In this document: piece by piece, positions 1 to 33,896 of the stretch
Layout: each line of letters starts with the position of its first letter
Numbering within the stretch: the stretch's first letter is position 1
Source: a virus
Strand: one strand, 5' to 3'
IMG/VR virus record: IMGVR_UViG_3300025732_002268
Span: 1 to 33,896 of that record
Length of the DNA stretch: 33,896 bases
Notes under the pieces: model-generated
The model's database searches: none
The model's input: the letters and a program-made list of their open reading frames with translations, nothing else
Told to the model about the DNA's origin: nothing
Position numbers and translations under genes: made by a program

Positions 1-51
1 TAGTCATACAAGAAACACTACGCTTGGTGCCAGACCGCGGAGAACACAGTG

Positions 52-354
52 ATGGGCATGTTCTATGCCATCGTATTGCCAACCATTTTGGATTCAGATA
101 TGACTCAGCTGATAAAAAACATAGCAGATAAAACTCACTTTACTGTGGCCGACAGTCCAATTTGGCGTGCCAAAGTTCAGGAGTTCGCCCGAGCCATAGC
201 TGAAGCCAGTGCTGATCAAATTCAGGATCTGCGTGGTTATAGTGGAGTAGGCACAGATGGCAATCCTTACGATACAGCATCATGGAACGCTGCTCTAGCA
301 GCAGCTCAAAAGTTAATACTAGAGAGATTTGAAATTGAACCCAAGAGTCGTTAA
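52..354 (+). CDS. hypothetical phage protein (100 aa)
   Basis: No family recognised. The product is a small soluble protein with an Ala-rich helical C-terminal half and no membrane segment or signal peptide. The frame is open back to a stop at 1-3. The likely start is the ATG at 52, with GGAG at 39-42 nine bases upstream; a GTG at 49 and an ATG at 58 are alternatives. The next gene overlaps its 3' end by 26 bases, typical of a compact phage operon. It is probably real because the reading frame continues smoothly into a + strand run of translationally coupled genes. Confidence 0.6.
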   Translation: MGMFYAIVLPTILDSDMTQLIKNIADKTHFTVADSPIWRAKVQEFARAIAEASADQIQDLRGYSGVGTDGNPYDTASWNAALAAAQKLILERFEIEPKSR

Positions 355-559
355 ACTGGCACAGGCGGCTGGTGTGCTACGCACAGAATACGCAGCACCA
401 CGCTATGGCATCCACAGTGAGCCTGCTTTAGCTGATATTGCTCGGTTGGTAGAACTTGTGGTAGAAGATTGTGCTCAACAGGTAGATCATATTGCCTGGA
501 GCGGTCGCGGCACACTTGGCACTTTTCTAAGATCAAGGTACGATATCAACAATGAGTAA
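329..559 (+). CDS. small conserved-type phage protein (76 aa), TTG start
   Basis: The start appears to be TTG at 329, inside the end of the previous gene and behind a GAGAG stretch. The protein opens MKLNPRVVKLAQAAGV and has a helical segment LADIARLVELVVEDCAQQVD. That layout (an 'xLAxxAG' N-terminus, a variable middle, then an acidic helix with a Cys) resembles a short protein of unknown function common in T4-like marine and freshwater phages, by my recollection. No catalytic motif is visible. Its stop overlaps the next start in the string ATGAGTAA, so the two genes are probably translationally coupled. Confidence 0.6.
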   Translation: MKLNPRVVKLAQAAGVLRTEYAAPRYGIHSEPALADIARLVELVVEDCAQQVDHIAWSGRGTLGTFLRSRYDINNE

Positions 560-839
560 AGACGAAGACAAAATTAAGAACAGTCGGCGTAGGCAACAGG
601 ACGAAAACGCTGTGCATAGACAAGTGCAGATAGCAAAGTCGCATGGTATGCCTGTAAAGGAGCCGCACAAATTGGTCAAGCATCATGCCATGAACTGTGG
701 CGATCCCAAGTGCATAATGTGTAGCAATCCACGACGCATGTTCAAGGAACCCACCCAACAAGAACGCAGACTATTTCAGGATCTAGATACTCCAAATGAC
801 AAACACAGCAACGGACTACCGCCAAGGGAAGAAGTTTAG
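552..839 (+). CDS. small basic phage protein with a CxxxxCxxC zinc-ribbon-like site (95 aa)
   Basis: The protein is highly charged and contains HHAMNCGDPKCIMCSNPRR near residues 53-71, a Cys/His cluster that could bind one zinc ion. The 'CGDPKCxxCxNPR' string is, by my recollection, a recurrent motif in T4-like phage proteins of unknown function. No enzyme domain is visible. It starts at ATG 552, overlapping the upstream stop, and is itself overlapped for 44 bases by the next gene in another frame. A nucleic-acid-binding role is a guess from its charge and possible metal site. Confidence 0.65.
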   Translation: MSKDEDKIKNSRRRQQDENAVHRQVQIAKSHGMPVKEPHKLVKHHAMNCGDPKCIMCSNPRRMFKEPTQQERRLFQDLDTPNDKHSNGLPPREEV

Positions 840-1053
840 GCCTAGGCAGTTTGGGTGGGGATTCAGGGTCAAGCTGCCAGTCAAAATCTCCCATTATAAC
901 TACAGACCTTATTTTGATTTGACACTCAAAAACTATTTACATTATGTGTTTAGTGTGTTACACTACAAGAGTAGTCACGCACCTGAGCCAATTCAGCGTA
1001 AATGGCGTAGGGCAGCTACTCGTTTTGAACAGCAACACAGAAAGGTCTTATAA
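796..1053 (+). CDS. hypothetical basic protein (85 aa)
   Basis: The product is a short basic, aromatic-rich protein with several Tyr and Phe residues in its centre (for example KISHYNYRPYFDLTLKNYLHYV). It has no signal peptide and no recognisable catalytic motif. The start at ATG 796 lies within the previous gene, and its stop TAA shares a base with the ATG of the phosphoesterase gene (TAATG), so translation is likely coupled. The N-terminal overlap is long for a phage, so a later start cannot be excluded. Function unknown. Confidence 0.55.
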   Translation: MTNTATDYRQGKKFRPRQFGWGFRVKLPVKISHYNYRPYFDLTLKNYLHYVFSVLHYKSSHAPEPIQRKWRRAATRFEQQHRKVL

Positions 1054-1667
1054 TGTCAAAAACATGGATTTGGAGTGACCAGCACTTTGGGCACGAAAAA
1101 ACCTGTACCGTATTCAAGCGGGCAGATGGTACTCCACTCAGGCCTTTTGCTTCGGCAGAAGAAATGAATGAAGTCATGGTTGCTCGCAACAACGAACGGG
1201 TTAGTCCAAACGACCGTGTTTACTACCTTGGTGATGTTGTGATCAATCGCAAGTTCCTTAAAATCCTTGACAGACTCAACGGACGCAAAGTGCTTATCAA
1301 AGGCAACCACGACATCTTCAAAATTGATGATTACGCGGCTTACTTTGATGACATTCGTGCATACCATGTGCTCAATGGCATGATCTTTAGTCATGTGCCT
1401 GTGCATCCAGCAAGTCTTGCTAGGTTTGGCTGTAATATTCATGGACACCTTCATGCTAATCGTGTACTCAGACCCAGTAAGATTGACAGGCTTGGCACCA
1501 GTCCTTGTGTAGAATACAGCGATGAGATTGATCCCAACTATTACAATGTGTCAGTTGAGTGTACAGATTTTGCACCAATCACTCTCGAAGATCTTTATGA
1601 GAGGATTGAAGCACAAGGCGGACATGTTGGCTTTAGAAATGGCAACGGCGTTCAAGGAGTTGACTAA
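1053..1667 (+). CDS. calcineurin-like metallophosphoesterase (204 aa)
   Basis: The metallophosphoesterase signature appears in order: WSDQHFGHE near residues 7-15 (D-x-H), YLGDVV near residue 60 (GD), KGNHDIF near residue 87 (GNHD), FSHVPVHP near residue 112 and HGHLHAN near residue 130 (GHxH). These are the two-metal ligands of the calcineurin-like fold, and the length suits the small phage and bacterial 'YfcE/phage phosphoesterase' group. The substrate cannot be told from sequence: cyclic nucleotides, nucleotide phosphates or nucleic-acid ends are all possible. It is the last gene of the first operon and is followed by the endonuclease hairpin region. Confidence 0.88.
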   Translation: MSKTWIWSDQHFGHEKTCTVFKRADGTPLRPFASAEEMNEVMVARNNERVSPNDRVYYLGDVVINRKFLKILDRLNGRKVLIKGNHDIFKIDDYAAYFDDIRAYHVLNGMIFSHVPVHPASLARFGCNIHGHLHANRVLRPSKIDRLGTSPCVEYSDEIDPNYYNVSVECTDFAPITLEDLYERIEAQGGHVGFRNGNGVQGVD

Positions 1668-1682
1668 GTAGTTAGTAAAGCG

Positions 1683-1721
1683 TTTGGCTCCTTCGGCATA
1701 AATAATGTTAAAGGAGCCAAA
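1683..1721 (+). promoter_or_regulatory. RBS-sequestering hairpin with embedded late promoter
   Basis: A perfect 11-bp inverted repeat (1683-1693 and 1711-1721) surrounds a 17-nt loop. The 3' arm contains AAGGAG, the ribosome-binding site of the endonuclease ATG at 1724, so long transcripts entering from upstream would hide it. The loop holds CATAAATA at 1697-1704, one mismatch from the T4 late promoter. A transcript started from it would begin near 1710 and lack the 5' arm, freeing the RBS. This is the arrangement known for phage T4 I-TevI; its operation here is inferred. Confidence 0.75.
1697..1704 (+). promoter_or_regulatory. T4-type late promoter element CATAAATA
   Basis: Seven of eight bases match the T4 late consensus TATAAATA. 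It lies in the loop of the endonuclease hairpin, about 20 bases before the start codon, so a late transcript would carry the RBS but only the 3' hairpin arm. Confidence 0.55.
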
Positions 1722-1723
1722 TT

Positions 1724-2359
1724 ATGGAGTGCGAATACTGCGGGAGGCCTGCTAAAAATTTAAGAGGACATGTACATCACCAAATTCGCTGTCCTAAAAA
1801 TCCAAATAGAGTTAGTCCTTCATACGGAATGTTAGGAAAAAAGGGAGCGAATCAATATACCTATGGTGCTATAATGTCCGAGGAAACAAAAGCAAAGATA
1901 AGCAAACATCAAGAAATTAACCCACAAATTTGGACAAATGAACAGCGAGAGCTCCACAGTCAAAAAATGAAATTGGCTGTTGAAAATCATCCTGAATCTT
2001 ACACTTCTGCAAATAGAGGAAGGACAAAGCAAATCGAGTATAACGGTATAAAGTTCCAAGGAAATTGGGAGCTAGAATTTTATAAATGGGCTCAATCAAA
2101 CGGGTATAATATAGTTAGAAATACTAAAGGATTTTCGTACCATTGGAATGGTAACAGAACTTACTTTCCTGATTTCTATCTAGTCTGTGAAGATGCTTAT
2201 GTAGAAGTAAAAGGTTATGAAACTGATAGAGATCAATCGAAATGGTCGCAATTTCCAAACAAACTATATATAATTAAAGAAGATGAAATTAACAAGATAA
2301 GAAAGAAAACATTTACAGGCCCCCTTAGCTCATGGATGGTTAGAGCAATCGACTCATGA
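1724..2359 (+). CDS. homing endonuclease, PD-(D/E)xK/VSR-like with zinc finger (211 aa)
   Basis: Residues 3-23 form a zinc-finger-like cluster (C3, C6, H16/H18/H19, C23). A SEETKAKISK segment near residue 50 resembles the NUMOD3 DNA-binding motif of homing endonucleases. The C-terminal half has Glu-containing WELEFYKWA, then YFPDFYL with P149-D150, then YVEVKGY with E161 and K163, matching a PD-(D/E)xK nuclease core. The gene sits just 5' of an intron-bearing tRNA. Its last 13 codons and stop overlap the tRNA 5' exon, and the stop TGA (2357-2359) straddles the exon/intron junction. It probably cuts the intronless tRNA-Ile locus to spread the intron (inference). Confidence 0.8.
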   Translation: MECEYCGRPAKNLRGHVHHQIRCPKNPNRVSPSYGMLGKKGANQYTYGAIMSEETKAKISKHQEINPQIWTNEQRELHSQKMKLAVENHPESYTSANRGRTKQIEYNGIKFQGNWELEFYKWAQSNGYNIVRNTKGFSYHWNGNRTYFPDFYLVCEDAYVEVKGYETDRDQSKWSQFPNKLYIIKEDEINKIRKKTFTGPLSSWMVRAIDS

Positions 2360-2595
2360 AAATGTTGTGCCATATATTAGGAAACTATATATGGGATGGT
2401 GTCAAATTCGGTGAAACCTAAGTGTAAAAATATGGCAACGCCGAGCCAAGCCTAATAGAAATATCAGGAAGGTGTAGAGACTAGACGGCACCCACCTAAG
2501 TCGTAAGATATGGTGAAGGCATAGTCCAGGGAGTAACGAAAGTTACACAAACCAGAATCGAGAGGTGCCAGGTTCGACTCCTGGAGGGGGCACCA
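2319..2595 (+). tRNA. tRNA-Ile(CAU) split by a group I intron
   Basis: The 5' exon is 2319-2357 and the 3' exon 2556-2595. Acceptor strand GCCCCCT (2319-2325) pairs fully with AGGGGGC (2585-2591), followed by discriminator A and an encoded CCA. D stem GCTC/GAGC, T stem CCAGG/CCTGG with loop TTCGACT, and an anticodon loop CTCATAA once the exons are joined. Anticodon CAT is at 2355-2357. The exons closely resemble E. coli tRNA-Ile2 (CAU; lysidine-modified, reads AUA) rather than tRNA-Met. The D loop is long (11 nt) and pair 27-43 is A-G. It could help decode AUA codons in phage mRNAs. Confidence 0.92.
2358..2555 (+). ncRNA. group I intron (IC3-like, Azoarcus tRNA-Ile type), 198 nt
   Basis: The intron follows anticodon U36 and ends in G. 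The internal guide GTG (2367-2369) can pair with anticodon CAT, giving the short P1 known from Azoarcus. P2 (2370-2394) is a hairpin capped by GAAA. P4/P6 elements lie at 2405-2411 and 2441-2447. The P7 strands are in AGAGACTAGACGGC (2476-2489) and CATAGTCC (2520-2527). P9 is GTAAC-GAAA-GTTAC (2533-2546). Core strings such as AACGCCGAGCCAAGC and GGTGAAGGCATAGTCCAGGG match my memory of the Azoarcus pre-tRNA-Ile intron. It has no internal ORF and should self-splice. Confidence 0.92.
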
Positions 2596-2607
2596 ATTTT
2601 ATTTGAT

Positions 2608-2955
2608 ATGATACCATTTGAACTTTCAACATTAGCACATACTTGGTTTATAGACATTGACGGAACCATCTTCAAACATGAAGGACTATGGGAAGATGGC
2701 GAGGATACTTTACTACCAGGCGTACAAGATCTGTGGAACACAATTCCCCAAGATGACTGCATAATTCTTACCACTGCTAGAAACACTTATTATGCAGAAG
2801 AGACAAAACAAGCACTCAAGCGATTCAATCTAAGATACGATAAAATTATCTTTGATTTGCCTGTCGGAGAACGCATTATTGTTAATGACATCAAACCAAC
2901 TGGACTAGACACCGCCTTAGCTTGGAATGTCCGAAGAAATCGGGGTTTCGAATGA
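2608..2955 (+). CDS. HAD-superfamily phosphatase-like protein (115 aa)
   Basis: HAD motif I is FIDIDGTIF (residues 14-22, D-x-D-G-T), motif II is IILTTARN near residue 52, and VNDIKP near residue 92 fits the acidic motif IV. The short length without a cap matches small phage and capsule-biosynthesis HAD proteins that act on sugar phosphates or nucleotides. It begins 12 bases after the tRNA CCA with no clear RBS, and its stop overlaps the following glycosyltransferase start as ATGA. That coupling suggests work on a sugar phosphate or glycosylation intermediate (inference). Confidence 0.8.
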   Translation: MIPFELSTLAHTWFIDIDGTIFKHEGLWEDGEDTLLPGVQDLWNTIPQDDCIILTTARNTYYAEETKQALKRFNLRYDKIIFDLPVGERIIVNDIKPTGLDTALAWNVRRNRGFE

Positions 2956-3596
2956 ATACTTTTTCTGTAGTGATTCCTACCTTATGGCGTTGTAACGAAA
3001 CATTAGAATCTATACGACATCTAGTACATAACCCACATGTATCTGAGATTATTATCATTGATAATGATCGACAACAGACACCTGAGCACGATAAGATTTT
3101 ACTATCAGACCGAGTCAAGCTCGTCACGCCCCATTCTAATCTATATGTAGGTGAAAGTTGGAATTTAGGCACTCGCATGGCTAAAGAAAACTTGATTTGT
3201 CTCCTCAGCGACGACGTTGTGTTACACGATAATGTTCTGGTTAGAGTACAGACTCTTAATTTTAATGAAATTGGAGTGTTAGGACTAAGTGAAGGTGCTG
3301 TGAGCGAACATGCAGACATAGACTATCCTATTAAAATCTTACCAACGGACCATAGAACACATGGTTATGGTGTTTGTATGTTTTATCATCGTAAGCATTA
3401 TGTTAATATTCCTTCTAAATTAAAAATATTCTTTACAGATGATTGGATATTTGCTGCTGTAAGAAAACACAGTGGCAAGGCCAATTACATATTAGACTGT
3501 TCTATACGTGGGCGTATGTCTGTGACTTCACAGAGTTTTAATTATATGTTTCATAGTGATGGAGAAGCTTTCGCTGAATTAATGCGTGATTTTTAG
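2952..3596 (+). CDS. glycosyltransferase family 2-like protein (214 aa)
   Basis: The N-terminus FSVVIPTLWRCNETLESI is the typical opening strand and helix of GT-A family 2 enzymes. IIIIDNDRQQ (near 33-42) fits the nucleotide-sugar-binding Asp. LICLLSDDVVLHDN (near 75-88) carries an acidic pair in the place of the metal-binding DxD. The ATG at 2952 was chosen because it overlaps the previous stop as ATGA; an upstream TTG at 2922 would put 10 odd residues in front. It likely modifies phage DNA bases, virion proteins or host glycans; the acceptor is unknown. Confidence 0.75.
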   Translation: MNTFSVVIPTLWRCNETLESIRHLVHNPHVSEIIIIDNDRQQTPEHDKILLSDRVKLVTPHSNLYVGESWNLGTRMAKENLICLLSDDVVLHDNVLVRVQTLNFNEIGVLGLSEGAVSEHADIDYPIKILPTDHRTHGYGVCMFYHRKHYVNIPSKLKIFFTDDWIFAAVRKHSGKANYILDCSIRGRMSVTSQSFNYMFHSDGEAFAELMRDF

Positions 3597-3632
3597 TTAA
3601 AGCATAAGTACGGGTATAGCCCGGAGCCGTCA

Positions 3633-4076
3633 ATGTTGCATTTAATTCAAGATATAGCTGACTATTTCTTTCCTCGCTTACAGGAAGATCCTGTTCGCCC
3701 GACCATACCTTATGAACGCCGAGTAGGCGTTAATCGAGATATATTTGTTCTTCATGAACAAGATAAAGTCGATGCTATTACCTGTGTAAGTTATCAAAGC
3801 CGAGTGCCCACTACCGAGGCAGAACTGTTTGAAACTGGTAGTGCTACTATTGCGGTTTTTTACACTATATGGAGTTATAGGCCTGGCGCCGGACGTGAAC
3901 TTATTCTAGACAGTGTTAGACGTATACAACAGGATCATCCTGAGATAACAAGATTTTTGACTCTAAGTCCTAAAACTGAAATGGCACGCAGGTTTCATCT
4001 TAAGAATGGTGCTATGATTTTTAAGGAAAATTTGGATACAATAAATTACGAGTATAGACTTGACAGTACCAAATGA
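3633..4076 (+). CDS. GNAT-like acetyltransferase / conserved phage protein (147 aa)
   Basis: The predicted beta/alpha pattern includes TIAVFYTIWSYRPGAGRELI (residues 73-92). The R-P-G-A-G-R-E segment resembles the acetyl-CoA pyrophosphate loop (Q/RxxGxG/A) of the GNAT fold. It is followed by ITRFLTLSPKTEMARRFHLKNGA, where GNAT proteins place their later strand and helix. Phage proteins of this type are common, and the acceptor cannot be predicted. GGAG at 3622-3625 sits seven bases before the start. A weak match overall, so 'GNAT-like' is tentative. Confidence 0.6.
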   Translation: MLHLIQDIADYFFPRLQEDPVRPTIPYERRVGVNRDIFVLHEQDKVDAITCVSYQSRVPTTEAELFETGSATIAVFYTIWSYRPGAGRELILDSVRRIQQDHPEITRFLTLSPKTEMARRFHLKNGAMIFKENLDTINYEYRLDSTK

Positions 4077-4111
4077 AAGTTATATAATTATTTAGGTTCG
4101 CAGGAGATCGA

Positions 4112-4321
4112 ATGAAAAGAGTAATACAACAACGAGATGCATATAGTTTACACTTAGAAATTAGACCAGTGGGCAGTGATCACTATGTAAAGTTTGAAAC
4201 ATTATATGCTGAAGCGAAAATGCCGGACCAGCCTTACACCAAGTTAGAGATGTTTCTAACTGATCGTGAGCTTGATCTGCTACAAACCTATATAAGTAAT
4301 TACATAGAACACGGAGGGTAA
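4112..4321 (+). CDS. hypothetical small phage protein (69 aa)
   Basis: No family recognised. The protein is mixed alpha/beta, hydrophilic, and ends in an amphipathic helix ([21 protein letters not shown]). A clear AGGAG lies eight to nine bases upstream of its ATG. Its stop is one base before the IscA start, and the IscA RBS GGAGGG lies inside its last codons, so it belongs to the iscA-iscU transcription unit. Context alone would hint at a link with Fe-S assembly, but nothing in the sequence supports this. Confidence 0.65.
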
Positions 4322-4322
4322 C

Positions 4323-4649
4323 ATGATCACAGTTACAGAAGCTGCTGCAAGACAAATTCAACAAGTACAGACGGAAGAAAATACCACCAGTCCACTTCGA
4401 GTATTTGTACAGGGTGGTGGATGCTCGGGGTTCACTTATGCTTTTACGTTTGAAGATTCAGCACCAGCACTGGATGACTTTGTTATAGAAGCTCCAGACG
4501 GTGTCAGGGTTTTAGTAGATGCCATGAGCATGAATTTGTTATCCGGTGCTGAAATTGACTTCAAACGTGATCGTATGAGTAGCCAATTTGTCATACGCAA
4601 CCCTATGGCCACTGCTACTTGCGGATGCGGTAGTTCGTTCTCAGTATAG
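4323..4649 (+). CDS. A-type Fe-S cluster carrier, IscA/ErpA family (108 aa)
   Basis: The three conserved ligand cysteines are present: C34 in [12 protein letters not shown], and C100 and C102 in CGCGSSF at the C-terminus. Length is normal for the family (about 107 aa). A-type carriers take [4Fe-4S] or [2Fe-2S] clusters from a scaffold and deliver them to apoproteins. It is encoded directly upstream of an IscU scaffold, eight bases away, so the two would be co-expressed. A-type carriers are known in cyanophages and pelagiphages; a neighbouring scaffold gene is much less usual. No cysteine desulfurase is seen, so sulfur must come from host IscS. Confidence 0.93.
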
Positions 4650-4657
4650 GCAACAAC

Positions 4658-5113
4658 ATGGCATACTCATCACAAGTACTAGACCATTATGAGAATCCTC
4701 GCAACGTGGGTTCATTTGCTCGTGAAGTAAAACGAGTAGGCACAGGTATGGTGGGAGCCCCGGCTTGCGGTGATGTAATGAAACTACAAATACAGGTCAA
4801 CGAAGATGGCATTATTACAGATGCAAAATTTAAGACGTATGGGTGTGGTTCAGCGATTGCGAGTAGTTCGCTTGTTACGGAATGGGTCAAAGGCAAAACG
4901 CTTGACCAGGCAGCAACAATTAGAAATACAGCGATTGCACAAGAGCTTGCGTTACCGCCAGTCAAAATTCACTGTTCTATCTTGGCTGAAGATGCGATAA
5001 AAGCTGCCATTGCCGATTTCAAGAGCAAATATCAGGACAATAATAATGAAATCAATAACAGAGAAAATCAACGAGGAATTGAAAAAGATACAGGACATAC
5101 CGCCACTACCTGA
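4658..5113 (+). CDS. iscU: IscU-type Fe-S cluster assembly scaffold (151 aa)
   Basis: The protein looks almost like a cellular IscU through residue 125. It has C37 and D39 in GAPACGDVM, C63 in YGCGSA and C106 in LPPVKIHCSILAEDAIKAAI, which are the cluster ligands. The LPPVK motif (99-103) is the binding site for the HscA/Hsp70 chaperone and is intact. The last ~25 residues (Asn/Glu-rich) are not found in cellular IscU (about 128 aa). They overlap the next gene for 68 bases, so they probably arose as read-through of the overlap. It should work with host IscS and HscBA; the phage's own DnaK could also contribute (speculative). Confidence 0.93.
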   Translation: MAYSSQVLDHYENPRNVGSFAREVKRVGTGMVGAPACGDVMKLQIQVNEDGIITDAKFKTYGCGSAIASSSLVTEWVKGKTLDQAATIRNTAIAQELALPPVKIHCSILAEDAIKAAIADFKSKYQDNNNEINNRENQRGIEKDTGHTATT

Positions 5114-5609
5114 AATTAGAGATTCTGATCATATACTACTGTCAGATGATAAGGATTTTGTTGGCATTTGGGACAACATGTCTGACGCCAGTTACAAGTT
5201 AGATGATTATATCATACAACCGCTAGACTTGTCTAATATAGCCCCACTACTCAATACCATTAGTATTAGTGGCACCGGTGCAGGTGCCACATTAGGCATA
5301 GGCGGTGCCAGTGCTTATCAAAGTGGTATATATACTACCGGAGCGAATCCTAGCTATTCATGGAATACATTTAATCAGTCCAATAAAGTACATATCACTG
5401 GTGCAGGCATCGAAATGGATGAGGATGCTGACATCACCATTGGTGGTCGCAGCATGAAAAAAATGTTAGAAGGCATTGAACAAAGATTAAGTATCTTGGT
5501 GCCGGATCCTAAAAAACTCCAGCATTACGAAGCACTACAACAGGCATACGAACACTATAAGACGCTAGAAGCATTGTGTAACCAAGAACCAGACACGGAA
5601 GAAAAATGA
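5046..5609 (+). CDS. conserved phage protein with C-terminal helical module (187 aa)
   Basis: The start ATG at 5046 is preceded by AGGA eight bases upstream, within the iscU 3' end; an upstream in-frame ATG at 5010 is less likely. The middle is rich in Gly, Ala, Ser and Thr. The C-terminal third contains DEDADITIGGRSMKKMLEGI, then a long helix ending HYKTLEALC. I recall this 'DADIxIGxRSLKxxMxxIExRL' module as recurrent in T4-like phage proteins near tail genes; its function is not established. It is likely a virion-associated or assembly protein. Its stop overlaps the next start (ATGA). Confidence 0.65.
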   Translation: MKSITEKINEELKKIQDIPPLPEIRDSDHILLSDDKDFVGIWDNMSDASYKLDDYIIQPLDLSNIAPLLNTISISGTGAGATLGIGGASAYQSGIYTTGANPSYSWNTFNQSNKVHITGAGIEMDEDADITIGGRSMKKMLEGIEQRLSILVPDPKKLQHYEALQQAYEHYKTLEALCNQEPDTEEK

Positions 5610-6547
5610 GAACATTAAGATATGTATGTGCTCAACCTGCCATATTGTATTATGCTTGGCAAGTTGAAGTTATGTTAAACAATTTTAGAGACATGGGCGT
5701 CAACCTTAATCAAGTTGACATTGTATGCAAAATAGATGGTCCGGATGTGCCCGGGGAATGGCAAAAGTTAGCTAATGGTTATGCTGCTAGATTCTTTTTC
5801 TATCGGGATACTCGAGCTACTCATCACTATATTTCTAGTATCAGACCAAATATATTGAAACAACATTGGGCTGCAAGACCTGAGATATGGCAAGAAGCTA
5901 TATTTTACCATGATTGTGACATATTGTTTACTCGACCACCATCTGAGTGGATTACAGCAGAAATGCTAGCAGATGATCGCTGGTACGGCTCTGATACAAG
6001 GTGGTATATTGCACACAGTTATATCAAGAGCAAAGGCGAAGATGTGCTTAATGCCATGTGCGACATTATGGAAATGAGCCCTGCCACTATTGAAGAAAAT
6101 GAGTTAAATTGTATTGGTGCTCAATACTTGATGAAAAACATTACCACAGATTATTGGGAACGTGTCGAGCGTGATTGTGAAAGGCTATTTAAGGACATTA
6201 CCGAGCTTAATGCTAAGAAAAAAGCAGCAGACCCAACACATCATGAACTACAAATATGGTGTTCAGACATGTGGGCAGTATTGTGGGGAGCATGGCGTCG
6301 CGGCATAGAGACTGTGTGCCATAAAAACTTCAACTTTAGTTGGGCCACGTCAGGTATACAAGAATATACAGAGTGCAATATTTTCCACAATGCAGGAATA
6401 ACAGGTACAGAAAATAGACAGTTTTACAAGGCCAATTACATGAATTCATTACCATATGGATTGAATTTAGACATAGTAGAAAACACTGCCACAAGGCAGT
6501 ACTATGATCAAGTTCAACGTACTGGTCTAATTAGCGTGTTACGATAA
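5606..6547 (+). CDS. glycosyltransferase-like protein (313 aa)
   Basis: No exact family is assigned, but the layout fits a GT-A glycosyltransferase. There is an N-terminal alpha/beta region, then AIFYHDCDILFTRPPSEW (near residues 98-115) with a D-x-D. Later come GAQYLMKNITTDYW and the Trp/His-rich IWCSDMWAVLWGAWRRGI. Phage proteins with 'HxDxDxxF' at this place are usually annotated as glycosyltransferases. It sits between coupled partners (ATGA at the start, and its TAA shares a base with the next ATG), in a run of three glycosyltransferase-type genes, so they likely build or attach one glycan. Confidence 0.65.
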   Translation: MRTLRYVCAQPAILYYAWQVEVMLNNFRDMGVNLNQVDIVCKIDGPDVPGEWQKLANGYAARFFFYRDTRATHHYISSIRPNILKQHWAARPEIWQEAIFYHDCDILFTRPPSEWITAEMLADDRWYGSDTRWYIAHSYIKSKGEDVLNAMCDIMEMSPATIEENELNCIGAQYLMKNITTDYWERVERDCERLFKDITELNAKKKAADPTHHELQIWCSDMWAVLWGAWRRGIETVCHKNFNFSWATSGIQEYTECNIFHNAGITGTENRQFYKANYMNSLPYGLNLDIVENTATRQYYDQVQRTGLISVLR

Positions 6548-7203
6548 TGTTCAAGGTCGTTATTAATAATCGAGATAGATTGACTACAACTAAAAAACTA
6601 GTTGAAGACCTTCTTGCACGCAATACACCTGAAATTTGGATTATAGACAACGCTAGTACATACCCACCTTTGCTAGAGTGGTACGACCAAGTGCCCAGCG
6701 AAGTTCGTGTGCTTAAGTACCACAATGGTGGGCATTTGGCATTATGGAGCCTAGGTGTAATTAATGACATCAAAGAGGATTGGGTATTCTATACCGATAG
6801 TGATATAGAATTAAACCCTCGCATGCCTAAAGATTATCAGAGAATTATGTACGAAGCTGCATTAGAATACGGACATAAAAAGGTTGGTTGTGCTATTGAA
6901 ATAAATGACATTCCTGAACATTATTGGTTACGTGACCAAGTACGTAGAAATGAACATCGTTGGTGGCTAAATGCTCTAGCACCAGATGTATATTTGGCCG
7001 ACACTGACACTACCTTTAACTTAAATCAAAAAGCAGATCAATTTGCCAGCATAAGGTTAGCCGGGGATTTTACTTGCCGGCATCAACCTTGGTATGTTGA
7101 TATCAACAATTTAGATTCGGAAGAACAATACTACTATGACCATTATGATGGTTGGTCATTGACACAATATACTAAACAACATAAAGCACGTAGAGAAATG
7201 TAA
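6547..7203 (+). CDS. glycosyltransferase family 2-like protein (218 aa)
   Basis: The N-terminus FKVVINNRDRLTTTKKLVED with IWIIDNAST (near residues 32-40) is the nucleotide-binding half of a GT2 fold. DWVFYTDSDIELNPRMP (near residues 76-92) contains the metal-binding D-S-D. Length is short, so it probably has only the catalytic domain. It is coupled on both sides, its TAA sharing bases with the next ATG (TAATG). A role in glycosylating phage DNA, virion proteins or host surface sugar is possible; the sequence does not say which. Confidence 0.78.
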   Translation: MFKVVINNRDRLTTTKKLVEDLLARNTPEIWIIDNASTYPPLLEWYDQVPSEVRVLKYHNGGHLALWSLGVINDIKEDWVFYTDSDIELNPRMPKDYQRIMYEAALEYGHKKVGCAIEINDIPEHYWLRDQVRRNEHRWWLNALAPDVYLADTDTTFNLNQKADQFASIRLAGDFTCRHQPWYVDINNLDSEEQYYYDHYDGWSLTQYTKQHKARREM

Positions 7204-8003
7204 TGGATAAAATCAGTTTTGTATGTACTAGCTATCGCAGAGTCACCTGCGTTGAACGAGTCATAGCTCAATATTATGCTCAAAGTCATGCCAATAAAGA
7301 GCTAATAATATTCAACACAGATATGGAATACCCATTTGAGCTAGGATTTAATGACCCAACTATTGTAGTCGTGAACAATAATATCGATTATCAAACCGGA
7401 ACAGAATACACTAACCGTGGCCAAATATGCCGTGATGCTGTTACTCATGCCAGAGGAGATTATTTTATGCTGGCAGATGATGATGACATTTACCTACCTT
7501 GGCATATGCAGCAGGCATACGAAGGTATAGTAGAAATTGGCCGAGATGCTTGGAAACCTAGGCGTAGTTTTTTTGCTCAGCCTCATCGTGTTACTCTAGT
7601 TCAAAACACGTTAGAAGCCAGTGTGATAGTTAAGATGCCTAGAATAAGACAGATTGGGTTTAGAGAAGACAAGACCGGATATGAAGGACTAAGTTGGTAC
7701 ACTCGGTTGCGGGATGAGGGACAACTTGATGAATTGAATGATAATAATGTACCTAGTTATTGCTTCAATTGGTCGGATCCACATGAAATTGCCGGTCATA
7801 AACAGAGTGGCAACATAGATAACCCTACCAATTTTGAAGAACATAAACAAGCCAGTTTAGATTATGCACGTAGACCACTACAGCCACTAGACCAATCGTC
7901 ATTAGCTCAAGTTTATGCAAGATACTATGATTGGTATAGGCATAATCAACATGAGATCAACATGGCCTATTATGACCGTTATGCACGCCAGTATGTGGGA
8001 TAA
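7203..8003 (+). CDS. glycosyltransferase family 2-like protein (266 aa)
   Basis: The protein begins with ISFVCTSYRRVTCVERVI and continues to GDYFMLADDDDIYLPWHM near residues 88-105, where the run of Asp residues gives the DxD metal site of GT2 enzymes. The C-terminal part is Tyr/His/Gln-rich and has no membrane helix, so the enzyme should be cytosolic. It closes the glycosyltransferase run. A consensus sigma70 promoter starts two bases after its stop, marking the end of this transcription unit. Confidence 0.82.
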   Translation: MDKISFVCTSYRRVTCVERVIAQYYAQSHANKELIIFNTDMEYPFELGFNDPTIVVVNNNIDYQTGTEYTNRGQICRDAVTHARGDYFMLADDDDIYLPWHMQQAYEGIVEIGRDAWKPRRSFFAQPHRVTLVQNTLEASVIVKMPRIRQIGFREDKTGYEGLSWYTRLRDEGQLDELNDNNVPSYCFNWSDPHEIAGHKQSGNIDNPTNFEEHKQASLDYARRPLQPLDQSSLAQVYARYYDWYRHNQHEINMAYYDRYARQYVG

Positions 8004-8004
8004 T

Positions 8005-8033
8005 TTGACACTAGTATTAAATAGTTGTATAAT
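8005..8033 (+). promoter_or_regulatory. consensus sigma70 promoter TTGACA-17-TATAAT
   Basis: Both hexamers are perfect with optimal 17-nt spacing (TTGACA 8005-8010, TATAAT 8028-8033). The expected start of transcription is near 8040, which is also the A of the ATG of the next gene. That gene might therefore be read from a leaderless mRNA, or the promoter may mainly serve genes downstream. Confidence 0.85.
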
Positions 8034-8039
8034 TGAGGC

Positions 8040-8219
8040 ATGAATTCCTTATCTACTGTAATTACCGATGCTGATCGTGCCACACGAGCAGCCAAATGGT
8101 GTCGGCGTAATCGTATCGAGTATGATTTAGAATATTGGGGTTGGCCCAGCGCCACTAGATATCGATTCAAATTTATGAATGATAACGATCTTGTTCTTTT
8201 TTCTTTGAAATGGGTATAA
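8040..8219 (+). CDS. small aromatic-rich phage protein (59 aa)
   Basis: A 60-codon ORF from ATG 8040 to TAA 8217-8219, with GAGG four bases upstream. The product has RAAKWCRRNRIEYDLEYWGW then [22 protein letters not shown], a short helix followed by three strands. I recall similar tiny proteins with a 'Y-W-G-W-P' core in T4-like phages, function unknown. It is supported by its fit between adjacent genes and its position immediately after a perfect promoter. The next gene overlaps its last codons. Confidence 0.65.
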   Translation: MNSLSTVITDADRATRAAKWCRRNRIEYDLEYWGWPSATRYRFKFMNDNDLVLFSLKWV

Positions 8220-8533
8220 ATATGGAAATGCAAGAATTTTGGTCTTTTGTAATTAATGCTTTATTGTTTTTCTTTGCCTACAAAATCGGGCAAGTAAGCG
8301 TATGGATTAAAATTGGACAGATTCACAAGGCTGAAATTCAAAATCGCATAACCGAAGTAAAGTTGCCAGGGCAGAGGCCTGTTATCACAGTAGAAGAAAT
8401 AAATGGCATTTTTTATGCCTATGACGGCAATGATTTTCTAGCACAGGCCAAGAGTGCAGATGAATTGGGTCGTGCTATTGCTGATCGCTTTCCTACCAAA
8501 TACCATTTGGCTAAAGTAGAGATCAAAGCCTAA
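8210..8533 (+). CDS. membrane-anchored small phage protein (107 aa)
   Basis: One hydrophobic segment, [20 protein letters not shown] (residues 11-30), is followed by a hydrophilic domain of about 75 residues, suggesting a single-pass inner-membrane protein. The C-terminal domain ([20 protein letters not shown], then a helix and a final strand) looks like a small alpha/beta fold seen in phage proteins of unknown function. Start choices are ATG 8210, 8222 or 8228; none has a strong RBS. A TATAAATA late element (8215-8222) overlaps the start, so a late transcript would begin near 8228. Confidence 0.65.
8215..8222 (+). promoter_or_regulatory. T4-type late promoter TATAAATA (exact)
   Basis: An exact match to the T4 late octamer lies at the junction of two genes. 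It would give transcripts beginning near 8228, at or inside the start of the membrane-protein gene, so its main effect may be on infA and sod downstream. It also encodes part of codons of both genes, so it could be chance. Confidence 0.45.
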
Positions 8534-8540
8534 TCCCCGC

Positions 8541-8548
8541 AATAAATA
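8541..8548 (+). promoter_or_regulatory. late promoter-like AATAAATA upstream of infA
   Basis: One mismatch to the T4 late octamer, in the only gap of this region (8534-8565). The expected transcript start is near 8554, just before AAGGAG at 8555-8560 and the TTG start at 8566. This spacing is what a functional late promoter would show. Confidence 0.6.
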
Positions 8549-8565
8549 TACAACAAGGAGAAATT

Positions 8566-8784
8566 TTGTCCAAAGAAGATATTTTAACCATTCCTGGTAC
8601 AGTATATGAAGTTTTACCCAATGCTATGTTTAGGGTCGAGCTTGAGAACAAGCATAAAATCATAGCTTACCTAGGTGGTAAAATGCGTAAGAACGATATC
8701 AAAATCATACAAGGCGATCGAGTAGACATAGAAATGTCCCCATATGACATGACTCGTGGTCGTGTGATTTATAGAAAAAAGTAG
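8566..8784 (+). CDS. infA: translation initiation factor IF-1 (72 aa), TTG start
   Basis: The protein has exactly the normal IF-1 length and aligns by eye over its whole length with E. coli IF-1. Matching blocks are [60 protein letters not shown] and [12 protein letters not shown], an S1-like OB fold. IF-1 binds the 30S A site and assists IF-2 and IF-3 in start-codon selection. The start is TTG with AAGGAG five bases upstream, perhaps to limit expression. A phage copy could favour phage mRNAs or compensate for host shut-off (inference). It forms a unit with sod, which starts one base after the infA stop. Confidence 0.95.
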
Positions 8785-8785
8785 C

Positions 8786-9322
8786 ATGGATATACGTGAC
8801 TTAATTACCATTGTTGAAGGCAGCACCAAACTAGAATTAAAAAAACTACGTTATTCACGTGGTGCACTAGCTCCTGTTCTTACAGAATTAGCCATGAATA
8901 GGCACCTTGACCTAGCTCGTGGGTACGTAGAACGCTACAATGATGGCAAGGGTGATCCTTCGTTTAACGAAGCCGGTGCTTTCTTACACAATATCTTTTT
9001 TGAACAATTTCGTTCACCTACTAGCAATAACAGACCAGCCGGACCAGTTAATACATTAATTAACAAGAAGTATAACACTTTTGGTGATTTCAAGGAAAAG
9101 TTTGCCGAGACTGCCATGGGTGTACAAGGTTCAGGGTGGGTATACTTGGCTAGAAATGGTGAAATCAAAACTATTAAAAATCATGCAAAACGCACAGACA
9201 TACTATTATTGGTGGATTGGTGGGAACACGTTTGGGTCACTGATTACGGCACCAACAAGAAAAAATACCTCGATAACATTTGGCGGATAATCAATTGGGG
9301 CGTGATTAATAGTAGGTTGTAG
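8786..9322 (+). CDS. Fe/Mn-type superoxide dismutase-like protein (178 aa)
   Basis: Family landmarks are in order: LRYSRGALAPVL, GYVERYN (second-shell Tyr), AGAFLHNIFFEQF (second His ligand), GSGWVYL, then LLVDWWEHVWVTDY with the Asp and His ligands and a final IWRIINWGVI. The enzyme converts superoxide to H2O2 and O2. It is shorter than cellular SODs (about 190-205 aa). The first helix differs: its only His lies seven residues before the Tyr instead of eight, and the usual second His is Leu, so metal binding may be altered. Probably a real but diverged SOD, functionally linked to phage AhpC/AhpD. Confidence 0.85.
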   Translation: MDIRDLITIVEGSTKLELKKLRYSRGALAPVLTELAMNRHLDLARGYVERYNDGKGDPSFNEAGAFLHNIFFEQFRSPTSNNRPAGPVNTLINKKYNTFGDFKEKFAETAMGVQGSGWVYLARNGEIKTIKNHAKRTDILLLVDWWEHVWVTDYGTNKKKYLDNIWRIINWGVINSRL

Positions 9323-9331
9323 GATCTACTT

Positions 9332-10798
9332 ATGTGGTTTGGTTATCTCACTCTAGCGGTTGCCTTCTTCCTTAGTGTAGTAGCAGCCTATTACTCGGTA
9401 TTAGGACTAGTGGCCATATTCTCAGCCGCGGTAATACCTGTTATGATCATGGGCGGCGCACTAGAAACCGGCAAAGTTATTGCTGCTATGTGGCTGCACA
9501 GAAATTGGCATCGTGCGCCATGGACCTATAAAGCCTACTTATTACCCAGTTTATTGGCACTCATGCTGTTAACCAGCATGGGCACATTTGGTTATCTAAG
9601 TAAAGCACATAGTGATCAAAGTCTAGTGTCAGGTGATGTAACTAGTAAAATTGCTATCTATGATGAAAAGATTCGAATAGCCAAGGAGAATATCGATGGT
9701 AATAGGGCAGCACTTAAACAGTTGGATGCAGCAGTGGACCAAATTATGGGGCGCTCAACGACAGAATCGGGTGCGGAAAGATCAGTACAGATTAGACGAC
9801 AACAGGCACCAGAGCGTCAAAGGCTTATCCGTGACATCGAAACCGAACAAAAGAAAATTAGTGAGCTTAATGAAGCAAGAGCTCCTATTGCTGCGGAAGT
9901 TAGAAAGGTCGAAGCCGAAGTTGGTCCGATTAAGTATATAGCAGCACTGATCTATGGTGATACCACAGATAACAATTTGTTAGAATCTGCTGTACGTTGG
10001 GTTATTATACTAATTGTCGTAGTATTCGATCCTTTAGCAATCGTGCTTATCTTAGCCGGTAGCAGACATTTAGAGTGGGAACGTCAATTAAGAGCACCAC
10101 CAACTACTACAACTTCAACAACGTCAACAAGTACTTCAACTACTTCTACAACCAGTTCAACTACAACTAGTTCAACAACCACCACTACAACGCAACCTCC
10201 AAGTGCCAAGCAGGTTTATCTAGAGCGCCCATGGGTAGGCAAGGTACCGGGTATACGACTTCCTCCTCAAGTATATCGAGCCGATGAACCTAAGCATGAG
10301 ATAATACAACATATAGAAGATGTAAAAGATATACTACCAGAATACCGTGACATACCACTGTATACAGTCATGGATAACGAACACGTTATAATCGATGGCG
10401 CTGTATATCATCATAGGGTACTAAAGGATATTGGTTATGGAGACATACTAGTTGATCTAGAACGTAAAAAATCCGGCGAAGTTGAATTAGATTTATTACC
10501 GAAACCTGATCACGAAGCCAGTTTTGGTAGAGAGTTTCCTCGTAATCCTACCCGAGGACAGATGCATGTAAGCATAGCCACAGTTCCTAGCAAGTTATAC
10601 AAATATAATGGTAATAAGTGGATAGAGGTAGACAAAAACATTAGCGACAGCTATACTCACAATGAAGCATACATACGTTACATTATTAAGTGTGTAGAAA
10701 ATGGTGAGATAGCTCCTGAAGATTTAACTCAAAATGAACAAGATTTGGTTTTCGAATACTTAAAAAATGTCAAGTCAAATTATAACCCCACCAGATAA
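9332..10798 (+). CDS. membrane and coiled-coil protein with Thr/Ser-rich linker (488 aa)
   Basis: Three hydrophobic segments fill the first 95 residues. A charged coiled coil follows (about 105-195), then another membrane segment near 217-245 (WVIILIVVVFDPLAIVLILA). Residues ~257-290 are almost only Thr and Ser, encoded by a low-complexity stretch (10096-10198). The C-terminal domain of about 195 residues is soluble and ends in a helical part. I recall proteins of this build in T4-like marine phages, without known function. A spanin-like, envelope-remodelling or injection role is conceivable, but no lysis motif is visible. Confidence 0.75.
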   Translation: MWFGYLTLAVAFFLSVVAAYYSVLGLVAIFSAAVIPVMIMGGALETGKVIAAMWLHRNWHRAPWTYKAYLLPSLLALMLLTSMGTFGYLSKAHSDQSLVSGDVTSKIAIYDEKIRIAKENIDGNRAALKQLDAAVDQIMGRSTTESGAERSVQIRRQQAPERQRLIRDIETEQKKISELNEARAPIAAEVRKVEAEVGPIKYIAALIYGDTTDNNLLESAVRWVIILIVVVFDPLAIVLILAGSRHLEWERQLRAPPTTTTSTTSTSTSTTSTTSSTTTSSTTTTTTQPPSAKQVYLERPWVGKVPGIRLPPQVYRADEPKHEIIQHIEDVKDILPEYRDIPLYTVMDNEHVIIDGAVYHHRVLKDIGYGDILVDLERKKSGEVELDLLPKPDHEASFGREFPRNPTRGQMHVSIATVPSKLYKYNGNKWIEVDKNISDSYTHNEAYIRYIIKCVENGEIAPEDLTQNEQDLVFEYLKNVKSNYNPTR

Positions 10799-11117
10799 AA
10801 TCTTAAGCCCTCATAGCTATTTGGTAATTAACGCAGTAGATAATGACATAGACACTCTGGTGCTATGGTTAAAAACTGTGCCCGAGTTATACGATATACA
10901 TCTTTGGCATGTGCAAATGTCTGACTCGGACATGTGGTTATTTCATGTTATCAGTGGAGTCAGTTTCATTTTAGTGAATCAAAAATACGAACGTTTTCTC
11001 CCACCAAATGTACAGCGAGTTTTATCTAGAAAAACTAATCGTGCTTATTTTGGTGAGGGCACAGAATCACCTGAACTTATTCAGTGGTTCTTACGTTGGC
11101 GAATAGAAAAAATTTGA
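10767..11117 (+). CDS. hypothetical phage protein (116 aa)
   Basis: Starts at ATG 10767, 32 bases inside the previous gene. The sequence is an alpha/beta mix with no signal peptide. The segment DNDIDTLVLWLKTVPELYDI and the aromatic C-terminus (ELIQWFLRWRIEKI) are the most distinctive parts. No family recognised. It is the last gene before the dnaK promoter, whose -35 hexamer overlaps its stop codon. Confidence 0.6.
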   Translation: MSSQIITPPDKILSPHSYLVINAVDNDIDTLVLWLKTVPELYDIHLWHVQMSDSDMWLFHVISGVSFILVNQKYERFLPPNVQRVLSRKTNRAYFGEGTESPELIQWFLRWRIEKI

Positions 11118-11144
11118 CATAAAGTCTAATATCAGGTATAAATA
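11114..11144 (+). promoter_or_regulatory. dual dnaK promoter: sigma70 overlapped by exact TATAAATA
   Basis: TTGACA (11114-11119) is followed 17 bases later by TATAAA (11137-11142), a strong sigma70 promoter. The same -10 region is also an exact T4 late octamer TATAAATA (11137-11144). dnaK could therefore be read by unmodified host polymerase and again by late-modified polymerase from nearly the same start near 11150. No sigma32-type heat-shock consensus was seen. Confidence 0.7.
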
Positions 11145-11204
11145 CGTATGTAAGATGCCTGAACAGGGTTTTACAAATTCTTGCTTAATTAAAGGAGATA
11201 AACA

Positions 11205-13112
11205 ATGAGCAAAGTCATTGGTATCGATTTAGGTACCACCAATAGTTGCGTAGCAGTTGTAGAGAATGGAACCACAAAGGTTCTAGAAAATGCCGAAGGC
11301 GCACGAACCACTCCCAGTATTGTTGCTTACACTGACGCAGAAGTCTTAGTTGGTGCACCAGCAAAACGTCAAGCAGTAACCAATCCCAAGAATACAATTT
11401 ATGCCGCAAAGCGTCTAATTGGTCGCCGCTTTGAGGAAGAAGCAGTACAAAAAGACATTGGCCTTATGCCATATAGCATCGTCAAGGCCGACAATGGTGA
11501 TGCTTGGATTGAGGCCAACGGTGAACGTATGGCACCACCTCAGGTGAGTGCTGAAGTACTGCGTAAGATGAAAAAGACCGCAGAGGACTATCTAGGCCAT
11601 GATGTTACCCAAGCTGTTATTACTGTTCCGGCCTATTTTAATGATAGTCAGCGTCAAGCTACTAAAGATGCTGGCCGCATTGCTGGCTTGGAAGTTCTTC
11701 GTATCATTAATGAACCGACTGCTGCCGCGCTGGCTTATGGCGTTGATAAATCGGATAAAGCGGATCGTAAGGTAGCTGTATACGATTTAGGTGGTGGTAC
11801 ATTTGACGTGTCAATCATTGAGATTTCCAATGTAGATGGTGACAAGCAAATCGAAGTACTTAGCACCAACGGTGACACGTTCCTAGGTGGTGAAGACTTT
11901 GACCAACGCTTGATGGACTACTTGATTGACGAGTTCAAACGGGAACAAGGTGTTGACCTCTCTAAAGATGTATTGGCTCTACAGCGTCTAAAAGAAGCAG
12001 CAGAAAAGGCCAAGATCGAATTGTCAAGTACGAACAGTACCGCAGTAAACTTGCCTTATGTTACTGCTGATGCTACTGGTCCCAAGCACATGAACATTAA
12101 CATCACTCGTGCTAAACTAGAAAGTCTGGTAGATGAGTTAATTCAACGCAGTGTAGGCCCATGCCAAACTGCCATGCGAGATGCTGGTGTCTCAACTGGG
12201 GACATTGACGAAGTTATTCTTGTTGGTGGCATGACTCGTATGCCCAAAGTACAAGATACTGTAGAAAAGTTGTTTGGTCGTGCTCCACGTCGAGACGTGA
12301 ACCCAGACGAAGCTGTAGCAGTTGGCGCTGCTGTACAAGGCGCTGTACTAGCAGGTGATCGTAAGGATGTGCTCTTGCTTGACGTTACTCCATTAAGTCT
12401 TGGTATTGAAACTTTAGGTGGTGTAATGACTAAAGTGATTCAAAAGAATACAACTATTCCTACCAAGCATAGCCAAGTATTCTCTACAGCCGAGCATAAC
12501 CAACCTGCTGTTACTATCAAGGTATTCCAAGGTGAGCGTGAAGTTGCTGTACATAATAAGTTGCTAGGTGAATTTAGTTTGGATGGTATTCCGCCAGCAC
12601 CAAAAGGACAGCCACAAATCGAAGTTACCTTTGACATTGACGCCAATGGTATTCTCAAAGTACGTGCAGCAGACAAGAACACTGGCAAAGAAAACAACAT
12701 CACTATCAAGGCCAGTTCAGGTCTAAGTGAGGCTGAAATTCAACGCATGGTAAAAGATGCCGAGGACAATGCCGAAGCTGATAAGAAAGTTGTTGAACTA
12801 GTTGGTGCTCGTAATAGTGCAGATAGTCAAATTGATTTTGTTAAGAAGGACTTTGATGAATATAAATCAAAGTTACCTGAGGACGAAGCTAAGAAAATCG
12901 AAGAGGCTATTGCAGCACTAGAAGAAGTAAAAAAGGGTGATGATCCAGAAGTGATTCGCACCAAGATTTCAGACATGATGCAGTCAACCAACGAGTTGTA
13001 TCGCATCAAGAGCGAGGCTGAAAAGGCAGCAGCCGAAGCTAAACCAGCAGAAGACAGCAAGGACACGGTTGTTGATGCTGAGTTTACTGAAAAACCTGCC
13101 GATAAGAAGTAA
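11205..13112 (+). CDS. dnaK: Hsp70 chaperone DnaK, full length (635 aa)
   Basis: All Hsp70 landmarks are present: [13 protein letters not shown] (residues 5-17), [47 protein letters not shown], and the linker [20 protein letters not shown] before the substrate-binding domain. The C-terminus ends in a helical lid and VVDAEFTEK, as in proteobacterial DnaK. Length is normal, so the gene is intact rather than a remnant. DnaK refolds proteins with DnaJ and GrpE, not seen here, so host co-chaperones are needed. It has its own promoter, RBS AAGGAG, and is followed by Hsp20. Likely acquired from a betaproteobacterial host; complete Hsp70 genes are rare in phages. Confidence 0.97.
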
Positions 13113-13126
13113 TTTACTAGTGTCTA

Positions 13127-13150
13127 GGGAGTGCCGATCATCGGGCTCCC
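13127..13150 (+). other. hairpin between dnaK and hsp20
   Basis: GGGAG (13127-13131) and CTCCC (13146-13150) can pair around an inner CCGAT/ATCGG. There is no following T-run, so it is not a standard terminator. It may set the dnaK/hsp20 mRNA ratio by RNA processing or partial attenuation. Confidence 0.4.
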
Positions 13151-13183
13151 ACTCTAAACTTGCTTATGAAAGGAGAAAAGAAA

Positions 13184-13636
13184 ATGAGTACACTAACACT
13201 AAAAGCCTTTGATATTCCTACCATTGCTCGATATAGCGTAGGTCTAGACGAACTGTTTGACACACTAAGTCGCAGTGTCAATGCTGGTTCCAACAGTAAC
13301 TATCCTCCATACAACATTATTCGTTATGATGAGAATCGTTATGCGGTAGAAATCGCTCTTGCTGGTTTCAAAGAGGATGAAGTTGAAATCACAGTACACG
13401 AAGGTTACCTTACAGTAGAAGGACAGCAAAAGGTCAAGACTGGTGACTTAGACGGACCTGTTTACTTGCATCATGGTATCAGTAAACGTGATTTCCGTAA
13501 GACATGGCCATTGGGTAATCATGTAGAAGTCACTGCGGCTAACTTTGCTGATGGTGTTCTTACTGTAGCATTAGAACGCATAGTTCCAGAAGAATTGAAA
13601 CCCAAAAAGATTGCTATCACTAGCAAAAAGCGTTAA
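13184..13636 (+). CDS. small heat shock protein, Hsp20/IbpA family (150 aa)
   Basis: The alpha-crystallin domain spans about residues 35-130. It includes PPYNIIRYDENRYAVEIALA, GFKEDEVEITVHEGYLTVEG and a late FADGVLTVALER, as in IbpA/IbpB. The start ATG 13184 follows AAAGGAG; an upstream in-frame ATG at 13166 would include the RBS in the protein and is rejected. Hsp20 proteins hold unfolding proteins for later refolding by Hsp70. Cyanophages of the T4 type also carry hsp20, but here it sits next to dnaK, giving a holdase/foldase pair. A strong terminator follows the gene. Confidence 0.95.
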   Translation: MSTLTLKAFDIPTIARYSVGLDELFDTLSRSVNAGSNSNYPPYNIIRYDENRYAVEIALAGFKEDEVEITVHEGYLTVEGQQKVKTGDLDGPVYLHHGISKRDFRKTWPLGNHVEVTAANFADGVLTVALERIVPEELKPKKIAITSKKR

Positions 13637-13641
13637 TATTA

Positions 13642-13667
13642 GTGCGGGGCTAGACCCCGCACTTTTT
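13642..13667 (+). terminator. rho-independent terminator after hsp20
   Basis: GTGCGGGG (13642-13649) pairs perfectly with CCCCGCAC (13655-13662) around CTAGA and is followed by TTTTT. It ends the dnaK-hsp20 unit; the ClpS RBS AGGAGG lies right after it. Confidence 0.92.
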
Positions 13668-13678
13668 AGGAGGTAGTC

Positions 13679-13981
13679 ATGGGTACCGATACTATTGTTA
13701 AAATCAAACCCATTGTTCAAATCAAAGAACCCCCATTGTATAAAGTGATCTATGTCAATGATGATCAAACCACAATGGAATTTGTTATCGAAAGTCTTGT
13801 GATCGTATTCCATATCGAACGAGAAGCTGCTATGGAGATCACACACCAAATCCATGAGCAAGGAGCTGCTGTAGTTGCTGTATTACCATTTGAAATAGCA
13901 GAACAAAAAGGTATCGAAGTCAGTGTCATGGCCAAGCGTCATGGCTTTCCACTTGTAGTTAAACTCGAGGCAGATGAATGA
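13679..13981 (+). CDS. clpS: ClpS-like adaptor of ClpA protease (100 aa)
   Basis: The ClpS core is clear: LYKVIYVNDDQTTMEFVIES with N27, D28 and D29 in the N-degron binding position, then H59 in HQIHEQGAAV, and a final HGFPLVVKLEADE. Length is typical. ClpS binds N-terminal Leu/Phe/Trp/Tyr of substrates and docks on ClpA, which speeds N-end-rule degradation and slows ClpAP breakdown of ssrA-tagged proteins. With the phage tmRNA and YccA-like protein in the same window, it may redirect host proteolysis (inference). The stop overlaps the next start (ATGA). Confidence 0.92.
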   Translation: MGTDTIVKIKPIVQIKEPPLYKVIYVNDDQTTMEFVIESLVIVFHIEREAAMEITHQIHEQGAAVVAVLPFEIAEQKGIEVSVMAKRHGFPLVVKLEADE

Positions 13982-14268
13982 AATCAGTACACGAACTCAC
14001 TGATCTAGAACTAGAAGATTGTGTAAATGGCTCAACCAATATTGCAATGTTGCGAGAAATATTAACCAAGCATGGTGTGGTTGATGAACAAGGTTGGATT
14101 GATCCCGAAATATTTGCCGATTGGTTTGCTGCTGGCATTGAAGGTTTTATAGATGCTGTACCTGACACAGATGAATGGCAAGCGGCCTATGATAACAACT
14201 GGAATTGGGGATACGACATAGGTGACAACATCAACAGCTATATCAGTGACAATTTTACAAATGAGTAA
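13978..14268 (+). CDS. acidic hypothetical protein (96 aa)
   Basis: The product is strongly acidic and rich in Asp, Asn and Trp, with a long helical N-terminal half (VHELTDLELEDCVNGSTNIA) and a C-terminal WNWGYDIGDNINSYI. No family recognised. It is translationally coupled to clpS through ATGA and to the next gene through an ATGAGTAA overlap. The acidity could suggest a protein-binding or DNA-mimic role, but there is no direct evidence for either. Confidence 0.65.
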   Translation: MKSVHELTDLELEDCVNGSTNIAMLREILTKHGVVDEQGWIDPEIFADWFAAGIEGFIDAVPDTDEWQAAYDNNWNWGYDIGDNINSYISDNFTNE

Positions 14269-14662
14269 TTACGGCGCATATAATCGAGCCTCAGCGAAGC
14301 CAGCTCGTGCTCTTGGTTCTGTAGTAGAAACTCGATCATCAACAATCAAACCACCTGTAAAGAAAATGAACATTATCAAACGACTTTTTATTCGAGCAGT
14401 TGCATGGGCACATGAACATCGTCATGCAGACAGAGACGGCGACCAACCAAGACCCATACTGGACTCAGCATCTCACACACCAGACACTCATCCTTTGCGT
14501 TTACAAATTTGGTATGGGCAAGGTGGCATTGCCATTGAAACTGCCAGCTACGATCGTAGAGCTGACGAAAATCGTAGACAGTTTTTTATAATTCCTGAAA
14601 CTGCTAACTTACCAGAAGAGTTAGACAGAATCTTAACCTTGGCTAATTTGTCGAGAGCCTAA
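14261..14662 (+). CDS. hypothetical phage protein (133 aa)
   Basis: The ATG at 14261 is chosen because it overlaps the previous stop (ATGAGTAA); an upstream in-frame codon at 14222 would give a long overlap. The N-terminal 35 residues are basic and disordered-looking. They are followed by a helix (MNIIKRLFIRAVAWAHEHRH) and a beta-rich C-terminal region. No known domain seen. Its TAA shares a base with the ATG of the exonuclease gene. Confidence 0.6.
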   Translation: MSNYGAYNRASAKPARALGSVVETRSSTIKPPVKKMNIIKRLFIRAVAWAHEHRHADRDGDQPRPILDSASHTPDTHPLRLQIWYGQGGIAIETASYDRRADENRRQFFIIPETANLPEELDRILTLANLSRA

Positions 14663-15201
14663 TGGCTACCGCTGTAATGCTGGACCTAGAAACGCTAGGT
14701 ACCAGACCTGACTGCGCTATCATGACACTAGGTGCAGTCAAATTCGATCCATTTAATCCAGATCGTGAGCCCGGTCCTGGTATATATCTACGCATGGACA
14801 TAGAAGAACAGCTTGCTCTAGGACGTACAGTAGACGATAGTACTATTACTTGGTGGGCCGAACAGGATCCTAGAGTACGTGCTGAAGCATGGGATGAGGG
14901 CGATAGATCTAGTGTACAAGATCTAAAACGTGAATTAAATCGTTTTTTAGTAGGTGTAGACGACATTTGGTCACAGGGCCCAGTGTTCGACATCGCCATC
15001 CTTGAGGACCTATATCGCAGCCAAAAATGGGGTTTTCCGTGGTATTTTTGGCAGATTCGTGACTCTAGAACCTTGTTTAAGGTAGCTAATCATAGACTTG
15101 AATCTGGGCGTGATCAAGCACACAATGCCTTGTTGGATTGTGTGTATCAAGCAGAGGCAGTACAGAGCATATACAAGAGGTTGAATATACAGCCTGCATA
15201 A
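14662..15201 (+). CDS. DnaQ-fold 3'-5' exonuclease, DexA-like (179 aa)
   Basis: Exo I is VMLDLETLGTRPDCAIMTLG with D8 and E10. Exo II is in the region LVGVDDIWSQGPVFDIAIL (near 94-112), and Exo III is HNALLDCVYQAEAV near residue 153, with the H-x4-D pattern of DEDDh exonucleases. The 'LETLGTxPxxAIxxLGAVxF' opening is that of T4 DexA and related phage exodeoxyribonucleases. These degrade DNA or RNA 3' ends and may help recycle host DNA. It ends the clpS-led operon; a hairpin with a late promoter follows. Confidence 0.88.
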   Translation: MATAVMLDLETLGTRPDCAIMTLGAVKFDPFNPDREPGPGIYLRMDIEEQLALGRTVDDSTITWWAEQDPRVRAEAWDEGDRSSVQDLKRELNRFLVGVDDIWSQGPVFDIAILEDLYRSQKWGFPWYFWQIRDSRTLFKVANHRLESGRDQAHNALLDCVYQAEAVQSIYKRLNIQPA

Positions 15202-15210
15202 TATCTGACT

Positions 15211-15237
15211 CCCATAATAAATATTAGATATTATGGG
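15211..15237 (+). promoter_or_regulatory. hairpin carrying a late promoter-like AATAAATA
   Basis: A perfect 9-bp inverted repeat (15211-15219 and 15229-15237) contains AATAAATA at 15216-15223. Transcripts begun from this promoter would start near 15229 and lose the 5' arm. Unlike the endonuclease hairpin, the RBS (CAGGA at 15241) lies outside the stem, so the hairpin may simply end or protect upstream transcripts. Confidence 0.5.
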
Positions 15238-15245
15238 ATTCAGGA

Positions 15246-15962
15246 ATGTCAACCGCGTTTGAAAAATACAGCGATATACTATTTTCGGCTTTTGTGTCAA
15301 GCACAAAACAGTCGGAGATAGCCGCTAAGAAAAAAGAAATCCTCGACGAGGTCTTGGATCACTATAACATAGAGCCCGCTGGTGTACTATTCGTGGGCTT
15401 TAGTCCAGGTATTGAATTATTTAAGAACTCAGCCATCTCTGTGACCGAAGTTGGCACAGAGACACAATCTTATCTTAGTCAATTCGGGTGCGAATATCGT
15501 GCTCTAGATAGTATCCGAGATAAAGAATTTGATGTAGTAGTAGCTGTAGATGAATATCTTACCTTTGCTGCGTCAGACGAAGACCAAAGACACCTGATTG
15601 ATAATCTAGCTAGGATTACCAATCGTTGCTTAATCACTACCTTACGTGATTATAAAAACCAAGACTTCAAAAATCGTGAATTTAGTTCACCTATAGTAGT
15701 GCGTGGTGCCGGTAAGCGCATTTACCTAGAACACTACGACTACGATAGTTACGATAGAAACTCCTGTGCAGCTACTTGTTATGTAATAGATGATAACTCA
15801 GTAGACATAATAGGCCCGTTTGCTCGTCGTAACTTATTCTTCAAGCAGTTGGCCAAGTTCAGCCTAGATGCCGGTGCAGAGAATTTTTTGATACACAAGA
15901 ATACCATGCACAAAAGCATCATCAAAAAGAACTATGAACATATAATAACTATAAAGTTTTAA
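15246..15962 (+). CDS. conserved phage protein with methyltransferase-like Rossmann core (238 aa)
   Basis: The central region reads like a degenerate class I SAM methyltransferase. GVLFVGFSPGIELF (residues 46-59) stands at motif I. An ALDSI acidic turn follows near residue 90, then FDVVVAVDEYLTFA (near 98-111) where motif IV would sit. The exact Gly-rich loop is weak, so SAM binding is uncertain. The C-terminal half is unassigned. It is placed directly before a tail-fibre-type gene and expressed from a late-type promoter, so a virion or assembly role is equally possible. Confidence 0.55.
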   Translation: MSTAFEKYSDILFSAFVSSTKQSEIAAKKKEILDEVLDHYNIEPAGVLFVGFSPGIELFKNSAISVTEVGTETQSYLSQFGCEYRALDSIRDKEFDVVVAVDEYLTFAASDEDQRHLIDNLARITNRCLITTLRDYKNQDFKNREFSSPIVVRGAGKRIYLEHYDYDSYDRNSCAATCYVIDDNSVDIIGPFARRNLFFKQLAKFSLDAGAENFLIHKNTMHKSIIKKNYEHIITIKF

Positions 15963-15963
15963 C

Positions 15964-17232
15964 ATGGATATCAACGAATACTCAGAACAATACATTAAGT
16001 TTCTAACAGATCACTTTATTAACTCGATGACTAATCAGATTAGTCATCGAATAGTTGATAACGTAACCGAACGTGTTAATTCATTTGATATAAAAAGCGA
16101 AATCGATCGACAAGTTGATGCAGTTGTGGCATCAGCTATTGCAGCTTATCGTAGTGCTAACCTAGATGGAGCACAAGCTGTTGGTGAACGCATGATATCT
16201 GAATTCCGTTCGTCAACTCATGCTTATTTAGATCAACTTACAGCAGATGTTCGTAGTCGTGTTATGAATGAATTCCATAATCAAGTCAATGCTATAGACA
16301 TCAGCGGCATGGTACGTGAACAATGCAATATCATATTAACTGCTGCTATAAGAAACAATACCTTACAGTTTCCTGATCGTAGTATCCCGGGGTCAGCAGT
16401 TAACTACGAATCTATGCAGGTCAAAGCAGACAACATTCTTCCAGGTGTTATTAGGCGATTTACTAGTACTGGTATTGAGGACTTGAGTACCCAGTGCCAA
16501 CTTACTGTAACCGATGCTATGACTATCATGGAAAATAGATTAGTTGCCCAAGATCTAGAAGTACGCGGCCAACTAGTCATGAACGGCAGCGTTGATAGCA
16601 AATTCACAGATCGTATTGCCACAGCAGCAGTGGCTAAAATTGAGCAGACCTATAGTGATGGTACCTTTGATCAATATGTGCATAGAGTATTAACCAAGTT
16701 AAATGAAGAAGGTATCGATGCCGGTCACATTCGTGTACAAGGCTCAGCTATCGTTGAAAACAGTACATTAAATCCTAGTATTACTCAAAGTAACCTGCGT
16801 AGAGTTGGGTTGTTGTCCGAACTTGAAGTTGCTGGTGAAGTATTGTTCGATGACACCTTGTATGTACGTAGTGGTAAGGTTGGTGTAAACACAATTGAAC
16901 CCGAATATAGTTTAGATATATGGGATCAAGAAGTCCAAGTCATCGCTACCAAGCGCCAGAAAGATACAGCGTTTATTGGTACTATAAAAAACCAAACTGT
17001 GATTTTAGGCACTGGCGGCAAAGATCAACTCACGTTACATACCAATGGTGACATCACATTAGAGCGTGTTTCAATTGGTAGAGTGCAACATAGCAGCGCA
17101 CCATGGCGTCCTACCGACAATCGCCAACTTGGCGAAATAGTTTGGAACGAACAACCACAAGTTGGTCAACCCATAGGTTGGGTAAGTTTAGGCGGCGCTC
17201 GCTGGGCCCAATTTGGAATAATCACCGAATAA
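15964..17232 (+). CDS. tail fibre-like virion protein (422 aa)
   Basis: The N-terminal ~140 residues are helical with coiled-coil character. The middle contains beta-strand repeats (DLEVRGQLVMNGSVDSKF, GHIRVQGSAIVENSTLNPSI, SELEVAGEVLFDDTLYVRSG). Then comes GKVGVNTIEPEYSLDI, the 'GIGTxxPxxxLDV' motif typical of phage tail-fibre and intramolecular-chaperone-linked ends. The last 60 residues are Gly/Trp-rich as in fibre tips. It would be a structural, possibly receptor-related protein. It starts one base after the previous stop, so the two proteins may act together. Confidence 0.75.
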   Translation: MDINEYSEQYIKFLTDHFINSMTNQISHRIVDNVTERVNSFDIKSEIDRQVDAVVASAIAAYRSANLDGAQAVGERMISEFRSSTHAYLDQLTADVRSRVMNEFHNQVNAIDISGMVREQCNIILTAAIRNNTLQFPDRSIPGSAVNYESMQVKADNILPGVIRRFTSTGIEDLSTQCQLTVTDAMTIMENRLVAQDLEVRGQLVMNGSVDSKFTDRIATAAVAKIEQTYSDGTFDQYVHRVLTKLNEEGIDAGHIRVQGSAIVENSTLNPSITQSNLRRVGLLSELEVAGEVLFDDTLYVRSGKVGVNTIEPEYSLDIWDQEVQVIATKRQKDTAFIGTIKNQTVILGTGGKDQLTLHTNGDITLERVSIGRVQHSSAPWRPTDNRQLGEIVWNEQPQVGQPIGWVSLGGARWAQFGIITE

Positions 17233-17234
17233 TT

Positions 17235-17275
17235 TGTTCTAGTGCTCGAGAACATGCTATACTACAGCATGTTCT
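17235..17275 (+). promoter_or_regulatory. operator-like inverted repeats over the uvdE promoter
   Basis: AGAACATGC (17249-17257) and GCATGTTCT (17267-17275) form a perfect 9-bp inverted repeat around TATACTACA, so the -10 hexamer TATACT (17258-17263) lies at its centre. A third half-site TGTTCT (17235-17240) pairs with AGAACA (17249-17254) at a spacing of eight. The GAAC/GTTC core resembles LexA-type SOS boxes of several bacterial lineages. A repressor bound here would block the promoter. Damage-inducible control is inferred from the target gene. Confidence 0.6.
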
Positions 17276-17290
17276 ACATTGGTATCTACT

Positions 17291-18316
17291 ATGTCTATTA
17301 AACGAATTGGATGGGCCTGTAAGTGGATTGACCGCCCAGATCAAGTTGACGGTATCAGTCCAAAAGATGAATGCCGCAAATACAATACTGGAACTACCAC
17401 AGTAGCTTGGCTCAATCGCCAAACTCGCGAAGTAGCCGAACAAAAGTTGTGGGATCTCATGCGCCAAAACATTGAGGCTTGTAGATTGCTTGTTGAGCGT
17501 GTGGGACAATTGCCCTTAGAACAGCGTATGGTACGCCTCAGCAGTGACATACTACCCGGTTTCACAGAAGCTACCTGGGGATACTTTTGGCAACTGCCCG
17601 ATGTGCAGCGTTATGCTCAATGGCACTTTTATCAAGTAGGCGAAGTAGCTAGAACATACAATGTAAGATTAAGTTTTCATCCTGGGCAGTTTTGTGTGCT
17701 GGCCAGTGAATCAGACGAAATTGTGGAGAGATCAATTGAAGAATTCGAATACCACGCAACTATGGCGGCGTGGATGGGTTTCGGCCGTCAATTCCAAGAT
17801 TATAAGATTAACGTACACATCTCGGGTCGTAGGGGGCCTGCGGGCATCCGAGCAGTGCTTGGACGACTCACCCCCGAAGCTCGCAACTGTCTTACCATTG
17901 AGAACGAGGAAATAACACATGGACTCACTGATTGCCTTCAACTTAGTGATGTTGTTCCTATTGTGCTTGACATTCATCATCATTGGATTCGTGAAGGCGA
18001 ATATATCCAGAGAGGAGATGATCGTATCAAAAGGGTTATTGATAGTTGGCGCGGCCGGCGCCCTACTTGCCATTATTCTGTCAGCAGGGAAGATCTCCTG
18101 GTAGGCCATGATGCCGACATTTTGCCTGATCATGCTAGTTTACTAGCTGCTGGCTTCAAAAAACAGAAACTACGAGCACACAGTGACTTTTGTTGGAATC
18201 GTGCTGTGAATGAGTGGGCCTTGACTCATAATGACTGGGCCGATATCATGGTCGAGGCTAAGGGCAAGAACTTGGCCAGTGAACAGCTATATCAACAACT
18301 AAAGTCTAGTTCATAG
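17291..18316 (+). CDS. uvdE: UV damage endonuclease UvdE/UVDE (341 aa)
   Basis: A TIM-barrel UV damage endonuclease: RLSFHPGQFCVLAS (H130), INVHISGRRG, LTIENEE (Glu ligand), VLDIHHHW (H229-H231), WRGRRPTCHYSVSRED, LRAHSDFCWN and a last DIMVEAKGK Glu/Lys. These provide the three-metal site that nicks DNA 5' of cyclobutane dimers and other lesions. Length fits the bacterial family. ATG 17291 is used since the protein starts there with MSIKRIGWACKW, a family-typical opening; an upstream TTG at 17279 adds four residues. It has its own promoter with an operator-like repeat and would let the phage repair its DNA in sunlit water. Confidence 0.95.
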   Translation: MSIKRIGWACKWIDRPDQVDGISPKDECRKYNTGTTTVAWLNRQTREVAEQKLWDLMRQNIEACRLLVERVGQLPLEQRMVRLSSDILPGFTEATWGYFWQLPDVQRYAQWHFYQVGEVARTYNVRLSFHPGQFCVLASESDEIVERSIEEFEYHATMAAWMGFGRQFQDYKINVHISGRRGPAGIRAVLGRLTPEARNCLTIENEEITHGLTDCLQLSDVVPIVLDIHHHWIREGEYIQRGDDRIKRVIDSWRGRRPTCHYSVSREDLLVGHDADILPDHASLLAAGFKKQKLRAHSDFCWNRAVNEWALTHNDWADIMVEAKGKNLASEQLYQQLKSSS

Positions 18317-18321
18317 ACCAA

Positions 18322-18347
18322 CGCATGCCAGTATATACTGGTATGCG
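18322..18347 (+). terminator. palindromic hairpin after uvdE, possible terminator
   Basis: A 26-nt near-palindrome; as RNA it gives an 11-bp stem (with one G-U pair) capped by AUAU and followed by CGATTTTATTT. The T-rich tail makes it a plausible terminator for uvdE. It also contains both possible starts of the next small gene, and TATACT within it could be a -10 hexamer. Confidence 0.5.
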
Positions 18348-18561
18348 CGATTTTATTTGGTTATGGCAATTAGGTGTGGGTGCTGTATCAATACGGTACA
18401 GCGAGATTACCTATATGGAAACTGTTAACTCTGGTGCTACCAAAGTTCATTTGGGATTAGGATATCCTATTATAGTAGAACAGACTCAATACCAAATATT
18501 ATGCTTAATTGATGCACAAGATAGGCTAAACGAAAGTCTAGACAATTCTAATACAGCCTAG
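18325..18561 (+). CDS. hypothetical small protein (78 aa; 72 aa from ATG 18343)
   Basis: No family recognised. The product is a beta-rich small protein (IWLWQLGVGAVSIRYSEITY, KVHLGLGYPIIVEQTQYQI) ending in a polar helix. Two starts are possible, ATG 18325 and ATG 18343, and both lie in the 26-nt palindrome, so translation could depend on that hairpin. No good RBS is visible for either. It is retained because of its protein-like composition and its fit between neighbouring genes. Confidence 0.5.
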   Translation: MPVYTGMRDFIWLWQLGVGAVSIRYSEITYMETVNSGATKVHLGLGYPIIVEQTQYQILCLIDAQDRLNESLDNSNTA

Positions 18562-18586
18562 CGTAAGTATTAAGAAAGAGGCTGCA

Positions 18587-18859
18587 ATGGATAACAAAAG
18601 ACTACGGCAATATCTTAGATTAGTTGAAAGTCACCTAAAAGAAATAGCGGATCAATTAGATGAAAAATGGGGTAAACCTACAACAGTTAGTCCCGAAGAA
18701 CGTGGCAAGTACCATGGTAAGTCAAAAGCAGAGCTACTAGCCGCTTATAACAAATTAAAGGCATCAGGACCACACTCTCGTGGTACACCTGAGTTTGGGC
18801 GTATGAGAGAACTCGCTTTTGCTATCCGAGCCAAAAGCGGTTGGGGGCGAGTAGAATAA
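18587..18859 (+). CDS. phage protein with conserved basic C-terminal module (90 aa)
   Basis: GAGG lies ten to eleven bases before ATG 18587. The protein has an N-terminal amphipathic helix (LRLVESHLKEIADQLDEKWG), then GKYHGKSKAELLAAYNKLKA and a C-terminal MRELAFAIRAKSGWGRVE. I recall the latter 'GK-x-GKSxxEL..LKxSGPHxxGxPEFxxMRELxFAIRAKxGWG' block as a recurring end of T4-like phage proteins of unknown function. The gene ends at 18859, next to the convergent minus-strand gene with no spacer. Confidence 0.65.
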   Translation: MDNKRLRQYLRLVESHLKEIADQLDEKWGKPTTVSPEERGKYHGKSKAELLAAYNKLKASGPHSRGTPEFGRMRELAFAIRAKSGWGRVE

Positions 18860-19252
18860 TTACTTCTTGGCTCTGGATTTTGTAGCAGCTCGAGCTACTT
18901 TGTCTGCTGCTGCCGATGCACTTTTACGAGCACGAGTGGCTGCGACTTTGACATCTTTCACAGTAACACGACCGTCACCATCTAGGTCAGCTGCTTTCTT
19001 AACTCGTGCCCTAGTCTTTTTAGCTACCTCTTTAACATCAGCTAGATCAACCTTACCGTCGTGATTTACATCAAGTTCACGCTTGACTTCTGCGACCACA
19101 GTAGGTACAGGTTGTGGTTCAGGCATGGGTGGTACTGTTGGGGTAGCTGAATGATTGGCGTTTAATGAATCCATGTTATCTGGCTGTGACATTTTGCGAT
19201 ACAAATAATATAAAACACCACCGCCAATTAACAATACTAGTAGAATTTCCAT
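18860..19252 (-). CDS. membrane-anchored EF-hand-like protein (130 aa)
   Basis: The only convincing minus-strand gene. Its start (ATG at 19252 reading down) is preceded by AAGGAG. The N-terminus MEILLVLLIGGGVLYYLYRK is one membrane segment, followed by a Pro-rich linker. Two calcium-loop-like motifs follow, DVNHDGKVDLADVKEV and DLDGDGRVTVKDVKVA, similar to EF-hand or dockerin loops. The tail is Ala/Lys/Arg-rich and basic, suggesting it binds nucleic acid or an acidic partner. Possible role: Ca-dependent envelope or DNA interaction during infection. It meets the upstream gene end to end and is transcribed from a divergent promoter region. Confidence 0.8.
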   Translation of the reverse strand: MEILLVLLIGGGVLYYLYRKMSQPDNMDSLNANHSATPTVPPMPEPQPVPTVVAEVKRELDVNHDGKVDLADVKEVAKKTRARVKKAADLDGDGRVTVKDVKVAATRARKSASAAADKVARAATKSRAKK

Positions 19253-19277
19253 TTTAATCTCCTTGAAACTCAGTATA

Positions 19278-19297
19278 GTATTTAGTTGATTAAATAC
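19278..19297. promoter_or_regulatory. divergent late promoter-like pair
   Basis: GTATTTA (19278-19284) and TAAATAC (19291-19297) are inverted copies 6 bases apart. Each gives a TAAATA core facing outwards: ATTAAATA toward the SprT-like gene (+) and ACTAAATA toward the EF-hand gene (-). Each resembles the T4 late octamer with two mismatches. Confidence 0.45.
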
Positions 19298-19314
19298 TAG
19301 AGTAGGAGATTTCA

Positions 19315-19800
19315 ATGACTGCTCACACTCAATTAATGCGTCTATTAGAGACGCCATTGCCTAGTATTAGTCGCCAACGTCGTAAACCATATAGGCCCAC
19401 AGAACAGGAAATCAACCGCATATACAGTCTAATAAATCGTGCTGTATTTGATGGACAAATGACTAGACCCCGTATTGTAACCGGCAGAGAAATCGATGCC
19501 CTAGGTTGGTGCATAGGCCTTAAGCCGCCTAGATCTCGTCGTAGCGGCTGTTTAATAAGATTAACTGATAAATGGTACAGTGTACATTGGTTAATATTTG
19601 TGTTAGCACATGAAATGTGCCACCAATACCAATGGGACATAATTGGGCCCGAACGTCAAGCTCAAGGACGACTGCCCTTGATGAGTCATGGTCCTAGTTT
19701 CTTCCAACATCGTCTAAGGTTAGCTGAATTAGGCGTGCCGTTGCTTAAGAAAGTCTATATGTATCGATGGTTCCAGTACCAAGATCTCAAAAAACTATAA
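19315..19800 (+). CDS. SprT-like zinc metalloprotease (161 aa)
   Basis: The zinc signature is VLAHEMCHQYQW with H99, E100 and H103, followed by MSHGPSFFQHRLRL, which supplies a third ligand as in SprT/Spartan-like domains. The upstream part, with LINRAVFDGQMTRPRIVTG and a beta hairpin, also fits that fold. Length is right for a minimal SprT domain without the C-terminal zinc ribbon. Spartan proteins in eukaryotes remove DNA-protein crosslinks; bacterial and phage members are poorly understood. RBS TAGGAG lies before the start. Its neighbours are DNA-repair and nuclease genes. Confidence 0.85.
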   Translation: MTAHTQLMRLLETPLPSISRQRRKPYRPTEQEINRIYSLINRAVFDGQMTRPRIVTGREIDALGWCIGLKPPRSRRSGCLIRLTDKWYSVHWLIFVLAHEMCHQYQWDIIGPERQAQGRLPLMSHGPSFFQHRLRLAELGVPLLKKVYMYRWFQYQDLKKL

Positions 19801-19803
19801 ATA
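19796..19803 (+). promoter_or_regulatory. T4-type late promoter TATAAATA (exact)
   Basis: An exact late octamer overlaps the SprT-like stop. Transcription would start near 19809, just at ATAGGAG, the RBS of the nuclease gene (ATG 19821). The spacing supports function. Confidence 0.65.
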
Positions 19804-19820
19804 GAATATAGGAGATCTCG

Positions 19821-20270
19821 ATGCGTACACTTATTAAAATTCTAGTTTCTACAGCTATTGCTGTGGGATTTGGTCCGGTTCAAGCTCAAAAAGCACCACA
19901 AGGAGCAACTTATGATGCTAAAATTGTTAGAGTTAATGACGGAGATACTGTGGTCATTGCAGCACCATTCTTGCCAGCACCTTTGAAACCAGAACTAGCC
20001 GTGCGTATATATGGAGTAGATACTCCTGAAAAGGGCTTTAGAGCACAGTGCCCTTCAGAAGATCAGCGTGGACAGGCTGCTACAGCATTTACCAAAAAAG
20101 CAGTTGAATCAACTCAAAAGCATCAGGTAGTGCTGTATGGTTGGGACAAGTTTGGTGGTCGTGTGTTAGGTGACATGATCCTAAATGGTGTGAGCCTAAG
20201 AGCCGAACTAATCAAAAACGGATTCGCCCGTGAATACTATGGCGAAGCAAAACAATCATGGTGTAATTAA
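19821..20270 (+). CDS. exported thermonuclease, SNase family (149 aa)
   Basis: The N-terminus MRTLIKILVSTAIAVGFG ends in PVQAQ, a signal peptide with cleavage expected after residue 22, so the enzyme would be periplasmic or secreted. The SNase domain follows: IVRVNDGDTVVI, AVRIYGVDTPEKG (catalytic Arg, Asp and Glu), and KFGGRVLGDM (second catalytic Arg). It hydrolyses DNA and RNA with calcium. A phage periplasmic nuclease could destroy DNA of superinfecting phages or of debris (inference). It has a late promoter and RBS directly upstream. Confidence 0.93.
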   Translation: MRTLIKILVSTAIAVGFGPVQAQKAPQGATYDAKIVRVNDGDTVVIAAPFLPAPLKPELAVRIYGVDTPEKGFRAQCPSEDQRGQAATAFTKKAVESTQKHQVVLYGWDKFGGRVLGDMILNGVSLRAELIKNGFAREYYGEAKQSWCN

Positions 20271-20272
20271 TT

Positions 20273-21880
20273 ATGAAAATTTCTGACTTTCCCCAAGACC
20301 TTGAACCTAGAGTAGGTGACATCCTTGAGATCGAACAAGGTGATGTCTGCTTTGAAGTGCGTATTATAGGCATCACAGCAGATGGGTATTTGTGTGAACA
20401 AGACAATGTTGAAGGTGCTGTACTATTAGAAGGGGTAGCACTCGATCAAGGTGATGTCGCAGACATCACAGGATATATCACAGAAGAACGGGTACGCCTA
20501 GATCCCAAGTGCTGGAAGGGTAAAAAGATTGGCAACCCTAAAACCAAGATGAAGGGTGGAGTGCGTGTTAATAACTGTGTACCCGAAGGTCAGCAAGAGG
20601 ACATTGAGGAAGCAGGACCATTCTCCTACGGTTACAAGAAGCCTCGTAAAGGTAGCGTAGCATACTGGGCCGAAAAAAAGCGTAAGGAACAAGAAAAAGG
20701 CAAACCACCAATTGAGCCAAAAGATCAGATGGTTGGTGTAGCCAAAGTTACAAAAGCTGTCTCGGAAGGCTCAGATAACAATGTTTATTTCGAAGTAGAT
20801 TCCGAAAAAGCCTATAATCATATTATGAAGAAGTTTAGATCAGTCATAGACTGGGATGGTGATACCATGGTCGCTCCTCAGAAGTATTGGGGAGCCATTC
20901 AAGAATTGGCATATTCGGCCGGAGGCGAAGCGATCGAAGTTGGTAATGAGCAAGGTGTGGCGGAAGGCTGGGGCTTTGATAAATGGGGGCACGATACATG
21001 GACTGATGCTCAAAAAGAAGTAGCACGAAAGAAAAAGAACGAAAAGCAAAGAGCACAGCGTCAACAAAACAAAGATCAACAAAACAAAGATCAACAAAAA
21101 TCTAGAGAGCAAGGTGTGGCGGAAGGCTATACCGGTCGTGAAACCAAAGACGGAACCTGGCATGTGTTCAAGGATGGGCAAGCGGTGGCGGTGGCAGGAC
21201 CATTCAACAGCAGAGATGAAGCACATGCCTGGATTAAAAAACACAAGCAAGGTGTCTCGGAAGCCAAATCATTGAAAAAACGTGTGCGTGTGGTACAGGG
21301 TGAACACGCAGGCAAAACAGGTTGGATCCGTGAAATAAAACATGGTATACACAGCACTGCCCCCAAGCGATACTATGTTGACATCGACGGTGGCGGTCAA
21401 GCCGACAACTTGCCTGCTTCGGCATTGAGGCTATTAAAGAATCAATCAGACAACCAGAAAGGTATGGCGGAAGGTGGTTATCCGAGTCCACATAACTACG
21501 ATAGTGATGAGGATTACTACGCCGCTGTAAATCGTTATCTTGGCAAAAAAGGCCCACGTCCAGGTGATGATGATTGGGAAGAAACTGCACCAGGTGACGA
21601 TATTCCTAGTCGTCGCAGGCACAGAGACGATGACATGGACGAAGCCAAATACCAAGGCAGAGAAGTGCCCTTAGGTAAAAAGATGGCCGGTGATGTGGCC
21701 AAGAGTAAAGTCTATGTACGTAAGCCAAACGGCAAAGTTGTCAAAGTAAACTTTGGCGATAAAAACATGAGAATTAAAAAATCTAATCCAGCTAGAAGAA
21801 AAAGTTTTAGGGCAAGGCATAACTGCGATAATCCGGGACCTCGTTGGAAAGCTCGATATTGGTCATGCAAGAGTTGGTAA
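20273..21880 (+). CDS. multi-segment phage protein with repeated GVAEG motifs (535 aa)
   Basis: The protein is a chain of small segments separated by a short repeated motif: AVSEG (162-166), EQGVAEG (226-232 and 279-285), KQGVSEA (325-331) and QKGMAEG (395-401). T4-type prohead protease cuts after (L/I)-x-E, so these V/M-x-E|G/A sites could be protease sites or linkers. Segment 302-324 looks like a small folded module, and 335-390 looks like a KOW/SH3-type barrel (GEHAGKTGWIREI). The Cys-containing C-terminus (ARRKSFRARHNCDNPGPRWK) resembles a terminal module seen in other phage proteins. Probably a virion or internal head protein; function unproven. Confidence 0.7.
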   Translation: MKISDFPQDLEPRVGDILEIEQGDVCFEVRIIGITADGYLCEQDNVEGAVLLEGVALDQGDVADITGYITEERVRLDPKCWKGKKIGNPKTKMKGGVRVNNCVPEGQQEDIEEAGPFSYGYKKPRKGSVAYWAEKKRKEQEKGKPPIEPKDQMVGVAKVTKAVSEGSDNNVYFEVDSEKAYNHIMKKFRSVIDWDGDTMVAPQKYWGAIQELAYSAGGEAIEVGNEQGVAEGWGFDKWGHDTWTDAQKEVARKKKNEKQRAQRQQNKDQQNKDQQKSREQGVAEGYTGRETKDGTWHVFKDGQAVAVAGPFNSRDEAHAWIKKHKQGVSEAKSLKKRVRVVQGEHAGKTGWIREIKHGIHSTAPKRYYVDIDGGGQADNLPASALRLLKNQSDNQKGMAEGGYPSPHNYDSDEDYYAAVNRYLGKKGPRPGDDDWEETAPGDDIPSRRRHRDDDMDEAKYQGREVPLGKKMAGDVAKSKVYVRKPNGKVVKVNFGDKNMRIKKSNPARRKSFRARHNCDNPGPRWKARYWSCKSW

Positions 21881-21884
21881 AATA

Positions 21885-22520
21885 ATGGCTTTTGTTTATA
21901 AAATTACAAATACCATCACCAACAAATGTTATATTGGTTGGACAGGTAATTCTGTAGAAAATCGATGGACTGAGCATAAAGTTGCGGCATCCAAAAATAC
22001 CGACAACAGGAAATTTTATAATGCCTTGCGTAAGTACGGCACCGAGTTCTGGTCGGTAGAAACATTAATTGAAACATCTTCAAAAGAAGAAGCTAAATTA
22101 AAAGAAATAGAACTTATAGAATATTTTGACTCGTACAATAAGGGTTACAATGCAACTAAAGGTGGAGACGGTAACAATGGCATTATAATGTCTGAGGAAT
22201 CTAATCTTAGAAGAAGTGAAGCATTAAAAGGTAAACCAAAAAGCGAAGCAACAATTGAAAAATTCAAAGCAAGGACACAAACAGAGGAAACGACTGCTAA
22301 AATTTCTTTAGCTCACAAAGGTATGAAAAAACCTTGGGTTAAATGGTCTCCTGAACAAATTGCTAAACGGGCAATGACTAGAAGATCACTGACCAAAGAA
22401 CAATACGACACAATTCATAACTTACGTTTGACTGGTATGACGATACGAGAAATTCACCAATCAACAGGAATTTCTGCCGATTTAGTCAAAAAATGGCTTA
22501 AATTGCCTTGGGACTTGTGA
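21885..22520 (+). CDS. GIY-YIG homing endonuclease (211 aa)
   Basis: The N-terminal nuclease domain has AFVYKITNTITNKCYIGWTG, with VY as the GIY equivalent and Y16-I17-G18 as YIG. Then come NRWTEHK with the catalytic Arg and a Glu in IELIEYFDSYNKGYNATKGG. NUMOD3-type repeats (MSEESNLRRSEALKGK, TEETTAKISLAHKGMKKP) and a C-terminal helix-turn-helix (MTIREIHQSTGISADLVKKW) bind DNA. It is a free-standing gene, 4 bases after the previous stop and overlapping the next start (TGATG). It probably inserted between two phage genes and promotes its own spread (inference). Confidence 0.9.
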   Translation: MAFVYKITNTITNKCYIGWTGNSVENRWTEHKVAASKNTDNRKFYNALRKYGTEFWSVETLIETSSKEEAKLKEIELIEYFDSYNKGYNATKGGDGNNGIIMSEESNLRRSEALKGKPKSEATIEKFKARTQTEETTAKISLAHKGMKKPWVKWSPEQIAKRAMTRRSLTKEQYDTIHNLRLTGMTIREIHQSTGISADLVKKWLKLPWDL

Positions 22521-22939
22521 TGCAGCGTTATATACGTCTAGTCGAAGCAGCTAACCGGGGATGCCCGGTGGCTACCTACGACATTGACGTAAACTTACGT
22601 AATCGCCAAAAGGCCATTGACAACTATGAATATGGTCCAGCAAATCCTGATGAGCCCGGTGATTATTGGAAAAAAGCTGCACGACGTTGGAACATAGCAG
22701 AAAAGACAGCCAAGACCATGCAATGTGGCAATTGTGCTGCGTTTGATGTCAGCGACAAGATGTGGCAGTGTATAGAAGATGGAATCAAAGGCGACGAGCG
22801 TGCTGCTGATGCCATGGCTACTATACACAAGGCTGACCTAGGATTTTGTAATTTCCTTCACTTCAAATGTGCCGGAGATAGATCGTGTACAGCGTGGGTC
22901 ACCGGCGGTGCCATTGACAACAAGGACAGAACTGAATAA
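22520..22939 (+). CDS. Cys-rich conserved phage protein (139 aa)
   Basis: The start at ATG 22520 overlaps the endonuclease stop. The segments MQCGNCAAFDVSDKMWQCIE and LGFCNFLHFKCAGDRSCTAW contain six conserved-looking Cys, enough for one or two metal sites. I recall this 'CGNCAAFD...GFCxxxxFKCxxxRSCxxWxxGG' pattern from proteins near head and neck genes of T4-like phages; its function is unknown. The stop shares a base with the next ATG (TAATG). Before the endonuclease arrived, it probably followed the GVAEG-motif gene directly. Confidence 0.7.
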   Translation: MQRYIRLVEAANRGCPVATYDIDVNLRNRQKAIDNYEYGPANPDEPGDYWKKAARRWNIAEKTAKTMQCGNCAAFDVSDKMWQCIEDGIKGDERAADAMATIHKADLGFCNFLHFKCAGDRSCTAWVTGGAIDNKDRTE

Positions 22940-23244
22940 TGCGTGTATTTGAGTTATTCGAAGCTGGCTTAACCTATCGTGGCTATCCGTGTACCAAGGA
23001 CTGCTCGGGGCATCAAGCAGGATACAACTGGGCAGTGGCATTCGGTTTGTCAGCAGACAATTGTCCGTATAGTAATAACAGTTTTTGGGAAGGATGTATT
23101 AGCAAAGATGAGCCAGGACCAGACCAAACCGAAGAATCCATTGTTAGAGAAAAGTGGAGTCAAAAATACAAAAACTCAATCAATTGCAGCAACCCAAAAG
23201 GGTTCAGTCAGCGAGCACATTGTCAGGGACGCAAGAAGTCATAG
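22939..23244 (+). CDS. Cys/Gly phage protein with NPKGFSQ C-terminal motif (101 aa)
   Basis: The first half contains TYRGYPCTKDCSGHQAGYNW with paired Cys and a second CPYSNNSFWEGC. The C-terminus INCSNPKGFSQRAHCQGRKK is a motif that I recall as a recurrent ending of T4-like phage proteins, sometimes following GVAEG linkers as in the 535-aa protein upstream. It may be a small virion or scaffold-associated protein. The ending echoes the RHNCDNPGPRWK end of the upstream gene, which links the three proteins. A terminator follows at 23285. Confidence 0.65.
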   Translation: MRVFELFEAGLTYRGYPCTKDCSGHQAGYNWAVAFGLSADNCPYSNNSFWEGCISKDEPGPDQTEESIVREKWSQKYKNSINCSNPKGFSQRAHCQGRKKS

Positions 23245-23284
23245 TTGGACGATGTACTGGGCTAGACTAGGATACAGACAATAA

Positions 23285-23341
23285 CCCTGCCGTTGACAGG
23301 GTTTTTCTTTTTTGCTATACTAGGGGTACAGTAAACAAACG
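23285..23341 (+). promoter_or_regulatory. terminator/promoter/leader module, copy 1
   Basis: CCCTG (23285-23289) and CAGGG (23297-23301) form a hairpin with a T-rich tail, ending upstream transcription. The same bases supply the -35 TTGACA (23293-23298); -10 TATACT is at 23316-23321 with a 17-nt spacer. The leader TACAGTAAACAAACGGAG is shared with two downstream copies and contains the RBS. Start codon at 23351. Confidence 0.85.
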
Positions 23342-23350
23342 GAGCAGGAA

Positions 23351-23632
23351 ATGCGTCAAGCAGAGACACTAGAATTCCGCAATATAGTTAATCGTGTGTT
23401 GCGTGAAAACAACACTATGATTATCAAAACCTATACCGATTCTACTCCCGGAGACAGAGCTAAGAACTCTAATAGGCGTATTGTGACATTTTGGGTTGGC
23501 TATGGTTTTAATCGAACTAAAGTATTAAAGAGCATTCGTGAGTGGATGCTACTAGCAGGCATTGAGGCTGACTTGCGTATGTCGCGTGGCTATATCCGCG
23601 GAACTTGTGTGTTGTCAAAACACAACAGCTAG
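23351..23632 (+). CDS. hypothetical early-type protein (93 aa)
   Basis: No family recognised. The protein is basic with helices at both ends and contains RIVTFWVGYGFNRTKVLKSI, a strand followed by a helix. It is the first of three short genes, each behind a near-identical strong promoter and leader, so it is likely an early gene expressed from host RNA polymerase at the onset of infection. Such small early proteins often bind host enzymes, but nothing here shows a target. Confidence 0.65.
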   Translation: MRQAETLEFRNIVNRVLRENNTMIIKTYTDSTPGDRAKNSNRRIVTFWVGYGFNRTKVLKSIREWMLLAGIEADLRMSRGYIRGTCVLSKHNS

Positions 23633-23647
23633 AGAATAACCCGAAAC

Positions 23648-23699
23648 TTGACAGGGGAATCCATTTTTGCTATAATAGTGGTACAGTAAACAAACGGAG
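23648..23699 (+). promoter_or_regulatory. terminator/promoter/leader module, copy 2
   Basis: TTGACA 23648-23653, 17-nt spacer, TATAAT 23671-23676: both hexamers perfect. The AGTGGTACAGTAAACAAACG leader with GGAG matches copies 1 and 3. The hairpin part is weaker than in the others (CCC/GGG only). Start codon at 23706. Confidence 0.88.
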
Positions 23700-23705
23700 C
23701 TACAA

Positions 23706-23948
23706 ATGGAAACACAATGTCTTGCTCGTGCTAAACTTGTTTATATCAAAAAGTTAAGTGTGTATCAGTTAAAAGTTGCGTTTAATGTGCGTGAGACCAA
23801 CGCAAGAGGACATTACATTTTTCCTGTGCAAAAAAAATGTGCATTTGTAAGTGGTCATATTCCTTATAACTGTCTCGAAAAAGACTTGCCTCGCGTAGTT
23901 GCTCAGGCAAAAATGCAGTTGCGTACAGACAACATCGAGTTCGTCTAA
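23706..23948 (+). CDS. hypothetical early-type protein (80 aa)
   Basis: The product has strands RAKLVYIKKLSVYQLKVAFN and YIFPVQKKCAFVSGHIPYNC, then a helix with a short last strand, giving a plausible small beta-beta-alpha fold. It carries a net positive charge and three Cys. No family recognised. Expression is expected to be strong and early because of its perfect sigma70 promoter and shared leader. Confidence 0.65.
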   Translation: METQCLARAKLVYIKKLSVYQLKVAFNVRETNARGHYIFPVQKKCAFVSGHIPYNCLEKDLPRVVAQAKMQLRTDNIEFV

Positions 23949-23956
23949 ATACAACA

Positions 23957-24022
23957 GAATACCCCTAAGGTTGACAGGGGTATTCATTTCAGCTATAATA
24001 GTGGTACAGTAACAAAACGGAG
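23957..24022 (+). promoter_or_regulatory. terminator/promoter/leader module, copy 3
   Basis: GAATACCCCT (23957-23966) and AGGGGTATTC (23976-23985) make a perfect 10-bp hairpin that embeds the -35 TTGACA (23971-23976). The -10 TATAAT is at 23994-23999, spacer 17. The leader GTGGTACAGTAACAAAACGG continues to the RBS. Start codon at 24029. Confidence 0.88.
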
Positions 24023-24028
24023 CCTGAA

Positions 24029-24304
24029 ATGATTCGTTTCGCTGATATGACTGAATCCCAAAAGCGTGAAGTCCGCATGTATGGTTGTACCCAAGACCAA
24101 ATGCGTGAAGCTGTTGAGCAGAGTTTGACTTATCGTTTTTCGGGTGCTGCTATGTACGCAATGAGCATGATGAGTGATGCTCAAGAAATGGTAGCTCATG
24201 GTCCTTATGATTCAGACACGCTGGCTAATATATTAGAAGACCAGCGTCAGTTGTTGAATCGTGCTAAATGGATCTTGTCAACTTATGTTATGGAGCAGAG
24301 ATAA
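24029..24304 (+). CDS. hypothetical helical protein (91 aa)
   Basis: Almost fully helical by eye, Met- and Gln-rich (AAMYAMSMMSDAQEMVAHG, TLANILEDQRQLLNRAKWIL). No known domain. It is expressed from promoter copy 3, and its stop shares a base with the next start (TAATG). It begins a run of five tiny coupled genes to 24974 that probably form one early operon. Confidence 0.65.
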   Translation: MIRFADMTESQKREVRMYGCTQDQMREAVEQSLTYRFSGAAMYAMSMMSDAQEMVAHGPYDSDTLANILEDQRQLLNRAKWILSTYVMEQR

Positions 24305-24483
24305 TGTGGGGTTTTGATCATAGACAGAGTCGTCCAGTTACCAACGAATTACTAGATCTAGCCGAACAAGGTGTGCTAACATGGGAACAATTGGCTCGTG
24401 ACGCACTTGGTTGGATGAGTGAAGCAGAAGTACAGAAATTTGCCCAAGCTAACGATTATTTACAGGAGCAGGAAAATGAGTAA
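24304..24483 (+). CDS. hypothetical small acidic protein (59 aa)
   Basis: The ATG at 24304 overlaps the previous stop; an upstream in-frame start at 24268 would overlap 37 bases and is less likely. The sequence is helical and acidic (VTNELLDLAEQGVLTWEQLA, SEAEVQKFAQANDYL) and looks like a small helical-bundle protein. The stop overlaps the next start (ATGAGTAA). Function unknown. Confidence 0.6.
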   Translation: MWGFDHRQSRPVTNELLDLAEQGVLTWEQLARDALGWMSEAEVQKFAQANDYLQEQENE

Positions 24484-24625
24484 AGATCTACAAGAAGTTG
24501 TTGACAGTTGTAGCGATTGGCTTATTACAGCATTGGACCAGAATTATTCAGATAAAGGTCTGATTACAGTACTCAAGACCATTGACAAGATTCAAAAAGA
24601 AATTGATCGAGGAGTCTACCAATGA
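24476..24625 (+). CDS. hypothetical small protein (49 aa)
   Basis: Start ATG 24476 is preceded by AGGAGCAGGAAA, a good RBS within the previous gene. The product is one or two amphipathic helices (LQEVVDSCSDWLITALDQNY, LITVLKTIDKIQKEIDRGVY). It ends with an ATGA overlap into the next gene. Coupling on both sides argues that it is translated. Function unknown. Confidence 0.6.
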   Translation: MSKDLQEVVDSCSDWLITALDQNYSDKGLITVLKTIDKIQKEIDRGVYQ

Positions 24626-24780
24626 AGAAGGTCATGCAGATGCGTATGCTCAAGAGTCCTAATCCCAGAATTCATTTTATGTTGTTTCAAGCCAACAGCC
24701 CGTTTCGTGCCAGGACTGTTGAGAATAAGAAGCAGTTCCAACGGCACGAGAAACATCGTAATCAACCACTTGGAGATTAA
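24622..24780 (+). CDS. very basic small protein (52 aa)
   Basis: A 53-codon ORF coupled to the previous gene by ATGA. It is Lys/Arg/His/Gln-rich with a Met-rich start (MKKVMQMRML) and NKKQFQRHEKHRNQPL at the end, so it may bind nucleic acid. GGAG just before its stop serves as RBS for the next gene. No family recognised. Confidence 0.55.
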   Translation: MKKVMQMRMLKSPNPRIHFMLFQANSPFRARTVENKKQFQRHEKHRNQPLGD

Positions 24781-24782
24781 TC

Positions 24783-24974
24783 ATGGCCATGTACGAAGTC
24801 ACTTATAGTTTGGGTTCACGCACTGAGACTAGTTCGTTTTCAGGTTCAAGTGCATTACAGTATCAGAAGATTGTAGTAGAAGCAAATGGTCCAAATACAG
24901 CTCAACGCATTGTAGAGAGCATGTTTGGTGGCCCCAATAATTGCTTAGTGGGTGCCGCTTGGCAGGTAGGTTGA
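24783..24974 (+). CDS. hypothetical small protein (63 aa)
   Basis: The start is ATG 24783 (or 24789), with GGAG about ten bases upstream inside the previous gene. Two strands (MYEVTYSLGSRTE, YQKIVVEANGPN) and a helix (TAQRIVESMFGG) look like a small alpha/beta fold seen in some phage DUF proteins where a strand-helix unit ends in a conserved C-terminus. No function recognised. The -35 hexamer of the next promoter overlaps its stop. Confidence 0.6.
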   Translation: MAMYEVTYSLGSRTETSSFSGSSALQYQKIVVEANGPNTAQRIVESMFGGPNNCLVGAAWQVG

Positions 24975-24999
24975 CAGGTAGTATTTTCGGTAGTATAAT
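24971..24999 (+). promoter_or_regulatory. consensus sigma70 promoter TTGACA-17-TATAAT
   Basis: Perfect hexamers (24971-24976, 24994-24999) with a 17-nt spacer. Transcription would start near 25006, giving a leader of about 40 nt before ATG 25048. The leader differs from the repeated GTACAGTAAACAAACGGAG leader of the three upstream modules. Confidence 0.88.
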
Positions 25000-25047
25000 T
25001 TGACTTGTAGTAAATCTTTTTCCAACAACTCTCTAATCGAGGTTATT

Positions 25048-25497
25048 ATGTCAGACGACAACAAACTGTTCAAAGTTGCAGGTGTTTCTAGTGGTAAGAC
25101 TGGCTATAAGGTTCGCTTTGCCAGTGATATGACTCGTGTTAAAGTGCTCATGAAAACTGGTAACAGTGACATTGAGCTTGTTGAACTGCCCAATGAGATG
25201 TCTAAGGGCGATGCTGTTACCTTCCTTAAAGGCACTGCATTGATGGAACGTGCCGAGTATCGCGAAGCTATCGAAGCTGCGGATGCTAAGTATAACGCTA
25301 CTTCTGTTGTCCGTGTGTCTAAGCCGGCAAAGCCAGCAGTGACCAAGACTAGTGCACCCAAGCGAGGTGCTCCTTCAATTGAAGACATTCGTGCTCGTGC
25401 ACAGGCCAGTAAAGTTAGCGAAGCACCTGCTGACATGCTAGGCGAAGCAATCGCTGCATTGGTAGCCGAAAGTCAAAAAGAGTCTAGTCAAGCCTAA
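25048..25497 (+). CDS. conserved-type phage protein with Ala/Lys/Pro linker (149 aa)
   Basis: The start ATG 25048 follows CGAGG; an in-frame TTG at 25000 lies before the expected transcript start and is rejected. The N-terminal ~70 residues form a small beta-rich domain (YKVRFASDMTRVKVLMKTGN). A linker VSKPAKPAVTKTSAPKRGAP and a helical Ala-rich tail follow. No known family. A perfect promoter and a strong terminator enclose it as a single-gene unit, suggesting heavy expression. Perhaps a nucleic-acid-associated early protein. Confidence 0.7.
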   Translation: MSDDNKLFKVAGVSSGKTGYKVRFASDMTRVKVLMKTGNSDIELVELPNEMSKGDAVTFLKGTALMERAEYREAIEAADAKYNATSVVRVSKPAKPAVTKTSAPKRGAPSIEDIRARAQASKVSEAPADMLGEAIAALVAESQKESSQA

Positions 25498-25517
25498 GCC
25501 ATAGTGGCTTAAATAAC

Positions 25518-25539
25518 AAGGGCACTCCAGTGCCCTTTT
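25518..25539 (+). terminator. rho-independent terminator
   Basis: AAGGGCAC (25518-25525) pairs with GTGCCCTT (25530-25537) around TCCA and runs into a short T tract. It lies 20 bases after the previous stop and before the RBS AAGGAG of the YccA-like gene. Confidence 0.88.
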
Positions 25540-25560
25540 CACACATCTAAAGGAGATACT

Positions 25561-26262
25561 ATGTTTGAAAATGTAGCTGATTTTGGATACCATCGTAGTT
25601 ATCGTTCAGCCGCAGAGATTAATCAGGCCATGGCTCGAGTTTATAACTACATGTTCTTGGCAGTAGCAACGAGTATGATTGTGAGCCTGGCAGTGGCCGC
25701 TAGTCCCGCTGCAATGGCCGTGTTCTTTGGCCCCGTTACCAAGTGGATCACCATGTTTGCGCCCTTGGTATTTGTGTTTCTAGTACCCATGGCCATCAAT
25801 TCTGGTATTGCTCGAGAAGGTGCCATTGCGTTATTGCTAGCATTTGCCGGCGTAATGGGTCTTAGCCTAAGTGCCTTTATGGCAGTGTTTACTGGCATGA
25901 GTGTGATCACAGCCTTCTTAGGCGCAAGTGTGCTATTTGGAACAATGAGTCTATATGGTTACTTTACTAAGAGCAGTCTTGATAGCATTGGCAAGTATCT
26001 TTTTATTGGTCTTATCGCTATTATTATTGCCAGCGTTATTAATATTTTTATCGGTAGCAGTGTTATGGCCATGGTTATTAGTGCTGTGGCTATTGTTATT
26101 TTTCTGGGTTTGACTGCGTACGATACGCAACAAATTCGCGAGCAGGTTAGTTATGCAGATGAGGATCATCGCGCTGAAGTCTTGGGTGCGTTGAGTTTAT
26201 ACTTAAACTTCATCAATATCTTTACCAGCCTACTTAACCTCACAGGATCACGTAATGATTAA
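25561..26262 (+). CDS. Bax inhibitor-1/YccA-family membrane protein (233 aa)
   Basis: About seven hydrophobic segments span residues 30-230. The family hallmarks are present: an N-terminal YRSAAEINQAMARVYNYMFL, GYFTKSSLDSIGKYL, a late FLGLTAYDTQQIREQ, and ALSLYLNFINIFTSLLNLTG at the end. Bacterial relatives such as YccA bind FtsH and limit its proteolysis of membrane proteins. A phage copy could protect phage membrane proteins or steer FtsH, as lambda CIII does by other means (inference). Good RBS AAGGAG. The next gene overlaps its stop by eight bases. Confidence 0.92.
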   Translation: MFENVADFGYHRSYRSAAEINQAMARVYNYMFLAVATSMIVSLAVAASPAAMAVFFGPVTKWITMFAPLVFVFLVPMAINSGIAREGAIALLLAFAGVMGLSLSAFMAVFTGMSVITAFLGASVLFGTMSLYGYFTKSSLDSIGKYLFIGLIAIIIASVINIFIGSSVMAMVISAVAIVIFLGLTAYDTQQIREQVSYADEDHRAEVLGALSLYLNFINIFTSLLNLTGSRND

Positions 26263-26701
26263 GACTTTGAAAGAGTACATTGAATCTGTGCAAGGCGATA
26301 CTGTTGGTGAGGAATGGTTTAGTAAAGGTGCGTTTACGGCATTCAAGCGTCCTGCTCGTGAGCCTTATGAAATAGCAGATCAAGCAGGCACCATTGATAC
26401 CCTAGAAGGGCCAGTACGATATCCTGCGGGATATTATATCATGACTGGACCCAAAGGTGAGCGTTATCCTATTAGTCCAGAGCGGTTTCGAGAGATCAAA
26501 GTCGACAACGGTGACGGCACTGCTAGTCCAAAGCCTATCAAAAAGTTGGCCAAAGTAGCAGACCATTCTGGCACCGTTGACACCGCCTGGGGAGAAAAGT
26601 TACAATACAATCCCGAGGTTGATGTAATTGTGCGTCATGGTCCTGGTGACTATGGTGTAGTCAAAGCGGATATTTTCAAACAGACTTACGAAAGAGTGTA
26701 A
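26255..26701 (+). CDS. hypothetical protein with duplicated beta module (148 aa)
   Basis: Two similar parts are visible: ADQAGTIDTLEGPVRYPAGY followed by YIMTGPKGERYPISPERFRE, and ADHSGTVDTAWGEKLQYNPE followed by VIVRHGPGDYGVVKADIFKQ. Each has the order 'A-D-x-x-G-T-(I/V)-D-T', a Gly-rich strand, 'G-P' and a final phenylalanine helix, so the protein likely arose by tandem duplication of a ~60-residue unit. 'PGDYGVVKADIF' resembles the PGDYG domain of unknown function. Translation is coupled on both sides. Function unknown. Confidence 0.7.
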   Translation: MIKTLKEYIESVQGDTVGEEWFSKGAFTAFKRPAREPYEIADQAGTIDTLEGPVRYPAGYYIMTGPKGERYPISPERFREIKVDNGDGTASPKPIKKLAKVADHSGTVDTAWGEKLQYNPEVDVIVRHGPGDYGVVKADIFKQTYERV

Positions 26702-27543
26702 TGCCTACTAGATCCAGTTACTGGTCCAACTCAAAATTCGCCGATTGGCTGCGAGGCCGACCCAAGGGCGGTGCCAAGACCAGTTCAGAGTGGAAGTCAT
26801 GGCATGAGCAGAGTCAGCAAGCTCATCCCATCCGGTATTGGATCGCTGAAGAAGTCTTGGATCAGATCCAAGATACCATAATGTGGCCTGTGGATAAATT
26901 ATATGACCTTAAGTATTACGTTAATAATCGTTGGGTTACTAGTACTCATGCACTCACTGCACACCGCCGTGACATCCCTAGAGGCGAGTGGCGTGACCTG
27001 GGCAACCGTTTTTTACCTTGCTTGTTTAACGAGCTCGTTAATTTTGTTGAAGTTGAACTAGCATGGAAACATGTGGCTTGTGATCAATCTGTCAGAGCCA
27101 AGTACCAAGTACCTTGGTATGGCCTAGGTTGGTTTCGTTGGCGTAGCTGGCGTTGTGCCCAAGCCGGTATTGACTATCTTAACTGGGAGATCAATCTTGT
27201 CAAAGATCGAAGTTGGGGTCTCAGTCCCGACGATGCCGAATATGGTGAACCCACTGATCAGGCTCGAGCGGCGCTAGAGATCTTATCATTATATACGTGG
27301 TGGACCCAAGTATACCCTAAGAGGCAAGATCCGCATGATGAAAGTGGCTGGAGCGAGGCATGTGCATTTGGCAGAAAGGAAGGGGATGACTTTCTCAGTA
27401 TGTTGGACAATACCGATCCCGACTATGTTGCCATGCGAGATCGTGCTCACGAACGCCTACGTGAAATCGAAGCCCAGCGTGAACAAGAAGACACAGACAT
27501 GTTGATTCGTCTGATTCGAGTAAGGGAACGACTCTGGACATAA
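26701..27543 (+). CDS. large hypothetical Trp-rich phage protein (280 aa)
   Basis: No family recognised. The protein has an unusual Trp content throughout (YWSNSKFADWLRG, WYGLGWFRWRSWRCAQAGID) and a charged C-terminal helix (HERLREIEAQREQEDTDMLI). I recall similar proteins in T4-like phages, where no function is known. It has no membrane segments. It starts with a TAATG overlap and ends before a late-type promoter. It may be a nucleotide- or nucleic-acid-processing protein, but no catalytic motif can be pointed to. Confidence 0.65.
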   Translation: MPTRSSYWSNSKFADWLRGRPKGGAKTSSEWKSWHEQSQQAHPIRYWIAEEVLDQIQDTIMWPVDKLYDLKYYVNNRWVTSTHALTAHRRDIPRGEWRDLGNRFLPCLFNELVNFVEVELAWKHVACDQSVRAKYQVPWYGLGWFRWRSWRCAQAGIDYLNWEINLVKDRSWGLSPDDAEYGEPTDQARAALEILSLYTWWTQVYPKRQDPHDESGWSEACAFGRKEGDDFLSMLDNTDPDYVAMRDRAHERLREIEAQREQEDTDMLIRLIRVRERLWT

Positions 27544-27565
27544 TTTACCAAGACCTGTTTATTCA

Positions 27566-27573
27566 ATTAAATA
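27566..27573 (+). promoter_or_regulatory. late promoter-like ATTAAATA upstream of the BMP gene
   Basis: Two mismatches to TATAAATA but properly placed: transcription would start near 27579, shortly before AAGGAG (27583-27588) and ATG 27599. It lies in a 55-base gap. Confidence 0.45.
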
Positions 27574-27598
27574 TTTTATCTAAAGGAGATCTTCAATT

Positions 27599-28723
27599 AT
27601 GATGTCAATCAAACGTAGGCTGGTGCATTTAGCCGTAGCCTCACTTACCGCTGTAGCACTGGCGGCATGTACTAAGAAAGAGGAAGCCAAACCCGCAGAG
27701 GCGCCTAAAGCAGCAGAGCAGTTAAAAGTGGGATTTATCTATGTGGGACCAGTGGGCGATGCTGGATGGACATTTGCACACGACAATGGGCGTAAGCATA
27801 TTGAAGCCAAATTTGGCGATCGGATCAAAACTACTTTTGTAGAAAAGGTACCTGAAGGTGCTGATGCAGAACGTGTTATCCGTGACTTAGTAGCACAAGG
27901 GCACAAGTTAATCTTTGCTACATCATTTGGATTTGGTGATGCCATGGAAAAGGTAGCCAAGGATCACCCTGATGTCAAGTTTGAACATGCCACTGGTTAC
28001 AAAACTTCAGAAAACCTGCGTGTATATGAAGCCAAGTTTTATGAAGATGCTTACATGGCTGGTGTAGTAGCAGGCACCGTAACCAAAACTAACACCATTG
28101 GATTCGTGGGCAGTTTTCCAATTCCTGAAGTCTTGCGTAATATCAACGCATTTACTCTAGGTGCTCGCAGTGTGAATCCTAAGGTAACTACTAAGGTAGT
28201 CTGGGTCAACACATGGTTTGATCCGCCAAAGGAAAGTGAAGCAGCGCAGGCCTTGATTAATCAAAGGGCTGATGTATTGCTACAGAACACTGATTCCACT
28301 GCTGTACTACAAACCGCAGAAAAGAATGGTAAGTTTGCCTTTGGTTGGGATAGTGACATGAGCGCATTTGCGCCAAAGGCACACTTAGGCTCAGCTGTGG
28401 TCAACTGGGGTCCTTACTATGAAAAAGCAGTAAACGATGTGCTCAACGGTACGTGGAAAACTGCGGATACAAAGTGGGGAACCAAAGAAGGTGCCAATGA
28501 CTTGATCAAGGTCGCCGACTCGGTACCCGAATCAGCTCGGAAGCGTGTTGATGAAATCAAAGCTGGATTAAAAGCCGGTACCTTTAATGTATTCCAAGGT
28601 CCGTTAAAAGACAATACCGGTAAGGTAGTGCTAGAAAAGGACCAAGTGGCAGATGATGCTTGGAAAGGTCGAATTAATTTCTACATAGAAGGTGTTGAAG
28701 GCCGAATTCCGGCTAGCAAATAA
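27599..28723 (+). CDS. BMP/PnrA-type substrate-binding lipoprotein (374 aa)
   Basis: A lipoprotein signal is clear: basic MSIKRRL, a hydrophobic core, and lipobox ALAAC with C24. After an Ala/Pro/Lys linker the Med/PnrA domain follows. It includes LKVGFIYVGPVGDAGWTFAH, IFATSFGFGDAMEKVAKDHP, GVVAGTVTKTNTIGFVGSFP, ALINQRADVLLQNTDSTAVL and FGWDSDMSAFAPKAHLGSAV. Cellular members bind purine nucleosides or related ligands for an ABC importer. No permease or ATPase is nearby, so it must use the host transporter or simply bind a ligand. Full-length and intact. A nutrient-scavenging or receptor-masking role for the phage is inferred. Confidence 0.93.
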   Translation: MMSIKRRLVHLAVASLTAVALAACTKKEEAKPAEAPKAAEQLKVGFIYVGPVGDAGWTFAHDNGRKHIEAKFGDRIKTTFVEKVPEGADAERVIRDLVAQGHKLIFATSFGFGDAMEKVAKDHPDVKFEHATGYKTSENLRVYEAKFYEDAYMAGVVAGTVTKTNTIGFVGSFPIPEVLRNINAFTLGARSVNPKVTTKVVWVNTWFDPPKESEAAQALINQRADVLLQNTDSTAVLQTAEKNGKFAFGWDSDMSAFAPKAHLGSAVVNWGPYYEKAVNDVLNGTWKTADTKWGTKEGANDLIKVADSVPESARKRVDEIKAGLKAGTFNVFQGPLKDNTGKVVLEKDQVADDAWKGRINFYIEGVEGRIPASK

Positions 28724-28742
28724 CCTTTAATTGCTGTATAAT

Positions 28743-28770
28743 AAGGGTAAGTTAAATCTTACCCTTTTTT
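28743..28770 (+). terminator. rho-independent terminator after the BMP gene
   Basis: AAGGGTAAG (28743-28751) pairs with CTTACCCTT (28758-28766) around TTAAAT, then TTTT. It isolates the BMP gene from the next gene, whose RBS GAAGG begins at 28774. Confidence 0.92.
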
Positions 28771-28782
28771 ATTGAAGGTACT

Positions 28783-29334
28783 ATGTTAGAAGCTCAACTT
28801 ACAGCATGTCTTAAAAAGCATTTAGAATTTCCAGATTCTGGTAACCTACAGCAGCGTGGTATTGCTGATAGAATTGAAGCTGCCTGCAATGAAATTATAA
28901 ACGAAAATTTTCAAGATGTGAAACCTGCTACTAGTCGCAGAAGTATAGAGGACATTAGCATAGGGACAACTTACGTCGATCATAAAACCAGTGATGTGGC
29001 GTTAGATTTCAAAATGCCCAACATGATTAGCATAGATAGACTACGTAAGTTAGATCGCGAGCTCATATATAACTTTGTTATCTATGACAGTCGAGCAAAA
29101 ACTATTGTGGATACCTTTGCTCTTAATGTATATGAGTTAAACTGGGACTATCTGAAAATACAAAACTTGGGCAAGGGACAACTACAAATTACTAACATGG
29201 CTGCATTTTTGGCCGATCCAAGAAGTCAACTTACAAAAGAAGAATGGTTGAAACGTCTGCATCAAGCTGCTCGTGATTTTTATGCCAAAGTACAGCGTGA
29301 TGCAGAACGTAGACAACGTGAGTGGTCTAAATAA
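28783..29334 (+). CDS. hypothetical protein, possible PD-(D/E)xK nuclease-like (183 aa)
   Basis: The N-terminal helices (LTACLKKHLEFPDSGNLQQR, IADRIEAACNEIINENFQDV) precede a beta-rich core IGTTYVDHKTSDVALDFKMP, followed by IYNFVIYDSRAKTIVDTFAL. An E-D pair before D-H-K in the core could represent the PD-(D/E)xK nuclease fold of restriction-type enzymes, but the match is weak. The C-terminus is a charged helix rich in Arg and Gln. It lies just before the tmRNA promoter; its last codons overlap the late promoter octamer. Confidence 0.6.
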   Translation: MLEAQLTACLKKHLEFPDSGNLQQRGIADRIEAACNEIINENFQDVKPATSRRSIEDISIGTTYVDHKTSDVALDFKMPNMISIDRLRKLDRELIYNFVIYDSRAKTIVDTFALNVYELNWDYLKIQNLGKGQLQITNMAAFLADPRSQLTKEEWLKRLHQAARDFYAKVQRDAERRQREWSK

Positions 29335-29337
29335 ATA
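29330..29337 (+). promoter_or_regulatory. late promoter-like AATAAATA before the tmRNA
   Basis: One mismatch to TATAAATA. Transcription would start near 29343, just upstream of the tmRNA acceptor half, so the tmRNA would be a late-phase product. Confidence 0.55.
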
Positions 29338-29407
29338 CTAGTTATTGTTGTATGAAGCAAGCAGAAATGTGCTGCGGACGCGGGTTCGAATCCCGCCTGG
29401 TCCACCA

Positions 29408-29563
29408 TAAAGATACTATGGAAGATAACGACGAAAGAGCTAGAGTAGATGTTAAAACACCTTGGTTCAAGTTAGCTATAGATAACATCGACTGGAAAGA
29501 AATTTTGGTTATTGCAATGGTTCTTTTAGCCACTGTCTATATTATTAAAGCATAGTATCTTTA
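29408..29563 (+). repeat. perfect 13-bp inverted repeat bordering the tmRNA intervening segment
   Basis: TAAAGATACTATG (29408-29420) begins directly after the encoded CCA, and CATAGTATCTTTA (29551-29563) ends four bases before the 5' acceptor strand. Pairing extends the acceptor stem region and would present the two processing sites together. It also holds the start and stop codons of the ORF in the segment. Confidence 0.85.
29418..29555 (+). CDS. small membrane protein ORF inside the tmRNA intervening segment (45 aa)
   Basis: ATG 29418 and TAG 29553 lie in the two arms of the inverted repeat, so the ORF fills the intervening segment almost exactly. The product has an acidic, polar N-terminus (MEDNDERARVDV) and one hydrophobic helix (ILVIAMVLLATVYIIKA), typical of a small single-pass membrane protein. 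No strong RBS is visible, and the stem may hide the start. It could be a holin-like or regulatory peptide made from the precursor or the excised piece. Its protein-like composition supports it, but translation is unproven. Confidence 0.55.
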   Translation: MEDNDERARVDVKTPWFKLAIDNIDWKEILVIAMVLLATVYIIKA

Positions 29564-29759
29564 TGATGGGCCAGACATGGTTTCGACGGGGCAAATAGTA
29601 AGTAAGTGGACAACTCGGCAATGCTAAAGTCGTAGGGTTAGGACTACCTGGCCAAAGAAGCAAATTAAATAGACGCAAACGACGACTATTTCTATCAGGA
29701 CCTTAAGCTAGCCGCTTAAACCTGACGGGGCAGGAAAAGGCCTTGTAACCCAACAAACC

Positions 29760-29779
29760 AGGGGCTTCGGCCCCTTTTT
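29760..29779 (+). terminator. rho-independent terminator at the tmRNA end
   Basis: AGGGGC (29760-29765), TTCG loop, GCCCCT (29770-29775) and TTTT. It closes the tmRNA transcript about 40 bases after the tag stop codon. Confidence 0.88.
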
Positions 29780-29843
29780 CTACATAGTTATTGGTAATAT
29801 AACCCATGATTAATCCGATAACTTATTTGTTAACTCGAAAAGG

Positions 29844-29872
29844 TTGACTGTAAATAAACTTACCTGTAATAA
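29844..29872 (+). promoter_or_regulatory. sigma70 promoter TTGACT-17-TAATAA
   Basis: A near-consensus -35 (29844-29849) and a weaker -10 (29867-29872) at 17-nt spacing precede the outer-membrane barrel gene, with RBS AAAGGA before ATG 29908. The gap 29780-29907 otherwise shows nothing. Confidence 0.6.
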
Positions 29873-29907
29873 TAACAGGGTAGTAATTAGATTTGAAAGG
29901 AAACTAA

Positions 29908-30453
29908 ATGAAGAAACTAATTGCAGTTTTAGCTCTAGCAGCATCTACTACAGCAGGTGCCACTGGCTGGGCCAGTTTTGATGTAGACTCAGTAAGTGGT
30001 CGTAATGGTGCCAAGGACAGTACTGCTCAATACCTAAGAGTTGGCAAAAGCTTCGGTGATGTCAGCTTAATGGTACAAGGTCGTACCGCAAGGTTCGACG
30101 GTGGTGGTCTAGTCAACAGCGTAGAAACCACAGTAAGCTCACGCAAAGTCAGCTTAGGTCCCTTAAGCCCATTCGTGGGTTTTGGATATGACAACGGTTT
30201 CAACGGCGGACCCGATTTCAAATATGGACTAGTTGGTGCCACAATGGGCGCTAAGGTTGGTCCAGGTTTCGCTATGTTAGGGGCTAAGACTCGTGTTGGC
30301 AGCACTCAAGACAACATGACTAACCAAACTGTTGCTTTCGCTAGTTACAGTATGCCTGTTACTAAGGATCTTGGTGTAAACTTTAATGTAAGCCGTAGTA
30401 GTCAAGACATTAAAGAAAACGCAATTGGATTAGGATTAGGCATCAAGTTCTAA
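29908..30453 (+). CDS. outer-membrane beta-barrel protein (181 aa)
   Basis: MKKLIAVLALAASTTAGATG is a typical signal peptide, cleaved near residue 18-20. The mature part alternates polar and hydrophobic residues in about eight strands (for example YLRVGKSFGDVSLMVQGRTA, DLGVNFNVSRSSQ, NAIGLGLGIKF). It ends in Phe, the C-terminal signal for the BAM machinery, so an eight-stranded barrel in the outer membrane is likely. A phage-encoded barrel might block superinfection, alter receptors or take part in uptake (inference). It is enclosed by its own promoter and terminator. Confidence 0.8.
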   Translation: MKKLIAVLALAASTTAGATGWASFDVDSVSGRNGAKDSTAQYLRVGKSFGDVSLMVQGRTARFDGGGLVNSVETTVSSRKVSLGPLSPFVGFGYDNGFNGGPDFKYGLVGATMGAKVGPGFAMLGAKTRVGSTQDNMTNQTVAFASYSMPVTKDLGVNFNVSRSSQDIKENAIGLGLGIKF

Positions 30454-30471
30454 GTTCTATTTCAATACAAA

Positions 30472-30497
30472 AAACCTAGGTTCGCCTAGGTTTTTTT
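30472..30497 (+). terminator. rho-independent terminator after the barrel gene
   Basis: AAACCTAGG (30472-30480) pairs with CCTAGGTTT (30485-30493) around TTCG, followed by TTTT. A strong, compact terminator. Confidence 0.93.
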
Positions 30498-30513
30498 GTG
30501 GCTAAATATCTGC

Positions 30514-31158
30514 ATGAAACGACCACGAGCGGCTATATTCATACACCACCCAGAATGTAGCGTACAAAGTTCACATGGTATAATACGAGCGTTAAGTCCA
30601 GAATATGACACTGCCTGTTTTACAGTCAATGATATTCGTGACAGCTATTTTCGTCGTTTTCAATTGATAGCGTTCCCGGGAGGTCTTGGTGATAGCAGTA
30701 CATGGCACAGCATCTTATCACCAACGCAGGATGTAATTAAAAATCAAATAGCTCTAGGTAAACATTACCTAGGTGTTTGTATGGGTGCATACTGGGCTGG
30801 ACCACATTATTACAACTTGTTGCAGGGCGTCAACACAGTTCAATATATTAAAAGGCCAGGTGCGGAAGTTCGGCGCAGTTTTAGTACAACCACAGAAGTC
30901 ATATGGCTTAACAAAGCCGAACAAATGTTTTTTTATGACGGCTGTAGTTTACTTGGCAATAAACGCAACTTTAGGACAATCGCACACTACACAAATGGAG
31001 ATGCTGCTGCTATAATACAAGGCAGGATCGGTGTTATAGGACCGCATCCCGAGAGCGACAGCTATTGGTACAATAGACCATATCTAGCACCTTATTGGCA
31101 TGAGTACAGACATCATCAATTACTATTAGACTTTGCCAACGAACTACTAGGTCGTTGA
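30514..31158 (+). CDS. BPL_N-like class I glutamine amidotransferase-fold protein (214 aa)
   Basis: The fold is suggested by AAIFIHHPECSVQSSHGI at the start, LIAFPGGLGDSSTW (near residue 52), HYLGVCMGAYWAGP with nucleophile-elbow Cys (near residue 90), and a late GVIGPHPESDSYWY with the His-x-Glu pair. This order matches the biotin-protein-ligase N-terminal domain (BPL_N), a class I amidotransferase-like fold found alone in many phages. The reaction is unknown. ATG 30514 is preferred over a TTG at 30496 in the terminator. Its stop TGA overlaps the -35 of the ahpC promoter. Confidence 0.78.
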   Translation: MKRPRAAIFIHHPECSVQSSHGIIRALSPEYDTACFTVNDIRDSYFRRFQLIAFPGGLGDSSTWHSILSPTQDVIKNQIALGKHYLGVCMGAYWAGPHYYNLLQGVNTVQYIKRPGAEVRRSFSTTTEVIWLNKAEQMFFYDGCSLLGNKRNFRTIAHYTNGDAAAIIQGRIGVIGPHPESDSYWYNRPYLAPYWHEYRHHQLLLDFANELLGR

Positions 31159-31184
31159 CTTTTGTCCAGGACTAAGTATATACT
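31155..31184 (+). promoter_or_regulatory. sigma70-type promoter TTGACT-18-TATACT for ahpC
   Basis: -35 TTGACT (31155-31160) overlaps the previous stop and -10 TATACT lies at 31179-31184. RBS AAAGGAG and ATG 31214 follow. No obvious OxyR site was recognised. Confidence 0.65.
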
Positions 31185-31213
31185 TGTAACACCCACACAC
31201 AAAGGAGAAAAAT

Positions 31214-31747
31214 ATGAAAACCGTAGGTGATCGGCTAGAGCCGTTTGTAGTAACCGGAGTCAATCCAGGTAGTGATCAATTCTTTGATATTACCGAACGA
31301 TCATACCCAGGCAAATGGAAAGTCATTGTGTACTATCCAAAAGATTTTACTTTTGTTTGCCCAACAGAAATTGTAGCATATGATAAATTAGCACGAGACT
31401 TTGAGGATCGTGATGCTGTATTGCTCACAGGCAGCACAGATAATGAATTCTGTAAACTAGCATGGCAAGCCGCACATGAGGATCTTAAGAAAATTGTTCA
31501 TACACAATTTGCAGATACTCAGCGCGGTGAACTCAGTTTAATCAATCAACTTGGTGTATTTTATGCACCTGCCGGGGCTGCTCTTCGCGCTACTTTTGTC
31601 ATTGACCCTGATAATGTTATTCAGCATGTTACAGTGAATAACTTGAATGTTGGTCGTAGTCCAGAAGAAACACTGCGTGTATTAGATGCTTGCCAGACCG
31701 GCGAACTCTGTGCATGTAATCGTGCCGTAGGTGGAGAGACCCTGTAA
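31214..31747 (+). CDS. ahpC: peroxiredoxin AhpC, AhpD-dependent type (177 aa)
   Basis: The peroxidatic Cys is C49 in VYYPKDFTFVCPTEIVAY. The C-terminal TGELCACNRAVGGETL has C166 and C168. That three-Cys layout matches mycobacterial AhpC (C61, C174, C176), which is reduced by AhpD rather than AhpF. A fitting AhpD gene lies 1.5 kb downstream. The enzyme reduces H2O2, alkyl hydroperoxides and peroxynitrite. The C-terminus extends a little beyond the Cys pair. Well expressed by its own promoter and RBS; its stop shares a base with the next start. Confidence 0.95.
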   Translation: MKTVGDRLEPFVVTGVNPGSDQFFDITERSYPGKWKVIVYYPKDFTFVCPTEIVAYDKLARDFEDRDAVLLTGSTDNEFCKLAWQAAHEDLKKIVHTQFADTQRGELSLINQLGVFYAPAGAALRATFVIDPDNVIQHVTVNNLNVGRSPEETLRVLDACQTGELCACNRAVGGETL

Positions 31748-31866
31748 TGTTTGAATACGCATCAATCTTGGATGTTTATGAAATCAAGCTCTATATCCTT
31801 TGCTTGAGTATTGCTGTAGCCATATGGCTAGGCAACAAGTTTTATGATACGAGAAATAAGAAATAA
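31747..31866 (+). CDS. tiny membrane protein (39 aa)
   Basis: A 40-codon ORF coupled on both sides (TAATG into it and TAATG out of it), between ahpC and the TerC-family gene. It has one hydrophobic helix (IKLYILCLSIAVAIWLG) and a basic tail (KFYDTRNKK), so it is likely a single-pass inner-membrane peptide. Coupling with TerC suggests a subunit or regulator of that membrane protein, but this is inference. Confidence 0.65.
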   Translation: MFEYASILDVYEIKLYILCLSIAVAIWLGNKFYDTRNKK

Positions 31867-32450
31867 TGCTTGAACTCATTTGGGCACTAGGTGCCATTAT
31901 CTTAATTGATGTAGTATTAGGCGGCGAGAACGCTATTGTGATTGCTATGGCTAGTCGCCGCCTGCCACCAGACCTGCGTAAGCGAGCTATGTTATGGGGA
32001 ACTATCGGTGCAGTTGCAGTAAGATTTGCTTGTGTAGCTGCACTAACTTATTTGCTCATGATCCCGGGACTTAGACTGATTGGCGGTTTAGCATTGTTGT
32101 ACATTGCTTGGACTTTGGTACGCAACACAGAGGAGACCGAGCATGAAGTCACAGCAGCAAATACCTTTTGGGGAGCGATGGGAACCATTGTCTGGGCCGA
32201 TGCTGTAATGGGCTTAGACAATGCACTGGCTATCGCAGGTGCTGCTGGAGGCAATTGGTGGTTAATTATTTTTGGGCTCTTAGTCTCTGTGCCTATCATA
32301 CTGTTTGGTAGTACAATAGTAGCTAGGATCATGGAACGTTGGCCTCAAACTATTTGGGTAGGTGCTGCTGTACTAGTTGCAGTAGCAGCACAAATGATCT
32401 GGGCCGAACCTTTATTACAAGAATTTATTAACCCACCTAAACAAGAATGA
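31866..32450 (+). CDS. TerC-family integral membrane protein, possible Mn2+ exporter (194 aa)
   Basis: Six to seven membrane segments. Both family signature sites are present: ALGAIILIDVVLGGENAIVI (near 7-26) and GTIVWADAVMGLDNALAIAG (near 106-125), with the membrane Asp/Glu/Asn residues thought to bind the metal. Length matches the short YjbE-type TerC proteins of proteobacteria. Relatives export Mn2+ or help load metals to exported proteins. In this window it is next to ahpC and in a phage with SOD, so metal and redox control may be linked (inference). Confidence 0.9.
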   Translation: MLELIWALGAIILIDVVLGGENAIVIAMASRRLPPDLRKRAMLWGTIGAVAVRFACVAALTYLLMIPGLRLIGGLALLYIAWTLVRNTEETEHEVTAANTFWGAMGTIVWADAVMGLDNALAIAGAAGGNWWLIIFGLLVSVPIILFGSTIVARIMERWPQTIWVGAAVLVAVAAQMIWAEPLLQEFINPPKQE

Positions 32451-33241
32451 AGATATTAGTTACCGGACACCGAGGCTTTATTGGCTCACAAATTTATAGT
32501 TATTTCAAATCACACCATGAAGTAGTAGGATATGATTATGATCCCAATGTTGTTCCTGACATAAGAGGATATGATTGGGTCATACATTGTGGAGCAATTT
32601 CAAGCACTACAGAGCGCGATATTGACTTAGTGCTTAGGCAAAATCTAGAATTTAGTCAGCGTATATTAGAGGACTGTTATAGATATGGTGTGAACCTACA
32701 GTATTCTAGTTCAGCTAGTATATATGGACTAGGAACAGACTTTCGGGAAACTGCTCCACCGGATCCACGCACACCATATGCCTGGAGCAAGTATTTGTTT
32801 GAACGCTATGTGGCACAGAATCCTGGACCAAGTATTGTACAGGGTTTCAGATACTTTAATGTATACGGTGAACCTGAGCAAGAAGCACACAAAGGTGGTC
32901 AAGCTAGTCCTTATACCCAATTTAGGCTGCAGGCACGCCGATACGGCAGAATATCATTGTTCACCAACAGCGAATCATATTGGCGTGACTTTGTGCCAAT
33001 TGAACGAGTTGTTGGAGTACATAAGAGATTTTTAGCCATACCCGAATCGGGTCTATGGAATATTGGCACAGGTCAAGTTCGTAGTTTTGCTCAAGTAGCA
33101 GATGAAGTTGTAGCCGAAACCGGGTGTGCTGTTGATTATATAGCCATGCCTAAACAATTAGAACACAGTTATCAAACATATACTTGTGCAGATTTAACTC
33201 ACTTACACAACACCTTGGAGAAATATGATGTCGTGGATTGA
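32447..33241 (+). CDS. NAD(P)-dependent sugar epimerase, HldD-like (264 aa)
   Basis: An extended SDR protein. The nucleotide-binding MKILVTGHRGFIGSQIYSYF has the GxxGxxG pattern; the catalytic set is S-S-A followed by YAWSKYLFE (Y-x3-K). GFRYFNVYGEPEQEAHKGGQ, WRDFVPIERVV and GTGQVRSFAQVADE are close to ADP-glycero-manno-heptose 6-epimerase (HldD/RfaD), and SSTTE also fits. It is shorter than HldD (about 310-330 aa), so the C-terminal substrate domain is reduced. It may make nucleotide-heptoses or related sugars for LPS change or for the phage glycosyltransferases. Coupled to the terC gene by ATGA. Confidence 0.88.
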   Translation: MKILVTGHRGFIGSQIYSYFKSHHEVVGYDYDPNVVPDIRGYDWVIHCGAISSTTERDIDLVLRQNLEFSQRILEDCYRYGVNLQYSSSASIYGLGTDFRETAPPDPRTPYAWSKYLFERYVAQNPGPSIVQGFRYFNVYGEPEQEAHKGGQASPYTQFRLQARRYGRISLFTNSESYWRDFVPIERVVGVHKRFLAIPESGLWNIGTGQVRSFAQVADEVVAETGCAVDYIAMPKQLEHSYQTYTCADLTHLHNTLEKYDVVD

Positions 33242-33740
33242 TCAATTAAAAGATGCTATACCCGACTACGCCAAAGATACTCGTCTTAACATAGACGCGG
33301 TATTAAAGCGTAGCACACTAGATTCGATTGAAGCAGAATGTGTGGCACTTGCTGCTACCTTTGCCACTGGTAATACAAAATTATGGACTTGGATGCAAAG
33401 CCAAATCTCAGATACTGTAGAAAGCACCGCGGCTATTACAGCAGCCAGTCTCATGTCGATGAACAATGTCTGGTACCCATTTGTGGAAATGACCGAAGAT
33501 CCCTCTCTCAAAGGATTACCTGCACAGTTGCGTATGAACGCTATTGCCAGTCATGGTGGAACCACCAAGGCTAGATTCGAATCCTACAGCCTTGCAGCAT
33601 CTATAGTTGGTAAGTGTCATTTTTGTGTTCGAGCACATTATGACACATTGAAGAAAGAAGGGTATACCGTTGAACAACTAAGAGACATTGGACGCATTGC
33701 TGCGGTTATGACTGCTGCAAGTCGTGTTATGGTCAATTAA
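33228..33740 (+). CDS. ahpD: AhpD-family alkylhydroperoxidase/AhpC reductase (170 aa)
   Basis: The CMD/AhpD fold with the active motif GKCHFCVRAH: C130 and C133 with a His four residues later, matching Mtb AhpD (C130, C133, H137). A Glu in RFESYSLAAS is in the expected proton-relay position. AhpD passes electrons to AhpC in place of AhpF, from dihydrolipoamide via dihydrolipoamide succinyltransferase and Lpd. The phage ahpC thus has a dedicated partner. ATG 33228 is seven bases from GGAG; ATG 33225 is the alternative. The gene overlaps the end of the epimerase gene by 14 bases. Confidence 0.93.
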   Translation: MSWIDQLKDAIPDYAKDTRLNIDAVLKRSTLDSIEAECVALAATFATGNTKLWTWMQSQISDTVESTAAITAASLMSMNNVWYPFVEMTEDPSLKGLPAQLRMNAIASHGGTTKARFESYSLAASIVGKCHFCVRAHYDTLKKEGYTVEQLRDIGRIAAVMTAASRVMVN

Positions 33741-33812
33741 TTGTCAACTTATTACACACACAGGCGTTAATATATATGTAGCCCCGGCTACTTAACTTTT
33801 AAGGAAACCAAA

Positions 33813-33896
33813 ATGAAATCAGTTATCGCAACCCTAATCGCAGCTTTCGCAGTAACTTCAGCTTTCGCAGCAGACGCTAAGAAAGAAGAGCCTAAA
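33813..33896 (+). CDS. exported small protein, truncated by the window end
   Basis: ATG 33813 is preceded by AAGGAAA. The 28 visible residues begin MKSVIATLIAAFAVTSAFAA and continue DAKKEEPK, a clear signal peptide cut after AFA and then a Lys/Glu-rich mature start. Small exported Lys/Ala/Glu-rich proteins of this look are common in betaproteobacteria. The rest is missing, so its function is unknown. The gap 33741-33812 holds a small TAGCC/GGCTA hairpin (33780-33791) and no certain promoter. Confidence 0.7.
   Translation, partial: MKSVIATLIAAFAVTSAFAADAKKEEPK

Follow-up and report, generated by a model that had tools for sequence, protein, structure and literature searches.

A circularly permuted phage tmRNA with a predicted small-protein gene nested in its intervening sequence

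Permuted tmRNAs and coding spacers described to date

Bacterial circularly permuted tmRNAs (RF04321; alpha, beta and cyanobacterial types) contain a hairpin-closed intervening sequence (IVS) between the acceptor half and the half with the tag frame. In 39 parsed bacterial permuted tmRNAs sampled from two orders, the IVS is mostly 13-61 nt in length, with a median of 30 nt and a maximum of 116 nt (two values, 1 and 2 nt, reflect failed parsing), and none of these tmRNAs contains an ORF similar to the cargo found in phages. The locus analysed here belongs to an IMG/VR record of 33,896 bases (IMGVR_UViG_3300025732_002268) from a freshwater virus that infects bacteria; the full length of the record is referred to as the window. 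It shares with the bacterial RNAs the order of the halves, the G3-U70 pairing, the TCGA motif, the LAA end of the tag and the position of the hairpin-closed IVS; however, the bacterial IVS is short, whereas that of the window spans 160 nt and is predicted to be coding. Within the two-order bacterial sample, a coding IVS looks like a phage trait.

The permuted form itself is not new in phages and has been reported since the 2022 description of the Methylophilales phage Melnitz, which encodes a two-piece tmRNA; in the same article, 53 of 133 distinct phage tmRNA structures are called two-piece (PMC9004378). The ssrA of Melnitz resembles that of the window in being a phage-borne permuted tmRNA but differs in its alpha-type score, in the glutamine riboswitch that follows it and in its tag. 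The Melnitz IVS contains an ORF (MFKWLSKTR...) that is preceded by a Shine-Dalgarno (SD) sequence and runs into the 5' half. No description of this ORF is found in the available part of PMC9004378, and its matches are confined to Melnitz strains.

Other tmRNA spacers contain a tRNA-Ala in one case and a repetitive element in another, as given in the available part of PMC11915505. A protein gene in a tmRNA IVS is not mentioned in the available parts of PMC11915505 and PMC9004378, and no earlier report of protein genes in the IVS of permuted tmRNAs is found in the open-licence literature. Some tmRNA genes contain group I introns that encode homing endonucleases and likewise place coding sequence in a part that is removed, but these introns differ from the IVS genes in their T-loop position, in self-splicing and in carrying endonucleases only (PMC11915505). 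The closest analogue is the IVS of the Coxiella 23S rRNA with its S23p ORF, which is a protein ORF in the removed spacer of a stable RNA precursor (PMC4990558). The 23S IVS holds one family (S23p), is described as a selfish element and has a product that is apparently not made in vivo (PMC4990558), which by analogy may serve as a warning for nested tmRNA ORFs; the slot in phage tmRNAs, in contrast, holds many unrelated small genes.

The permuted tmRNA of the window and its nested reading frame

The initial annotation described positions 29343-29779 as a circularly permuted tmRNA in a phage, with acceptor strands that pair perfectly, a G3-U70 pair and a tag ending in LAA; this description is borne out, including the span. 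Both programs that had been proposed as a check call the permuted form: ARAGORN places a permuted tmRNA at 29315-29810 (+) with the tag ANDDYFYQDLKLAA, and the Rfam model RF04321 (tmRNA_permuted) matches 29346-29719 with 103 bits (E=3.1e-19; gathering score 47), complete over model positions 1-213. As shown in Table 1, the T-arm, the acceptor 3' strand, A73 and CCA all precede the 5' strand with the D-loop and the tag half. Between the two pieces, the acceptor strands are paired at 7/7 positions, including G3-U70, which is the alanine identity pair, and the tag has the hydrophobic end LAA. A one-piece tmRNA, the reading against which the permuted form was to be judged, is ruled out, as RF00023 aligns to a fragment only with 37.7 bits, below its cut-off of 47. 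Nothing in the present data supports the suggestion that a phage copy may explain the spread of the permuted form. The suggestion that the tmRNA points to the host is not supported either: none of the alpha, beta and cyanobacterial subtype models (RF01849, RF01850 and RF01851) exceeds its cut-off for the window, and the merged permuted model is the only Rfam tmRNA family that does. The viral assignment of the record is in agreement with its content, as DnaK, homing endonucleases and other phage protein families are encoded, and close relatives of the DnaK are encoded by virus contigs that reach 383 kb.

Table 1. Features of the window and of its tmRNA locus
Feature	Position	Strand	Basis or remark
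Endonuclease-like ORF	1724-2359		phrog_15137, E=2e-21
Group I intron	2345-2548		RF00028, 74.9 bits; overlaps the end of the endonuclease-like ORF
Full-length DnaK	11205-13112		HSP70, 860 bits; marker common to many virus contigs (up to 383 kb)
GIY-YIG homing endonuclease	21885-22520		phrog_314, E=1.9e-32
PnrA/Bmp-like substrate-binding protein	27599-28723		PF02608, E=1.5e-57; shortly upstream of the tmRNA
Acceptor (3' tRNA-like) half	29346-29407	+	RF04321 alignment, coordinates
T-arm GCGGG-TTCGAAT-CCCGC	29380-29396	+	RF04321 alignment
Acceptor 3' strand CTGGTCC	29397-29403	+	
A73	29404	+	
CCA	29405-29407	+	
IVS stem 5' arm CATAAAGATACTATG	29406-29420	+	perfect 15-bp inverted repeat with 29551-29565
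IVS, 160 nt, between CCA and G1 of the acceptor 5' strand	29408-29567	+	
Predicted nested ORF MEDNDERARVDVKTPWFKLAIDNIDWKEILVIAMVLLATVYIIKA with stop, 45 aa	29418-29555	+	shuffles, codon log-odds, hydropathy
IVS stem 3' arm CATAGTATCTTTATG	29551-29565	+	holds the ORF stop codon TAG
Start of the 5' tRNA-like half, D-loop region ACATGGTTTCGACGGGGC	29568-29592	+	RF04321 alignment
Acceptor 5' strand GGGCCAG	29568-29574	+	
Tag frame ANDDYFYQDLKLAA with stop, GCA resume codon to TAA	29675-29719	+	ARAGORN, coordinates
Probable intrinsic terminator AGGGGCTTCGGCCCCTTTTT	29760-29779	+	sequence; GC hairpin and T-run

The initial annotation includes neither the 160-nt IVS nor the inverted repeat of 15 bp at its ends nor the 45-aa ORF. 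The stem formed by the ends of the IVS is almost continuous with the acceptor stem, and the predicted duplex has an energy of -35.1 kcal/mol. The 5' arm holds a weak SD-like AAAGA (29409-29413) together with the start codon of the ORF, which lies inside the perfect stem, and the stop codon is located 12 nt upstream of G1. The ORF has the architecture of the class that is described below, namely sense orientation, a start in the 5' stem arm and a stop in the 3' arm. As judged by hydropathy, the 45-aa peptide is acidic at its N-terminus and contains one predicted membrane helix.

Alternatively, the locus may be an ordinary phage permuted tmRNA and nothing more, in which the 45-aa frame is open by chance in a non-coding spacer. 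Such a chance frame is consistent with the weak SD of the window, as the 5' arm contains AAAGA and not the canonical sequence (AAGGA or AAGGAG is found upstream of 31 of the 41 nested ORFs of at least 30 aa), and with the lack of any convincing homologue of the ORF in searches with a degenerate DNA pattern and with tblastn over all loci and the phage collection. Additionally, the IVS length ranges over 51-160 nt in tmRNAs whose tag half is nearly identical to that of the window, and several of these IVSs are non-coding; short IVSs as a group contain no excess of ORFs, and 3% of shuffles give a nested ORF when the stem is preserved. However, dinucleotide shuffling of the IVS produces an ORF as long as that of the window in 0.36% of cases, and the codon log-odds are +14.8 bits in frame compared with -9.6 and -11.0 bits in the two remaining sense frames (P=0.0005 by comparison with shuffles). 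The IVS of the window also falls within a length class in which 15 of 17 independent IVSs are filled by an ORF, and the locus L568, which has a related tag half, carries a different nested ORF for a membrane peptide. A chance frame thus appears improbable, and the IVS of the window is likely to be a nested gene for a single-pass membrane peptide, the expression of which is predicted from the sequence; this estimate applies jointly to the gene and to the gene-slot explanation given below.

Because near-identical tag halves carry differing IVSs, the IVS is exchanged while the tag half stays in place. The exchange near the window shows a pattern that fits a cargo slot, for which no single cargo is needed, and the ORF of the window is itself dispensable, since the IVSs of close relatives lack it.

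Intervening sequences among phage permuted tmRNAs

Phage permuted tmRNAs were sampled by DnaK homology, by patterns of both tRNA-like halves and by one SD-containing pattern, the last of which was kept separate as biased. Parsing with ARAGORN and the acceptor pairs yields 265 IVSs (211 distinct) in 135 clusters, 112 of which are unbiased for ORFs. The counts of ORF-filled IVSs by length use one representative per unbiased IVS cluster, recruited by tmRNA sequence or DnaK homology and not by ORFs; the 5'-half pattern through which some of these loci were recruited starts with GAT, which are the bases after the common position of the TGA stop, and does not require the stop. RF04321 exceeds its cut-off in 19 of 50 records (49 DnaK-bearing relatives and L082), and permuted tmRNAs are also found in Stenotrophomonas and Xanthomonas phages. 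Some relatives of the tmRNA exceed a subtype cut-off, L082 that of the beta model and L375 and L328 that of the alpha model. A scan of genome_contigs with a CCACCA-SD-ATG pattern returns no permuted tmRNA that is called by ARAGORN.

Among IVSs of at least 140 nt, a sense ORF fills 15 of 17, compared with 0.17±0.41 expected by shuffling and 0 in antisense. The two exceptions are L231, in which an ORF continues beyond the 5' half with no stop codon, and L111, which is non-coding. ORF-filled IVSs number 9 of 19 at 100-140 nt (1.35 expected) and 8 of 24 at 80-100 nt (3.6 expected), whereas no excess is observed below 80 nt (11 of 45 versus 12.0 expected), and many short phage IVSs contain no ORF. 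Differences at codon positions 1, 2 and 3 are 0.20, 0.11 and 0.31 in the ORF clusters, compared with the nearly flat 0.08, 0.08 and 0.11 in the non-ORF clusters. A chance origin of the nested ORFs as a class is ruled out by the shuffles, the antisense control and the codon positions.

The stop codon ends 1 nt before the mature 5' end in 26 of the 41 nested ORFs of at least 30 aa and is often TGA. The pooled pS and pN values are 0.465 and 0.153 over 18 homologous pairs, not all of which are independent, and these estimates indicate that the nested ORFs with homologues are under purifying selection. Several cargoes belong to recognizable families: the nested ORF of L375 matches DUF2061 (E=3.5e-20), that of L373 matches PGDYG (3.4e-6), and a phrog_419 match (9.7e-12) is reported beside the latter. 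Homologues of cargoes exist elsewhere as free-standing, ordinary genes (L161, L226, L154 and L421), and the L328 cargo has a homologue in Melnitz that is encoded directly upstream of the permuted tmRNA. When five other nested proteins were compared with annotated phages, matches were obtained for those of L375 and L328 only. By prediction, 15 of 43 cargo clusters (approximately one third) are membrane-inserted.

A 122-aa cargo is present in the IVSs of L658-L670, in which the acceptor halves and tags differ, and has a pN/pS of 0.19; a weak Pfam match, a best Foldseek E of 0.03 and a pLDDT of 65 are suggestive of a GNAT-like fold. In L671 (3001-3351), a homologue of this cargo lies within a longer frame with GVAEG repeats on its flanks. 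The cargoes are shown to be many unrelated small genes that are swapped among the tmRNA bodies of aquatic phages.

The IVS ORFs may also be regarded as part of a selfish element that inserts in tmRNA genes, similar to the 23S rRNA IVS with S23p (PMC4990558) or to the homing endonucleases of group I introns. The fixed site, the removal of the IVS from the RNA, the presence of one cargo in many tmRNA bodies and the other mobile elements in the window (the group I intron and the GIY-YIG endonuclease) would all be compatible with such an element. However, no nuclease, integrase or S23p-like cargo is found among the nested ORF families tested, including that of the window; the cargoes are mutually unrelated, several have free-standing homologues, and the IVS is constitutive in every permuted tmRNA, including those of bacteria. 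A selfish element is therefore considered very unlikely, and a slot for small genes remains the preferred explanation.

Some loci fall outside these counts or hold other contents. In L097 (1699-1772, minus strand), the IVS of a permuted tmRNA holds a tRNA-Arg(CCG) and no protein gene. L335, L410, L419 and L430 have permuted tmRNAs with nested ORFs that are not part of the ARAGORN-based set, apparently owing to an unusual 5' half (...CGAAATAGGATCGAC...). UTS52133.1 of Synechococcus phage BUCT-ZZ01 (ON615601; L656 1725-1919) was rejected as a nested gene, as its frame opens before the acceptor half and continues through it; this annotated CDS is probably a false gene call.

Stem pairing, proposed expression and implications

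The two ends of an IVS pair with -10.7 kcal/mol, compared with -4.7 kcal/mol for swapped partners (128 clusters), and in the 25 ORF-bearing IVSs with a called SD, folding prediction gives 98% pairing of this SD with the 3' arm. Since the SD pairs with the 3' arm, folding prediction suggests that ribosome access competes with stem closure.

The locus is likely to be a phage circularly permuted two-piece tmRNA with a nested small protein gene in its IVS. For its transcription, processing, translation and timing, and for the function of the peptide, we infer the following scheme. One transcript would contain the acceptor half, the IVS and the tag half in this order, and the paired IVS ends would lengthen the acceptor stem, which would bring the halves together for processing. 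The release of the two pieces by tRNA processing is established for bacterial two-piece tmRNAs, and because known two-piece tmRNAs are processed in this manner, host RNase P and 3' tRNA processing would be expected to cut the phage transcript at CCA and G1, yielding two tmRNA pieces and the IVS. The discarded IVS would double as a small messenger that is read before or during processing, with the SD (canonical in most relatives and weak in the window) and the start codon within the 5' arm or next to it and the stop in the 3' arm. The ribosome may start before the 3' arm is transcribed, and a closed stem should block initiation. Across aquatic phages, the slot holds many unrelated small genes, and in the window it would hold the gene for the 45-aa single-pass membrane peptide. 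As no SmpB is found in 22 phage records, many of which are fragments, the tmRNA would depend on the SmpB of the host.

The position of many stops raises another reading, in which trans-translation controls the production of the peptide: with the stop removed or exposed by processing, the IVS would become a non-stop message, the product of which is tagged by the tmRNA from the same locus, and this would resemble the control of arfA (PMC10107115). The stops that end 1 nt before the processing site (26 of 41) agree with such control, as do the SD-preceded ORFs of L193, L231, L241, L330, L350, L363, L426 and Melnitz (L674), which have no stop in the IVS, enter the 5' half and would become non-stop messages after cleavage. 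The stop of the window, however, would survive cleavage, as it lies upstream of G1, and control of this type is rather doubtful as the explanation of the locus. A mutual regulation is equally tentative, in which ribosomes on the IVS message hold the stem open and delay the maturation of the tmRNA, and the shortened or stopless message is silenced by trans-translation after the tmRNA has been processed. If this were true, the spacer of its own rescue RNA would provide the phage with a self-timed burst of a small protein, in many cases a membrane-active one.

Returning to the nested gene in a two-piece tmRNA, we conclude from the sequence comparisons that the discarded spacer of the tmRNA serves aquatic phages as a slot in which small genes are placed, with expression being predicted. 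Permuted phage tmRNAs were already known, and the spacer as a gene slot is rated as the new element. So far, this spacer has been regarded as waste; should it prove to be a routine site of phage genes, tmRNA loci would be a source of small phage proteins, which are skipped by standard annotation because the region is masked as RNA. Melnitz is a cultured phage with a permuted tmRNA. If the proposal is true, a functional RNA and an mRNA would come from a common precursor, there would be a physical overlap between translation and processing of the tRNA type, and phages would have a selective reason to keep the permuted form. Additionally, the maturation of the tmRNA would be linked to the expression of small, often membrane, proteins during infection.
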